Below, in pieces: positions 1 to 64,000 of a stretch of 64,000 nucleotides of DNA. The position numbers and the translations under genes were made by a program. Source of the stretch: Rhodopseudomonas palustris HaA2 (GTDB lineage: Bacteria > Pseudomonadota > Alphaproteobacteria > Rhizobiales > Xanthobacteraceae). How positions within the stretch are numbered: position 1 is the first letter of the stretch; each line of letters begins with the position of its first letter. The DNA lies in NCBI RefSeq assembly GCF_000013365.1, contig NC_007778.1:2976001-3040000 (forward strand). Reading direction: 5' to 3'. The notes beneath the pieces are model-generated. The model saw only the letters and a list, made by a program, of their open reading frames with translations. It ran no database searches and was not told the origin of the DNA.

Positions 1-11
1 AGGATCCGACC

Positions 12-539
12 ATGAACCGATTCATCCGTACGTTCGCCTCCGCTGCCGTTGCCAGTCTGCTGTCCGTCGCCGCCGCGCAGGCGGCGGAGGTGAAGGCCGG
101 CGATCTGGTCATCACCGAGTCCTGGAGCCGCGCCACGCCGGGCGGCGCCAAGGTTGCCGGCGGTTTCCTGACCATCGAGAACAAGGGCACGACCGCCGAC
201 CGCCTGATCGCCGGTTCTGCCGACATCGCCGGCAAGTTCGAGATCCACGAGATGTCGATGGACAATGGCGTGATGAAGATGCGCCAGCTCGACAAGGGCT
301 TGGCGATCGAGCCCGGCAAGACCGTCAAGCTCGCCCCCGGCGGCTATCACGTCATGCTGATGGACCTGAAGGGCCCGCTGAAGGAAGGCGAGAAGGTGCC
401 GGTGACGCTGCAGTTCGAGAAGGCCGGCAAGGTGCAAGTCACGCTCGACGTCGCCGGCATCGGCGCCAAGGCGCCCGGCGACGCCGGCGGCAGCATGATG
501 AAGATGGACCCGAAGAGCCATTCGGGGATGAAGCACTGA
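12..539 (+). CDS. PCuAC-type periplasmic copper chaperone
   Basis: This 175-residue protein has a signal peptide ending near AQA-AE (residue 24) and one PCuAC (DUF461) domain. The family's copper ligands are visible as a His-Glu-x-x-x-Met segment followed by Met residues and a downstream GGYHVMLM segment, i.e. the H/M...M...H-x-M pattern. The C-terminus adds a Met/His-rich tail that could bind more metal. The family delivers Cu(I) in the periplasm, commonly to the CuA centre of cytochrome oxidase. It overlaps the YcnI gene by one base, so it heads a copper operon. The start has a purine-rich site just upstream at the window edge; the operon may begin before the window. Confidence 0.9.
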   Translation: MNRFIRTFASAAVASLLSVAAAQAAEVKAGDLVITESWSRATPGGAKVAGGFLTIENKGTTADRLIAGSADIAGKFEIHEMSMDNGVMKMRQLDKGLAIEPGKTVKLAPGGYHVMLMDLKGPLKEGEKVPVTLQFEKAGKVQVTLDVAGIGAKAPGDAGGSMMKMDPKSHSGMKH

Positions 540-1069
540 TGCCGCGGCGACGTGTTGGAATCGCGATGGCCGCCTATGCGGCCGTCGCGGCGATCGGCGG
601 TCCGGCCGCGGCCCATGTCTCGCTGCAGCCCAACGAGGCGGTGTCGGGCGGTTACTTCCAGACGGCACTCAGCGTGCCGCATGGTTGCGACGGCACCGCC
701 ACGCGTGCGGTCCGGGTCAAGATCCCGGACGGCGTATTGTCGGTGAAGCCGCAGATGAAGCCGGGCTGGAGCATCGAGATCAAGACCCGCAAGATCGAGG
801 GCGAACAGCCGAAGCTGCACGGCAAGACCATCACCGAGACGGTCGACGAGGTGGCGTGGCGCGGCGGGCCGTTGCCCGACGCGTTCTACGACACCTTCGG
901 CCTGGTGATGAAGCTGCCCGATGCGGCCGGAAAGACGTTGTCCTTCCCGGTGGTGCAGGAGTGCGAGAAGGGCGTGCATCGCTGGATCGAAATCCCGGCA
1001 GCCGGGCAGGCGCCCGACGCGCTGAAGGAGCCGGCGCCGACGCTGCGGCTGAAGCCGAAGGCTCCGTGA
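539..1069 (+). CDS. YcnI family (DUF1775) copper-binding periplasmic protein
   Basis: This 176-residue protein has a signal peptide ending PAAA, so the mature chain starts with His26 (HVSLQPNEA). An N-terminal histidine after cleavage is the copper-binding hallmark of the YcnI/DUF1775 family. A single immunoglobulin-like domain fills the rest, with the conserved pattern around HGCDGT and the tryptophan-containing W-R-G-G-x-L-P-D segment. It lies between a PCuAC chaperone and a CopC-CopD fusion and overlaps both neighbours (1 base upstream, 4 bases downstream), which implies translational coupling and a shared copper-handling role. Its precise partner is not known from sequence alone. Confidence 0.88.
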   Translation: MPRRRVGIAMAAYAAVAAIGGPAAAHVSLQPNEAVSGGYFQTALSVPHGCDGTATRAVRVKIPDGVLSVKPQMKPGWSIEIKTRKIEGEQPKLHGKTITETVDEVAWRGGPLPDAFYDTFGLVMKLPDAAGKTLSFPVVQECEKGVHRWIEIPAAGQAPDALKEPAPTLRLKPKAP

Positions 1070-2679
1070 TCGGAGCTCCCGCCCGGTCGCGGCGCAATGC
1101 CGGGCGATGGCTGGCATGGGTGACGGCGCTCGCCGTCCTCATGCTGCCGTCGCTCGCGCACGCCCACGCCAGCCTGGTCGCCAGTGATCCGGCTGCGGAG
1201 GCGGTGCTGGCGGCCGCGCCCGCGACCATCACCCTGACCTTCAACGAGCCGGTCACGCCGCTGGCGCTGCAATTGATAGATGCCAGGGGCCGCTCGAGTG
1301 CCATCACTGAAGTCGCGACCAATGGGGACAGGCTGAGCTTCGCACCGCCGTCGTTGCTCGGGGCGGGCGGCCACGTGCTGAGCTGGCGCGTGGTGTCGGC
1401 CGACGGCCATCCGGTCGGCGGCTCGCTGACATTCTGGATCGGCACGCCGGGCGCGAGCTTGCCGGCGATTATCGTACCCGACGATCCGGCGCGGCGAGCG
1501 GCGATCTGGGCGACGCGCGTCATGCTCGAATTGACGCTGCTGGCGGCGCCCGGCGGCGCCTTCTTCCTCGCCTGGATCGCTTCGGCTGCCTTGCCGGTCC
1601 TCGTGGCCGGCTGCGGGGCGGTGGCGGTGCTGGGCCTCGGCGCGCTCGCGCTGTCGGTCGGGTTGCAAGGCCTCGACATCCTCGACGCGCCGTTCGCGGA
1701 GCTCGGCAGCGCCGCGGTGTGGTGGGAAGGGGCAACCGGCTCGTTCGGTCGCTCGGCGGCGATCGCCGCCGTCGCATTCGGCCTGACACTGTCGGCGCTG
1801 CTCGGCCGCGGCGCGCCGGCGCGCTTGCTGTCGTTCGGCGCGGTGCTCGGCGTCGGTGCGGCGCTCGCGGCGAGCGGACATGCCGCGACCGCCGAGCCGC
1901 GCTGGCTCGCGACCGCTGCGGTGCTGGTGCACGGCGTGAGCCTGGCGTTGTGGGTCGGCGCGCTGCTGCCGCTCGCCGTCATGGTCGGACCGAACCACGC
2001 CACGGCGAACGTCACTCTGCGCCGGTTCTCCCGCACGATCCCGATCGCGATTGCAACGCTGCTGATCAGCGGCGTCGTTCTCGGCGCGATCCAGCTCGGC
2101 CGGATCGAGGCGCTGTGGACGTCGGACTACGGCCGCATTCTGTTCGCCAAACTCGCGCTGGTGGTGGCGCTGCTGCTGATCGCGCTGTGGAATCGCCGCC
2201 GGGTGACGCCGCTTCTCGCCGCCGGAACACCACACGCGGCCTATGCGCTGCGCCGGACGATCGCGGCCGAGCTGGTCCTGGTGATCGCGATCCTCGGGCT
2301 GGTCGGGCTGTGGCGGTTCACGCCGCCGCCACGCGCCGCGACAGCCGCTGCTGCGGAGGACCGCGCCTTCGCCCATCTCCACACCGGGCGTGCGATGGCC
2401 AACGTCACCCTGACACCGGGCCACGCTGGTCCGATCGAGATTGAGGTCATGCTGCAGACGCCCGACGAGACGCCGCTGCAAGCGCAGGCGTTGACCGTGA
2501 CGCTCGCCAATCCGGACGCGGGGATCGAGCCGGCCTCCGCCGAGGCGCGGCGTCAGCCGGACGGGCCATGGCGGGTGCGGATGTCGGCGCCGGTGCCCGG
2601 GCGCTGGTCGCTGACGCTCGGCATCCTGATCTCGGATTTCGACAAAGTGACCATCGCGGCGCCGGTTGTGATCCGGTAA
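1066..2679 (+). CDS. CopC-CopD fusion, copper resistance/import membrane protein
   Basis: I place the start at the GTG of a GTGA overlap with the YcnI stop, giving 537 residues. A signal sequence ends AHA, so the mature protein starts at His34, the N-terminal copper ligand of CopC. The CopC domain spans about residues 34-125 and ends in the SADGHPVGG segment. A multi-helix CopD domain follows (about 140-430) with membrane histidines in ASGHAAT and LVHGVS. The last ~110 residues form an extra periplasmic beta-rich domain resembling YtkA/FixH-like modules. Together with the two upstream genes it should take up or traffic copper across the inner membrane. Upstream in-frame codons overlapping YcnI are unlikely to be used. 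Confidence 0.85.
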   Translation: MIGAPARSRRNAGRWLAWVTALAVLMLPSLAHAHASLVASDPAAEAVLAAAPATITLTFNEPVTPLALQLIDARGRSSAITEVATNGDRLSFAPPSLLGAGGHVLSWRVVSADGHPVGGSLTFWIGTPGASLPAIIVPDDPARRAAIWATRVMLELTLLAAPGGAFFLAWIASAALPVLVAGCGAVAVLGLGALALSVGLQGLDILDAPFAELGSAAVWWEGATGSFGRSAAIAAVAFGLTLSALLGRGAPARLLSFGAVLGVGAALAASGHAATAEPRWLATAAVLVHGVSLALWVGALLPLAVMVGPNHATANVTLRRFSRTIPIAIATLLISGVVLGAIQLGRIEALWTSDYGRILFAKLALVVALLLIALWNRRRVTPLLAAGTPHAAYALRRTIAAELVLVIAILGLVGLWRFTPPPRAATAAAAEDRAFAHLHTGRAMANVTLTPGHAGPIEIEVMLQTPDETPLQAQALTVTLANPDAGIEPASAEARRQPDGPWRVRMSAPVPGRWSLTLGILISDFDKVTIAAPVVIR

Positions 2680-2820
2680 TCGCGGATGCCGGCGCCGACC
2701 GCAAAGTGGCGTAGATTCCGGCAGTTTTCGCAAAGTTGGGCGGCCGCGCCCTTGTGTTTTGCCGCCCGATCCGGTTTCACTGGCGCAAACCTGCTTCCCC
2801 CTGATTCTTGAGCAAATCCC

Positions 2821-4140
2821 ATGCGTTTGTCGCGATTCTTTCTGCCGATCCTGAAGGAAAACCCGAAGGAAGCCGAGATCGTCTCGCATCGGCTGATGCT
2901 GCGCGCCGGGATGCTGCGGCAGGAGGCCGCCGGCATCTATGCCTGGCTGCCGCTCGGCCATCGGGTGCTGAAGAAGATCGAGCAGATCGTGCGAGAGGAG
3001 CAGAACCGCGCCGGCGCGATCGAGCTGTTGATGCCGACGCTGCAACTCGCCGATCTGTGGCGCGAGAGCGGCCGCTACGACGCCTATGGTCCGGAGATGC
3101 TGCGGATCAGCGACCGCCACAAGCGCGAGCTGCTGTACGGGCCGACCAACGAGGAAATGATCACCGAGATCTTCCGCGCCTATGTGAAGTCGTACAAGAG
3201 CCTGCCGCTCAACCTCTATCACATCCAGTGGAAGTTCCGCGACGAGCAGCGTCCGCGCTTCGGCGTGATGCGCGGCCGCGAGTTCCTGATGAAGGACGCC
3301 TATTCGTTCGACGTCGATGAAGCCGCCGCGCGCAAGTCGTACAACCGGATGTTCGTCGCTTACTTGCGGACCTTCGCGCGGATGGGGCTGAAGGCGATCC
3401 CGATGCGCGCCGAGACCGGACCGATCGGCGGCGACCTCAGCCACGAGTTCATCGTGCTGGCCGAGACCGGCGAGTCCGGCGTGTATTGCGACCGCGACGT
3501 GCTGAGCCTGCCGGTGCCGGACGAGACCGTCGATTATGACGGAGATCTGACGCCGATCATCAAGCAATGGACATCGGTCTACGCCGCGACCGAGGACGTC
3601 CACGACGCCGTGCGCTACGAGAGCGAAGTGCCGGAAGCCAACCGGCTGCACACCCGCGGCATCGAGGTCGGCCAGATCTTCTATTTCGGCACCAAATATT
3701 CCGACTCGATGAAGGCCAATGTCGCCGGTCCCGACGGCACCGATGCGCCGATCCACGGCGGCTCCTACGGCGTCGGCGTGTCGCGCCTCGTCGGCGCGAT
3801 CATCGAGGCGTGCCACGACGACAACGGCATCATCTGGCCGGAGGAGGTGGCGCCGTTCCGGGTCGCAATCCTGAACCTCAAGCAGGGTGACGCCGCGACC
3901 GATGCGGCCTGCGAACAGCTCTACAAGGAGCTCGCCGCCAAGGGCGTCGACGTGCTGTACGACGACACCGATCAGCGCGCCGGCGCGAAATTCGCGACTG
4001 CGGATCTGATCGGAATTCCGTGGCAGGTGCTGGTCGGGCCGAAGGGCCTCGCCGACGGCAAGATCGAACTGAAGCGGCGCAGTGACGGCTCGCGCGAGAA
4101 TATCGCGCTGGCGGAGACGGTCGCACGGCTCGCGCCGTAA
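2821..4140 (+). CDS. proS: Prolyl-tRNA synthetase, short alphaproteobacterial type
   Basis: This class II synthetase of 439 residues charges tRNA-Pro with proline. Motif 2 is seen as [17 protein letters not shown] and motif 3 as [16 protein letters not shown], followed by a C-terminal anticodon-binding domain (about 340-439). The length is that of the alphaproteobacterial form, which lacks the editing insertion found in the ~570-residue bacterial enzyme. A separate 140-base gap divides it from the copper operon. It lies 56 bases upstream of lolC, an arrangement I recall as usual in this family. A tRNA-Pro(GGG) gene also lies in this window at 55.5 kb. Confidence 0.97.
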
Positions 4141-4196
4141 GATTTATCCACTGGCGGCTCGGCTGAAATTAGCCCGAATCGTGTGAAATTCGGAGC

Positions 4197-5477
4197 ATGG
4201 ATCACAGCATGACTGAGCCAGTTCGAACTCCTCCTTTTGCGCCATTCGAATGGCTCCTGTCCGGGCGCTACCTCCGCGCGCGCCGCCGTGAGGGGTTCAT
4301 CTCGGTGATCGCCGGGTTCTCGTTTCTCGGCATCATGCTCGGCGTCGCGACGCTGATCATCGTGATGGCGGTGATGAACGGCTTCCGCAAGGAACTGCTC
4401 GACAAGATCCTCGGCCTCAACGGCCATCTGCTGGTGCAGCCGCTGGAAAGCCCGCTGACCGACTGGAAAGAGGTCGCCGATCGCATCAGCGGCGTGGCGG
4501 GCATCAAGCTCGCGGCGCCGGTGATCGACGGCCAGGCGCTGGCGTCGTCGCCGTTCAATGCCTCCGGCGTGCTGGTGCGCGGCATCCGCGCCGACGACCT
4601 CAACAATCTGTCGTCGATCGCCAATCACATCAAGCAGGGCACGCTCGACGGCTTCGACGAAGGGCAGGGCGTCGCGATCGGGCGCAGGCTCGCCGATCAA
4701 TTGTCGCTGCACGCCGGCGACAGCGTCACGCTGGTGGCGCCGCGCGGCGCGGTGACGCCGATGGGCACCACGCCGCGGATCAAGCCGTACAAGATCGCCG
4801 CCGTGTTCGAGATCGGCATGTCGGAATACGACTCGACCTTCGTGTTCATGCCGCTGAAGGAGGCGCAGGCCTATTTCAACCGCAATAACGACGTCACCGC
4901 GATCGAGGTCTACACCACCAATCCGGACAGGATCGACGCCTTCCGCAAGAGCGTCACCGAGGCCGCAGGCCGGCCGGTGTTCCTGGTCGATTGGCGGCAG
5001 CGCAATTCGACCTTCTTCAACGCGCTGCAGGTCGAGCGCAACGTGATGTTCCTGATCCTGACGCTGATCGTGCTGGTGGCGGCGCTCAACATCGTCTCCG
5101 GCCTGATCATGCTGGTGAAGGACAAGGGCAGCGATATCGCCATCCTGCGCACCATGGGGGCGACGCAAGGATCGATCATGCGGGTGTTCCTGATCACCGG
5201 CGCTGCGATCGGCGTGGTCGGCACGCTGACCGGCTTCGTCGTCGGGCTGGTGATCTGCCTGAACATCGAATCGATCCGGCAATTCCTGTCCTGGGTGACC
5301 AATACCGAGCTGTTTTCGCCGGAGCTGTACTTCCTGTCGAAGCTGCCGGCCGAGGTCGATTTCGCCGAGACCAGCGCGGTGGTGATCATGGCGCTGACGC
5401 TGTCCTTCCTGGCGACGCTATATCCGTCGTGGCGCGCGGCGCGGCTCGATCCCGTCGACGCGCTCCGCTATGAGTGA
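4197..5477 (+). CDS. lolC: Lipoprotein-releasing system permease LolC/LolE type
   Basis: This 426-residue inner-membrane protein has the MacB/FtsX-like layout: one helix near residues 40-65, a large periplasmic domain, and three C-terminal helices (about 280-410). It ends with the [15 protein letters not shown] motif typical of LolC/LolE. With LolD it extracts outer-membrane lipoproteins from the inner membrane. Only one permease gene is present, as in alphaproteobacteria that use a single LolC/E (sometimes called LolF) homodimer. The 3' end overlaps lolD by 8 bases. A second ATG four codons downstream (4209) is better spaced from the GGAG at 4192 and may be the real start. Confidence 0.93.
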
Positions 5478-6183
5478 GGCCGCAATGGAGCAGGACGCAG
5501 AAGACATCCCGGTCGTCTACCTTCACGACATCAAGCGGCAATACACGCAGGGCGAAGCCACGCTGACGATCCTCGACGGCGCCAAGCTGGCGCTGTGGGC
5601 GGGGCAGTCGGTGGCGCTGGTGGCGCCGTCGGGCTCCGGCAAATCGACGCTGCTGCACATCGCCGGCCTGCTGGAGCATCCCGACGAGGGCGAGGTCTAT
5701 GTCGGCGGCGCCGCGACCTCGGCGCTGACCGACGCCGAGCGCACCCAGATCCGCCGCACCGACATCGGCTTCGTCTACCAGTCGCACCGGCTGCTGCCGG
5801 AATTCACCGCGCTGGAAAACGTGATGATGCCGCAGATGATCCGCGGCCTGAAGCGCAGCGAGACCGTCAGCCGCGCCAAGGAGATCCTGGCTTATCTCGG
5901 ACTCGCCGATCGCATCACCCATCGCCCCGCCGAACTGTCCGGCGGCGAGCAGCAGCGTGTCGCCATTGCGCGCGCCGTCGCGAATGCCCCCCGCGTCCTG
6001 TTCGCCGACGAGCCGACCGGCAATCTCGACCCGCACACCGCCGATCACGTCTTCCAGGCGCTGATGCAATTGGTGCGGGCGACCCGCGTGGCGATGCTGA
6101 TCGCCACCCACAACATGGAGCTGGCCGGCCGGATGGATCGCCGGGTGTCGCTCGAAAACGGCGTGGTCGTCGAACTGGAATAG
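5470..6183 (+). CDS. lolD: Lipoprotein-releasing ABC transporter ATPase LolD
   Basis: This 237-residue ABC ATPase powers lipoprotein release with LolC. Walker A is APSGSGKST (residues 52-60), the Q-loop follows at [12 protein letters not shown], the signature is [14 protein letters not shown] and Walker B is [12 protein letters not shown]. The sequence [19 protein letters not shown] is typical of LolD and MacB-type ATPases. It overlaps lolC, so the two are translationally coupled. A second Met at codon 6 is an alternative start. It is followed by a hairpin-rich repeat, so this is probably the last gene of the proS-lolC-lolD transcript. Confidence 0.95.
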
Positions 6184-6200
6184 GCGCGGCGGCGGCAGTT

Positions 6201-6394
6201 CGTCATTCCGGGGCGCTCGCGTGAGCGAGCGAACCCGGAATCTGAAACGAGCACCGCAAGCTTCACGACTCCTCCTTCGTCATCACCCGCGAATGCGGGT
6301 GATCCAGTATTCCAGAGCGGCTGTTGCTCAAGGGCAGACGCTCCGGATTACTGGGTCGCCCGGTCAAAAGCCGGGCGATGACGCTGGGACGTGG
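6201..6394. repeat. Composite intergenic hairpin repeat
   Basis: Three inverted repeats lie in a row. The first (6205-6241) begins ATTCCGGG, has a GCTCGC/GCGAGC inner stem and closes with CCCGGAAT. The second (6282-6303) is ATCACCCGC/GCGGGTGAT around GAAT. The third (6351-6392) contains CGCCCGG/CCGGGCG and ends in GATGACG. The third module recurs near 35170, and related modules lie near 39880 and 42300. I recognise the style as a family of dispersed extragenic palindromes in Bradyrhizobium and Rhodopseudomonas. No gene is visible here; the element separates lolD from the minus-strand DUF3551 genes. Confidence 0.7.
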
Positions 6395-6462
6395 GGGCGG
6401 ACACAGCAGGGCGATCGGGCGCGCGGCACTCCGGTCCCTCGGTCACGCTATGCCCCGGCACC

Positions 6463-6714
6463 TCAGTGCCGGCGGCGTTGCTTGCGCAGCTTCTTCTTCG
6501 CGGGCTGCGGCGCGGTGTACCACGGGTTTTCGATACATTCGGCGGCGCGGCCGGAGGCGGACATCCGGCATTGCGGGATCGACGTGTAGCTGCACTCGTC
6601 GTACCAGTCGCGGTAGTTGTGATAGACCCGCAGGCAGACAGGATAGTCGCGAGCCTCCGCGATCCCGGTCAACCCCAGCAGGGTCAGCACCCCGACCAGC
6701 AGTGTCTTGCGCAT
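6463..6714 (-). CDS. DUF3551 small secreted cysteine-containing protein (copy 1)
   Basis: This 83-residue protein starts at an ATG preceded by GAGGAG seven bases upstream. A signal peptide ends near AEARD, and the mature part carries spaced cysteines in PVCLRVY, DECSYTS, PQCRMSA and AECIENPWY, a pattern I recognise as DUF3551 of Bradyrhizobiaceae. The tail is very basic (KKKLRKQRRR). It is the downstream member of a tandem pair with the gene at 6741-7001, which shares the C-x-R-x-Y...C...Q-C...C-x-x-N-P-W-Y skeleton. The function of the family is unknown; the cysteines probably form disulfides in the periplasm. Confidence 0.82.
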   Translation of the reverse strand: MRKTLLVGVLTLLGLTGIAEARDYPVCLRVYHNYRDWYDECSYTSIPQCRMSASGRAAECIENPWYTAPQPAKKKLRKQRRRH

Positions 6715-6740
6715 TGTCGTCTCCTCGGTCGCGCGCCCGG

Positions 6741-7001
6741 TCAGCGCGTGCGCTGCCGCCGCGCCGGGCCGGCGGGCGGTTGATACCATGGGTTTGTGAC
6801 GCATTGCCCGGCGATGCCCTGGGCGGCCGGCTGGCATTGCTCGATCGAGACATAGCGGCACTGGTCGAACCGCACCGGACCGTAGATCCGCAGGCAGACC
6901 GGATAGTTGTCGTAAGGGGCTTGGGTTTGCGCCACGGCCGCCGAGGGCAGGGCTAAGGGCGACGCCAGGGCAGCCAGTAGAACCGCAGACAGGACGCGCA
7001 T
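6741..7001 (-). CDS. DUF3551 small secreted cysteine-containing protein (copy 2)
   Basis: This 86-residue protein has a signal peptide ending AVAQ, then the same cysteine skeleton as its neighbour: YPVCLRIYG, FDQCRYVS, EQCQPAAQ and GQCVTNPWYQPP. The two genes are only 26 bases apart on the same strand and presumably arose by duplication. It is the first gene of the pair. Its upstream region (7002-7190) lies next to the LexA-type sites at 7197-7229, one of which points toward this gene, but the distance of about 200 bases makes SOS control of it uncertain. No function is assigned to the family. Confidence 0.82.
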   Translation of the reverse strand: MRVLSAVLLAALASPLALPSAAVAQTQAPYDNYPVCLRIYGPVRFDQCRYVSIEQCQPAAQGIAGQCVTNPWYQPPAGPARRQRTR

Positions 7002-7187
7002 CGAAATCTCCGAAATGAGGGGCCGATCCAGCCGAAGCCCGGCACCCAGGCGGCTGTAGACTCATCGCTCATCCGGTGCGCCCGCGACTATTTTACGTCA
7101 AAGCGGCGGACAGCCGAAGGGTCATGGCTGAATAACGGGGATGTCGACGTTTTGTTAACGCTTCCCGAACGCCCCGATGCGGGTACC

Positions 7188-7229
7188 TTGACGTCAGAAC
7201 AAAATGAGAACAATGTTCTGCGTATGTTC
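7188..7229 (+). promoter_or_regulatory. Two back-to-back LexA (SOS) boxes with candidate promoter
   Basis: The alphaproteobacterial LexA site is the direct repeat GTTC-N7-GTTC. Here one copy is read on the minus strand as GAAC-N7-GAAC (7197-7211) and a second on the plus strand as GTTC-N7-GTTC (7215-7229), three bases apart. A -35-like TTGACG lies at 7188-7193, with a weak -10 CAATGT 17 bases later. Both boxes lie in the region LexA would need to cover. The site is 21 bases upstream of the 32-codon membrane peptide gene. What I see is the exact spacing of both repeats; LexA control is inferred. Confidence 0.75.
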
Positions 7230-7249
7230 ACGTGGTCAGGGAGCGGACG

Positions 7250-7348
7250 ATGTTGAAGATCTTCATTCAGGAAGCTGCGGCGTTGACGTCGATTGCGCTG
7301 TTCATCAGCATGGTGGCGGTGTGGGCCCAGGTGCTGCCGCAGCTCTGA
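7250..7348 (+). CDS. sidA: SidA-like SOS-induced membrane peptide (cell-division inhibitor)
   Basis: This 32-residue gene reads MLKIFIQEAA, then a single hydrophobic helix (about residues 11-27), and ends AQVLPQL. An AGGGAG ribosome site lies seven bases before the ATG. Two LexA-type boxes end 21 bases upstream. Caulobacter SidA is a 29-residue inner-membrane peptide under LexA control that blocks division through FtsW, and I recall its gene lying beside dnaE, as here. Size, topology, SOS boxes and location all agree, but I could not align the sequences, so the name is an inference. It is too short for most gene finders. Confidence 0.62.
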   Translation: MLKIFIQEAAALTSIALFISMVAVWAQVLPQL

Positions 7349-7526
7349 GCCGGCGGAAAGCGAAGCTGCAGAGCGAGGCGGCAACAGCGGGGATAAGGGT
7401 GCGCGGCTGGCTTGCGCGGCCGTGGCGGGCGGATCACCATTCCGGCCGAGTCGGCTGCGCTCAGCGCGCCGGCTGAGCACCTTCTCACCGCACGCCATTC
7501 ACGCCCGATCGAAAGCCGCACCGCCG

Positions 7527-10500
7527 ATGAGCCAAGCCGGATTCGTCCATCTGCACGTTCACTCGGCCTATTCGCTGCTGAAAGGCTCGATGAAGATCGC
7601 GCGGCTGGCGGACCTCGCCAAGGCCGACCACCAGCCGGCGCTGGCGCTGACCGACACCGACAACATGTTCGGTGCGCTGGAATTCTCCGATAAGCTCGCG
7701 GGCAGCGGCATTCAGCCGATCGTCGGCCTCGAACTCGGCATCGACTTCGGCGACCAGGATCCGACCTCACGCAACGCGGCGCTGGCGGCGCCGGCGCGGG
7801 TGGTGCTGCTGGCGACGCGCGAGCGCGGCTACCGCAGCCTGATGCGGCTGAACTCGCGGGCCTTCCTCGAAACCCCGGTGAACCAGCCGCCGCACATCAA
7901 GTTCGACTGGCTGGATGGCGAGACCGACGACGTGATCGCGCTGACCGGCGGGCCGGAGGGGCCGATCTCGCTGGCGATGCTGACCGACCCGGCGCTCGGC
8001 CGGCTGCGCTGCGAGCGGCTGGCGCAGGCGTTCGGCGACCGGCTCTATGTCGAGCTGCAGCGCCACAACACCGATGTCGAACGGCGCGCCGAAGCCGGCC
8101 TGATCGACATCGCCTACGACATGGGGCTGCCGCTGGTCGCGACCAACGAGCCGCATTTCGCCACCGCCGACGATTTCGAGGCCCACGACGCGCTGCTGTG
8201 CATCGCCTCCGGCAAGCTGATCGCCGAGACCGATCGCGTCCAGCTCACGCCCGACCACCGCTTCAAGACCCGCGCCGAAATGGCGGTGCTGTTCGCCGAT
8301 TTGCCGGAGGCGCTGGCCTCGACGGTCGAGATCGCGCAGCGCTGCGCCTATCGGCCGCTGACCCGCAAGCCGATCCTGCCGCTGTTCACCGTCGGCGCCA
8401 GCGTCAACGACGCCGAGGAGGCGGCCGCCGCGGAAGCGGCCGAGCTGCGTCGCCAGGCCGAGCAGGGGCTCGCGGACCGCATGCGCGTCCACGGCCTGTC
8501 GCAGGGCATGACCGAAGAGGACTACCAGAAGCGCCTCGCCTTCGAACTCGACGTCATCACCCGGATGAAATACGCCGGCTACTTCCTGATCGTGTCGGAC
8601 TTCATCAAATGGGCCAAGGCCCACGGCATCCCGGTCGGGCCGGGCCGCGGCTCCGGTGCCGGCTCGCTGGTGGCGTATTCGCTGACCATCACCGACCTCG
8701 ATCCGATCCGCTTCGGTCTGCTGTTCGAGCGCTTCCTCAATCCGGAACGCGTCTCGATGCCGGACTTCGACATCGATTTCTGCCAGGACCGCCGCGGCGA
8801 AGTGATCGAATACGTCCAGCACCGTTACGGCCGCGACCAGGTCGCGCAGATCATCACCTTCGGCACGCTGCAGGCGCGCGGCGTGCTGCGCGACGTCGGC
8901 CGCGTGCTGCAGATGCCGTACGGCCAGGTCGACAAGCTGACCAAGCTGGTGCCGCAGAACCCGGCCGCACCCGTGTCGCTGAAGCAGGCGATCGAAAGCG
9001 AGCCGAAGCTTCAGGCGTTTCGCGACGAGGACCCGGTCGTCGCCCGCGCCTTCGACATCGCGCAGAAGCTCGAGGGCCTGACCCGGCACGCCTCGACCCA
9101 CGCCGCCGGCATCGTGATCGGCGATCGGCCGCTGTCCGATCTGGTGCCGATGTATCGCGATCCGAAATCAGACATGCCGGTCACCCAGTTCAACATGAAA
9201 TGGGTCGAGCCGGCGGGGCTGGTGAAGTTCGACTTCCTCGGCCTCAAGACGCTGACGGTGCTCGACGTCGCGGTGAAGCTCTTGAAGCAGCGCGACATCC
9301 ATATCGATCTGGCGACGCTGGGAATCGAGGACCCGGTCAGCTATCAGATGCTGGCGCGCGGCGACGTGGTCGGCGTGTTCCAGGTTGAAAGCCAGGGCAT
9401 GCGGCGTGCGCTGGTGGACATGCGCCCCGACCGCTTCGAGGACATCATCGCGCTGGTCGCGCTGTATCGCCCGGGCCCGATGGCGAACATTCCGACCTAT
9501 TGCGCCCGCAAACACGGCGACGAGGAGTCGGAATATCTGCATCCGATGCTGGAGCCGATCCTGAAGGAGACCTTCGGCGTCATCATCTACCAGGAACAGG
9601 TGATGCAGATCGCCCAGGTGATGGCCGGCTATTCGCTCGGCGAAGCCGACCTGCTGCGCCGCGCGATGGGCAAGAAGATCCGCGCCGAGATGGAGAAGCA
9701 GCGTGCCATCTTCGTCGAGGGCGCGACCAAGAACGGTGTGCCGAAGGACTCCGCCGACACCATCTTCGATCTGTTGGCGAAATTCGCCGACTACGGCTTC
9801 AACAAGAGCCACGCCGCCGCCTATGCGCTGGTGTCCTATCACACCGCCTACATGAAGGCGCATTATCCGGTCGAATTCATCGCGGCGTCGATGACGCTCG
9901 ACCTCAACAACACCGACAAGCTGTCGGAATTCCGCGCCGAGGCGCAGCGGCTCGGCATCAAGGTCGAGGCGCCGTCGGTCAATCGCTCCGGCCCGACCTT
10001 CGAGGTCGGCGCCAACACCATCTACTACGCGCTCGCCGGCCTGAAAGGCGTCGGCCTGCAGGCGGTGCAGATGATCGTCGAGGCGCGCGGCGACAAGCCG
10101 TTCGCCTCGCTCGCGGATTTCGCAGCGCGGGTCAATCCGCGCGCGATCAACAAGCGGGTGATCGAAAGCCTCGCGGCCGCCGGCGCGTTCGATTGTCTCG
10201 ACAGTAATCGCGCGCGGGTGTTCGCCGGCGCCGACGCGATCATCGCCGCCTGCCAGCGCAGCCACGAGGCCGCGACCTCAGGCCAGAACGACATGTTCGG
10301 CGGGCTCGCCGACGCGCCGCAGGTGGTGCTGCCGCAGATCGAGCCGTGGCTGCCGGCGGAGCGGCTGCGGCGCGAATACGACGCGATCGGCTTCTTCCTG
10401 TCCGGCCACCCGCTCGACGATTACGCCACCGCGCTGAAGCGGCTGCGGGTGCAGTCCTGGGCGGAATTCTGCAAGGCGGTGAAATCCGGCGCCACCGCCG

Positions 10501-10982
10501 GCAAGGTCGCCGCCACCGTGGTGTCGCGGATGGAGCGGCGCACCAAGACCGGCAACAAGATGGGCATCATGGGCCTGTCCGACCCGACCGGGCATTTCGA
10601 GGCGGTGCTGTTCTCCGAGGGGCTCGCGCAATATCGCGACGTGCTGGAGCCGGGCGCCGCGGTGCTGCTGCAACTCGGCGCCGAACTGCAGGGCGAGGAC
10701 GTTCGCGCCCGCGTGCTGCACGCCGAGCCGCTCGACGCCGCCGCCGCCAAGACCCAGAAGGGGCTGCGGATCTTCCTGCGCGACACCAAGCCGCTCGATT
10801 CGATCACGAAGCGGCTGCAGCCGCCGGAATCGAAGGTCTCGGGGGGCAATATCGCGCTGGTGCTGAGGCTCGATCCGCACACCGAGGTCGAATTCGAGTT
10901 GCCGGGCCGGTTTCAGGTTTCGCCGCAGATCGCCGGCGCGATCAAGGCGGTCACCGGCGTGGAACTGGTCGAGACGCTGTAA
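7527..10982 (+). CDS. dnaE: DNA polymerase III alpha subunit
   Basis: This 1151-residue protein is the replicative polymerase catalytic subunit (DnaE1). The N-terminal PHP domain starts HLHVHSAYSLLKGS (residues 8-21). The C-family polymerase core has GRGSGAGSLVAYSL and the catalytic acidic motif PDFDIDFCQDRRGE beginning at residue 412. Tandem helix-hairpin-helix and OB-fold segments follow, with GKVAATVVSRMERRTKTGNK typical of the OB region. I start at ATG 7527 (MSQAGFVHLH), because sequence further upstream in this frame is shadow coding. Length and sequence fit DnaE1 rather than the mutasome DnaE2. SOS boxes upstream of the small gene could affect its transcription if there is read-through. 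Confidence 0.96.
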   Translation: MSQAGFVHLHVHSAYSLLKGSMKIARLADLAKADHQPALALTDTDNMFGALEFSDKLAGSGIQPIVGLELGIDFGDQDPTSRNAALAAPARVVLLATRERGYRSLMRLNSRAFLETPVNQPPHIKFDWLDGETDDVIALTGGPEGPISLAMLTDPALGRLRCERLAQAFGDRLYVELQRHNTDVERRAEAGLIDIAYDMGLPLVATNEPHFATADDFEAHDALLCIASGKLIAETDRVQLTPDHRFKTRAEMAVLFADLPEALASTVEIAQRCAYRPLTRKPILPLFTVGASVNDAEEAAAAEAAELRRQAEQGLADRMRVHGLSQGMTEEDYQKRLAFELDVITRMKYAGYFLIVSDFIKWAKAHGIPVGPGRGSGAGSLVAYSLTITDLDPIRFGLLFERFLNPERVSMPDFDIDFCQDRRGEVIEYVQHRYGRDQVAQIITFGTLQARGVLRDVGRVLQMPYGQVDKLTKLVPQNPAAPVSLKQAIESEPKLQAFRDEDPVVARAFDIAQKLEGLTRHASTHAAGIVIGDRPLSDLVPMYRDPKSDMPVTQFNMKWVEPAGLVKFDFLGLKTLTVLDVAVKLLKQRDIHIDLATLGIEDPVSYQMLARGDVVGVFQVESQGMRRALVDMRPDRFEDIIALVALYRPGPMANIPTYCARKHGDEESEYLHPMLEPILKETFGVIIYQEQVMQIAQVMAGYSLGEADLLRRAMGKKIRAEMEKQRAIFVEGATKNGVPKDSADTIFDLLAKFADYGFNKSHAAAYALVSYHTAYMKAHYPVEFIAASMTLDLNNTDKLSEFRAEAQRLGIKVEAPSVNRSGPTFEVGANTIYYALAGLKGVGLQAVQMIVEARGDKPFASLADFAARVNPRAINKRVIESLAAAGAFDCLDSNRARVFAGADAIIAACQRSHEAATSGQNDMFGGLADAPQVVLPQIEPWLPAERLRREYDAIGFFLSGHPLDDYATALKRLRVQSWAEFCKAVKSGATAGKVAATVVSRMERRTKTGNKMGIMGLSDPTGHFEAVLFSEGLAQYRDVLEPGAAVLLQLGAELQGEDVRARVLHAEPLDAAAAKTQKGLRIFLRDTKPLDSITKRLQPPESKVSGGNIALVLRLDPHTEVEFELPGRFQVSPQIAGAIKAVTGVELVETL

Positions 10983-11117
10983 GGCCGGGTCGTCCGGCGC
11001 TGCGGCGACTTCCAGAGCGCGATGGCCCTGAACAGCCTGTCGCCTGTCGCGGGCCTTTCGCGGCCGCGCGGCACCCGTTATGAAAGGTTCACAGGGACTG
11101 CGCGTCAGGAGAACAGT

Positions 11118-12008
11118 ATGGCAGCCAAGACGAATTTCCGGGGGTCGTTCACCGCCTTGGTCACGCCTTTCAAGGATGGTGCGCTCGACGAGCAGGCGTT
11201 TCGCAGTCTGGTCCAATGGCAGATCGCGGAAGGGACCCACGGACTGGTGCCGGTCGGGACCACAGGGGAAAGCCCGACGCTGAGCCATGACGAGCACCAC
11301 AAGGTCGTGGAATGGTGCGTCGAGGAGGCGAAGGGACGGGTGCCGGTGATCGCGGGGGCCGGATCGAACTCCACGCGCGAAGCCGTCGAACTCGCCAGGC
11401 ACGCCGAGCAGGCGGGCGCGGACGCCGTCCTGGTGGTGACGCCGTATTACAACAAGCCCACCCAGGAGGGCATGTATCAGCACTTCAAGGCGGTCAACGA
11501 CGCGATCGGGATTCCGATCATCATCTACAACATCCCGCCGCGCTCCGTCGTCGACATGTCGGTCGACACCATGAGCCGGCTGTACGAGCTGAAGAACATC
11601 GCCGGCGTCAAGGACGCCACCGCCAATCTCGGACGGGTGTCGCAGCAGCGCCACGCGATGGGCCCCGATTTCATCCAGCTCTCCGGCGAGGACATGACCG
11701 CGCTGGCCTATATGGCAGCCGGCGGCCATGGCTGCATCTCGGTGGTGTCGAATATCGCGCCGAAGCTCTGCGCCGACCTCATGGGCGCGGTACTGGCCGG
11801 CGACTATCCCGGCGCATTGAAGATTCAGGATCGCCTGGTGCCGCTGCACGATGCGGTGTTCAAGGAGCCCGGCGTGGCGGGCGCCAAGCACGGCTTGACT
11901 CTGCTCGGCCGGATCCGGGAAGAGGTGCGGCTGCCGCTGATGCCGGTGACCGAGCCGACCGGCGCCACGATCCGCGCCGCCATGATGCATGCCGGACTGC
12001 TGAACTGA
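11118..12008 (+). CDS. dapA: 4-Hydroxy-tetrahydrodipicolinate synthase
   Basis: This 296-residue TIM-barrel aldolase condenses pyruvate with aspartate semialdehyde in the lysine/diaminopimelate pathway. The Schiff-base lysine is Lys165 in AGVKDAT and the catalytic Tyr137 lies in IIIYNIPPR; the [10 protein letters not shown] loop (48-57) binds pyruvate. The start is ATG 11118, preceded by AGGAG; in-frame codons further upstream lack the conserved family start. The 135-base gap after dnaE suggests its own promoter. mscL follows after 51 bases. Confidence 0.97.
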
Positions 12009-12059
12009 TTCACGCGGAATTGCAGGACAGGCTGCGCAACGACCAGGGCCGAGGGCGGT

Positions 12060-12491
12060 ATGTTCAAGGAATTCCGTGAATTCGCGATGAAGGGCAACGT
12101 CGTCGACCTCGCGGTCGGCGTCATCATCGGTGCGGCGTTCGGCGGCATCGTCAGTTCGCTGGTGGCCGACGTCATCATGCCGATCATCGGCGCGATCACC
12201 GGCGGGCTCGATTTCTCGAACTACTTCACGCCGCTGTCGAAGGCGGTGACGGCGAACACGCTGGTGGAAGCGAAGAAGCAGGGCGCGGTGCTGGCCTGGG
12301 GCAGCTTTCTCACGCTGACGCTGAACTTCCTGATCGTCGCCTTCGTGCTGTTCCTGGTGGTGCGGGCGATGAACCGGCTGAAGCGCAAGGACGAGGCCGC
12401 CCCCGCGCCGCCGGCGAAGCCGACCCCGGAGCAGGAACTGCTCGCCGAGATACGCGATATCCTGAAGAGCGGCAGCCGCCCGCAGGCTTGA
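12060..12491 (+). CDS. mscL: Large-conductance mechanosensitive channel
   Basis: This 143-residue inner-membrane channel opens under hypo-osmotic shock. The N-terminal helix [21 protein letters not shown] is the family hallmark, followed by TM1 with the glycine-rich pore lining ([15 protein letters not shown]) and TM2 around [18 protein letters not shown]. The C-terminal cytoplasmic helix carries the usual [14 protein letters not shown] bundle segment. It sits between dapA and smpB with short gaps, a neighbourhood without obvious functional link. Confidence 0.97.
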
Positions 12492-12528
12492 GCCTGCAGC
12501 GGAGCGGCGACAACGAGGTTCAGCCGCA

Positions 12529-13002
12529 ATGGCCGAGAAGAACGAACGCGCGATCAAGGTGGTCGCGGAGAACCGCAAGGCGCGGTTCAACTACGCGATC
12601 GAGGACACCGTCGAGGCCGGCATTTCGCTGACCGGCACCGAGGTGAAATCGGTCCGCGGCGGCAAGGCGACGATTGCCGAATCCTACGCGGATTCCCGCG
12701 GCGGCGAGATCTGGCTGATCAACGCCACCATCCCGGAATATCTGCAGGCCAACCGCTTCAATCACGAGCCGAAGCGGCCGCGCAAATTGCTGCTGCACAG
12801 GAAGCAGATCAACAAGCTGATGGGCGCGATCGAGCGCCAGGGCATGACGTTGGTGCCGCTGAAACTGTATTTCAACGAGAAGGGGCGCGCCAAGCTGCTG
12901 CTGGCGCTCGCCAAGGGCAAGCAGCTGCACGACAAGCGCGAGACCGAGAAGAAGCGCGACTGGAGTCGCGAGAAGGGACGATTGCTGCGGGCGCGGGGCT
13001 GA
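12529..13002 (+). CDS. smpB: SsrA-binding protein
   Basis: This 157-residue protein binds tmRNA and rescues stalled ribosomes. It shows the family segments [20 protein letters not shown], a conserved Asn-His motif region ([18 protein letters not shown]) and the lysine/arginine-rich tail ([18 protein letters not shown]) that inserts into the decoding site. Length is normal. It lies 37 bases after mscL; the next genes are convergent on the minus strand. Confidence 0.97.
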
Positions 13003-13032
13003 GGCGCTGCGCAGGACAGCCGCTCGGCGCGA

Positions 13033-13704
13033 CTACGCGTCCAGATCGGCGCGCACCCGCGCGAACACGTCTTGAAACATCTTCGGCGTCAACACGCGGG
13101 TGTTGGTGTTGTAGCGCGAGCAATGATAGCTGTCGTACAGCCGCAGCGCCCCGGCGTCGTGGACCGCGCCGTGTCCGAACGGTGCCTGTGAGGCCCGAAG
13201 GCCGAGGGCCTTCAGCGTCGAATCATGCGCGATCCGGCCGAGCAGCACGATCGCGCGCAGCTTCGGCATGGTTTCGATCGTGGCGGCCAGAAAGCGCCGG
13301 CAGGTGTTGATCTCGACGGGCAGGGGCTTGTTCTGCGGCGGCACGCAGCGCACCGCATTGCTGATCCGGCAGCCCACGAGACGCAGCCCGTCGTCGGGGC
13401 GAGCCTGGAATTGGCCCGTCGCAAAGCCGTAGTCGATCAATGTCGCATAGAGCAGATCGCCGGCATAGTCGCCGGTGAACGGACGGCCGGTCCGATTGGC
13501 CCCTTGCACGCCGGGTGCGAGACCGACGATCAGCAGCGCGGCATCGGCATCGCCGAACGAGGGCACCGGCGCATTGTGCCAGCCGGGCTCGCGCGCCCGA
13601 AGCTCGTGGCGGAACTCCGCGAGCCTGGGACACATCGGGCAATCCCGATCGGGTTCGGTGATCGGACGAAGGACGCCGGCCCGTGGGCCGCGCGTCGCAG
13701 CCAT
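13033..13704 (-). CDS. Uracil-DNA glycosylase, family 5 (UDGb) type
   Basis: This 223-residue protein resembles Fe-S uracil-DNA glycosylases. Cys22 and Cys25 (DCPMCPRL) with two later cysteines (AVRCVPP, NTCRRF) would hold a 4Fe-4S cluster. Motif A reads GLAPGVQGANRTGRPFTGD, which lacks the polar water-activating Asp/Asn of families 1 and 4 and fits family 5. Motif B is YHCSRYNTNTRVLT. The enzyme removes uracil and other deaminated bases. I choose ATG 13704, one base after the upstream NYN stop; an in-frame GTG at 13728 would overlap that gene. Confidence 0.85.
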   Translation of the reverse strand: MAATRGPRAGVLRPITEPDRDCPMCPRLAEFRHELRAREPGWHNAPVPSFGDADAALLIVGLAPGVQGANRTGRPFTGDYAGDLLYATLIDYGFATGQFQARPDDGLRLVGCRISNAVRCVPPQNKPLPVEINTCRRFLAATIETMPKLRAIVLLGRIAHDSTLKALGLRASQAPFGHGAVHDAGALRLYDSYHCSRYNTNTRVLTPKMFQDVFARVRADLDA

Positions 13705-13705
13705 C

Positions 13706-14335
13706 TCAGTCTTCAAAATCGTCGTCACCGCCCCTGGGCGCCATCGCAGCCGAGCGCTGCAGGAACTGCGGCGTGTGGCGCGGTTCGCGCGGCGGCGGGC
13801 GATCGGCCGGATCGCGGCCGATTTTCGACTGAAGCTCTACCAGGTCGGTGAAGACATCGGCCTGACGCCGGAGTTCGTCGGCGATCATCGGCGGTTGGCT
13901 GGAGATCGTCGAGATCACCGTGACGCGGACGCCACGGCGCTGGACGGCTTCAACCAGCGACCGGAAGTCGCCGTCACCGGAGAACAGCACCATCTGGTCG
14001 ATGTGCTCGGCGAGTTCCATGGCGTCGACCGCGAGTTCGATATCCATGTTGCCCTTGACCTTGCGGCGGCCGCTGGCGTCGATGAATTCCTTGGTCGCCT
14101 TGGTGACCACGGTGTAGCCGTTGTAGTCGAGCCAATCGATCAGCGGGCGAATCGAGGAATATTCCTGATCCTCGATGATGGCGGTGTAGTAAAAGGCGCG
14201 GATCAACGTGCCGCGACTGTGAAATTCCTTGAGCAGACGTTTGTAATCGATATCGAAACCGAGTGTTTTCGCAGTCGCATAAAGGTTGGCGCCATCGATG
14301 AACAGCGCGATTTTGTTGCTCGCAGGGGTGGACAT
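13706..14335 (-). CDS. NYN-domain (LabA/DUF88-like) nuclease
   Basis: This 209-residue protein has a NYN (PIN-like) domain with the acidic residues of the metal site in ALFIDGANLY, NMDIELAVDAM and LFSGDGDFRSLV. The last ~45 residues are a disordered proline/arginine tail ending in acidic residues. LabA-type NYN proteins are believed to be RNases; the target here is unknown. Its gene is followed one base later by the uracil-DNA glycosylase gene, so they are co-transcribed. It is divergent from rpoZ, with 358 bases between. Confidence 0.88.
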   Translation of the reverse strand: MSTPASNKIALFIDGANLYATAKTLGFDIDYKRLLKEFHSRGTLIRAFYYTAIIEDQEYSSIRPLIDWLDYNGYTVVTKATKEFIDASGRRKVKGNMDIELAVDAMELAEHIDQMVLFSGDGDFRSLVEAVQRRGVRVTVISTISSQPPMIADELRRQADVFTDLVELQSKIGRDPADRPPPREPRHTPQFLQRSAAMAPRGGDDDFED

Positions 14336-14693
14336 CCAGATCTCTCGTGTTTCTGTCGTTAGGTCTTTGGCGTGGCAGAATGGCCAAGCGTTAAAGTCAA
14401 ATTTTCACCAATAACCGTCAGTTTGGGCTGCCGGCACAATCTTCAACAGCAGGAAGCATCGACCGGTATTGTATACTCTTCTTCCCGAAAAGAAGCCTTT
14501 TGTTGTCGAACCCGTGTTCGTCCCAGTGGATGGCCGCAACCGGCGACCGAGTGTCGTGTGCATGACGCGTGTTTTGGCATTATCAGAGTGGGGGTTCACG
14601 GCCAAATGACAAAATGGTTCTTGCGCATCACGTCAACCCCCTATACCTAAGCCAGATACCCGCATTTTGGTCCTTTGAACGGAGCGACTGGCG
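14336..14693. other. Intergenic region between the NYN gene and rpoZ
   Basis: This is a comparatively AT-rich divergent region without a convincing gene on either strand. It holds a small inverted repeat CTTCTT/AAGAAG near 14480-14497 followed by a short T-run, and a palindromic GTATTGTATAC nearby. The promoters for both divergent genes should be here, but I see no pair of -35 and -10 boxes good enough to call. A small RNA in this space is possible but unsupported. Confidence 0.5.
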
Positions 14694-15086
14694 ATGGCGC
14701 GCGTCACCGTGGAAGATTGTATTGATAAGGTCGACAACCGTTTCGACCTGGTCCTGCTGGCGGCGCATCGTGCGCGCATGATTTCGTCCGGCTCGCAGCT
14801 CACAATCGACCGTGACAACGACAAGAATCCCGTTGTTTCGCTTCGAGAAATTGCCGAGCAGACGGTCTCGCCGGAAGACCTCAAAGAGGAACTCGTGCAC
14901 TCGCTGCAGAAGTTCGTCGAGGTCGATGAGCCGGAACAGGATACCGTTCCGCTGATCGGATCGGCCGGCGCCAGCGTCGATGCCGACGACACCGAGGTGG
15001 CGCTGGAGCGCATGACCGAGGAAGAGCTTCTCAAGGGTCTGGAAGGCCTGGCGCCCCCGGAAGAGCAGCCCGAGGAAGACGAATAG
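14694..15086 (+). CDS. rpoZ: RNA polymerase omega subunit
   Basis: This 130-residue protein begins [20 protein letters not shown], the diagnostic omega start, followed by the conserved RARMIS and [10 protein letters not shown] segments that bind beta-prime. The C-terminal half is an acidic extension (EEEL...[10 protein letters not shown]) common in alphaproteobacteria. Omega contributes to ppGpp binding on RNA polymerase, and the ppGpp enzyme gene rsh is next downstream, though a strong terminator lies between. The start has an ACGGAG site nearby. Confidence 0.97.
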
Positions 15087-15120
15087 GCGCAGAGCGCCGT
15101 CGCTCTCCTGTCCCGAATTC

Positions 15121-15156
15121 GAACAAACGGCCCGGATCACTCCGGGCCGTTTGTTC
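15121..15156 (+). terminator. Rho-independent terminator after rpoZ
   Basis: A perfect 16-base stem (GAACAAACGGCCCGGA with its exact complement) encloses the loop TCAC. The 3' side of the stem itself is T-rich (GTTTGTTC). It lies 35 bases after the rpoZ stop and should uncouple rpoZ from rsh. Confidence 0.85.
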
Positions 15157-15335
15157 TGTGGTCGGGCAAAATGCCTTGCGGTCGATCAAACCTTTGTCGG
15201 ATGGCAGGTTTTCGCATTCGCCTGTCTTCCCATCATGACAAAACGCTTTACTGTTAAGCAGTCGGATTTCCAAAAGATCTGAAGTGTCGACCGGTGTAGT
15301 CCGTGGCGCCCGGCGCCGCGATTGAGGTTTGTTCG

Positions 15336-17621
15336 ATGGCGTCAGGCCGCCGCATCCCGAGACAGGTGGAGGCCGTGGCCGATGCGGCCACCGTGGCCAC
15401 GCCCGTCGTCGTCCCGCCGAAGCCGCGCGGCGCGCGCGCCAGGATGATGCGACAATACGACCTCGTCGAACTGGTTCGGAATTACAATCCGAACACCGAC
15501 GAAGACATGCTCAACCGTGCCTATGTCTACGCGATGAAGGCGCATGGCGAGCAGACCCGCGCCTCGGGCGATCCGTATTTCTCGCATCCGCTCGAAGTCG
15601 CGGCGATTCTCACCAATCTCAAGCTCGACGACGCCACCATCGTCGCGGCGCTGCTGCACGACACGATCGAAGACACCGAGGCGACCCGGACCGAGATCGA
15701 CAAATTGTTCGGCCATGAGATCGGCTCGCTGGTCGAGGGGCTGACCAAGCTGAAGCGGCTCGAACTGGTGTCGCGCGAGGCCAAGCAGGCGGAGAACCTT
15801 CGCAAGCTGCTGCTGGCAATCGCCGACGACGTTCGCGTGCTGCTGATCAAGCTCGCCGACCGCCTGCACAACATGCGCACGCTGGACTTCGTGCCTCCGG
15901 CGGCGCGCCAACGCATCGCCGAAGAAACGCTCGACATCTACGCACCGCTCGCAGGCCGTATGGGCATGCAGGAGATGCGCGAGGAGCTGGAGGACCTGTC
16001 GTTCCGGACGCTGGATCCCGAGGCGTTCGCGGTGGTGATGCAGCGGCTCGACGCTTTGGCCGAGCGCAATCGCAATCTGATCGGTGAGATCGAAACGCAG
16101 CTCTGCGCCAACCTCGCCAACAACGGCATCGCCGCCGAGGTCACCGGCCGGCGCAAGCGGCCGTTTTCGATCTGGACCAAGATGGAGCGCAAGTCGGTCG
16201 GCTTCGAACAGCTGTCGGACATCTACGGCTTCCGCGTCGTGCTCAACGACATCGAGGCCTGCTACCGCGCGCTCGGCGTGGTCCATACGACGTGGCCGAT
16301 GGTGCCTGGACGGTTCAAGGACTACATCTCGACGCCGAAGCAGAACGACTATCGTTCGCTGCACACGACGGTGATCGGCCCGGGCCAGCAGCGCGTCGAG
16401 CTGCAATTCCGTACCCAGGACATGAACCAGATTGCCGAATACGGCATCGCCGCGCACGCTTTCTACAAGGACGGCGTCGGCTCGCCGACCGAACTGCTCA
16501 ATCGCGAATCCAACGCCTTCGCCTGGTTGCGCCACACCGTCGAGATGCTGTCCGAGAGTACGAACCCGGAGGAATTCCTCGAGCACACCAAGCTCGAGCT
16601 GTTCCACGACCAGGTGTTCTGCTTCACGCCGAAGGGCAAGCTGATCGCGTTGCCGCGGGCCGCCAACGTCATCGATTTCGCCTATGCGGTGCATACCGAC
16701 GTCGGCAACAGCGCGGTCGGCTGCAAGATCAACGGCAAATTCGCGCCGCTGTCGTCGGAATTGCAGAACGGCGACGAGGTCGAGGTGCTGACGTCCAGCG
16801 TGCAGTCGGCGCCGCCGGCGGCGTGGGAGTCGCTGGCGCGAACCGGCAAGGCGCGCGCCGCGATCCGCCGCGCCACCCGCACGGCGATGCGCGACCAATA
16901 TGCGGGCCTCGGCCGCCGCATCGTCGAACGGCTGTTCGCGCGCGCCAAGATCGAATACGCCGACGACAAGCTCAGGGGTGCGCTGCCGCGGCTGGCGCGG
17001 GCCTCCATCGAGGAGGTGATGGCCTCCGTCGGGCGCGGTGAAATGAAAGCGTCCGACGTCGCCCGCGCGATGTATCCCGACTACAAGGAAGAGCGCATCG
17101 CGCGGTTCGGCGGCAAGAAGCCCGAAAAGGCGGGGACCAAGGCCGTCGGTGAACCGAGCAAGGTGGGCGCCGCAGTGCCGATCGGCGGGATTCACTCCGG
17201 ATTGCCGGTGAAGTTCGCGCCGGACGGCGGCGCGGTGCCCGGTGATCGCATCATCGGCATCGTCACGCCGGGCGAGGGCATCACCATCTATCCGATCCAC
17301 TCGCCGGCGCTGAAGGACTTCGAGGAAGAGCCGGAGCGCTGGCTCGATGTGAAGTGGGACATCGACGAGACCACGCCGCAGCGCTTCCCGGCGCGGCTGT
17401 TCGTGCAGAACGTCAACGAGCCCGGCAGCCTCGCGCAGATCGCCGGCGTGATCGCCGAGCACGACGGCAATATCGACAACATCAACATGAGCCGCCGTTC
17501 GCCGGACTTCACCGAACTCACCATCGATCTCGAGGTCTACGACCTCAAGCATCTCAGCGCCATCATCGCCCAGCTTCGCGCCAAGGCGGTCGTGGCCCAC
17601 GTCGAGCGCGTCAATGGATAG
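15336..17621 (+). CDS. rsh: Bifunctional (p)ppGpp synthetase/hydrolase RelA/SpoT (Rsh)
   Basis: This 761-residue protein makes and degrades (p)ppGpp in the stringent response. The hydrolase HD domain is intact ([26 protein letters not shown]), followed by the synthetase domain ([49 protein letters not shown]), a TGS domain ([27 protein letters not shown]) and a C-terminal ACT domain ending near VERVNG. Having both domains intact fits the single bifunctional Rsh of alphaproteobacteria. I use ATG 15336, with GAGG eight bases before, rather than the GTG at 15303. Confidence 0.95.
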
Positions 17622-17665
17622 CGCGGCGCCGCAAGTCCTTCCGTAGTACGTCCCGCAGGTTCAAC

Positions 17666-18430
17666 ATGCCGAAATCCTCTCCTCTGCGTCTTGGGGTCAA
17701 CATCGATCACATCGCCACGGTCCGCAATGCGCGCGGCGGTCGCCATCCCGATCCGGTGCGCGCGGCGCTGACCGCGATCGAGGCCGGCGCCGACGGCATC
17801 ACGGCGCATCTGCGCGAGGATCGCCGCCACATTCGCGACAACGACATGGAGCGGTTGAAGGCGGAGATTTCCAAGCCGCTGAATTTCGAGATGGCGGCGA
17901 CGCCGGACATGGTCCGGATCGCGCTCGGCGTGAAGCCTCACGCCGTCTGCCTGGTTCCGGAGCGGCGCGAAGAACTCACCACCGAGGGCGGCCTCGATGT
18001 CGTCGGCCAGCGCGACTCGCTGGCGCCGTCGATCGCGCGATTCAACGATGCCGGCATCCGGGTGTCGCTGTTCATCGCCGCCGATCCGGCACAGATCGAG
18101 ATGGCCGCCAAACTGAAGGCCCCGGCGATCGAACTGCACACCGGCGCCTGGTGCGACGCCATCACCGACGACGAACCGGCCAAGGTCGCCGAGGAGTGGC
18201 GGCGAATCGTCGCCGGCGCCGCGCTGGCGCAGTCGGCCGGGCTCGAGGTCCACGCCGGTCACGGCCTCGACTACGCCACCGCCGAGACGATCGCGGCGCT
18301 GCCGCAGATCGTGGAGCTCAATATCGGCTTCTACATGATCGGCGAGGCGCTGTTCGTCGGCCTCGGCGAAACGGTGAAGGCGATGCGGTCGGCGATGGAC
18401 CGTGGCCGTGCCAGGGTGATCGCGGCATGA
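17666..18430 (+). CDS. pdxJ: Pyridoxine 5'-phosphate synthase
   Basis: This 254-residue TIM barrel condenses 1-deoxyxylulose 5-phosphate with 3-amino-1-hydroxyacetone phosphate in the DXP-dependent vitamin B6 pathway. It opens [18 protein letters not shown] with the family catalytic histidine and shows [12 protein letters not shown], the NFEMA segment and the phosphate-binding [11 protein letters not shown]. The start at 17666 fits the usual length; it is 44 bases after rsh. It overlaps acpS by four bases (ATGA), so the two are coupled. Confidence 0.97.
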
Positions 18431-18852
18431 TCATCGGAATCGGCTCCGACCTGATCGACATTACCCGGATCGCCAAGGTGATCGACCGGCATGGGGAACG
18501 GTTTCTCGACCGCATCTTCACCGAAACCGAGCAGGCGAGGGCCGGGCGGCGGGACAAGCAACCGAATCTGGTGGCCGCCACCTACGCCAAGCGGTTCGCC
18601 GCCAAGGAGGCGTGTTCCAAGGCGCTCGGAACCGGGATTCGCCAGGGCGTCTGGTGGCGCGACATGGGGGTGGTCAATCAGCGCGGCGGCCGGCCGACCA
18701 TGCTGCTGACCGGCGGAGCCAGGGCGCGGCTCGACGCCCTGACGCCGCCCGGAATGACGGCGCAGATCGATCTTTCGATCACGGATGAATGGCCGCTGGC
18801 CCAGGCCTTCGTGGTCATTTCCGCGATTCCCGCGGCCACCTCCGGCACTTGA
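18427..18852 (+). CDS. acpS: Holo-[acyl-carrier-protein] synthase
   Basis: This 141-residue enzyme transfers 4'-phosphopantetheine from CoA to acyl carrier protein. The metal/CoA-binding motif starts the chain ([15 protein letters not shown]) and the second motif is [16 protein letters not shown]. It starts in an ATGA overlap with the pdxJ stop. lepB follows after 245 bases; that gap holds no gene I can support. Confidence 0.96.
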
Positions 18853-19097
18853 AAGAGCGTCGGCGCCACAGGAAAAGAGGCTTATACGTCATAGGATTAG
18901 CGAGTTTTGTCGGGACGGTTGATTGCGCGCTTGCCGACAACGGTCTACAACCGCGCGGCCCCCTCCGGGGGCGAATCTGTGGTGAAGCGGCCTGGCCGCC
19001 TTCGCCTCTCCAGCAGTGTCTCATCGCGAAGCGGTTCCGCTTCACCTGAGAACAGTCGTCCACCGCGCGGCCGCCCGCGACGGGAATCGGGAAAGCG

Positions 19098-19856
19098 ATG
19101 AGCGTGACATCCGGTACGAAATCTGAAAGCGGCATCGGCGAAACGATCCGCGTCGTCATTCACGCGCTCATCATCGCACTGGTGATCCGGACTTTTCTGT
19201 TCCAGCCGTTCAACATCCCGTCCGGATCAATGAAGGCGACGCTGCTGGTCGGCGACTATCTGTTCGTGTCGAAATATTCCTACGGCTACAGCCATTATTC
19301 GATCCCGTTCTCGCCGCCGATCTTCTCCGGCCGGATCTTCGGCTCGGAGCCGAACCGCGGCGACGTCGTGGTGTTCCGGCTGCCGAAGGACGACTCCACC
19401 GACTACATCAAGCGCGTCATCGGCCTGCCCGGCGACCGCATCCAGATGCGCGAGGGGCTGCTCTACATCAACGACAAGCCGGTGGTGCGCGAGCGGCTGC
19501 CCGACTACGTCGGCGAGGACCCGTGCGGCTCGGACGCCACCGCCCGCGTCAAGCGCTGGAAGGAGACGCTGCCGAACAACGTCTCCTACGAGACGCTCGA
19601 TTGCGTCGACAACGGCTTCTACGACAACACCAATGTCTACACGGTGCCGCCCGGCAACTTCTTCATGATGGGCGACAACCGCGACAATTCCACCGACAGC
19701 CGCGTGCTGTCCGCGGTCGGCTACGTGCCGTTCCAGAACATCATCGGCCGCGCCCAGATGATCTTCTTCTCGATCGCCGAGGGTGAACACGCTTGGCAGA
19801 TCTGGCGCTGGCCGACCGCGGTGCGCTGGAGCCGCATCTTTTCGATCGTGCGATGA
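19098..19856 (+). CDS. lepB: Signal peptidase I
   Basis: This 252-residue inner-membrane protease cleaves Sec and Tat signal peptides. One N-terminal helix (about 17-36) anchors it; the catalytic serine is Ser44 in IPSGSMKAT and the general base is Lys105 in DYIKRVIGLPGD. The GDNRDNSTDSR box is intact. A cysteine pair (GEDPCGSDAT and LDCVDNGF) lies in the extra domain. It overlaps rnc by four bases. Confidence 0.97.
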   Translation: MSVTSGTKSESGIGETIRVVIHALIIALVIRTFLFQPFNIPSGSMKATLLVGDYLFVSKYSYGYSHYSIPFSPPIFSGRIFGSEPNRGDVVVFRLPKDDSTDYIKRVIGLPGDRIQMREGLLYINDKPVVRERLPDYVGEDPCGSDATARVKRWKETLPNNVSYETLDCVDNGFYDNTNVYTVPPGNFFMMGDNRDNSTDSRVLSAVGYVPFQNIIGRAQMIFFSIAEGEHAWQIWRWPTAVRWSRIFSIVR

Positions 19857-20668
19857 TCGAGGATGTGACCAGCATCGACAGTCCGCCGATGGCCAGCGAT
19901 CCGGCTGGGTCGGAGCAGCCGGCCGAGCAGCCTGCCGGCCGCAAGCGGCGCAGCAAGGCGAAGTCGAAGGCCGTGGCGGTCGCGATCGAACAGCGGATCG
20001 GACACAGCTTCGCTGATCCGTCGCTGCTGAACACCGCTCTGACCCACGTCTCCGCCTTGAAGTCGGCGCGCAATCGCGCCGACAGCTACCAGCGGCTGGA
20101 GTTTCTCGGCGACCACGTGCTCGGCCTCGTCGTCTCGGACATGCTTTACCGCGCGTTCCCGAACGCCGACGAGGGCGAATTGTCGAAGCGTCTCGCCGAT
20201 CTCGTGCGCAAGGAGACCTGCGCCGATGTCGCCCGCAGCCTCGATCTCGACGAAGGCGTCAAGCTCGGCACCGTCGGCGCCGGCGCCGGCGCGCGGCTGC
20301 GCAAATCCGTGCTCGGCGACATCTGCGAGGCCGTGATCGGCGCAGTGTTCCTCGACGGCGGCTATCCCGCCGCGGCCGAATTCGTGCAGCGCAACTGGAC
20401 CGAGCGGATGCGCAAGCCGACCCGCTCGCTGCGCGACCCCAAGACCGTGTTGCAGGAATGGGCCCAGGGCAAGGGCCTGCCGACGCCGGTCTATCGCGAA
20501 GTCGAGCGCACCGGGCCGCATCACGACCCGCAATTCCGCGTCGCCGTCAGCCTGCCGGGGCTCGATCCCGCCGAAGGTGTCGGCGGCAGCAAGCGCGCCG
20601 CGGAGAAAGTCGCCGCCTCGGTGATGCTGGCCCGCGAAGGCGTCAGCGCTGGCGGTAACGATGCCTGA
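19853..20668 (+). CDS. rnc: Ribonuclease III
   Basis: This 271-residue enzyme cuts double-stranded RNA, including rRNA precursors. The signature is QRLEFLGDHVLGLVV, with later catalytic acidic residues in GDICEAVIGAVFLDGGY and a C-terminal double-stranded-RNA-binding domain (DPKTVLQEWAQGKGLPTPVY). I start at the ATG of the ATGA overlap with lepB. This gives an N-terminal extension of about 40 residues that is rich in Lys/Arg/Ala, so a start at 19889 is also possible. It overlaps era by eight bases. Confidence 0.95.
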   Translation: MIEDVTSIDSPPMASDPAGSEQPAEQPAGRKRRSKAKSKAVAVAIEQRIGHSFADPSLLNTALTHVSALKSARNRADSYQRLEFLGDHVLGLVVSDMLYRAFPNADEGELSKRLADLVRKETCADVARSLDLDEGVKLGTVGAGAGARLRKSVLGDICEAVIGAVFLDGGYPAAAEFVQRNWTERMRKPTRSLRDPKTVLQEWAQGKGLPTPVYREVERTGPHHDPQFRVAVSLPGLDPAEGVGGSKRAAEKVAASVMLAREGVSAGGNDA

Positions 20669-21584
20669 AATCACTGATGCGGCTCCGGCCGCCACCCGCT
20701 GCGGCTTCGTCGCGCTGATCGGCGCCCCGAATGTCGGCAAGTCCACGCTGGTCAACGCGCTGGTCGGCTCCAAGGTCACCATCGTGTCGCGCAAGGTGCA
20801 GACCACGCGCGCGCTGATTCGCGGTATCGTCATCGAAAGCGGGTCGCAGATCGTGCTGGTCGATACGCCCGGCATCTTCGCGCCGAAGCGAAGGCTCGAC
20901 CGCGCCATGGTACGGACGGCCTGGACCGGCGCCCACGACGCCGACGCGGTCTGCGTGTTGCTCGACGCCCGTGCCGGCATCGACGAGCAGGCGGAGACGA
21001 TTTTCGGCAATCTCGAAAATGTCGGCCACCCGAAGGTGCTGGTGCTCAACAAGATCGATCTGGTGCCGCGCGAGAAGCTGCTGGCGCTGACGCAGGCGGC
21101 CAACGAGCGGCTCCGCTTCGACGAGACCTTCATGGTGTCGGCGCTGTCCGGCGACGGCGTCGACGATCTGCGTCGCGGATTGGCCGCGCGCGTCCCCGTC
21201 GGTCCGTTCCACTATCCCGAAGACCAGATGTCGGATGCCCCGCTGCGGCATCTGGCGGCCGAGATCACCCGCGAGAAGATCTTCCGGAAACTGCACCAGG
21301 AACTGCCGTACCAGTCCACGGTCGAGACCGATGTCTGGACCGAACGCAAGGACGGTTCAGTGCGGATCGAGCAGACCATCTTCGTCGAGCGCGAGAGCCA
21401 GCGAAAGATCGTGCTCGGCAAGGGCGGCGCGACGATCAAGTCGATCGGCGCCGAAGCCCGCAAGGAAATCGGCGAGATCCTCGAACAGAAGGTCCATCTG
21501 TTCCTGTTCGTCAAAGTGCGCGAAGACTGGGAGAACGACCCGGACCGCTACCGCGAGATGGGCCTCGAATTTCCGAAGGAATAG
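20661..21584 (+). CDS. era: GTPase Era, 16S rRNA-binding
   Basis: This 307-residue GTPase helps 30S subunit assembly. The G1 loop is GAPNVGKSTLVN, G3 is DTPGIF, G4 is NKIDLV, and the C-terminal KH domain carries the IVLGKGGATIKSIGAEARKE motif. It overlaps rnc by eight bases, the classical rnc-era pairing of rRNA processing and ribosome assembly. It is followed by a small membrane protein and recO in the same direction. Confidence 0.97.
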   Translation: MPEITDAAPAATRCGFVALIGAPNVGKSTLVNALVGSKVTIVSRKVQTTRALIRGIVIESGSQIVLVDTPGIFAPKRRLDRAMVRTAWTGAHDADAVCVLLDARAGIDEQAETIFGNLENVGHPKVLVLNKIDLVPREKLLALTQAANERLRFDETFMVSALSGDGVDDLRRGLAARVPVGPFHYPEDQMSDAPLRHLAAEITREKIFRKLHQELPYQSTVETDVWTERKDGSVRIEQTIFVERESQRKIVLGKGGATIKSIGAEARKEIGEILEQKVHLFLFVKVREDWENDPDRYREMGLEFPKE

Positions 21585-21594
21585 CGGCGCCGCA

Positions 21595-21975
21595 ATGAGC
21601 GTTCCCAAGAATGTCTATTGGTTCGAGGTGCTGCTGCTGGCATCGCTGACGCTCGACTGCATCTCCGTCGCGTTTCAGGATCGCACCCTGGATCCGGAGA
21701 TGTCGGCCGGCGTCGTCGCCGCCGCCAACACCATCGCCGCCGCGCTGATCATGTTGCTGACCTATCTGGTCTGGCTCGCCGCCCACGGCCGCAAGAAATG
21801 GGCGCGTGCCGTGCTGACCGCATCCCTGGTGTTCTCGGTGGTGTCGCTGGCGCAGATCATCGGCGCCAATGGACTCGAGGCCGGCCTGTGGATCGACATC
21901 GTGTCGAGCGCGCTGACCGCGGCGGGGATCTATCTGTCCTACACCGGCGACGCTCGCGGCTGGTTCACCGCTTGA
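21595..21975 (+). CDS. Small four-helix membrane protein of unknown function
   Basis: I do not recognise a named family. The 126-residue chain has four probable membrane helices: about residues 8-25, 40-62, 70-92 and 98-118. Helix 2 is followed by HGRKKWAR, a basic cytoplasmic loop. The start ATG is 11 bases after the era stop, in a different frame, with a GGCGCCGC stretch and no strong ribosome site. It lies between era and recO and is probably co-transcribed with them, but nothing points to a shared function. Confidence 0.75.
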
Positions 21976-22027
21976 CGCCGCATCCGCCGCGGCTGCGCTC
22001 CGGCGAATAATCCTGTACGATCAGCCG

Positions 22028-22777
22028 ATGGAATGGAGCGACGAGGGCATCATTCTCGGGGTCCGGCGGCACGGCGAGGCCGGCGCGATCGTCGAGCTTT
22101 TGACCCGCGGCCACGGCCGGCATCTCGGCTTGGTGCGCGGCGGCGCGTCGTCGCGGCTGCGGCCGCTGCTGCAGCCCGGCAACAGCGTGCTCGCGGTGTG
22201 GCGCGCGCGGCTCGACGAACATCTGGGATACTATCAGCTCGAAGGCACGCGGATGCGCGCCGCCACGATGCTGGCGTCCTCGCACGCGGTTTACGGCATC
22301 ACCCATCTCGCCTCGCTGGCACGGTTGTTGCCCGAGCGCGACCCGCATGAAGACATATACGAGATGCTGGAACGCACGCTGGACGATTTCGACGACGTCG
22401 GCGATGCGGCGACGCATCTGATCCGGTTCGAACTGGCGATGCTGGCCGAACTCGGCTTCGGCCTCGATCTGTCGGCCTGTGCGGCAACCGGAGCGACCAC
22501 CGACCTGATCTACGTCTCGCCGAAATCCGGCGGCGCGGTGTCGCGCACAGCCGGCGAGCCGTGGCGCGAAAAGCTGTTGCGACTGCCGGACTTCCTGCGC
22601 GAGGACAATGACGGCCGCAACGGCTGGTCCGATCAGGATCTGCGCGACGGCTTCGATCTGACCGGGCGCTTCCTGCTGCGCAACGTGCTGGAGCCGCGCG
22701 GGCAGGGCCATTCCGACGCCCGCGACGGCTTCATCAATGCGGTGGCGAAGCATCTGGCGCGGGCGGCGATCGTTTGA
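22028..22777 (+). CDS. recO: DNA repair protein RecO
   Basis: This 249-residue protein assists RecA loading in the RecFOR pathway. It has an N-terminal OB-fold ([37 protein letters not shown]) and a helical C-terminal domain ([22 protein letters not shown]). Its position after rnc-era is typical of proteobacteria. It ends 15 bases before the convergent, frameshifted glutathione S-transferase gene. Confidence 0.94.
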
Positions 22778-22791
22778 GCCATCGGCGGAAT

Positions 22792-23437
22792 TCAGGCGTA
22801 GCGCGGCAACCGCCGGCCCGGCAACAGATCGTAGGGCGCGCGCCAGCCCGGCAAGGCCGCGATCCGGCCGAGCCACGCATGCACCGCCGGATGGTTGGCG
22901 GCAAGGTCGAAGCCGGTCTCGTCGTCGGGAAACGACAGATACGCCATCATCGAAAAATCGGCGATGGTCGGCGCGTCGCCGGCGGCAAAGGCGCGGTCGC
23001 CCAGATGCGTGCCGAGGATGGCGAGCGCGTCGTCGATCCGCCTGCGGAAATACGCCTGCACGTCCCGGTTGGCCGAGGGCATGTAGGTGCGCGAGAAGCG
23101 GTAGGTCGCGCAATAGCTGCTGAGCTTGTGATTGTCCCAGAACAGCCAGCGCAGCACCTCGAATTTCTCGTCGGCGCTGGTGCCGCCGAACCGGCCGTAG
23201 CGCTCGGCGAGTTGCAGGCAGGATCGGAGCGGTCTGCGTCAGCCGCACGCCATCTTCCTCGAGCACCGGAATCTCGCCCATGGCATTGACGCGCGCGCGC
23301 CATTCCGGGGTCCGGGTCACGCCGCTGCCGAAGTCGGTCCAGATCGGCTCGAAGCTCTGCCCGCACAGCGTCAGCATCAATGCGAGCTTGTAGCTGTTTC
23401 CGGATTCCGGGAAATAGTGCAGGCGATAGGTCGGCAT
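22792..23437 (-). pseudogene. Glutathione S-transferase gene with a one-base frameshift
   Basis: The 5' part reads MPTYRLHYFPESGNSYKLAL and continues as a normal thioredoxin-like domain to TQTAPIL at about 73 codons. There the frame breaks. One extra C (minus strand) at about 23217-23221 separates that frame from LAERYGRFGGTSADEKFEV and the C-terminal helical domain ending GRRLPRYA. The span is 646 bases, which is 215 codons plus one base, so removing one base restores a normal 214-residue enzyme. A good AGGAGG site precedes the ATG. It is either a recent pseudogene or a sequencing error. It is divergent from a TetR regulator. Confidence 0.85.
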
Positions 23438-23495
23438 TCTGCCTCCTCCTCAATAGTGCATTTCGCGGCGTTAGGAGCGTCGGCGTTTCGAGATG

Positions 23496-23531
23496 CAGAA
23501 CAGGTTTTCTGTAAAACAGAACATATGTTCT
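23496..23531. promoter_or_regulatory. Palindromic operator region between GST and TetR genes
   Basis: A perfect 14-base palindrome AGAACATATGTTCT lies at 23518-23531, and an imperfect one CAGAA-N6-TTCTG at 23496-23511. Both sit in the divergent gap, and the first abuts TATAAT (23531-23536), a candidate -10 for the regulator gene. This is the usual layout for TetR autoregulation and control of the divergent gene. Confidence 0.6.
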
Positions 23532-23568
23532 ATAATTGATGATCGAAGGTGAGGCGGCTGTCAACAGC

Positions 23569-24158
23569 ATGGACAGGATCGATTTCGAAGCGAGTGACCG
23601 CGAGCGCCCAGTGATGGAGGCTACATTGCGCCTCATCGGGCGCGGTGGGCTCAAGGGCGTCACCCACAGGGCGGTCGCGGCTGAAACCGGCCTGTCGCTC
23701 GGCGCGATCACCCATCATTTCGGCACGCGCGATCTGCTGGTCGAGGCCGCGCTGAAATTCGCCCTGATGCGCGAGGTCAGGCGTCTGCGCGCGCTGGCGC
23801 TGAGCCTGCAGAGCGACGCGCTCGACGTGGAAGCGTGGATCGACGCGCTGGTCGGCTGGTACACCAAAGAACTCGACTCCGACGCCGAGATTCATATCGC
23901 CTGTTACGAGGCGTTCCTGGCGGCGGCGCGCGACGATCGCTACCGGCCTATCGTCGCCGAATGGTACGAGACCTGGCGGCGCAGCGCCGAGCTCGCGCTG
24001 ACCGCGGCGGGCTCGAGCAGGCCGCAGCTGCATGCGGAGATCTTCGTCTCGGCGCTGGTGGGGATCGTGCTGCAGCAGCTCGCGGCTCCACGCCGGAAAT
24101 TCCGGGCGGAGACGCGGGCTGCCTTGTCCGAATTGATGCGTGGCCTGATCGGAAGAAC

Positions 24159-24162
<4 letters not shown>
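23569..24162 (+). CDS. TetR/AcrR family transcriptional regulator
   Basis: This 197-residue regulator has an N-terminal helix-turn-helix (GLKGVTHRAVAAETGLSLGA, then HHFGTRDLLVEAAL) and a C-terminal ligand-binding domain. I choose ATG 23569 (MDRIDFEAS), preceded by GAGGCGG; ATG 23539 and TTG 23536 are in frame but lie inside the promoter-like TATAAT region. It is divergent from the frameshifted GST gene, with palindromic sites between, so it probably controls that gene and itself. Its stop overlaps the convergent reductase stop by four bases. Confidence 0.88.
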
Positions 24163-25043
<881 letters not shown>

Positions 25044-25059
25044 CGCGAAGCTCCGAGAG

Positions 25060-25096
25060 TTGATGTCCGATTGAGAGTAGGTCTATAATTGAGACC
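25060..25096 (+). promoter_or_regulatory. Promoter and inverted repeat controlling the HxlR/QorB pair
   Basis: A good sigma-70-like promoter, TTGATG (25060-25065), 18 bases, then TATAAT (25084-25089), points to the HxlR gene. An inverted repeat GGTCT-N7-AGACC (25080-25096) covers its -10 box. An HxlR dimer bound there would block its own transcription; effect on the divergent reductase is likely but not certain. Confidence 0.65.
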
Positions 25097-25127
25097 ATCG
25101 AAGGATCGCGTAAGGAGGCAGTTTTTG

Positions 25128-25622
25128 ATGTCCAGGTCACCTGCAAGGAACCTTCACCCGCTGCCACCGGCTCCCGAGCCGGCGTCCGACGCGGCCGTCC
25201 TCACCGAGCGCTTCAGCGCCTGGCAGGCGCAGGGGCTGGACGCCTCGCGCTGCCCGGTGCGCAACGTGCTCGACCATCTCGGCAGCAAATGGAGCACGCT
25301 GTTGCTGATCGCATTGGCCGAAAAGCCTGTGCGATTCAATGCGCTACTGCGAACAGTTCCAGACATTTCGAGGCGGATGCTGACGCAGACGCTGCGGCAT
25401 CTGGAGCGCGACGGCCTGGTTGCCCGACAGGTATTCCCGACCAAGCCGCCGAGTGTCGAGTATCGGCTGTCCGCCGCAGGTCGCTCGGTGCTGACGCCGC
25501 TCACGGCGCTGGTCGGCTGGGCGGAGAGCCATTTTGCCGAGATCGAACAGGCGCGGGCACGCTTCGACGCGGCAGAGGCGACAGCGCCGGTGTCGAGCGG
25601 CGAGACTGCGTATCCCCTCTAG
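25128..25622 (+). CDS. HxlR family transcriptional regulator
   Basis: This 164-residue regulator carries the HxlR winged helix: a conserved cysteine in [19 protein letters not shown], then [29 protein letters not shown] and [11 protein letters not shown]. HxlR proteins often sense aldehydes, quinones or thiol stress through that N-terminal cysteine (DASRCPV). I choose ATG 25128, nine bases after AAGGAGG; an in-frame TTG lies upstream at 25089. The divergent QorB-like reductase is its likely target. Confidence 0.9.
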
Positions 25623-25660
25623 AACTTGCCGGAAACCCAGCCAAAGGCTAACCCGTCGCC

Positions 25661-27922
25661 ATGGGAAAAAGACTGATTCCGCCGGAGCCGGCCGAGATTC
25701 ACGAAGTGCAGCTTCGTGAAGCGCTGGAAGAGCGTTACCTCGCTTATGCGCTCTCGACCATCATGCATCGCGCCTTGCCTGACGCTCGCGACGGGCTGAA
25801 GCCGGTGCATCGGCGTATTCTTTATGGCATGCGGCTGTTGCGGCTCGACCCCGGCACGCCGTTCAAGAAGTCGGCCAAGATCGTCGGCGACGTGATGGGC
25901 TCGTTCCATCCGCACGGCGACCAGTCGATCTACGACGCGCTGGTGCGCCTCGCGCAGGACTTCTCCTCGCGCTATCCGCTGGTCGACGGCCAGGGAAACT
26001 TCGGCAATATCGACGGCGATAATCCGGCCGCCTATCGCTACACCGAAGCGCGCATGACCGATGTCGCGCGGCTCTTGCTCGATGGTATCGACGAGGACGG
26101 CGTCGCGTTTCGGCCCAACTACGACGGCCAGGCCAAAGAGCCGGTGGTGCTGCCCGGCGGCTTTCCGAACCTGCTTGCCAACGGCGCGCAGGGCATCGCG
26201 GTCGGCATGGCCACCGCGATCCCGCCGCACAACGCCGCCGAACTCTGCGACGCCGCGCTGCATCTGATCGACAAGCCGGACGCCAAGACGAAGGCGCTGC
26301 TGCGCTTCGTCAAGGGCCCGGACTTCCCGACTGGCGGCATCGTCATCGATTCCAAGGAGAGCATCGCCGAGGCCTATACGACGGGCCGCGGCGCGTTCCG
26401 CACCCGCGCCAAATGGATGCAGGAGGAGGGCGCACGCGGCACCTGGGTCGTGGTCGTCACCGAAATTCCGTGGCTGGTGCAGAAGTCCCGGCTGATCGAG
26501 AAGATCGCCGAACTGTTGAACGAGAAGAAGCTGCCGCTGGTCGGCGACATCCGCGACGAATCCGCCGAAGACGTGCGCGTCGTGATCGAGCCGAAGTCGC
26601 GCGCCGTCGATCCGGCGCTGATGATGGAATCGCTGTTCCGGCTGACCGAGCTGGAAAGCCGGATCCCGCTCAATCTCAACGTGCTGGTGAAGGGTCGCAT
26701 CCCCAAGGTGCTCGGCCTCGCCGAATGTCTGCGCGAATGGCTCGACCATCTGCGCGACGTGCTGCTGCGGCGCTCGAACTACCGCAAGGCGCAGATCGAG
26801 CATCGGCTCGAAGTGCTCGGCGGCTATCTGATCGCGTATCTAAACATCGACAAGGTGATCAAGATCATCCGCACCGAGGACGAGCCGAAACCCGTCCTGA
26901 TGAAGGCCTTCAACCTCACCGATGTGCAGGCCGAAGCGATCCTCAACATGCGGCTGCGCAGCTTGCGCAAGCTCGAGGAATTCGAGATCCGCACCGAGGA
27001 CAAGAATCTGCGCGCCGAGCTGAAGGGCATCAACGCGATTCTGAAATCCGAGACCGAGCAGTGGGCCAAGGTCGGCGAGCAGGTGCGCAAGGTGCGCGAG
27101 ATGTTCGGGCCGAAGACACCGCTCGGCAAGCGCCGCACCCAATTCGCCGACGCGCCCGAGCACGATCTCGCCGCGATCGAGGAAGCCTTCGTCGAGCGCG
27201 AGCCGGTCACCGTGGTGATCTCCGACAAGGGCTGGGTGCGCACCCTGAAGGGCCACGTCGCCGATCTGTCCGGTCTGAACTTCAAGCAGGACGACAAGCT
27301 CGATAGGGCGTTCTTCGCCGAGACCACGTCGAAGCTGCTGCTGCTCGCCACCAATGGGCGGTTCTACTCGCTCGAGGTCGCCAAGCTGCCCGGCGGCCGC
27401 GGCCATGGCGAGCCGATCCGCATGTTCATCGACATGGAGCAGGACGCCGCCATCGTCGCGATGTTCGTGCACAAGGGCGGTCGCAAATTCCTGATCGCCA
27501 GTCATGACGGCCAGGGATTCGTCGTCGGCGAGGACGATTGCGTCGGCACCACCCGCAAGGGCAAGCAGATCATCAATGTCGAGATGCCGAACGAGGCGAG
27601 GGCGCTGACCGTCGTCGGCGACGGCTCGGACAACGTCGCGGTGATCGGCGACAACCGCAAGATGCTGATCTTCCCGCTCGACCAGGTGCCGGAGATGGCG
27701 CGCGGCCGCGGCGTGCGGCTGCAGAAATACAAGGACGGCGGGCTGTCCGACATCGTCACCTTCGTGGCCAAGGAAGGTCTGAGCTGGCGCGACTCCGCCG
27801 GCCGCGAGTTCAGCGCGACGATGAAGGAACTGGCCGAATGGCGCGGCAATCGCGCCGATGCCGGCCGAATGCCGCCGAAGGGTTTTCCGAAGTCGAACAA
27901 ATTCGGCCGCGGCATCGAGTGA
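25661..27922 (+). CDS. parC: DNA topoisomerase IV subunit A
   Basis: This 753-residue subunit cleaves and rejoins DNA to unlink daughter chromosomes. The catalytic tyrosine is Tyr127 in AYRYTEARM, preceded by the quinolone-resistance region [19 protein letters not shown]. The C-terminal beta-pinwheel (about 490-740) lacks the GyrA box (QRRGGKG) that marks gyrase, which supports ParC. It shows [22 protein letters not shown] as the coiled-coil/tower segment. ParE is not in the window. A palindrome follows before the convergent bpt gene. Confidence 0.95.
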
Positions 27923-28066
27923 TCGCGCGCCGCGCGCCGGTTCGCCTGACCATGGATCTGTAGCGGCGGCGACGAGCCGCTCGCTCCGCCGCAGCGTTCC
28001 GGTTCGATCTCGGCAAAGCTGGTCTCCTACGCCTTCGCGACCGGCGGGTGGCGCCAAATCCAAAGC

Positions 28067-28093
28067 TCCGGTTCTGATTCGATCAGAACCGGA
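28067..28093. terminator. Palindrome between convergent parC and bpt
   Basis: A perfect 12-base stem (TCCGGTTCTGAT with its complement) encloses a three-base loop TCG, followed on the plus strand by AAAAGCTC. It sits between two convergent stops and could terminate transcription from one or both sides, though neither side has a clear U-run. I also recall this palindrome as a recurring intergenic element in Bradyrhizobiaceae, so it may be a repeat instead. Confidence 0.5.
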
Positions 28094-28099
28094 AAAGCT

Positions 28100-28873
28100 C
28101 TAGTCCTGCGGCTCCGGATGCTCGCCCGACGCGTCGATGCGGATCCAGCCGCTGGAGGCCAGGCGCTGCTGCGGCAGATAGCGGCCCTTGTAGTCCATCT
28201 TCTTGGAGCCTTCGATCCAGTAGCCGAGATAGACGTAGGGCAGCCCGAGCCGGCGGGCGCGGGCGATGTGGTCGAGGATCATGAAGGTACCTAGCGAGCG
28301 GTTCTGTTCGCCCGGCTCGTAGAACGAGTACACCATCGACAGCCCGTCACCCAGCACGTCGGTCAGCGCCGCGGCGATCAGATCGCCGCCGCGGCCGGTG
28401 ATGCCGGTGTCGGGGGTCCGCTTACGATACTCGATGATCCGGGTCTCGACATGGCTGTCCTCGACCATCATCGCGTAGTCCAGCACGGTCATGTCGGCCA
28501 TGCCGCCGTGGCGATGGCGCTGGTCGAGATAGGCGCGGAACACCGAATACTGCTCCGACGTCGGCACCGGATTGCGCTGTTCGCCGACGATGTCGGCGTT
28601 GCGGGCGAGGATCTTGCGCTGGTTGCGCGAGGTCCGGAATTCGTTGGCGACGACGCGGACCGAAACGCACGATCGGCACTGGTCGCAGGCGGGGCGGTAG
28701 GCGATCGACTGGCTGCGGCGGAAGCCGCCATGGGTGAGAAGGTCGTTCAACTCGCCGGCCTTGTTGCCGACCAGATGGGTGAAGACCTTGCGCTCGTGCC
28801 GGCCCGGTAGATACGGGCAGGGCGAGGGTGCCGTCAGATAGAACTGCGGGGTGTCGCGCGAGTGCTGTGTCAC
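28100..28873 (-). CDS. bpt: Aspartate/glutamate leucyltransferase (N-degron pathway)
   Basis: This 257-residue protein transfers Leu from Leu-tRNA to N-terminal Asp or Glu, marking proteins for ClpS-ClpAP. It belongs to the Ate1-like fold: an N-terminal [21 protein letters not shown], the cysteine cluster [16 protein letters not shown] and a C-terminal GNAT-like part ([28 protein letters not shown]). The start is a GTG (28873). It is the last of three minus-strand genes, hemB, RDD protein and bpt, with gaps over 70 bases. Confidence 0.94.
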
Positions 28874-28943
28874 GTCGGTCCGTCAACCTCCACCGCGACA
28901 CAGCATCGCGCCACGACCGCCTCCGGTCAATCGCTTTGGTGTT

Positions 28944-29486
28944 TCAGTACGACCGCGCCGGCTGTGACGCGACCGCCATGCTGTTGATCACCACCGTCCC
29001 GAGCACGATATCGTGCAGCAGCCGGCGGCGGCCGTTGAACAGGCCGACCAGTAGCACCAGCGGCGTCAGCATCGATACCGACAGCCAGAACAAGAAAGCG
29101 TGCACTGCGCCGAGCACGAAATAGCCCGGCTCGCCGGTCCACGTCGCCATCTCGATACCCATCGCCCGCATGCCGAGCGTCGCCGAATACGGCCCGCCGA
29201 GCGACGCGCCGTAATAGATCAGCGCCCAGATCACCGAGGCCGGCGACACGATCCAGAACAGCGTCCAGCCCAGCCCCAGCGTGATCACGCCGAACACCGT
29301 GATGAAGACGATGGCGAGAATCACCGGGATCGACAACACCACCAAGTCTATCAGGAAAGCGAACACGCGCTTGGTCAGCACACCCTGGAATAGCTCCGGA
29401 TTGCGCCAGGGATCGAAGGTTTCCCCCTCGTCGCGCCAGCCGGCATTTCCACGCGCACCAGGCCCGTTCGAACCGTAGTCAGACAT
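28944..29486 (-). CDS. RDD family membrane protein
   Basis: This 180-residue membrane protein carries an RDD domain: the first helix has LTKRVFAFLIDLVVLSIPVI (Arg and Asp of the family name), then ITLGLGWTLFWIVSPASVIW and a third helix region ending in RRRLLHDIVLGTVVI. The N-terminal ~35 residues are glycine-rich and polar. Some RDD proteins act as ion antiporters, but the role here is unknown. It lies 70 bases upstream of bpt and about 130 bases downstream of hemB on the same strand. Confidence 0.88.
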   Translation of the reverse strand: MSDYGSNGPGARGNAGWRDEGETFDPWRNPELFQGVLTKRVFAFLIDLVVLSIPVILAIVFITVFGVITLGLGWTLFWIVSPASVIWALIYYGASLGGPYSATLGMRAMGIEMATWTGEPGYFVLGAVHAFLFWLSVSMLTPLVLLVGLFNGRRRLLHDIVLGTVVINSMAVASQPARSY

Positions 29487-29620
29487 GACCCTCGCTCCCT
29501 TGCTTCGCGCCGCAAATCACGACGCGCTGGAAATGGCGACGGTCGGCATGCGTTGCAAGGCCGCCGCGACATTACAGAGCGGCAACCCTTCGCGTGGTAC
29601 GGGAGCGGTCGGCCCTGATA

Positions 29621-31320
<1,700 letters not shown>

Positions 31321-31400
31321 GCGCCATCGATCCGCCGCGGTGGCAACGCGCCGGGCGGCGCACGACAACAAATCATAAAAAGAAAACAGGGGAGCGCACC

Positions 31401-32966
<1,566 letters not shown>

Positions 32967-33297
32967 GATTTTTCTCGAATTGCGCGAGGTAAGGTTCCGG
33001 TCACCTTAAAGGGTTCGGTCAGGTCCGTTACGGGAATCTTTCGAATTCTAACGAAGCTGTTCTCAAATGCGACAGGGGGGGGCGAGGGAGCTTGGAATCC
33101 GGCCGCATCCGTCAACGAAAGGTTGCAAGAAGTGGCCGATTTGCAGGCTTAATCCGCGATTCACTGTCTTCAATTCATGATCTCTTTATTGTCTTATTTA
33201 AGCCGATCTTCAAACGCCCCGATTAAGTTGGACCTATCAGACGGGACACAAGTTTCGTCGAATAAGTCGATCATAAAAAGACGACAGGGGAAGTGTC
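32967..33297. other. Intergenic region upstream of the LdtR-like regulator gene
   Basis: No gene is visible. A G-tract (33077-33083) and a small palindrome TTCG-N8-CGAA (33047-33062) lie in the first part. The last 130 bases are AT-rich compared with the surroundings and probably contain the promoter and operator of the downstream regulator, but I see no clear box. Confidence 0.45.
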
Positions 33298-33816
33298 ATG
33301 ATCAAAGCCGTTGCCACGGCAGCCGAAGCCGCCGCGCCCGCAGTCGCAGGACAAGCGCCGGTCCAGCCGCTCTATCTCGAGGCCCTGACGCTGGTGGAGC
33401 GGCTGCATCGCCGCCTGCTCGACGTCATCAAGGACGAATTCGACCGCCGCGGTCGCGCCGATATCAACTCGGTGCAGGCGCTGCTGCTCTACAACATCGG
33501 CGACAAGGAACTGACCGCCGGCGAGCTGCGCACGCGCGGTTACTATCTCGGCTCCAACGTCTCCTACAATCTGAAGAAACTCGTCGAACTCGGCTTCCTC
33601 GATCATCAGCGCTCGCGCGTCGATCGCCGCTCGGTGCGGATCCGTCTCACCGCGCAGGGCCAGGAAGTCCGTCACATCGTCGACGCGCTGTATCAGAAGC
33701 ACGTCAAGACGGTGGAGCAGGTCGGCGGCATTTCCAGCGAGGAATTCGCCACGCTGAACAAGTCGCTGCACCGGCTCGAGCGGTTCTGGACCGACCAGAT
33801 CCTGTACCGGCTCTGA
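33298..33816 (+). CDS. LdtR-like winged-helix (MarR family) regulator
   Basis: This 172-residue regulator has a central MarR-type winged helix: INSVQALLLYNIGDKELTAGEL, then the recognition region TRGYYLGSNVSYNLKKLVELGFLDHQRSRVDRRSVRIRLTAQG. The sequence fits LdtR, conserved in Rhizobiales and described in Liberibacter as a regulator of an L,D-transpeptidase and osmotic tolerance. No L,D-transpeptidase gene is adjacent here, so the regulon is elsewhere. An AGGGGAAG ribosome site precedes the ATG, and a strong terminator follows. Confidence 0.83.
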   Translation: MIKAVATAAEAAAPAVAGQAPVQPLYLEALTLVERLHRRLLDVIKDEFDRRGRADINSVQALLLYNIGDKELTAGELRTRGYYLGSNVSYNLKKLVELGFLDHQRSRVDRRSVRIRLTAQGQEVRHIVDALYQKHVKTVEQVGGISSEEFATLNKSLHRLERFWTDQILYRL

Positions 33817-33915
33817 TTTCCGATCCGGGACGCGCCGACGCCGGCCGGCTTCACGCCGCGCCCGCCCGACCGAAGGTAGCACGCGCGCTCCCGTTCATCT
33901 CCAGGCTCTGTCGTC

Positions 33916-33947
33916 ATCGGCTCTCCGCAAGGGGAGCCGATTTTTTC
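33916..33947 (+). terminator. Rho-independent terminator after the LdtR-like gene
   Basis: An 11-base stem, ATCGGCTCTCC with GGGGAGCCGAT (one G-T pair), encloses the loop GCAA and is followed by a run of T. It lies about 100 bases after the regulator stop. Confidence 0.85.
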
Positions 33948-34040
33948 GTCGCCATCCCGCAGTGCCGAAATTTCCGGTCCCCGACGGGAACTTTTCGCCT
34001 CTGCCCGACTTGTCGAGTTGCGAAGCCGCTGGAGAGGGCG

Positions 34041-34268
34041 ATGCTGATCGAACGAGGATTGCGGGTCATGAATGTCGACGTGATCGGACGAGCTTACGAT
34101 ATCGCCGCCAATTATCTGCGCCGCACCGGGGCAATCGCCGACAATTCGGCGACCAACGACGCGCTGCTGGAATTGATCGTGCAGATGTTCCATCGCGGTG
34201 AGACCAATCCCATCAAGCTCGCCAACAAGGCGATTTCAAACTTCGAAGCCGCCAAGATGGCGGCGTGA
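34041..34268 (+). CDS. Small conserved hypothetical protein (75 aa)
   Basis: I do not recognise a named domain. The 75-residue chain is mostly helical, with VIGRAYDIAANYLRRTGAI, then DALLELIVQMFHRGETNPIKLANKAISNFEA. An AGAGGGCG ribosome site precedes ATG 34041; a second ATG (MNVDVIG, 34068) is nine codons in. A gene with this appearance is, from memory, common in Bradyrhizobiaceae. It is followed by a 71-residue gene 14 bases later, so the two are probably co-transcribed. Confidence 0.72.
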   Translation: MLIERGLRVMNVDVIGRAYDIAANYLRRTGAIADNSATNDALLELIVQMFHRGETNPIKLANKAISNFEAAKMAA

Positions 34269-34282
34269 ATCAGAGGCACCGC

Positions 34283-34498
34283 ATGCAACGAGCCGTCGAA
34301 CGCGTGATCCAGACCTACGGGCTGCTGACCAGCCGCGAAGCCGCGGAACAGGCGCAGGTCAAGGTCGAAAGCTACATCCGCACGCTGTTCGAGGCCGGCG
34401 AGACCGATGACAACCGCTTGACCGTCTGTGGTCTGGTGTATCTTCGCGAGCTCGACGGCAGTAATGATCCGGTCAAGGCGGGCTTCACCGGTCTCTGA
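34283..34498 (+). CDS. Small conserved hypothetical protein (71 aa)
   Basis: This 71-residue chain (MQRAVERVIQTYGLLTSREA...) is predicted to be helical with a short beta-like end (RLTVCGLVYLRELDG). No family is recognised. ATG 34283 is preceded by AGAGG seven bases upstream; an in-frame GTG at 34265 would overlap the previous stop. The segment TYGLLTSREAAEQAQVKVESYI has the look of a helix-turn-helix, but this is only a suggestion. Confidence 0.65.
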   Translation: MQRAVERVIQTYGLLTSREAAEQAQVKVESYIRTLFEAGETDDNRLTVCGLVYLRELDGSNDPVKAGFTGL

Positions 34499-34601
34499 AG
34501 CAATCGGTGTGATTGATCGGAGCCGAGGCAGTTCTTTCTGTTTTTGCGCGAGCCGACATCAATTTCGATGAAGACGCTCTGAAATGGAGTGGTGAGCGAC
34601 G

Positions 34602-35159
34602 ATGATACGTTGGGTTGCAGGATTGGTCGCAATCCTCCCGGCGATCGTCGTGTTCGCCGGCGCCGTCGCGGGCTCTGAAACGCCGCGCAAACGCTCGCTG
34701 ATAGAAGACTTCGGCATCAAGCGGATGTTCGGCTGGCCGCCGAATGGTCACGACGTGCTGCGGCTGATGCACGAATTCGACCTGGTGCAAATTCGTGCCG
34801 TCGGCATCGCCGCAACGCGCGGCAACGACGCCGTGCGGCGGTTCGCGCTGGAGCAGGCCGAGCGCGCGCAGCAGCGAGAAGCGGCGATCGTGCGGCTCAA
34901 CATGTTCGCGCTGCTCAACATCGATTTCGCCGCCGACCCCAGCCTGCTGCGGCGCAACGAACTCGCCGGCCTGCAAGGCGAGGTCGGGCAGGCGTTCATC
35001 CGCGACTACACGGTCAACCAGAAGGCCGACATCGCCGACACGATCGGCATGCTGCAACGCTATCTGCTCAACCCCGACAATGACGACGTCCGTCGTTTCG
35101 CCCAGCAGCAATTGCCGCTGCTGCAACAGGCGCGCGAGGAGCTTCAGCGGCTGCAGTGA
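34602..35159 (+). CDS. Exported helical protein of unknown function
   Basis: This 185-residue protein has a signal sequence or anchor (WVAGLVAILPAIVVFAGAVAG). The rest is almost entirely helical, with HDVLRLMHEFDLVQIRAVGIAA and a C-terminal QQQLPLLQQAREELQRL coiled-coil-like end. The layout resembles DUF4142 ferritin-like exported proteins, but the characteristic histidines are too few to assign it. A GGAGTGGTG site precedes the ATG. It stands alone, about 100 bases after the small-gene pair. Confidence 0.68.
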   Translation: MIRWVAGLVAILPAIVVFAGAVAGSETPRKRSLIEDFGIKRMFGWPPNGHDVLRLMHEFDLVQIRAVGIAATRGNDAVRRFALEQAERAQQREAAIVRLNMFALLNIDFAADPSLLRRNELAGLQGEVGQAFIRDYTVNQKADIADTIGMLQRYLLNPDNDDVRRFAQQQLPLLQQAREELQRLQ

Positions 35160-35167
35160 TCCGCGGG

Positions 35168-35353
35168 CGCGCCGGGATACTGGGTCGCCCGGTCGAGCCG
35201 GGCGATGACGGAGGTGAGAGGGCGGAAAGCCAAGGCTATCATCTCGGCGCCGTCATCCTGAGGCGCTCGCCCGCAGGGCGAGCCTCGAAGGATGTGGACA
35301 CGGGTGCGCGCGGCTCATCCTTCGAGGCTCGCTGCGCTCGCACCCAAGGATGA
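35168..35353. repeat. Composite hairpin repeat, two modules
   Basis: Module one (35168-35212) reads ATACTGGGTCGCCCGG, closes with CCGGGCGATGACG and matches the third module at 6351-6392. Module two (35247-35353) starts GTCATCCTGAGGCGCTCG and ends with its inverted form, ATCCTTCGAGGCTCG then AAGGATGAC, enclosing about 50 bases. These are dispersed intergenic repeats; no gene is seen. Confidence 0.7.
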
Positions 35354-35379
35354 CGCTATGCCGATTGATCGACCTGTCA

Positions 35380-35845
35380 AACAGCCACGCCCATTCGTTC
35401 TCGCGGCTCCGCTGAGCCCGAGTTTTGCACCCGTCGCTTCACAGCGAGGGGTGGGGGCGCGCCGGTCGGCGCGGGGTGTTGGTGGTTTCTCGCGATGGCT
35501 TTGCGGACCATCGCGCAACGCCTTCCGGCGCGCCCACCGCGGCGGTTTTTGGCATCGGGACCGTTCTTCCGGGACCACAGTGGAGCGGGATCTCCCCGGC
35601 CTTGCTGCGCCCGTCCAGCCACGAAGGCGGCAGCCGCTCGTAGTAGCGGCGGACGGTGACCTTCTGCCTCCCGGACGTGTGCTTGCGAGGCACAGCGCGC
35701 AGGACGCCGCGTCCGTCCGGCTTCGCTGACCAGTGTCAGCTTCACCGGGCTATCGTCCGCGCCGGTTTCCCGGCCCGTCCGATCTGTCCCGCTTTACAAG
35801 CGCCCTCGAGAAGCGCCCCTCACGGACAGGACATTGGGGAAATAA
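35380..35845. repeat. Long noncoding repeat, family-specific
   Basis: About 460 bases without a supportable gene on either strand. The start, AAACAGCCACGCCCATTCG followed by TTCTCGCGGCTCCG and AGCCCGAGTTTTGCA, is the opening of a repeat I have seen many times in Bradyrhizobium, Rhodopseudomonas and Nitrobacter intergenic DNA. The interior is GC-rich with several short inverted repeats, and the 3' edge falls near GACAGGACATTGGGG. Its role is unknown. The identification is from memory of the sequence style, not a search. Confidence 0.55.
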
Positions 35846-35959
35846 TCCTAGTTGATGCCTCCTGTCAACCGGAATTCGCGCCCCACCCCGAAATTCTTGC
35901 GGCGTCGTCGCCTCGGTGCGTTACAAGGCGCGGGAGATTTTCAGGAACAAGGCTGCGGC

Positions 35960-36166
35960 ATGGACAAGAAGGCGATGCGCGAAGAGGCCGAACGGCTGAT
36001 GCGCGAGGCGATGGCGAACCGCAAGGTGACGGTGAAGCAGGGCGACACCGTGATCATGGTGACCTGCGGCAAATGCGGCGCGCCGAACAAGGTCAAGGCG
36101 CCGAAGGGCGTCACCCGCGTCGGCTATGTCTGCAAGGAATGCGGGGCGAAGCAGGAAACGATGTGA
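35960..36166 (+). CDS. Small zinc-ribbon protein
   Basis: This 68-residue protein has a helical N-terminus (MDKKAMREEAERLMREAMA) and a zinc ribbon made by Cys36-x-x-Cys39 and Cys58-x-x-Cys61. That is a thioredoxin-like or rubredoxin-like knuckle pair around GKCGAPNKVKAPKG. Such proteins bind nucleic acid or another protein; the function is unknown. ATG 35960 is chosen since family-like sequence begins there. It lies after the long repeat, 74 bases before a GST gene on the same strand. Confidence 0.78.
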   Translation: MDKKAMREEAERLMREAMANRKVTVKQGDTVIMVTCGKCGAPNKVKAPKGVTRVGYVCKECGAKQETM

Positions 36167-36240
36167 GGGCGCATCGCGTTGGATGCGACGGCCGTTGATC
36201 GCGTTGCGGCCGCCGGCCAACGCCAGTCGCAAGGGTTCCG

Positions 36241-36867
36241 ATGCTGACGCTCCACCATCTCAACGACTCCCGCTCGCAGCGCATCCTGTGGCTGCTGGAA
36301 GAACTCGTCGCCCCGTATGAGTTGAAGCGCTACCAGCGCGACGCCGCCACGCGGCTGGCGCCGCCGGAGCTCGCCGCGGTGCATCCGCTCGGCAAATCGC
36401 CCGCGATCACCGACGGCGACCTAACGTTGATGGAGTCCGGCGCGATCGTCGACTACATCCTGCGCCGCTACGGCCGGGACAGCACGCTCCGCCCGACCGA
36501 GGGCACGCTGGAGTTCGAAGCCTATCAGGAATGGCTGCACTACGCCGAGGGCTCGGCGATGCTGCCGCTGATGCTGCAGCTCTATGTAGGGCGCCTGAAA
36601 GACGCCGCCGCGCCGCTGCAGCCGCGCATCGACAGCGAAATCGCCAACCATCTCGGCTTCGTCGAGGGCGCGCTGGAGGGCCGGCAGTTCTTCGTCGGCG
36701 ACAGCCTGACCGGCGCCGACATCATGATGAGCTTCGTTGCCGAAGTCGCCGGCTCGTTCGGGCGGCTCGGCCCGTATCCGGACCTGACCGCGTGGATCGG
36801 CCGCATGCACGCCCGGCCGGCGTTCCGGCGCAGCGTCGAGAAGGGCGGGGCGTATCGGCTGGGGTGA
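36241..36867 (+). CDS. Glutathione S-transferase
   Basis: This 208-residue enzyme has a thioredoxin-like N-terminal domain (LTLHHLNDSRSQRILWLLEEL; the serine in NDSRSQR is the likely glutathione-activating residue) with the cis-proline in GKSPAITDGDLTLMESGAI. The C-terminal helical domain includes VGDSLTGADIMMSFV, the conserved N-capping box. Its substrate is unknown. Unlike the GST at 22.8-23.4 kb, this one is intact. It borders the AT-rich TIR island downstream. Confidence 0.9.
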   Translation: MLTLHHLNDSRSQRILWLLEELVAPYELKRYQRDAATRLAPPELAAVHPLGKSPAITDGDLTLMESGAIVDYILRRYGRDSTLRPTEGTLEFEAYQEWLHYAEGSAMLPLMLQLYVGRLKDAAAPLQPRIDSEIANHLGFVEGALEGRQFFVGDSLTGADIMMSFVAEVAGSFGRLGPYPDLTAWIGRMHARPAFRRSVEKGGAYRLG

Positions 36868-37014
36868 GGTGAATCAGTCGTCGAAACGGCTAGAAGGCTT
36901 TTGTAGATGCGCTTCCACTGGTTCAGAGCGATTAACGGTTGTCCAGTCAGGGGACTCGCATTGTCGTAGATTTTGGCCGCTTCGACTGAAATTCCTACCG
37001 ACAGGTGAGGTTAA

Positions 37015-37893
37015 ATGACGGTCTTTATTAGTTACAATCATAGCGATGTTGGGTTTGTCGATTGGCTGGCCAACCGTCTTGTGTCTCGCAGGCACCATAT
37101 TTGGATGGATAGATGGGAATTGAATGTCGGAGATTCGTTGATATCAAGAGTGCAAGCCGCACTAACAGCATCTGATGCCATCATTATTGTTCTCTCGACG
37201 AATTCTATCGCGTCGGAATGGTGCAAGAAGGAGCTCAATTCAGGTATACTGCGTGAGCTTGAAGAAAAGCGAGTTCTGGTGTTGCCCTGCGTCATCGATC
37301 ACTGCACAGTTCCGTTATTTCTTAGAGAGAAACTATACGCTGATTTTAGAAAAGACAGAGAAGTGGCGCTCGATCAAGTTCACGACGCGCTCCTTCGGAT
37401 TACAAATCCTCAACAAGGAAGACTTGAAAGTCCGGATTTCCATACCGACTGGAGTTATGACTGGAGTAAAGGGCGTTCTTCGCGGCGGTGGTATTTTGAG
37501 TGGACGTTTGTAGATCACGGGCCCGCCATCGAATACTGCATACTCACGGAATGTAAGATTGCATGCAATCAATTAGCCTCTGACATGTTCCAGAATTTGG
37601 ACGAGGGTGCTCGTCAAGACTACATTCTCAGAGTATTCGCGCTGCTCGTCTCAGAAACCGCCAAACGGCAATCCAAAATTCGCATTCGGGACGCATTTCG
37701 GCAAATTGGAATGTTGGAAATGCTGGGCGGCTCCGATGATGAGGAGTGGCTTGTGGAGATATCAAGCCGGCGCATGGGGATAGACAATGGAAAAGACACG
37801 CTTGTGCACGTTGATCAAATACTTGAGCGAGCCCTTTCAGAAATGAATGTGAAGTTAGCGAAGCCTAACAGAGCCACGAAAGGGGAGCGCTAG
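37015..37893 (+). CDS. TIR-domain protein, candidate NAD-hydrolysing defence effector
   Basis: This 292-residue protein begins with a TIR domain (residues 1-125): FISYNHSD, WMDRWELNVGDSL, then SEWCKKEL, in which Glu73 matches the catalytic glutamate of NAD-cleaving TIRs. Residues 130-292 form a C-terminal region I do not recognise, with FHTDWSYDWSKG and WYFEWTF. The first 120 coding bases are 45% GC by count, against 65% in a sampled line of the gene before it, so the gene was probably acquired horizontally. AGGTGAGG precedes the ATG. Its stop overlaps the convergent vapB stop. Bacterial TIR proteins often serve in antiphage immunity, but no sensor gene is adjacent, so that role is inferred. 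Confidence 0.85.
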   Translation: MTVFISYNHSDVGFVDWLANRLVSRRHHIWMDRWELNVGDSLISRVQAALTASDAIIIVLSTNSIASEWCKKELNSGILRELEEKRVLVLPCVIDHCTVPLFLREKLYADFRKDREVALDQVHDALLRITNPQQGRLESPDFHTDWSYDWSKGRSSRRWYFEWTFVDHGPAIEYCILTECKIACNQLASDMFQNLDEGARQDYILRVFALLVSETAKRQSKIRIRDAFRQIGMLEMLGGSDDEEWLVEISSRRMGIDNGKDTLVHVDQILERALSEMNVKLAKPNRATKGER

Positions 37894-38144
37894 CGGTCTA
37901 GCCGAGCTGCCGGGGTGTCCCGGACGTTGTTTCCCTCACATGCGCCGTGATCGCTCGCAAAATCCTCGCTCGCCCGCGGTCCGTTCTCGAACCAATCGTC
38001 CCAGCGCTGCCCTTGCGGCACGATCAGGCGCGCGGCGCCGATCTTGATGATGTCGACCTTGCGTACGCCATTTGGGAAGGCGACGGCCTCGGGGAGGTCG
38101 ACGACCTGACGGCGATTGCGGGTGGTGACAATTGATTTTGCCAT
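37890..38144 (-). CDS. vapB: Orphan VapB-type antitoxin with altered C-terminus
   Basis: This 84-residue protein starts MAKSIVTTRNRRQVVDLPEA, an AbrB/SpoVT-like swapped-hairpin antitoxin, and continues VRKVDIIKIGAARLIVPQGQ and WDDWFENGPRASEDF. In related VapB proteins the tail runs on as a Glu/Asp-Arg-Asp-Gln-Pro stretch that binds the VapC toxin. Here it becomes SDHGACEGNN and ends tail-to-tail with the TIR gene. No VapC (PIN toxin) gene follows. I infer that the toxin gene and the antitoxin end were lost when the AT-rich island arrived. GAGGTGATC precedes the ATG. Confidence 0.72.
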   Translation of the reverse strand: MAKSIVTTRNRRQVVDLPEAVAFPNGVRKVDIIKIGAARLIVPQGQRWDDWFENGPRASEDFASDHGACEGNNVRDTPAARLDR

Positions 38145-38561
38145 GGGATCACCTCGGACGGACAAAACGCTCAGCAAAGAGAGCCGGCTGACGATTGTCG
38201 GCGCAACCTCAGATTGAGTCCAGCGCAGATGCTCCCGGCGGCATGAGGGGCTATTGGCGGACAACCCACGCTGTGCCTGGGGACCCCCACCCCCGACCCC
38301 TCCCCGCAAGGGGGAGGGGAGCGAAGGAGCCGCTCGGGCTCGACTTGCCGGGCGAATTCGCATCGCGCCCTCGCGCCTCACCCTCCTGCAAATCCCTCGC
38401 ATCCACCATATCTGGGTCTGACTGGGGCGCATGGCCGCAAATAGTGGCGGCGTCCTTGGCCGGCGGGTCCGGATATGCTATGGCGCAGCCGCCGCTTCCG
38501 AACCGCACCCGATGACCGTTCGCACCCGTGACACGCGGCTGCGGCGGTGGAGACATTGCCC
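38145..38561. repeat. Intergenic region with hairpin repeat before glyA
   Basis: No gene is supported. At 38277-38325 is a repeat of C-runs and G-runs, CCCCTCCCC-GCAA-GGGGGAGGGG, related to the element at 43440. The rest is unremarkable; the glyA promoter should lie in the last 150 bases. Confidence 0.55.
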
Positions 38562-39863
38562 ATGAGCACATCAGCCAAGCACACGTCCGCGCCCGACAGC
38601 TTCTTCTCCGCCTCGCTCGAGCAGGCCGATCCCGAGATCGCCGCTGCGATCAAGGGTGAGCTCGGCCGCCAGCGCCACGAGGTCGAGCTGATCGCCTCCG
38701 AGAACATCGTCAGCCGCGCCGTGCTGGAAGCGCAGGGCTCGGTGATGACCAACAAATATGCCGAGGGCTATCCGGGCGCGCGCTATTACGGCGGCTGCGA
38801 ATTCGTCGACGTCGCCGAGAATCTGGCGATCGAGCGCGCCAAGAAGCTGTTCGGCGCTGGTTTTGCCAACGTCCAGCCGAACTCGGGCAGCCAGATGAAC
38901 CAGGCGGTGTTCCTGGCGCTGCTGCAGCCCGGCGACACCTTCATGGGGCTCGATCTCGCCGCCGGCGGCCATCTGACCCACGGCGCGACCGTCAATATGA
39001 GCGGCAAGTGGTTCAAGCCGGTGCACTACACCGTGCGCCGCGAGGACGGCATCATCGACATGGATGCGGTCGCCAAGCTGGCCGAGGAGACCCGGCCGAA
39101 GCTGATCATCGCCGGCGGCTCGGCCTATTCGCGGGCCTGGGACTTCAAGCGCTTCCGTGAGATCGCCGACAGCGTCGGGGCCTATTTCATGGTCGACATG
39201 GCGCATTTCGCCGGCCTGGTGGCGGGCGGAGCGCATGCCTCGCCGGTGCCGCACGCCCATGTCTGCACCACCACCACCCACAAATCGCTGCGCGGCCCGC
39301 GCGGCGGCCTGATCCTCACCAACGACGAGGCGCTGGCCAAGAAGTTCAACTCGGCGATCTTTCCCGGTCTACAGGGCGGCCCGCTGATGCATGTGATCGC
39401 CGCCAAGGCGGTGGCGTTCAAGGAAGCGCTCCAGCCCGACTTCAAGGTCTACGCGAAGAACGTCGTCGAAAATGCAAAGGCGCTTGCGGAAACGCTGCGT
39501 GCGGCAGGCTTCGATCTGGTCTCCGGCGGCACCGACAACCATCTCATGCTGGTCGACCTGCGGCCGAAGGGGCTGAAGGGCAACGTCTCCGAGAAGGCGC
39601 TGGTCCGCGCCGCCATCACCTGCAACAAGAACGGGATCCCGTTCGACCCGGAAAAGCCGTTCGTGACCTCCGGCCTGCGGCTCGGCACTCCGGCGGCGAC
39701 GACCCGCGGATTCGGCGTCGCCGAGTTCCAGCAGGTTGGGAACCTGATCGCCGAAGTGCTGAACGCCATTGCGCAATCCCCCGACGGTGCCGCGCCGCTG
39801 GTGGAGGCCTCGGTGAAGCAGCGGGTCAAGGAATTGACCGACCGCTTTCCGATCTATCAGTAA
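38562..39863 (+). CDS. glyA: Serine hydroxymethyltransferase
   Basis: This 433-residue PLP enzyme interconverts serine and glycine and loads tetrahydrofolate with one-carbon units. The PLP lysine is in [13 protein letters not shown], and the family segments [27 protein letters not shown] and [12 protein letters not shown] are intact. I choose ATG 38562, nine bases after GGTGGAG; a GTG at 38547 is in frame. It heads a block of folate/flavin-related core genes, but a repeat separates it from nrdR. Confidence 0.97.
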
Positions 39864-39871
39864 CTGACCAC

Positions 39872-39966
39872 CGTCATGCCCGGGCTTGACCCGGGCATCC
39901 ACGTCTTTACGGCGTGGCAGCGGGAGCAAGGCGTGGATGGCCGGGACGAGCCCGGCCATGACGGAG
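39872..39966. repeat. Hairpin repeat between glyA and nrdR
   Basis: Two inverted modules face each other: GTCATGCCCGGGCTTGACCC (39874-39893), GGGCATCCACG, then CGTGGATGGCCGGG closing with AGCCCGGCCATGACGG. The outer arms pair over about 90 bases. It resembles the element at 42298-42398 and belongs to the same intergenic family. Confidence 0.7.
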
Positions 39967-40007
39967 AAGGGGGCCAGCCCTCCGGAAAGCACTGAGGACG
40001 CGTCGAG

Positions 40008-40490
40008 ATGCGGTGCCCGAACTGCAACAGCCTCGATACCCAGGTGAAGGACTCCAGGCCCACCGAGGATTCCTCGGTGATCCGGCGGCGACGGGTCTGC
40101 ATCGCCTGCAATTTCCGCTTCACCACCTTCGAGCGGGTGCAGCTCCGCGAGCTGACGGTGATCAAGCGCAACGGCCGCCGGGTGCCGTTCGATCGCGACA
40201 AGCTGGTGCGCTCGCTGCAGATCAGCCTGCGCAAGCGGCCGGTCGAGCCGGAGCGGGTCGAGCAGATGGTATCGGCGATCGTGCGCGAGCTGGAAAGCGG
40301 CGGCGAGGCCGACATCTCGTCGGAGACCATCGGCGAGATCGTGATGGACCATCTGCGCAAGCTCGACGACGTCGCTTATGTGCGGTTCGCCTCGGTGTAT
40401 CGCAATTTCCGCGAGGCCAAGGACTTCGAGGCGGTGCTCGGCGAATTGTCCGGCGAGGAGGAGGCCCGGCCGGCGCTGGTCCGCAAATGA
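40008..40490 (+). CDS. nrdR: Transcriptional repressor NrdR
   Basis: This 160-residue regulator represses ribonucleotide reductase genes in response to ATP/dATP. It has an N-terminal zinc ribbon (Cys3, Cys6, Cys31, Cys34) and an ATP-cone ([23 protein letters not shown] to [10 protein letters not shown]). Its stop overlaps the ribD start in ATGA, so it shares a transcript with riboflavin genes, as in many proteobacteria. Confidence 0.97.
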
Positions 40491-41656
40491 TCTTCCGCAT
40501 CCTGGAAGACCAATATGCCGAGCGCGCCAAGGTCGAAAAGGCCGCCAAGGCAGCCGCCGCCACTGATCGCCGCTTCATGCAGCTCGCGCTGACGCTCGGC
40601 CGCCGTGGCCTCGGCCGCACTGGCACCAACCCCGCGGTCGGCGCGGTGCTGGTCAAGGACGGCGTCATCGTCGGCCGCGGCTGGACCCAGGACGGTGGCC
40701 GGCCGCACGCCGAAGTCGAAGCGCTGGCGCGGGCCGGCGAGGCCGCGCGCGGCGCGACGTTGTATGTGACGCTGGAGCCGTGCTCGCATCACGGCCGCTC
40801 GCCGCCCTGCGCCGATGCGATCATCGCCGCGGGCGTCGCCCGGGTGGTGTCGGCGATCGAGGATCCCAATCCGCTGGTGGGCGGGCAGGGCCATGGCAAG
40901 CTGCGCGCCGCCGGCATCGCGGTCGAGCTCGGGGTTTGCGTCGAGGAAGCCGCGCGCGATCACGCCGGCCATCTGTTGCGCGTGCGCGAGCAGCGTCCGC
41001 ATGTCGTGCTCAAGCTCGCAGTCTCGACCGACGACAAGATCGCGGCTGACGGCCGCAAGCCTGTGGCGATCACCGGCGAGGCTGCGCGGGCGCGGGTGCA
41101 TTTGCTGCGCGCGCAGTCGGATGCGATCCTGGTCGGGATCGGCACCGTGCTGGCCGACGATCCGGAACTGACCGTGCGGCTACCGGGAATGGCGAAACAA
41201 TCACCGATCCGCGTGGTGCTGGACCGCGCTCTGCGCATCCCGGGAGACAGCAAGCTGGTGCATTCGGCGCGGGCGACGCCGCTGTGGCTGATGGCATCCG
41301 AGATCGCCGAGCCGGCCGCGGCCGCGCGGCTCGGGGCGGCGGGGGCCGAGGTCATCCGCGCTCCCGATTGTCAACGAACGCCCGGACTCGACATCGCCGC
41401 AGTCCTGGCCGCTTTGTCCGAAAAGGGCGTCACCCGGCTCCTGGTCGAGGGCGGGGCGCGGGCCGCGCGGGCGTTCGTCGAGTCCGGTCTCGTCGACGAG
41501 ATCTGGCTGTTGCGTGGCGACAAGGCGATCGGCGAAGACGGCGTCGACGCCCTGGACGGTTTGCCGCTCGCCTCCATCACCGCGTCGTCGGCTTGGCGCG
41601 TCCGCGACAGCGAACGCCTCGGACCGGACACGCTCACGATTTTCGAACCGGCTTAA
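40487..41656 (+). CDS. ribD: Bifunctional riboflavin deaminase/reductase RibD
   Basis: This 389-residue protein carries out two steps of riboflavin synthesis: deamination of the diaminopyrimidinone and reduction of the ribosyl side chain. The deaminase zinc site is HAEVEAL with [11 protein letters not shown]. The reductase domain starts near [17 protein letters not shown] and ends [24 protein letters not shown]. An ATGA overlap with nrdR defines the start. The N-terminal ~25 residues ([20 protein letters not shown]) are an extension not found in all homologues. ribE follows after 12 bases. Confidence 0.95.
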
Positions 41657-41668
41657 GGTCTGCGTCTC

Positions 41669-42277
41669 ATGTTCACCGGCATTGTCACCGACATCGGCGA
41701 AATCGAAGCCCTGACGCCCACGGCGCAGGGACAACTGCACCGGCTGCGGATCGGCTGCAGCTACGATCAGGCCACGATCGCCGACGGCGCCTCGATCGCC
41801 TCGAACGGCATCTGCATGACCGTGGTCGGGTCGGGCACAGCGGGCGGCCGCACCTGGTACGAGGTCGACGCCGGCGCCGAGACCCTGGCGCTGACCACCG
41901 CGAAGCACTGGGGCGTCGGCACCAGGCTCAATCTCGAGCGCGCGCTGAAGATCGGCGACGAGCTCGGCGGTCACATCGTCACCGGCCACGTTGACGGCAT
42001 CGCCACCGTGGTGGCGCGCGAGGACCTGCCGGAGATGGCACGGTTCACCCTCGAGACGACGCGCGAGCTGGCGCGCTTCATTGCTCCGAAGGGCTCGGTA
42101 ACGCTCGACGGCACCTCGCTGACGGTGAACACCGTCGAGGGCACGCGTTTCTCGGTGCTGATCATCCCGCACACGCTGAGCGCCACCATCCTCGGTGGCT
42201 GGCGGGTCGACAGCGAAGTCAACATCGAGGTCGACCTGATGGCGCGCTATGCCGCGCGGCTGAGCGAGATGAAATAG
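41669..42277 (+). CDS. ribE: Riboflavin synthase alpha chain
   Basis: This 202-residue enzyme dismutates two 6,7-dimethyl-8-ribityllumazine molecules into riboflavin. It consists of two similar barrels, each starting with the family motif: MFTGIVTDIGEIEAL and GHIVTGHVDGIATV. The conserved SIASNGICMTV and TVEGTRFSVLIIPHTL segments are present. It is followed by a hairpin repeat that separates it from ribH. Confidence 0.96.
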   Translation: MFTGIVTDIGEIEALTPTAQGQLHRLRIGCSYDQATIADGASIASNGICMTVVGSGTAGGRTWYEVDAGAETLALTTAKHWGVGTRLNLERALKIGDELGGHIVTGHVDGIATVVAREDLPEMARFTLETTRELARFIAPKGSVTLDGTSLTVNTVEGTRFSVLIIPHTLSATILGGWRVDSEVNIEVDLMARYAARLSEMK

Positions 42278-42297
42278 GCGGCAGCACAAACGAAGTG

Positions 42298-42398
42298 GTC
42301 ACGCGCGGGCTTGACCCGCGCATCCATCCTCTTAACAAGAACGCATCCAAATTCTCTCGACGACGATGGATCGCCGGGTCGAGCCCGGCAATGACGAC
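42298..42398. repeat. Hairpin repeat between ribE and ribH
   Basis: GTCACGCGCGGGCTTGACCC followed by GCGCATCCATC pairs with GATGGATCGCCGGGTCGAGC and CCGGCAATGACG about 60 bases later. The modules resemble those at 39872 and 6351. It lies inside the otherwise compact rib operon and might affect RNA stability. Confidence 0.65.
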
Positions 42399-42416
42399 CA
42401 AAGGCAAGGCACCAGA

Positions 42417-42908
42417 ATGGCAGACGCGCGGCGCGCACCCCTGAAAGACCAGACCGACGTTTCGGGCGCGCGCGTCCTGATCGTCGAGGCGCGGTTCTAC
42501 GACGATATCCAGGACGCGCTGCTGGACGGCGCAATCGCCGAACTGAAAGCAGCCGGCGCGAGCCACGACGTGCTGACCGTGCCCGGCGCGCTGGAAATCC
42601 CCGCCGCGGTGGCGATCGCGATCGACGCCGCCGAGGCCGCCGGCAGGCCCTATGATGCGGCAATCGCGCTCGGCTGCGTGGTGCGGGGCGAGACCATCCA
42701 TTTCGAGATCGTCTCGATGGAGTCGGCGCGCGCCCTGATGGACCTGTCGGTGGCGCGGAAATTCCCGCTCGGCAACGGCATCATCACCGTCAACACCGAC
42801 GAACAGGCCTGGGCGCGAGCAAAGCCCGACGATCTCAACAAGGGCGGTGACGCCGCGCGCGCCGCGCTGGCGATGCTGCGGATCAAGCGCCGACTGGCGC
42901 GGGGCTGA
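42417..42908 (+). CDS. ribH: 6,7-Dimethyl-8-ribityllumazine synthase
   Basis: This 163-residue enzyme forms the lumazine precursor of riboflavin. Signature segments are [21 protein letters not shown], the [12 protein letters not shown] phosphate loop and [27 protein letters not shown], with the catalytic histidine at ETIHFEIV. I choose ATG 42417 (MADARRAPL); an upstream ATG at 42366 lies inside the repeat. Only 2 bases separate it from nusB. Confidence 0.96.
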
Positions 42909-42910
42909 CG

Positions 42911-43420
42911 ATGGCCGATTCCAAAAAGCCGGCGATCAAGAAGCCGGTCCCGAAGGGCGACCGCAAGGCCAATCGGCGCGGCGCTGCGCGGCTCGCGGCC
43001 GTGCAGGCGCTCTACCAGATGGACATCGGCGGTGCCGGCATCAACGAGACCTTCGCCGAGTTCGAGAGCCACTGGATCGGCAACGAGGTCGAGGGTGATC
43101 AATATCTGCCGGCCGAGGCCGCGTTCTTCCGCGACGTCGTCTCCGGCGTGGTGCGCGACCAGAAGAAGCTCGACCCGTTGATCGACGACGCGCTGGCGAA
43201 GGGCTGGCCGCTGGCGCGGATCGACGCCATCCTCCGCGCGGTGATGCGTGCCGGCGCCTACGAGCTCGAACACCGCAAGGATATCCCGGCGCGCGTCGTC
43301 GTCTCCGAATATGTCGACGTCGCCCACGCCTTCGTCGAGAAGGACGAGACAGGCATGGTCAACGCCGTGCTCGACCAGATCGCCCGGCAGTTTCGTGAAG
43401 ACGAGTTTACGCGGGGGTAG
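42911..43420 (+). CDS. nusB: Transcription antitermination protein NusB
   Basis: This 169-residue all-helical protein joins NusE in antitermination of rRNA operons. Segments RRGAARLAAVQALYQMDI and LARIDAILRAVMRAGAYEL and VVVSEYVDVAHAFVEKDETGMVNAVLD are diagnostic. The N-terminal lysine-rich segment is an RNA-binding extension. It completes the rib-nusB operon, followed by a repeat and thiL. Confidence 0.96.
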   Translation: MADSKKPAIKKPVPKGDRKANRRGAARLAAVQALYQMDIGGAGINETFAEFESHWIGNEVEGDQYLPAEAAFFRDVVSGVVRDQKKLDPLIDDALAKGWPLARIDAILRAVMRAGAYELEHRKDIPARVVVSEYVDVAHAFVEKDETGMVNAVLDQIARQFREDEFTRG

Positions 43421-43436
43421 GCCGAGCGCCGCTGCC

Positions 43437-43590
43437 TAACCTCTCCCCGTGTGCGGGGAGAGGTCGACCCGGCGGAGCGCAGCGAAGCCGGGGCGGGTGA
43501 GGGGGCGTCTCGACGCGGCCGAGCCTCAGTGCTCGCGTCGCCCCTCACCCCAACCCTCTCCCCGCAAGAGCGGGGCGAGGGAGCGCGCCG
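43437..43590. repeat. Composite C/G-rich repeat before thiL
   Basis: AACCTCTCCCCGTGTGCGGG closes with GAGAGGT (43438-43465), then a middle part GGCGGAGCGCAGCGAAGCC, then CACCCCAACCCTCTCCCCGC with AAGAGCGGGG and CGAGGGAG. It relates to the element at 38277. No gene is seen. Confidence 0.65.
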
Positions 43591-43635
43591 TGCCGCGAGG
43601 CGACCATCGCGGCACAACGTCGAGGTTATTAGTGC

Positions 43636-44607
43636 ATGCCCTCCGGTGAAGACGATCTGATTGCCCGCTACTTCAAGCCGCTTGCGACCGATCCGGGCGC
43701 GCTGGGGCTGGTCGACGACGCGGCGGTGCTGGCGGCGTCGCGCGACGATCTGGTGCTGACCACCGACGCCATCGTCGAGGGCGTGCATTACCTGCCCGGC
43801 GATCCGCCCCGGGCCATCGCCCGCAAGGCGCTGCGGGTGAACCTGTCCGACCTCGCCGCCAAGGGGGCGACGCCCGCGGGGTTCCTGCTGACGCTGGCGC
43901 TGCGCAGCGCCGACGAGCGCTTCCTGGCGCCGTTCGCACAGGCGCTCGGCGAGGATGCCGCCCTTTTCGATTGTCCGCTGCTCGGCGGCGATACGGTGTC
44001 CACCCCGGGGCCGATGATGATTTCGATCACCGCCATCGGCCGGGTGCCGCCGGGTCGCATGGTGCGGCGCAACACGCTTTGTGCCGGGGACCGGATCCTC
44101 GTCACCGGCACGATCGGCGACTCGGCACTCGGCCTCGACCTGCTGCAGGGCGCGAATGCCGACATCTCCGACGAGCATCGCGCCTTTCTGATCGACCGCT
44201 ATCGCGTGCCGCAGCCGCGTTTGGCCTTGGCGCAAGCCATACGTGACCATGCCGGCGCGGCGATGGACGTGTCCGACGGGCTGGCAGGCGATCTCGCCAA
44301 GATGTGCGCCGCCTCCGGCGTCACCGCGATCCTCGACGCTGCGGCCGTCCCGCTCTCCGCTGCGGCGCAGGCGATGATCTCGGGCGAGCCGGCGAAGCTG
44401 GCCCGCGTGCTCGGGGGCGGTGACGACTATGAGCTGCTTTGCGGCGTTGCAGCACAGCAGCTCGACCCGTTTCTTGCTGCAGCGCAGCGAATAGGGGTTT
44501 CGGTCAGCGTCATCGGCTCCGCCGAAGCCGGAACCGGAGCGCCGCGATGGCGCGACGCCGAGCATCGTGACATCGCGCTGTCAGGGCTGTCATACAGTCA
44601 TTTCTAG
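43636..44607 (+). CDS. thiL: Thiamine-monophosphate kinase
   Basis: This 323-residue kinase phosphorylates thiamine monophosphate to the active diphosphate. N-terminal LVDDAAVLA and TTDAIVEGVHYL, then NLSDLAAKGATPAGFLL, and the metal-binding MDVSDGLAGDLAKM, place it in the PurM/ThiL fold. GGGDDYELL near the end is conserved. It follows nusB, the usual nusB-thiL order. Confidence 0.95.
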   Translation: MPSGEDDLIARYFKPLATDPGALGLVDDAAVLAASRDDLVLTTDAIVEGVHYLPGDPPRAIARKALRVNLSDLAAKGATPAGFLLTLALRSADERFLAPFAQALGEDAALFDCPLLGGDTVSTPGPMMISITAIGRVPPGRMVRRNTLCAGDRILVTGTIGDSALGLDLLQGANADISDEHRAFLIDRYRVPQPRLALAQAIRDHAGAAMDVSDGLAGDLAKMCAASGVTAILDAAAVPLSAAAQAMISGEPAKLARVLGGGDDYELLCGVAAQQLDPFLAAAQRIGVSVSVIGSAEAGTGAPRWRDAEHRDIALSGLSYSHF

Positions 44608-44835
44608 CGATTAGTCGCAGGTATTCCGGCGCAAGGGATGCGTCTGGAATTCGCCCAAGGCCGCGGGAAAAGCCGCGCTTAGTCCCTTCGCAGCGATTGC
44701 GGAGCACCAACGATTTTGGCAAGGTCCGCCGCGATTTGAGACTGCCCCGGGAAGAGGGCACGTCGTCTTGTTGCGCGCCCGCGTCGCTCCCGCGTCGCAG
44801 GCACGGGGGTGAAACTCGGGACTGAGGCATCAGGA

Positions 44836-46959
<2,124 letters not shown>

Positions 46960-46983
46960 GGCTTCGGGCTTCTGACTGAGTAG

Positions 46984-47014
46984 AAACCCCGCGGTGTGAG
47001 CCGCGGGGTTTTTG
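46984..47014 (+). terminator. Rho-independent terminator after hppA
   Basis: AAACCCCGCGG and CCGCGGGGTTT form an 11-base stem around TGTGAG, followed by TTTTTGTTT. It begins 24 bases after the hppA stop. Confidence 0.9.
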
Positions 47015-47126
47015 TTTGGCGAGCGGCTTTTTCCCGCGATAGACTGACGCCATTGCCCGATTGAGTCCGGCCGATATTTCCGGCCGTAAAGTCGACCCGT
47101 TGATTGTCCGACTCAGGAGCATTTTG

Positions 47127-47873
47127 ATGAATGTCTTTGGAGCATTCACGTTCGGTGCGCTGATCAAAACATTTCTGCCCGGGTTTGTTTGGCTGGCCGC
47201 TCTTGTTCTGGGTGAGACTCAGCTCGCGCCTTGGCTTGGTTGGCCGTCATGGGGCCACTACGTGATCGCGAAGGAATACCAGACATCGGCGACCGTGCTG
47301 GCGGTACCACTCTCGATCCTGCTCGGGCTCATCTCGAACATTCTGGTCTTCATGGGAATCAATGACAATTTGGTACGCAAGCCCGTGCGTGTGAAGAATG
47401 CGCCGCTGTTCGAGCTCTTCGATGAACTGTCGGCCTTGTTGCGAGCGAGGTGCTGGTCGGCGATCGGTTGTATCGACGCCTCGCGTGCCGGCGCCTTCAA
47501 GGACAACATCGATCCGGAGCAGTTGCTGCTGCACAAGATCGGCGTGAGCACGATCGGGTATATTCGCGAGCAATACTGGTTTCATTTGGAGTTCCAGATG
47601 AACCTTTGGTTGTCGATAACGGTCCTTTCGGCGGCGCTTTGCGGCTATTTGATCGGGTCGCAGACACCGACTCGTGCCATTCTGATTGTCGCTGTGTATG
47701 CGTTTGCGAGTTGGGTTCTCATTTCGGCCGCACGCAAGAACTACTGTCGCCACATCGAGAAAATGGCTAGCATGATGGCGGCCGTTCTGGCCGGAGCGGA
47801 CAAAGATCCTGCGCCCGCGGCGCGGGGCTGGTTCACGCCAGAGGTCGTCTCGAAGTTCAACAAGCACGCCTAG
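47127..47873 (+). CDS. Integral membrane protein of unknown function
   Basis: I do not recognise the family. The 248-residue protein has two N-terminal helices (FGALIKTFLPGFVWLAALVL; then the segment around 60-85), a cytoplasmic segment of about 90 residues with LFELFDELSALLRARCWSA and YIREQYWFHLEFQMNL, two more helices (about 165-205), and a polar tail. Base composition is lower in GC than neighbours (about 52% in one sampled line). I choose ATG 47127 because AGGAG lies seven bases upstream. It is followed 9 bases later by a HAD phosphatase, so they may be co-transcribed. Confidence 0.72.
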   Translation: MNVFGAFTFGALIKTFLPGFVWLAALVLGETQLAPWLGWPSWGHYVIAKEYQTSATVLAVPLSILLGLISNILVFMGINDNLVRKPVRVKNAPLFELFDELSALLRARCWSAIGCIDASRAGAFKDNIDPEQLLLHKIGVSTIGYIREQYWFHLEFQMNLWLSITVLSAALCGYLIGSQTPTRAILIVAVYAFASWVLISAARKNYCRHIEKMASMMAAVLAGADKDPAPAARGWFTPEVVSKFNKHA

Positions 47874-47882
47874 GCTGATGCG

Positions 47883-48566
47883 ATGAAAGCATTTTTCTTC
47901 GACCTCGATGGCACGCTGACCGACTCGCGGACGGGGCTGCACGATTCGTTTCGCGCGGCGATCGAAGCGATCGGCGTGATGCCGCTTGGCGACGCCGAGC
48001 TTGACCTGTTCCTAGGCACGCCTCTGCCGGAGATGTTCCGAACGTTGAAGGCCGACATCAGCCAGGCCGGAATCGAGGCCGGCATCGACGCTTTCCGGGC
48101 TTACTACGAAACCCACGGTATCCGTCAAAACCGTGCCTATCCCGGAGTTCGGGAGATGCTGGAGGCTTTGAAGACCAGACGGATTCCTGTCTGGGTCGTG
48201 ACCTCCAAGCCCCAGGCCTATGCCGAGCGTGTGATCCGCGATCTAGGCTTTGCCGATTTGGTCACCGACGTCGTCGGCGCGGGGCTCGCGGAGTTGGACA
48301 CTAAAAGCGATCTGGTGAAGCGCGCGCTCGGCGAAGCGGGCGTCGCCCCTGGCGATGCCGTGATGGTCGGAGACCGGCGCTATGATGTCGAAGGGGCCAA
48401 GGCCAATGGTGTCGTCGCTGTCGGCGTGACTTGGGGCTACGGCACGCGCGAAGAACTCGAGTCCGCGGGCTGCGATCGCCTCGTCGAGTCCGTTTCGGAG
48501 TTCTGTCAGATCTTCATCGATCGCTCGATCGTGCTTCGTACCAGGACCGCCGCCGCGGCCTGCTGA
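47883..48566 (+). CDS. HAD-superfamily phosphatase (phosphoglycolate phosphatase-like)
   Basis: This 227-residue enzyme has all four HAD motifs: FFFDLDGTLTDS with Asp7 and Asp9, motif II VVTSKPQAYAERV, motif III lysine in KSDLVKRAL, and motif IV VMVGDRRYDVEGAKANG. The cap domain is of the helical C1 type. It is close to Gph-like phosphatases, but the substrate is not certain. It lies just after the unknown membrane protein. Confidence 0.87.
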   Translation: MKAFFFDLDGTLTDSRTGLHDSFRAAIEAIGVMPLGDAELDLFLGTPLPEMFRTLKADISQAGIEAGIDAFRAYYETHGIRQNRAYPGVREMLEALKTRRIPVWVVTSKPQAYAERVIRDLGFADLVTDVVGAGLAELDTKSDLVKRALGEAGVAPGDAVMVGDRRYDVEGAKANGVVAVGVTWGYGTREELESAGCDRLVESVSEFCQIFIDRSIVLRTRTAAAAC

Positions 48567-48694
48567 ACCGGTCGCCATGTCGGCGGAGCCCGCAGGCATC
48601 CTTGCGCACGCTCATGAGTGGCGCGCGCGGCTGCGAACTGAACCAATCGGAACCCGGCGCGTTACCCGTTCCCATCTTTCTCGAGGAATGTGAC

Positions 48695-48937
48695 ATGAGC
48701 GGCGTGAGCGATATCAAGGAACATATGGAAGTCATCGGCGCGGACGGCGTGCATGTCGGCACCGTCGACAAGGTCGAGGGCGGCCGGATCAAGCTGACCA
48801 AGAAGGACAGCGGCGAGGGAAGCCACAGGGGCCATCACCATTTCATCGACGGCGGCCTGGTGGCCGAGGTCGAAGGCGACAAGGTGCGGTTGTCGGCCAA
48901 CGCCGCCGTTGCGGTGAGCATGGAAGACGAGAAATAG
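48695..48937 (+). CDS. DUF2171 family small protein
   Basis: This 80-residue protein reads SDIKEHMEVIGADGVHVGTVDKVEGGRIKL and then a glycine/histidine-rich stretch (SHRGHHHFIDGGLVAEV). It is an all-beta PRC-barrel-like fold, DUF2171, widespread in Rhizobiales, of unknown function. The GAGGA site seven bases before ATG supports the start. A strong terminator follows within 45 bases. Confidence 0.85.
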   Translation: MSGVSDIKEHMEVIGADGVHVGTVDKVEGGRIKLTKKDSGEGSHRGHHHFIDGGLVAEVEGDKVRLSANAAVAVSMEDEK

Positions 48938-48977
48938 GCAACGCGGTCTTCGGGCGCGATCCAACTCCGACGCGCAA

Positions 48978-49014
48978 CGACAGCCCCGCGGCGTCAGCCG
49001 CGGGGCTGTCGTTT
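48978..49014 (+). terminator. Rho-independent terminator after the DUF2171 gene
   Basis: CGACAGCCCCGCGGC and its perfect 15-base complement enclose the loop GTCA and are followed by TTTC. It ends the DUF2171 transcript. Confidence 0.82.
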
Positions 49015-49029
49015 CACGGCTGGTGAAAG

Positions 49030-49145
49030 CCTCATGGTGAGAGCCGCGCTCTTGCGCGGCCGTCTCGAACCATGAATGTTTTGCGCATCCTTCGAGACGC
49101 CCGACATCGCTCTGCGAGCGATGCCGGGCTCCTCAGGATCAGGAT
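49030..49145. repeat. Intergenic hairpin repeat
   Basis: The block contains GAGCCGCGCTC-TTGCGCGGC, then CATCCTTCGAGACGCCCG and GGGCTCCTCAGGATCAGGA. The last two parts match the style of the module at 35247-35353. No gene is supported. Confidence 0.55.
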
Positions 49146-49203
49146 CGTGCGTGGTGCATGGGCCTGCATTGCCGCTCGAGAACAGTCCCCAAGGGAGCCT
49201 TGA

Positions 49204-49359
49204 ATGTCGCTGTCATCCGCCAAGAACTACGCGCTGCGCGCAGCCAAGTCGCAGGACCAGAAGGAGGCGATCGAACTGCTGTCGAAGGCGATCCTCGAAC
49301 TCGCGAGTTCGATCGAGGCGACCGACGCCAAGATCAAGAAGATCAACAAGGCGGGCTGA
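49204..49359 (+). CDS. Small helical protein (51 aa)
   Basis: This 51-residue protein, MSLSSAKNYALRAAKSQDQK, then EAIELLSKAILELASSIEAT and DAKIKKINKAG, is predicted to be one long amphipathic helix or coiled coil. An AAGGGAG site precedes the ATG by about six bases. Its stop is two bases from the next gene's start, so the two are probably coupled. No function is recognised; similar short proteins are, from memory, present in Bradyrhizobium. Confidence 0.6.
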   Translation: MSLSSAKNYALRAAKSQDQKEAIELLSKAILELASSIEATDAKIKKINKAG

Positions 49360-49361
49360 TC

Positions 49362-50231
49362 GTGGTGACGCCGATCCGATCCAGGACGCTCGAGGCAAAC
49401 GGTCTCGGCTTCGCGATCGACGAAGCCGGCGAGGGCGACACCACGGCGCTGTTGTTGCACGGCTTCCCGGAAGCGCGCCAGTCGTGGCATCGGCAACTCC
49501 CGGCGCTGGCCGCGCTCGGCTGGCATGCGGTCGCGCCGGATCTGCGCGGCTATGGGGGAACGACGCGGCCTCGGGCGCAGGCGGCCTATCATCTCGATCA
49601 CCTCACCGACGACGTCGCGGCATTGTTCGCGGCGCTCGGCGGCAAGCGCCGGATTCTGATCGGCCACGATTGGGGCGGGGTGATCGCCTGGCAGGCTGCG
49701 CTGCGCGGCAAGCTGCCGCTCGACGCCCTGATTATCCTCAACGCACCGCATCCGGACGTGTTCGCGCGCGTGCTGGCCGATGGCTGGCGGCAGAAGCGCA
49801 AGTCCTGGTATGTCGCGTTGTTCCAGCTGCCCTGGCTGCCGGAATGGCTGATGACCCGCAACGACGGCGCAGCGCTGGCGCAGATGTTTCGCAAGCACAG
49901 CCCGACGATCTCGGACGCGCAGATCGAGATCTATCGCCGCAACGCGATCCAGCCCGGTGCGGCGATCGCGATGATCAATTACTACCGCGCCAATTTCACC
50001 GCGCTCGGCGGCGGCGCAGGGACCCATCCCAAGCTGACCGTGCCGACCCTGATGATCTGGGGGGAGGACGATCTGGCGCTCGATATCGCGCTGACAGAGG
50101 GCAACGAGGCCCATGTCGCCGACTTCACGCTGCGGCGGCTGCCCGGCGCCTCGCATTGGGTGCAGCAGGACGCGCCGGATCAGGTCAACGCCCTGATCGC
50201 GGACTGGGCGCGCGGCAAGGGGCTGGCTTAG
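49362..50231 (+). CDS. Alpha/beta hydrolase, epoxide-hydrolase-like
   Basis: This 289-residue enzyme has the oxyanion motif HGFPEARQSW and the nucleophile elbow GHDWGGVIAW, where Asp, not Ser, is the nucleophile. This marks the epoxide hydrolase/dehalogenase branch. Candidate lid tyrosines lie in IEIYRR and INYYRANF, and the catalytic histidine in GASHWVQQD. The start is a GTG (49362 or 49365), two bases after the small helical gene, with AAGGCGGG upstream. Substrate unknown. Confidence 0.85.
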   Translation: MVTPIRSRTLEANGLGFAIDEAGEGDTTALLLHGFPEARQSWHRQLPALAALGWHAVAPDLRGYGGTTRPRAQAAYHLDHLTDDVAALFAALGGKRRILIGHDWGGVIAWQAALRGKLPLDALIILNAPHPDVFARVLADGWRQKRKSWYVALFQLPWLPEWLMTRNDGAALAQMFRKHSPTISDAQIEIYRRNAIQPGAAIAMINYYRANFTALGGGAGTHPKLTVPTLMIWGEDDLALDIALTEGNEAHVADFTLRRLPGASHWVQQDAPDQVNALIADWARGKGLA

Positions 50232-50265
50232 CGCAGGCCGGCCGCGGCCGCCCCGCGCGATGTGA

Positions 50266-50742
50266 TCAGCGGAAGCTGATCAGCCTGAACAGCGGCGCCA
50301 GATAGCTCATTTCCTGGCCCGAGGTCGGCGTGGTGCGGCTGATGAAGTCGAAGATCTTGCCGTCCTGGAGGCCGTAATTGGCGATACGGCGAACCTGGCG
50401 GTTCTGGTCGAAATAGATCGCGATCACGCGCTGATCGACCACCTTTTGCGGCATGAACGCCACCGGCCGCTCGGAGCGCTGCGAGATGTAATAGAACACT
50501 TCACCGTTCAGGGTCGCGACGGTGGAGGGGGTACCCATCACGATCAGCACCTGATCCTGGCTGGCGCCGATCGGAATCTGCTCGAGCGCGCCATTGGGGA
50601 GGATATAGCCCTTCTGGAATTGCTCGGAGGTGCAGGCTGACAATCCGGCGCCCAGCAGCGCCAGCGCCAGCGCCGGGCCGAGCCGACGACGGGCCATCGC
50701 GCGGAGGCCGTCGCGACGGCTTCGTTCGATCGAAATACTCAT
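50266..50742 (-). CDS. bamE: Outer-membrane assembly lipoprotein BamE/OmlA
   Basis: This 158-residue lipoprotein has the lipobox LGAGLSAC with Cys37. The SmpA/OmlA domain shows IPIGASQDQVLIVMGTPSTVATLNGEVFYYISQ. BamE is a small part of the Bam complex that inserts beta-barrels. Start at ATG 50742; a Met at residue 16 (MARRRLG) is an alternative that would still give a signal peptide. It is divergent from the bc1-assembly chaperone gene. Confidence 0.92.
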   Translation of the reverse strand: MSISIERSRRDGLRAMARRRLGPALALALLGAGLSACTSEQFQKGYILPNGALEQIPIGASQDQVLIVMGTPSTVATLNGEVFYYISQRSERPVAFMPQKVVDQRVIAIYFDQNRQVRRIANYGLQDGKIFDFISRTTPTSGQEMSYLAPLFRLISFR

Positions 50743-50840
50743 TCGGAAGCTGGCTCCATCCCCTTGCATCGCGCAGGGCGTTGACGTACCGGGCAGGCAC
50801 TCGGAATGCAATCCCGAAGGGCCCGCGTCAGGAACCCGCA

Positions 50841-51380
50841 ATGATCTGGCCGTTCAATCACCTTCGTCCGCCCCGGACGCCGCCGCGCCGCACCATCGAG
50901 ACGATCTATGGCATGATCGTGGCGCAGGCGCGAGAACCCGCATTTTATCAGCAATATGGCGTCGCCGATACGGTTAACGGCCGATTCGAGATGATCGTCG
51001 TGCATCTTTGGCTAGTGCTGCGACGGATTCGCGCAACCCAGGATTCGGCCGGCTTCGCGCAAGCGCTGTTCGACTATTTCTGCAGCGACCTCGACGCGAA
51101 TCTGCGCGAACTCGGCGTCGGCGACCTCACCGTGCCGAAGCGGATGCAGGCGTTCGGCGAGGCGTTCTACGGCCGCTCGGCGGCCTACGATCTGGCGCTG
51201 ACCGAGGGCGATGAAGCGCTGGCGATGGCGCTCGACCGGAACGTCCTCTACGGCGCGGACATTGAAAACGCGCGGCGACTGGCGGCCTATGTCGGGCAAG
51301 TGATCAAAGCACTCGACGGCATCGAGCCGTCCAAGCTACGCAATGGCGAGCTGCGGTTTCCCGCGCCGCCGGCTGCTTGA
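50841..51380 (+). CDS. Ubiquinol-cytochrome c chaperone (CBP3-like)
   Basis: This 179-residue protein belongs to the Ubiq_cyt_C_chap family, which in mitochondria (Cbp3) assists cytochrome b insertion and complex III assembly. Segments IETIYGMIVAQAREPAFYQQYGVADTVNGRFEMIVVHLWL and FGEAFYGRSAAYDLAL are characteristic. I start at ATG 50841 (MIWPFNHL). It is followed 18 bases later by a DUF177 gene. Confidence 0.9.
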   Translation: MIWPFNHLRPPRTPPRRTIETIYGMIVAQAREPAFYQQYGVADTVNGRFEMIVVHLWLVLRRIRATQDSAGFAQALFDYFCSDLDANLRELGVGDLTVPKRMQAFGEAFYGRSAAYDLALTEGDEALAMALDRNVLYGADIENARRLAAYVGQVIKALDGIEPSKLRNGELRFPAPPAA

Positions 51381-51398
51381 GCGCGGAAGGACAAGACG

Positions 51399-51962
51399 AT
51401 GAGCGGCGACAATCCCTGGCGCGTGCCGATTGGGGTGATGCAGATCCCCGAGACGGGGCTGCATCGTGACATCGAGGCCGGCGAGGCCGAACGGACCGCA
51501 ATGGCCGCTCTCGGTGGGCTGCGCGAGATCCTGTCGGCGAAGGCCGCATTCGACCTGACGCCGGAAAGCGGCGGCCGGGTGCGCGTCACCGGCCGGGTGC
51601 AGGCCAGGGTCGGCCAGACCTGTGTGGTGACGCTCGATCCGATCGAAAGCGCGATCGACGAGGATGTCGACCTGACCTTCATGCCGGCGGAGCAGATTCG
51701 CGAATTGTCTGAGACGGTCGACGACGACGGCGAGCCCGATCCGGGCGATCCGCCGGAGGCGATCGAGCGCGGCATGATCGATATTGGCCGGGTCGCGGCC
51801 GACGCGCTGTTTCTCGGCATCGATCCGTATCCGCGCAAGCCCGATGCGGTGTTCGAGCCGGTGGTCGAGCCTGATCCCCCCGAAGAACATCCGTTTGCGG
51901 CGCTGCAGGCGTTGAAAGCTCCGGCCACACCGCCGCGGTCACGCAAACCCAAGGGCGATTAG
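51399..51962 (+). CDS. DUF177 (YceD-like) protein, 23S rRNA accumulation
   Basis: This 187-residue protein has the YceD/DUF177 core: [32 protein letters not shown] with the conserved Cys. The family is linked to 23S rRNA processing and plant plastid homologues. The C-terminal segment is acidic and proline-rich. In many bacteria rpmF follows; here plsX comes next after about 230 bases. Confidence 0.88.
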
Positions 51963-52195
51963 CGACCGCGCGAGGGGCATATTGTGGTAATCGCGCAGGA
52001 TTCGCATCTGTGGCCCGGCCCGCCGTGGTGGAATGCGACTTAAATCTGCCCGGTCAAGATGTTGTATCGGGGGCGGGAACGGCTATTGTCCGGCCCGATC
52101 GGTGTGCAGCGCTGCACGCTCGAGCGCCATCCGGCGCATTGTCACGACGCGGCCGAGCGCTTCAGGGCCGCAAGCGAACGGGTTTCCGAAACGTC

Positions 52196-53257
52196 ATGCC
52201 GGTGAAGGTTCGAATCGCGCTGGACGCAATGGGTGGTGATTTCGGTCCATCCGTCATCGTTCCAGGGGCCGCCATCTCGCTCGGACGCCATCCCGACGCT
52301 GAATTCCTGCTGTTCGGTGACAGCGCGCTGATCGAGAAAGAACTTGCTGCCCATCCGGCGCTGAAAAAGGTCTCGCGCGTCATCCATACCGACGTCGCCG
52401 TCAGCATGCACGACAAGCCGAGCCAGGCGCTGCGCCGCGGCCGCAAGGTGTCGTCGATGTGGCTGGCGATCGAGGCGGTGAAGAAGGGCGAGGCCGACGT
52501 CGCGGTGTCGGCCGGCAACACCGGCGCGCTGATGGCGATGGCGCGGTTCTGCCTGCGGACGCTCCCCGGCATCGACCGTCCGGCGATCGCGGCGACCTGG
52601 CCCACGGTGCGCGGCGATTCGGTGGTGCTCGATCTAGGCGCCACCATCGGTGGTGACGCCGCGCATCTCAAGGCGCTGGCGGTGATGGGCGCGGCGATGG
52701 CCAGCGTGCTGTTCGACCTCGAGCGGCCGACCGTCGGCCTGCTCAATATCGGCGTCGAGGAGATCAAGGGCGGCGAGGAAATCCGCGAGGCCGCCGAGTT
52801 GCTGCGGGCGATGCAATCGCCGCGCTTCGAATTCGTCGGCTTCGTCGAGGGCGACGGCATCGGCAAGGGCGCAGCCGACGTGATCGTGTCGGAAGGCTTC
52901 TCCGGCAACATCGCGCTCAAGGCGGCCGAGGGAACCGCCCGGCAGATCAGCGAATATCTGAAGGCCGCGATGTCCCGGACCTGGCGGTCGAAGATCGGCT
53001 ATCTGTTCGCCCGGGACGCCTTCAAGGCGCTCAAGGACAAGATGGACCCGAACAAGTCCAATGGCGGCGTGTTTCTCGGACTTAACGGAATTGTGGTCAA
53101 GAGCCACGGCGGAACCAGCGCCGACGGCTTTGCCTATGCGGTCGATGTTGGCTATGACATGGTTCGCTACGATCTCCTGACCAAGATCAATCAAACGCTC
53201 AATCGTGAAGCCGGCGCGCTGGTCTCGACGCCGACGGCGCAGGAGGCTGTCTCGTGA
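52196..53257 (+). CDS. plsX: Phosphate acyltransferase PlsX
   Basis: This 353-residue enzyme converts acyl-ACP to acyl-phosphate for phosphatidic acid synthesis. It begins [21 protein letters not shown] and shows [14 protein letters not shown] and [21 protein letters not shown] choose ATG 52196, which gives the family length; sequence upstream in this frame does not match. It overlaps fabH by four bases. Confidence 0.96.
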
Positions 53258-54231
53258 CGGTGGTTCGTTCGGTCGTGCTGGGCTGCGGCGCTTATCTGCC
53301 GGAGCGGATTCTCACCAACGCCGAACTGGCCGCGACCGTCGACACCTCGGACGAGTGGATCGTGCAGCGCACCGGCATCCGGGAGCGCCACATCGCCGCC
53401 GAGGGCGAGTACACCTCGCATCTCGCCACCAAAGCGGCGCAGGCCGCGCTCGACGACGCCGGGCTCACGGCGGATCAGATCGATCTAATCGTGCTGGCGA
53501 CATCGACACCGGACCACACCTTTCCGGCGACCGCGGTGCAGGTCCAGGCCGCGCTCGGCATGACCCACGGCGTCGCCTTCGATCTGCAGGCGGTGTGCTC
53601 CGGCTTCGTCTTCGCGGTCGCCACCGCCGACAACTTCCTGCGCGGTGGATCGGCCAAGCGTGCGCTGGTGATCGGCGCCGAAACCTTCTCGCGCATCCTC
53701 GACTGGAACGACCGCGGCACCTGCGTGCTGTTCGGCGACGGCGCCGGCGCGATCGTGCTGGAAGCGCAGGAAGGCTGGGGCACCTCGGCCGACCGCGGCG
53801 TGCTGACGACGCATCTGCGCTCCGACGGCCGCCACAAGCACAAATTGTATGTCGACGGCGGGCCGAGCTCGACGCAGACCGTCGGCCATCTCCGCATGGA
53901 AGGCCGCGAAGTGTTCAAGCACGCGGTCGGGATGATCACCGGGGTGATCATCGATGCATTCAACGCCAGCGGCACCAGCGCCGACAATGTCGACTGGTTC
54001 GTGCCGCATCAAGCCAACAAGCGCATCATCGACGCTTCGGCGCAAAAACTCCATATTGCGCCGCAGAAGGTGGTGATGACCGTGGACCGCCACGGCAACA
54101 CATCGGCCGCCTCGATTCCGCTGGCGCTGGCCGCGGCGGTGGCCGACGGTCGCATCCAGAAGGGCCATCTGGTGCTGCTGGAAGCCATGGGCGGCGGCTT
54201 CACCTGGGGCTCGGCACTGCTGCGCTGGTAG
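53254..54231 (+). CDS. fabH: Beta-ketoacyl-ACP synthase III
   Basis: This 325-residue enzyme starts fatty-acid elongation by condensing acetyl-CoA with malonyl-ACP. The catalytic Cys115 is in [11 protein letters not shown], His in [11 protein letters not shown] and Asn in [13 protein letters not shown]. The start is the GTG of a GTGA overlap with plsX; an AGGAGG is at 53241. ihfA follows in the conserved plsX-fabH-ihfA order. Confidence 0.97.
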
Positions 54232-54364
54232 TTGCGCGTGTAAAATTTTAACAGCATTTCCATTGCGTTCCATGCTATTCTGAATGTCGGCGGAGGTTGA
54301 CCGCCGATTGTTAACCTCATAGTTTCAGCACGGATTTTTCTTTCGCCGAGAGGTGGGGTAGGCG

Positions 54365-54736
54365 ATGACCGGAACCGGACGAACAGTCACACGTGTCGAT
54401 CTTTGTGAGGCGGTCTACCAAAAGGTGGGCCTGTCACGCACGGAGTCGTCGGCATTTGTCGAACTGGTATTGAAAGAGATCACCGACTGCCTCGAGAAGG
54501 GCGAGACGGTGAAGCTGTCGTCGTTCGGTTCGTTTTTGGTGAGACAGAAGGGCCAGCGGATCGGCCGTAATCCCAAGACCGGGACCGAGGTGCCGATCTC
54601 GCCGCGCCGCGTGATGGTGTTCAAGCCGTCCGCGATCCTCAAGCAGCGCATCAATGCCAACGGCACCGCATCGTCGATGTCGTCGTCCGCCAATGCCGCG
54701 GCCGGCGACAAGTCCGAATCGGCATCCGGCACCTGA
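54365..54736 (+). CDS. ihfA: Integration host factor alpha subunit
   Basis: This 123-residue DNA-bending protein matches IHF-alpha: [26 protein letters not shown], then [38 protein letters not shown], the beta-ribbon arm. It has a Ser/Ala-rich C-terminal extension of about 25 residues beyond the usual 99. The upstream 130 bases are AT-rich. IHF beta must be elsewhere. A MerR-like gene follows. Confidence 0.95.
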
Positions 54737-54752
54737 CGACAGGAGACTGCAT

Positions 54753-55436
54753 TTGGACAAAGCGCCGGATGCATTCCGAACCATCAGCGAAGTCGCCGAC
54801 GAACTCGACATTCCGCAGCACGTCTTGAGGTTCTGGGAGACGCGGTTCACCCAGATCAAGCCGATGAAGCGCTCGGGCGGCCGGCGCTACTACCGGCCGG
54901 ACGACGTCGACCTGCTCAAGGGCATCCGCCGGCTGCTGTACGGCGAAGGCTACACCATTCGCGGCGTCCAGCGGATCCTCAAGGAGCACGGCATCAAGTC
55001 GGTGCAGCGGCTCGCCGACAACGAGGCCAGCGCCACTTTCGGCGCGGTCGAGGAAGCGATCGGCCGCAGCGTCGCCGAGGAAGACTACGAGCCCGCGCCC
55101 GGCGGCATCGATCTCGACGACGACGACTACGAGGGCGAGAACGAGGGCCTCGACCTGCACGCCATGATGGCGGAACCCGACCTGCGCGCCGCAGCGGCAC
55201 CGGCCCGCTCGGCCAGCCAGGCAACGGCCCGTCGCGCCCCCGCATTCGAGGACGACGATGACGACCTGCCGGCAATGGCGTCGCCGGCGCCACGGCTGAA
55301 TCTGCCGCCGCTGGACCTGCCGCCGGCGAATAATGCCCCGGCGCGTCCGCCGGTCGATCTCGCCCCGCTGAAGGCCGTGCTGCAGGACCTGATCGCCTGC
55401 CGCGAGGCGCTCGACGCCGCAATGAAGGACGGCTGA
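54753..55436 (+). CDS. MerR-type helix-turn-helix regulator with acidic linker
   Basis: This 227-residue protein has a MerR DNA-binding domain at its start: [31 protein letters not shown] then [35 protein letters not shown]. This is followed by a low-complexity acidic linker ([13 protein letters not shown]) and a Pro/Ala-rich part, ending in a helix ([18 protein letters not shown]). I place the start at TTG 54753, seven bases after AGGAG; no ATG fits. It is next to ihfA, a common pairing in alphaproteobacteria. Target genes unknown. Confidence 0.85.
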
Positions 55437-55531
55437 GGCGGTCGGTTTCGCCGCGCAGGAACCGCGATTTGATGCCGCGCGCCTTGCGCGAGGCGCCGAT
55501 CGAAGCTACAGGATCAGGGCCGAAACGGCAT

Positions 55532-55609
55532 CGGAGCGTGGCGCAGCCCGGTTAGCGCACTAGTCTGGGAGACTAGGGGTCGAAGGTTCAAATCCTTTCG
55601 CTCCGACCA
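55532..55609 (+). tRNA. tRNA-Pro (anticodon GGG)
   Basis: The acceptor stem CGGAGCG pairs with CGCTCCG (55599-55605), followed by A and an encoded CCA. The D-arm is GCGC-AGCCCGGTTA-GCGC, the anticodon stem-loop CTAGT-CTGGGAG-ACTAG with GGG, and the T-loop is GGTTCAAATCC. The total is 78 bases. GGG reads proline codons CCC and CCT. It lies on the plus strand after the MerR-like gene, in its own transcript. Confidence 0.96.
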
Positions 55610-56048
55610 TTTCTTAGCCGTGGACGGCGATCTTTCCGAACGAGTACCACGCGATCTCGCGATTCCTCTGGCAACTCGTGGCCGTCGATCACTCGCTCTC
55701 CAACTAAGACACCGTGCAGGCAGTCGCTGTGTCGATTGCGACCGGAGTCCAGGACAGTCAGCGGACCAAGGACCCGGGCCACGATCGTGAGAACGACCAG
55801 ACACTCGCCACGATGCGCGCGCCGCAACGTCTGCAACCTGCACCCGCTCCCTGCGCCGTTCGAGCACGATACACCGCAATTGGACAGGATCAGACAGAAC
55901 CAGGACGGGAGGACGGGCGACTGGCCAGTCGCCACTTGATATCGTAGCGACTGACCTCGTCCGAGCCGCCTATTTGGCCAGCCAGGCATTGGCCTCTGCA
56001 GATCATAACCGCGAGCTTCGGCGAGAATGCCGCGATAGACGCCGGCCT
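55610..56048. other. Gene-free stretch after tRNA-Pro
   Basis: 439 bases with no supportable gene. A minus-strand open frame (55588-56052) runs through it, but it enters the tRNA, lacks a ribosome site and resembles no family. No integrase, direct copy of the tRNA 3' end or terminator is evident. It may be a remnant of lost accessory DNA. Confidence 0.5.
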
Positions 56049-58124
56049 TCACGCCGCGCGAACGGAATTCAGGAAGCGGCTGACCTCGTCGCGGAGGCGG
56101 CTGCTCTGGCCGGACAGGGCCTTCGCGGCCGCCAGTACCTGTGAGGAGGCCGAGCCGGTCTCGTCGGCGCCCTGCCGGACACTGGCAATGTTCGCCGAGA
56201 CCTGTTGGGTGCCGTGGGCGGCCTGCTGGACGTTGCTCGAGATTTCGCGCGTGGCCGAGCTCTGCTCCTCGACGGCAGAGGCGATGGCGGAGGCGATCTC
56301 CGACATCCGGGCGATGGTCTCGCCGATGTCCTTGATCGAACCAACCGATTCATTGGTCGCAGCCTGGATGCCGCCGATCTGCTGGCCAATCTCTCCGGTC
56401 GCCTTAGCGGTCTGCTCGGCCAGCGCCTTGACCTCCGAGGCGACCACCGCGAAGCCGCGGCCGGCCTCGCCGGCGCGGGCGGCCTCGATGGTGGCGTTAA
56501 GCGCGAGCAGATTGGTTTGCCCCGCGATCGCATTGATCAGCTCGACGACGTCGCCGATCCGCGCCGCCGCCTTTGCGAGCTCGGCGACATTGTCGTTGGT
56601 CTTGCGGGCCTGCGCCAGCGCCTCGCTGGCGATGCGCGCGGAGTCCTGCACCTGACGGCTTATCTCGTTGACCGACGAGCTCATCTCCTCTGCCGCCGCG
56701 GCGACCGAATGCACGTTGGTCGAAGCTTCCTCGGACGCCGATGTCACCACGGTGGCGAGCTCCAGCGAGCGGGCCGCCGTCGTCGTCAGGGATGCGGCGG
56801 AGCGCTCGAGATCGCCCGACGCGGATGAAACGACGCCAACGACCTCGCCAATCACCATCTCAAAATCGCGCGTGAACCTCTCCACCCGCTGGCCCCGCTC
56901 GATCTTAGACTGCGCGTCCGCCGCAGCCGCCTGCTCTGCACGCTTCTTCTCCAACAGCGCTTCCTTGAAGGTCTGCAGCGAGCCGGTCATCGCGGCGATC
57001 TCGTCGTCGCGGTCGCAGGTCGGGATCGCCACGTCGTCATTGCCGGCCGCCATCTGGCCGATCAGGCCGGTCAGGTGCACGATCGGGTTGATGACGCGGC
57101 GGCGCAGCAGCATGGTGACGAACACGAGAATGCCGAACAAGGCCACGACGACGACCGTCGCCAGCGATAGCATCAGATAGGCTTGGTCACGCGCGGCGAT
57201 CGCACGGTTGCGCGCCTCGGCGATGGCCGAATCTCGTACTAAGTAGAATTTCTGCACCGCAGGCACCACCGTGTCGGCCAGCTTATCCGCCGTGAGCGCA
57301 TAGTTGAGGTCGCTCAATCCGGCCGCGATCTCCTTGTCGACGATCGGAAGCGCGCGCGCAAAGTAGGTGTCCCTGGCGTCGTTGAATGCGGCCAACAGAC
57401 GCTCCGGATTGCCGATCTGGTCGATGCTGGCCTCCAGACGGTCACGATCAATCTCGGTACGGCCCTGGGCACGGTCCATCGCTGCCTTCTCTGCCGCGGT
57501 CAACGCGCGCCGGGTGTTGAGCGCAGGCGACAGCGACGCCGCACGTCCGCCCGCCGTCACGCGCAGATCCTGCGCGGTGCGGGCTACGTCGAGCAGGGTC
57601 GTCAGCGATGCATCCGCATTGGCAACATGGTTCTGAAGCCGATTCAGGATCGGCTCGATCGCCACGGCGGTCTGCGCGATACCGGGCAGGAAACTCTTGA
57701 TCGCGGCTTGATCACGTCCGCTCAGCGGCGCGGAAAGGCTGGGTTCCACCAACGTTTGAAGGTCAGCCAGCTTGGCTGCGGCCTGCTCCAGGCTGCGGCG
57801 GATGGCTTCGGTCTCGGAGACGTTCGCGACCTGCGCGCGCGCCTTGGCGAAGGCGGCTTCGGACGACTGCTTGATCTTGCGCACCGCCTCGAGCTGCGCG
57901 GGTGTCGCGACCGGCTCCTGGAACAGCGGCCCGATGTAGGGGGCGCGGTGGCTCACGACCTCCTGCGCGAACAGCAGCACGGCGCCGAATGCCTCCACTG
58001 TCTTGATCGCATCGGCCTTGTCGTTGACAGCCCTGACCTGCTCAATCACGACCTGTGCAGCAGGGAGGATGGCCAGAGCCGTCACCGAAAGCATCGAAAT
58101 TGCAAAGAGGCGGCCGATCTTCAT
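56049..58124 (-). CDS. Methyl-accepting chemotaxis protein
   Basis: This 691-residue chemoreceptor starts with an N-terminal helix ([22 protein letters not shown]), a long periplasmic helical sensor (about 35-300), a second helix near 320-345 ([25 protein letters not shown]), a HAMP domain ([21 protein letters not shown]) and a signalling domain with the hairpin tip [45 protein letters not shown] split across residues about 530-580. The ligand is not clear from sequence. No other chemotaxis gene is nearby. It is divergent from the TonB receptor. Confidence 0.94.
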
Positions 58125-58614
58125 CGTAGAATCCCGAGGTTAATTGCGACGACGTTAGGTTCCCGCCATTGAGTTAATACTTAGCTCAGCTTCCGTAGTC
58201 TTACGTATGACGCGGCCTCACTCGCTGACAAGAAACGCCATCGGATACGAACATCCGTGACCGAACACTCGAAATGTCTCGGAGGCGGTCTCAAAGATCG
58301 TGCTCCAGGTGGTGGTGTAGCTCGGGAGAGCAAAGCCGTCCGCTCGCGTGCGAACGCTCGATGAAGTGCAGCTCGGCGCGAATTCGACGTCACCGGCCTG
58401 AAACAATGTCGCGTGGTGGCGTGTGCAGTGGTGAACGATGCCAGAACGATTCTAATTGTTTCCGGCGTGACATGCTGTCGTAAACAATTGCAAAATGGCC
58501 GGTCTCCCAGCACTTTCTCTAGACAAATTCTACCGCGGCCGGTCGTGCGTGGAATTACTTGTCGGGTTACACGACCGATGACGCCGGCACCGCCGGCCGC
58601 ATCGGGGCGTGAAT
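58125..58614. other. Divergent intergenic region, chemoreceptor to TonB receptor
   Basis: 490 bases without a reliable gene. It is somewhat AT-richer than the surroundings toward the receptor gene and holds the two ICE-like motifs listed separately. A minus-strand frame at 58218-58406 (62 codons) has protein-like composition but no start site evidence or recognisable family. Confidence 0.5.
58441..58533 (+). promoter_or_regulatory. Two candidate Irr (ICE-like) sites upstream of the siderophore receptor
   Basis: The iron-control element bound by Irr in Rhizobiales is close to TTAGAA-N3-TTCTAA. CCAGAACGATTCTAA (58441-58455) matches 10 of its 12 fixed positions and CTAGACAAATTCTAC (58519-58533) matches 9. 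They are 160 and 82 bases before the receptor ATG. Iron control is expected for a siderophore receptor; the consensus is from memory. Confidence 0.4.
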
Positions 58615-60888
58615 ATGAAATTTCGAACAAGAAAAGCGACGAAGCAGACCCTTCTGCTTTGCACGGTCAGCCTGCTCGCACTGGCGGCCGATTTTCCGCA
58701 CGGCGCGCGGGCGCAATCGAATCTGCCGGCGGTCACCGTCGACGCGCCGCAGCCGCAGCAGCGCGCGCGCAGCGCGCCGACGACATCGTCCCGCAGCACG
58801 GCGCGCGCGACGCGCCGCGCCAACCGCGCCGCGACGACGCCGCCCCAGGCCGCGCCGATGCCGTCGGTCCATGAGCGCATCTATGCCGGCACCAACAGCT
58901 ATGTCGCCGGACAATCGAGCGCGGCCTCGAAGACCGACACGCCGCTGATCGACACGCCGCGTTCGGTCAGCGTGATCGATCGCAAGGAACTCGACGATCG
59001 AGGCGTCACCAGCATCCCGGAAGCGGTGCGCTATTCGGCGGGCGTCACCACCGGCGGCTACGGCTACGATCCGCGCTTCGACCAGATCTACATCCGCGGC
59101 TTCTCGACCACGACGCTCGGCGATTTCCGTGACGGGCTGAAGCAGTTTCCGGCCGGCTTCTCGACCTTCCGCACCGAGCCGTATCAGCTCGACCGCGTCG
59201 AGATCATCAAGGGGCCGGCCGCGGTGCTGTACGGCCAATCGGTGCCGGGCGGACTGGTCGATCGGCGGTCGAAATTTCCGGTGGAAAACCAGGTCAACGA
59301 GATCGCGATTCAGGCCGGCACGTTCGATCGCTTCCAGACCGCCTTCGACATCGGCGGCGCCGCCAGTCCCGACAAGTCGCTGCTGTATCGGCTGGTCGGT
59401 GTCGCCCGCAGCGGCGACACCAATTTCGACGTCGCCGATCAAAGGCTGATGCTGGCGCCGTCGCTGACCTGGCGACCGACCGCCGACACCACGCTGACGA
59501 CCTACGCGCTGGTGCAGAAGGACGAGACCGATTCCAGCGTCGCCGCGCTCAACCGCAACGGCAAATTGCTGACCGTCAACGGCGAATATCTGCGCGCCAG
59601 CGATCCCAAATACGACTATCTGAAGCTGCAGCAGGTGCAGACCGGCTACAAGCTCGAGCACCGCTTCGACGACGTCTTCACCTTCCGGCAGCACACGCGG
59701 TTCTCCAATCTGAAGACGGACTCGCGCTATCTCAGCGGAAGTTTCGCCAATACCACGACGTCGATCTACAATCGCGCCGCCTATGCGGTGGGCGACGAGC
59801 AGACCAGTTGGCAGACCGACAACAATCTGCAGGCGGATTTCGCCACCGGCCCGGTGGCGCACCGGGTGCTGGCCGGCGTGAACTACGACCACAATGTCTG
59901 GGACTTCCAGTTCGGCGGCAGCGGCGTGCAGTCGGCCTACGCGCTCGACATCTCCAATCCAACCTACGGGATCGCCGGCGCGACGCCGGCCTACACCTCC
60001 GGTTCGCGCTCGACCCAGGAGCAGGTGGGCGTCTATCTGCAGGATCAGATGCGGCTCGGCGGCTGGCACCTGTCGCTGGCCGGGCGTCACGACTGGGCCG
60101 ATCAGACCCGGATCAACACCTACACCAACGCCGTCACCGGTCAGCGCAACGATTCCGCCTTCTCCTACAGCGCCGGGTTGCTGTACCATTTCGACAACGG
60201 CGTCGCGCCCTATGTCAGCTACGCGACCTCATTCCAGCCGACGACCTCGATGGCGATCGACGGCAGCGTGCTGGCGCCGTCCGAAGGCGAGCAGTTCGAG
60301 GCCGGCGTGAAATATCAGCCGCGTGCCGACGTGTTGCTGACCGCCTCGGTCTACGACCTGACGGAGAAGAACGCCGCCAAGCTCGCCGGCTACGTCAACG
60401 GCGTCGCCTATTACGCCTCGGTCGGCGAGATTCACGTCCAGGGCGTCGAGCTCGAGGCGCGGGCGCGACTGACGCCCGAATTGGAGACGGTGACGGCCTA
60501 TACGTTCTCCGATGCCGAGATCACCAAGACGACCGTCGCCAGCGAGCTGAACAAGGTTCCGGCGGTGACGCCGAAACACACCGCGTCGAGCTGGCTCAAC
60601 TATTCGTTCCTGAACGGCCCGCTCGACGGACTAGGGCTGGGTGTCGGCGTCCGCTACATCGATGCCACCTGGACGTCGAATGCCAACACCGATCGCAACA
60701 ATGGCTACACGCTGGTCGATCTGGCGATGCGTTACGATCTCGGCAAGCTGGCGCGGCAGTTCGCCGGGTTCCAAGCCTCGGTCAACGCCAACAACATCGC
60801 CGACGAGCAGATCGCGGTGTGCAACGCCGGCTATTGCTATCTCAGCCAGGGGCGCACCGTGATCGGCACGCTGCGCTATCGCTGGTAG
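58615..60888 (+). CDS. TonB-dependent siderophore receptor
   Basis: This 757-residue outer-membrane receptor has a signal peptide ending near ARAQS, a TonB-box-like LPAVTVDAPQP, a long Ala/Arg linker, the plug domain (TPLIDTPRSVSVIDRKEL, IYIRGFSTTTLGDFRDGL, EIIKGPAAVLYGQSVPGG) and a 22-strand barrel ending in aromatic GTLRYRW. The plug sequence is of the hydroxamate (FhuA/FoxA-like) siderophore type. I choose ATG 58615 over GTG 58609. No transport partner (ABC importer, reductase) is adjacent. A cysteine pair AVCNAGYCY is near the end. Confidence 0.92.
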   Translation: MKFRTRKATKQTLLLCTVSLLALAADFPHGARAQSNLPAVTVDAPQPQQRARSAPTTSSRSTARATRRANRAATTPPQAAPMPSVHERIYAGTNSYVAGQSSAASKTDTPLIDTPRSVSVIDRKELDDRGVTSIPEAVRYSAGVTTGGYGYDPRFDQIYIRGFSTTTLGDFRDGLKQFPAGFSTFRTEPYQLDRVEIIKGPAAVLYGQSVPGGLVDRRSKFPVENQVNEIAIQAGTFDRFQTAFDIGGAASPDKSLLYRLVGVARSGDTNFDVADQRLMLAPSLTWRPTADTTLTTYALVQKDETDSSVAALNRNGKLLTVNGEYLRASDPKYDYLKLQQVQTGYKLEHRFDDVFTFRQHTRFSNLKTDSRYLSGSFANTTTSIYNRAAYAVGDEQTSWQTDNNLQADFATGPVAHRVLAGVNYDHNVWDFQFGGSGVQSAYALDISNPTYGIAGATPAYTSGSRSTQEQVGVYLQDQMRLGGWHLSLAGRHDWADQTRINTYTNAVTGQRNDSAFSYSAGLLYHFDNGVAPYVSYATSFQPTTSMAIDGSVLAPSEGEQFEAGVKYQPRADVLLTASVYDLTEKNAAKLAGYVNGVAYYASVGEIHVQGVELEARARLTPELETVTAYTFSDAEITKTTVASELNKVPAVTPKHTASSWLNYSFLNGPLDGLGLGVGVRYIDATWTSNANTDRNNGYTLVDLAMRYDLGKLARQFAGFQASVNANNIADEQIAVCNAGYCYLSQGRTVIGTLRYRW

Positions 60889-61152
60889 CGGCGTTCCATC
60901 GCCGCTCGCGCGGCGCCGGACACGGCAGGGACCCGGGGCGGACGACCGGGTCCTTGCGCATGGTCCTGGATATTCTCGGCGAGAGCGCGGGTCCTGGCGT
61001 GCATGCGCGGGGAAGCGGCCTGCGGGTGGACCGCATCGCCGCACCAGCGAGCATGCGAAGCACTTGCGTCGTGACGCCGCCGCCGGCCGCGCTTCCGCCC
61101 ATCATCAAAATGTCATAGCGTGGCGAATCTCTCGAACGTCGAGGACCGGACC

Positions 61153-61584
61153 ATGCGACTGCGTGTGCGAAAGGCCGCCCATATCCTCGAGCGAACCGGG
61201 CTGGCGATGGCGGGGGCAGCGTGCGGGATGTTCGTCGGTGCGCATGTCGGCACCAGCATCGGCGCGCTGACGACGGTCGCGTTTCTGCTGGCGATGATCG
61301 CGGTCGGCGCGGTCGGGTTCTATCTCGGCATCGATATTCCGCCGCTGCCGTTTCACGCCGGCGAAAGCGAAGCCGAACACACCGAGCGCGGCCGGATCGA
61401 CACCGCGGAATTTCTCAGCGCGGTCGGCACCTTCTGCGCGACGCTCGCGGCGTTCGCCTCGGTGAGCCTGGTGGTGCTGCATCAGGCGCCGCACTTGGCC
61501 TGGACCGCCATGATCCTCACCGGCTGGCTCGGCGGCGTGACGATGCAGATCGTCGCCGGCACGATTGCTCGGTCGCGGCGCTGA
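61153..61584 (+). CDS. Small membrane protein of unknown function
   Basis: This 143-residue protein has four hydrophobic segments: residues about 10-30, 35-60, 85-108 and 112-135. The loop between helices 2 and 3 is polar and carries HAGESEAEHTERGRIDTAEFL. No family is recognised. ATG 61153 (MRLRVRK) has GAGGACC upstream; a GTG at 61120 is in frame. It stands alone after the receptor gene. Confidence 0.65.
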   Translation: MRLRVRKAAHILERTGLAMAGAACGMFVGAHVGTSIGALTTVAFLLAMIAVGAVGFYLGIDIPPLPFHAGESEAEHTERGRIDTAEFLSAVGTFCATLAAFASVSLVVLHQAPHLAWTAMILTGWLGGVTMQIVAGTIARSRR

Positions 61585-61599
61585 CAGTCGGGGCATCCG

Positions 61600-61631
61600 C
61601 AAAAACGAACCGCCCTCGCGAACGAGGGCGG
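61600..61631 (-). terminator. Hairpin terminator for the minus-strand membrane gene
   Basis: CCGCCCTCG and its perfect 9-base complement enclose CGAA. Read on the minus strand, it is followed by TTCGTTTTTG, so it terminates transcription from 62016. It lies 68 bases after that gene's stop. Confidence 0.75.
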
Positions 61632-61698
61632 CTGTCAGACCAAGCCGGGGAGGACGCCCGCCGCCGCGATGGATGCGGCGGACGGGCGGTGGCGTTGG

Positions 61699-62016
61699 CT
61701 ATTTCTTGCCGAGCAGTCCGGTCACGGCCGCCGGCAGCGGAATTCTGGCGACGAGCTGCGGTGCGAACACGATCGCGGCGATCGCCAGAGCGATCAGCAC
61801 CGGCAACAGCTCGAAGGCGCTGACCTGCGCCACCAGCCATATCGCGACGATCAGCGCTGCGAGTTCGGCCGCGAGATACAACAGCACCGTGGTCAGGCCC
61901 GGCCGCGCCATCTTGCCGAGCGACGGCGCGAGGAAGGCAATGAACACCGCGACGATCAGAACCGCGATCAGCAGCAGGAACAGAAAGGCCGCGGTCTGAA
62001 AGGTGGCTGCCAGCAT
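61699..62016 (-). CDS. Small three-helix membrane protein
   Basis: This 105-residue protein has three hydrophobic helices (about 5-32, 40-62 and 68-92) and short polar ends (GLLGKK). AGGAG precedes the ATG by seven bases. No family is recognised. The nearest gene on the plus strand, the SDR, is divergent with about 230 bases between. Confidence 0.7.
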   Translation of the reverse strand: MLAATFQTAAFLFLLLIAVLIVAVFIAFLAPSLGKMARPGLTTVLLYLAAELAALIVAIWLVAQVSAFELLPVLIALAIAAIVFAPQLVARIPLPAAVTGLLGKK

Positions 62017-62243
62017 CGTCGTGCTCCTGGTTGCGCGTGATCCCGGAGACTAGGACGATTCCGGTGCTTGGGAAAGCAGCGGCGCTGTCAGGAACGCGCC
62101 TGACGACGAACGGCAGGAAGGCGCCGCGCCCCGATCTCCGATCGCGCGGCCGCGATGGACTCGGGCGCGCTGTGCCCTCTATGCTGGGGGGTGCAGCCGC
62201 GGCTCGAACCGCGGCGCGACGACATCGGGGAGGACATGCGCCC

Positions 62244-63212
62244 ATGAGGGATTTCGCCGGCAGGATTGCCGTGGTCACCGGCGGCGGCACCGGCATGGGC
62301 CGCGAACTCGCCCGCCAGCTCGCCGCCGAAGGCTGCCACGTCGCGATCTGCGATGTCTCCGCCGAGGCGATGGCCGAGACCCGGCGGCTGTGCGAAGCGG
62401 ACGGGCTGCCGCAGGGGCTGCGGCTCACAACCCACATCGCCGACGTCTCGATCGAGACGCAGATGAACCGGTTTCGCGACGAGGTCGCGGCGCAGCACCG
62501 GACCGATTGCATCCATCTGCTGTTCAACAATGCCGGGATCGGCGGCGGCGGCAGCATGATCATCAACAGCCGCGCGCAATGGGAACGCACCTTCGACATC
62601 TGCTGGGGCGGCGTGTATCTCGGCACCCGGATCTTCCTGCCGATGCTGATCGCCGCGGACGAGGGCCACATCGTCAACACGTCGAGCGTCAACGGCTTCT
62701 GGGCGTCGATCGGGCCGACCACGCCGCACACCGCCTACAGCGCCGCGAAGTTTGCGGTGAAGGGCTTCTCGGAAGCGTTGATCGGCGATCTTCGGCTCAA
62801 CGCGCCGCATGTGAAATGTTCGGTGGTGATGCCGGGCCACATCGGCACCTCGATCGTCGCCAATTCGCGCAAGATCCAGAACAACGTCGCGGCCGACGAA
62901 CTCTGCGCCGACGAGATCGCGGCGGTCCGTAAGCGGCTTGCCGCGGCCGGCATCGACGAGGCGCAGATGTCCGACGACGCCATCCGGGCGATGGTGCAGG
63001 AGCGGGCACGCAGCTTCCTCGAGGAGGCGCCGACCAGTGCGGCGGCGGCGGCGCGCATCATTCTCGACGGCGTGCGCGCGGAACGCTGGCGCATCCTAGT
63101 CGGCGACGATGCGCATCTGCTCGATCAACGCGTCCGCGCCATGCCGGAGCGCGCCTACGAGACCGACTTCTACCAGAGCTTCGCCGCCGAAGTCGGCTGG
63201 AAGCTCGGCTGA
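62244..63212 (+). CDS. Short-chain dehydrogenase/reductase
   Basis: This 322-residue classical SDR has the cofactor motif TGGGTGMG (residues 12-19), NNAG in LLFNNAGIGGGGS, the catalytic serine in NTSSVNGF and the YSAAK pair. An acidic residue after beta-2 (ICDVSAE) suggests NAD(H). The C-terminal part (about 250-322) is longer than usual, with LRLNAPHVKCSVVMPG. Upstream is GGGGAGGAC. It is 38 bases upstream of a DUF169 gene, so they may be a pair. Confidence 0.9.
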   Translation: MRDFAGRIAVVTGGGTGMGRELARQLAAEGCHVAICDVSAEAMAETRRLCEADGLPQGLRLTTHIADVSIETQMNRFRDEVAAQHRTDCIHLLFNNAGIGGGGSMIINSRAQWERTFDICWGGVYLGTRIFLPMLIAADEGHIVNTSSVNGFWASIGPTTPHTAYSAAKFAVKGFSEALIGDLRLNAPHVKCSVVMPGHIGTSIVANSRKIQNNVAADELCADEIAAVRKRLAAAGIDEAQMSDDAIRAMVQERARSFLEEAPTSAAAAARIILDGVRAERWRILVGDDAHLLDQRVRAMPERAYETDFYQSFAAEVGWKLG

Positions 63213-63250
63213 GCGACGAACGCGACAACAACAAGATCGGGAGAGACGTC

Positions 63251-64000
63251 ATGGACGCAGCGATTGCGCCGGAGACATTCGATTTCGCGGTCATGGTCGC
63301 CGACCTCAACGCGCTGCTGCGGCTGAAGACCACCGTGATCGGCATGAAGATGTTCGCGACCGCCGCCGAGATGGAGGCGATTCCAAAGATCCGCCGGCCG
63401 AACGCGATCCACACCACCGACCAGATCGTCGGCATGGCGTCGCGGCTCGGCTGGACCGTCGGCATCACCGGCAACGATCTGGTCGGCGCGCAATGCCGCG
63501 CGGTGATCGGGCTCGGCCCGCAGGACGAGCAGTGGCTCGACGGTCGCTCTTATGTCGGCGTGTGGCATGCGACGCCGGAGGATGCGCGCAAGCGCCAGCA
63601 GGCGCTCGACGTGGTGCCGTTCGGACAGTATCAGGCGATGGCGGTGTCGCCGCTGGCGAGCGGTCGGCTCGATCCGCCCGATATCTGCCTCGTCTATGCG
63701 ACGCCTGGACAGATGATCATCCTGATCAACGGCCTGCAATATGCCGGCTACAAGAAATTCGAATGGGGCGTCGTGGGCGAGACCGCCTGCGCGGATTCAT
63801 GGGGCAGGGCGCTCCTCACCGGCGAGCCGAGTCTGTCGCTGCCGTGCTTCGCCGAGCGCCGCTACGGCGGCGTGCCCGACGAAGAGATGCTGATGGCGCT
63901 GAAGCCGGCACAACTCGCTAAGGCGATCGACGGCATGAAGCAGCTCGCCAAGAACGGCCTGCGCTACCCGATCGCCCCTTATGGCATCCAGGCCGACGTC
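63251..64000 (+). CDS. DUF169 family protein, truncated by window end
   Basis: The reading frame stays open to the last base, giving at least 250 residues. The chain begins MDAAIAPETFDFAVMVADLN, then LLRLKTTVIGMKMFATAAEM, CRAVIGLGP and a conserved cysteine region GETACADSWGRALLTGEPSLSLPCFAERRYGG. These fit DUF169, a family of unknown function found in several metabolic gene clusters. GGGAGAGACGTC precedes the ATG. The preceding SDR gene probably belongs to the same transcript. Confidence 0.82.
   Translation, partial: MDAAIAPETFDFAVMVADLNALLRLKTTVIGMKMFATAAEMEAIPKIRRPNAIHTTDQIVGMASRLGWTVGITGNDLVGAQCRAVIGLGPQDEQWLDGRSYVGVWHATPEDARKRQQALDVVPFGQYQAMAVSPLASGRLDPPDICLVYATPGQMIILINGLQYAGYKKFEWGVVGETACADSWGRALLTGEPSLSLPCFAERRYGGVPDEEMLMALKPAQLAKAIDGMKQLAKNGLRYPIAPYGIQADV

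Follow-up and report, generated by a model that had tools for sequence, protein, structure and literature searches.

A probable SidA orthologue behind facing LexA boxes beside dnaE in Rhodopseudomonas palustris HaA2

The closest described system to the gene reported here is SidA of Caulobacter crescentus, a peptide of 29 residues that is SOS-controlled, resides in the inner membrane and interacts with FtsW, as given in excerpts of PMC4211646. In the same excerpts, SidA and DidA are thought to keep FtsW/FtsI/FtsN inactive, and, beyond the gamma-proteobacteria, SulA is not broadly conserved (PMC4211646). Later models, which are not high-confidence, place SidA on TM7 of FtsW (excerpts of PMC13396833). 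YneA, SosA, ChiZ and DidA, compared here by description, are likewise small damage-induced membrane inhibitors of division that act at late steps or on the septal complex (excerpts of PMC13396833 and PMC4211646); as far as these excerpts go, YneA and ChiZ differ in carrying LysM domains, and DidA differs in being SOS-independent and in binding FtsN. A further relevant observation comes from ribosome profiling of Sinorhizobium meliloti, which showed translation of sORF25, a frame in the dnaE1 5'-UTR that had not been annotated (excerpts of PMC10117765).

The window, that is, the whole 64,000-nucleotide stretch of DNA that was analysed, comprises bases 2976001-3040000 of the complete 5,331,656-base genome of R. 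palustris HaA2. An initial annotation of this stretch had pointed to a short frame beside dnaE as a likely SidA homologue. Like SidA of C. crescentus, the window gene encodes about 30 residues with one helix and is under putative LexA control; it differs in length, with 32 residues vs 29.

The short gene and its operator

The sidA-like gene occupies positions 7250..7348 of the plus strand (32 codons, 7250-7345; stop, 7346-7348) and is unannotated. The encoded peptide, MLKIFIQEAAALTSIALFISMVAVWAQVLPQL, has 32 residues and a single membrane helix (top 17-residue hydropathy, 2.09), and it had no match in Pfam or NCBIfam at E 0.01. A Shine-Dalgarno sequence, AGGGAG (7238..7243, plus strand), lies 6 nt 5' of the ATG, so that the 32-codon frame with a good ribosome site and one helix was found as the initial annotation had described it. 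The gene for the DNA polymerase III alpha subunit, dnaE (7527..10982, plus strand, stop included), lies 178 bp 3' of the peptide gene. On the other side, a gene for a DUF3551 protein (6463-7065, minus strand) runs divergently to the peptide gene. In the stretch that separates the peptide stop from dnaE, positions 7384-7397 and 7447-7454 form (nearly) invariant base blocks in 14 genomes of the genus, and these could possibly be a LexA-independent dnaE promoter or an RNA element. No plasmid match was found.

Upstream of the gene, a -35-like element, TTGACG (7188..7193, plus strand), starts 9 bp 5' of LexA box 1 (GAAC-N7-GAAC, 7197..7211, plus strand). Box 1 lies in the spacer between this element and a candidate -10 hexamer, AATGTT (7212..7217, plus strand), which was assigned only from its position 18 bp 3' of TTGACG and reads TATGTT in some relatives. 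The hexamer overlaps LexA box 2 (GTTC-N7-GTTC, 7215..7229, minus strand), which faces box 1 across a 3-bp gap. A consensus scan for sigma-70 promoters and terminators found no promoter-like or terminator-like site. Both exact boxes and their separation by three bases had been read correctly at the outset, while the gap from the boxes to the ATG is 20 bases and not the 21 that had been given.

The arrangement is kept among relatives. TTGAC begins 8-11 bp 5' of box 1 in 30 of the 31 loci examined of L009-L041, the sole exception being a locus without an exact first box, and among 82 further loci, 66 have TTGA at most 25 bp 5' of their first box (in this set L075-L077 belong to the window's family and three genomes appear twice, as L042/L309, L043/L311 and L044/L099). 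Because this element is kept 5' of the first box, box 1 is placed in the promoter spacer. The facing pair with its 3-bp spacer, which could give tighter repression as the initial annotation suggested, recurs in 27 of the 31 loci. Outside the family a single box is more frequent: the 82 further loci have one box (65) or pairs that are same-direction (7), facing (6) or back-to-back (4). The half-sites of both boxes are invariant in the alignment of 14 genus genomes, and GGGAG precedes the ATG in all 16 genus loci (L009-L024). Box-to-ATG distances within the genus (-53 to -56, L009-L022) differ by non-multiples of three, which favours ATG 7250 over GTG 7232 as the start.

Genome-wide, exact boxes number 78+78, and the reversed pattern 35+35; the window itself holds three, vs 1.69 expected, and 23 of 100 shuffles reach that number, so that a single exact box is unremarkable. 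The facing pair is rare: in exact form it occurs once in the 5.33-Mb genome, and the remaining sites found have two mismatches. The window genome has one match to the LexA DNA-binding domain, in a gene that is also matched by the lexA model. Fifteen genome stretches, hand-picked among the boxes listed, were inspected, with distances taken to the first possible frame start. In these, exact boxes lie 33 bp 5' of lexA (the frame of which shows homology only from residue 29 onwards), 82 bp 5' of uvrA, 38 bp 5' of radA, 32 bp 5' of an rmuC gene and 49 bp 5' of a Mg-chelatase-like (comM-like) gene. Other picked boxes adjoin aceK, a Rieske oxygenase gene and an outer-membrane protein gene, for which we know of no SOS link, and further ones adjoin frames matching nothing in one or two libraries, or no frame (L392). 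Since some exact boxes adjoin genes without a known SOS link or no frame, a box alone is no proof. An exact box was also seen 23 bp 5' of a gene for a PA0069-family radical SAM protein (L382, G000:C1:1239272).

The strict pattern box-GGAG-ATG occurs five times in the window genome, and only the site at dnaE opens a frame that is both short and membrane-spanning. In Caulobacter genome G468 the pattern occurs twice, and again the dnaE site alone opens a frame that is short and membrane-spanning; the pattern missed the dnaE site in two other Caulobacterales genomes searched in the same way. In the window genome, an exact LexA box, GGAG and ATG also stand before function-unassigned frames of 82 residues (L434, G000:C1:2371901-2371954) and 164 residues (L432, G000:C1:2215175-2215238). 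Two Caulobacter genomes (L429, L430) have frames of 83 and 75 residues behind an exact LexA box, with the common stretch IAEAVLAGAWRTLRAAGF.

Relation to Caulobacter SidA and proposed function

Named Caulobacterales genomes were reached with a PilA query, and dnaE was then located in each. A 29-codon frame starting at ATG precedes dnaE in all eight genomes labelled Caulobacter, beginning 121-217 bp 5' of dnaE. The LexA box before this frame is exact in two of the eight and carries one mismatch in five; at the eighth locus (L423), where only exact boxes were searched, none was found. We take this 29-residue ORF to be SidA because its length, helix and LexA boxes agree and because the SidA gene of Caulobacter presumably stands beside dnaE; a literature text search for pieces of the sequence gave no match.

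A profile of 68 distinct peptides from the window's order, with no Caulobacterales among them, scored the frame of Caulobacter T5M6 at 22.7 bits, which 0/2000 shuffles reached (1998 scored; composition was preserved separately for the N-terminal part and the remainder). Ten peptides from Caulobacterales and allied genomes were compared with this profile: for nine, 0/2000 shuffles were as good, and that of Robiginitomaculum failed, with 153/2000 shuffles as good. In total, 21 of 22 loci from Caulobacterales and their allies score at least 12 bits. A search of 39 named genomes gave a frame of at least 9.8 bits in 36, although those loci that belong to the window's own order cannot count as independent of the profile (L409 coincides with L101, which was used in training). 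The score of Robiginitomaculum NORP39 was weak, and no frame was found in two MAGs, one of Methylobacteriaceae and one of Enterovirga. In pairwise alignment, the window peptide has E, A, L, S, A, F, M, A and Q in common with that of T5M6 (48/5000 shuffles as good), the match to Maricaulis was equalled by 0/5000 shuffles, and that to Brevundimonas aurantiaca was at chance level (2193/5000). Pairwise similarity to the T5M6 peptide is weak, and the homology rests on the profile and on synteny.

The comparison with Caulobacter that the initial annotation had suggested thus led to a 29-residue ORF at dnaE, recognised by a profile free of Caulobacterales, and the window peptide is profile-homologous to this ORF taken for SidA. 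The grounds for the original proposal, namely LexA boxes, about 30 residues with one helix and a dnaE neighbour, held when tested, and the reading as a likely SidA homologue is supported. The two loci differ in several respects. The window gene has exact facing boxes, whereas in Caulobacter T5M6, for example, both boxes point the same way and each carries one mismatch, and the conserved Trp column of the helix is without Trp in Caulobacter, where a Trp stands five residues earlier. The window genome has a single match to the FtsW/RodA family (SEDS), which aligns with the Caulobacter and Brevundimonas proteins taken for FtsW; Rhizobium tropici and Microvirga have one match as well, while three Caulobacter genomes and a Brevundimonas have two each.

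We consider it probable that the window gene is a sidA orthologue, encoding a LexA-repressed inner-membrane peptide that blocks septation after damage, probably via FtsW. LexA would silence the gene from the two facing boxes, one between the -35 and -10 elements and one over the -10 element and the start. In the established SOS pathway RecA triggers the self-cleavage of LexA, and DNA damage would release the gene by this route. The resulting short mRNA would be translated into a 32-residue bitopic peptide, with its N-terminus predicted in the cytoplasm from the Lys/Arg near it. In the inner membrane the peptide would contact FtsW, as SidA does in Caulobacter, and the septal FtsW/FtsI/FtsN complex would, on the same model, be held inactive until repair is finished. 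Damage induction, FtsW binding and division arrest by the window peptide are what we infer from Caulobacter SidA. The gene would be a well-supported new gene of the SidA kind, for which the division-arrest step is predicted.

The peptide might instead act on the membrane. TisB of Escherichia coli is an SOS-controlled, short, membrane-depolarising peptide. DinQ, also of E. coli, is an SOS-controlled, toxic, single-helix peptide of the inner membrane, and peptides of this type are under antisense-RNA control. Both resemble the window peptide, putatively an SOS-controlled short membrane peptide too, and differ in acting on the membrane, a comparison made by description only. An SOS-induced depolarising peptide of this type, not directed at the divisome, would have the same size, single helix and LexA control, but sequence and place tie the window peptide to the 29-residue ORF of Caulobacter, and the features conserved are a charged pair followed by an uncharged helix; we regard this alternative as improbable.

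The short frame in relation to dnaE

A different reading assigns the boxes to dnaE and sees the short frame as an upstream ORF, a leader peptide whose translation tunes dnaE expression. The frame is indeed found on the dnaE strand, 5' of dnaE, in nearly all loci where it was detected, the consensus scan found no terminator-like site between frame and dnaE, and the authors who described sORF25 suggest a uORF role for some 5'-UTR sORFs (excerpts of PMC10117765). However, the distance between frame and dnaE ranges from 110 to 590 bp over 36 loci, and it is the residues around a helix, rather than the codons, that are conserved. Moreover, conservation in the genus is poor behind the frame (0.69, vs 0.93 within it), and in Caulobacter the counterpart would be the trans-acting SidA.

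Loci of one family in the same order (code f11) also bear on this question. At L108 the TTGAC element, two boxes and the frame all point away from dnaE, i.e., the unit is inverted relative to it. In three f11 genera (L100, L104 and L108), the SidA-like helix forms the C-terminus of a longer frame behind LexA boxes, with lengths of 93, 103 (L100) and 114 residues; the starts of these frames are those we infer, and each frame could be shorter if an internal start is used. Counted from the ends of the dnaE-upstream stretches that were read, they lie at -440 (L100), -529 (L104) and -415 (L108, reverse strand). L104 scores 26.3 bits and L108 23.8 bits; L100 was placed by its RD motif, by eye. Since the unit is invertible relative to dnaE and carries an added N-terminal part, a protein function is suggested, which argues against a dnaE leader peptide, and we hold the leader reading to be quite improbable. 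A short frame at L100 was dropped from the profile as not of the SidA-like family, the 103-residue frame behind the boxes being the likelier gene.

To return to SidA, genomes of Rhizobium and Shinella have SidA-like frames of 28 residues before dnaE, those of Rhizobium reading MTDxIRDxAAFTS..., and sORF25 of S. meliloti is therefore probably the same gene. It is alike in being a translated, unannotated frame 5' of dnaE1, where the related Rhizobium and Shinella carry a SidA-like frame; the comparison is one of position, and sORF25 differs in that its authors read it as a possible uORF (excerpts of PMC10117765). sORF25 would thereby gain a likely identity.

Conservation and reach

The peptide was found in 35 of 61 near genomes at E up to 1: in 16/16 of the genus (own genome included), 15/21 of other genera of the family and 4/24 of other families of the order. 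At 36 of 37 loci read, which include matches as weak as E 0.5, the frame lies 110-590 bp 5' of dnaE with at least one exact box in the preceding 90 bp. The remaining locus (L045), a second match in genome G014, lies away from dnaE and was discounted as a chance match. For the genus, pN/pS is 0.135/0.390, and when 14 of its 16 loci are aligned, full conservation is seen in 24, 28 and 10 of 32 codons at codon positions 1, 2 and 3, respectively. Mean conservation in 14 genus loci is 0.93 in the frame, 0.69 in the stretch after it and 0.61 upstream of the promoter. The window frame is a real gene under protein-level purifying selection. Short frames are plentiful (120 of at least 25 aa overlap the first 14 kb), yet the idea that the frame is open by chance, next to LexA boxes serving dnaE, is already refuted because the protein is conserved across the order, and this explanation keeps practically no probability.

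When whole genomes of the class were searched with the 32-residue profile, the result was almost entirely noise: 96 of 289 genomes had a match at E up to 1, and the best outside the own genome had E 0.0015. The search was anchored at dnaE instead. Searching for dnaE only, which avoids selection by the peptide, gave a match in 107 of the order's 111 genomes and in 242 of the 289 genomes sampled from the class. All 107 loci of the order were read, together with 89 class loci outside it that were hand-picked among the matches listed, some being skipped, and that lean towards nearer relatives. Genomes rather than lineages were counted, and the window (L075) is one of the 107 order loci. L165, a locus of the same order that came up in the class search and has no exact box, was left out of both sets, and L183 was omitted as a repeat of L160.

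Within a span of up to 700 bp 5' of dnaE (800 for part of the named genomes), a LexA box followed closely by a one-helix frame of 24-50 residues was found at 47 of the 107 order loci and 17 of the 89 class loci outside the order. The corresponding numbers on the opposite strand were 4 and 0, and the mean in dinucleotide-preserving shuffles was 0.05 for both sets. In a five-fold cross-validation, with the peptides of the test loci removed from training, 53/107 order loci scored at least 8 bits on the dnaE strand and one on the reverse strand, this single locus being itself a family member; L129 and L302 have box and frame and score below 8 bits when left out of training, and L123 and L180 entered with an internal start, so that their frames are truncated there. 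Judged by sequence, a recognisable frame is present in roughly half of the order and in a minority of the loci sampled elsewhere, and the expectation of a short frame 5' of dnaE elsewhere in Rhizobiales was borne out for the sampled order to that extent. Where no copy is recognisable, the gene may have been lost or relocated, may never have been present, or may have diverged too far to be recognised.

We lean slightly towards an ancestral alphaproteobacterial SOS division checkpoint, in which a LexA-controlled orthologous FtsW inhibitor beside dnaE would be shared by Hyphomicrobiales and Caulobacterales, and probably by further orders, would have been lengthened N-terminally in one family, and would act in Hyphomicrobiales with FtsW as apparently the sole SEDS enzyme; on balance, we would also ascribe the gene's having stayed hidden to its small size. 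Hyphomicrobiales are tip-growing, and to our knowledge the damage-induced stop of division in rhizobia and their relatives has not been worked out. A conserved gene at a known place can be tested in laboratory strains at once. No paper on SidA homologues in Hyphomicrobiales was found among the open-licence papers listed, a scope outside which the original SidA paper lies, and the distribution of SidA-like genes in this order is thus likely new.

The 108 distinct peptides, ten of which were added to the residue alignment by hand, provide a natural alignment showing which residues matter. Asp or Glu stands just N-terminal to the helix in 95 of 99 aligned peptides, and Phe (91/106) and Trp (74/102) are conserved as well. 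Lys or Arg occurs in the first ten residues of 103/108 peptides and in the last ten of 14/108, and this concentration near the N-terminus suggests that the N-terminus is cytoplasmic.
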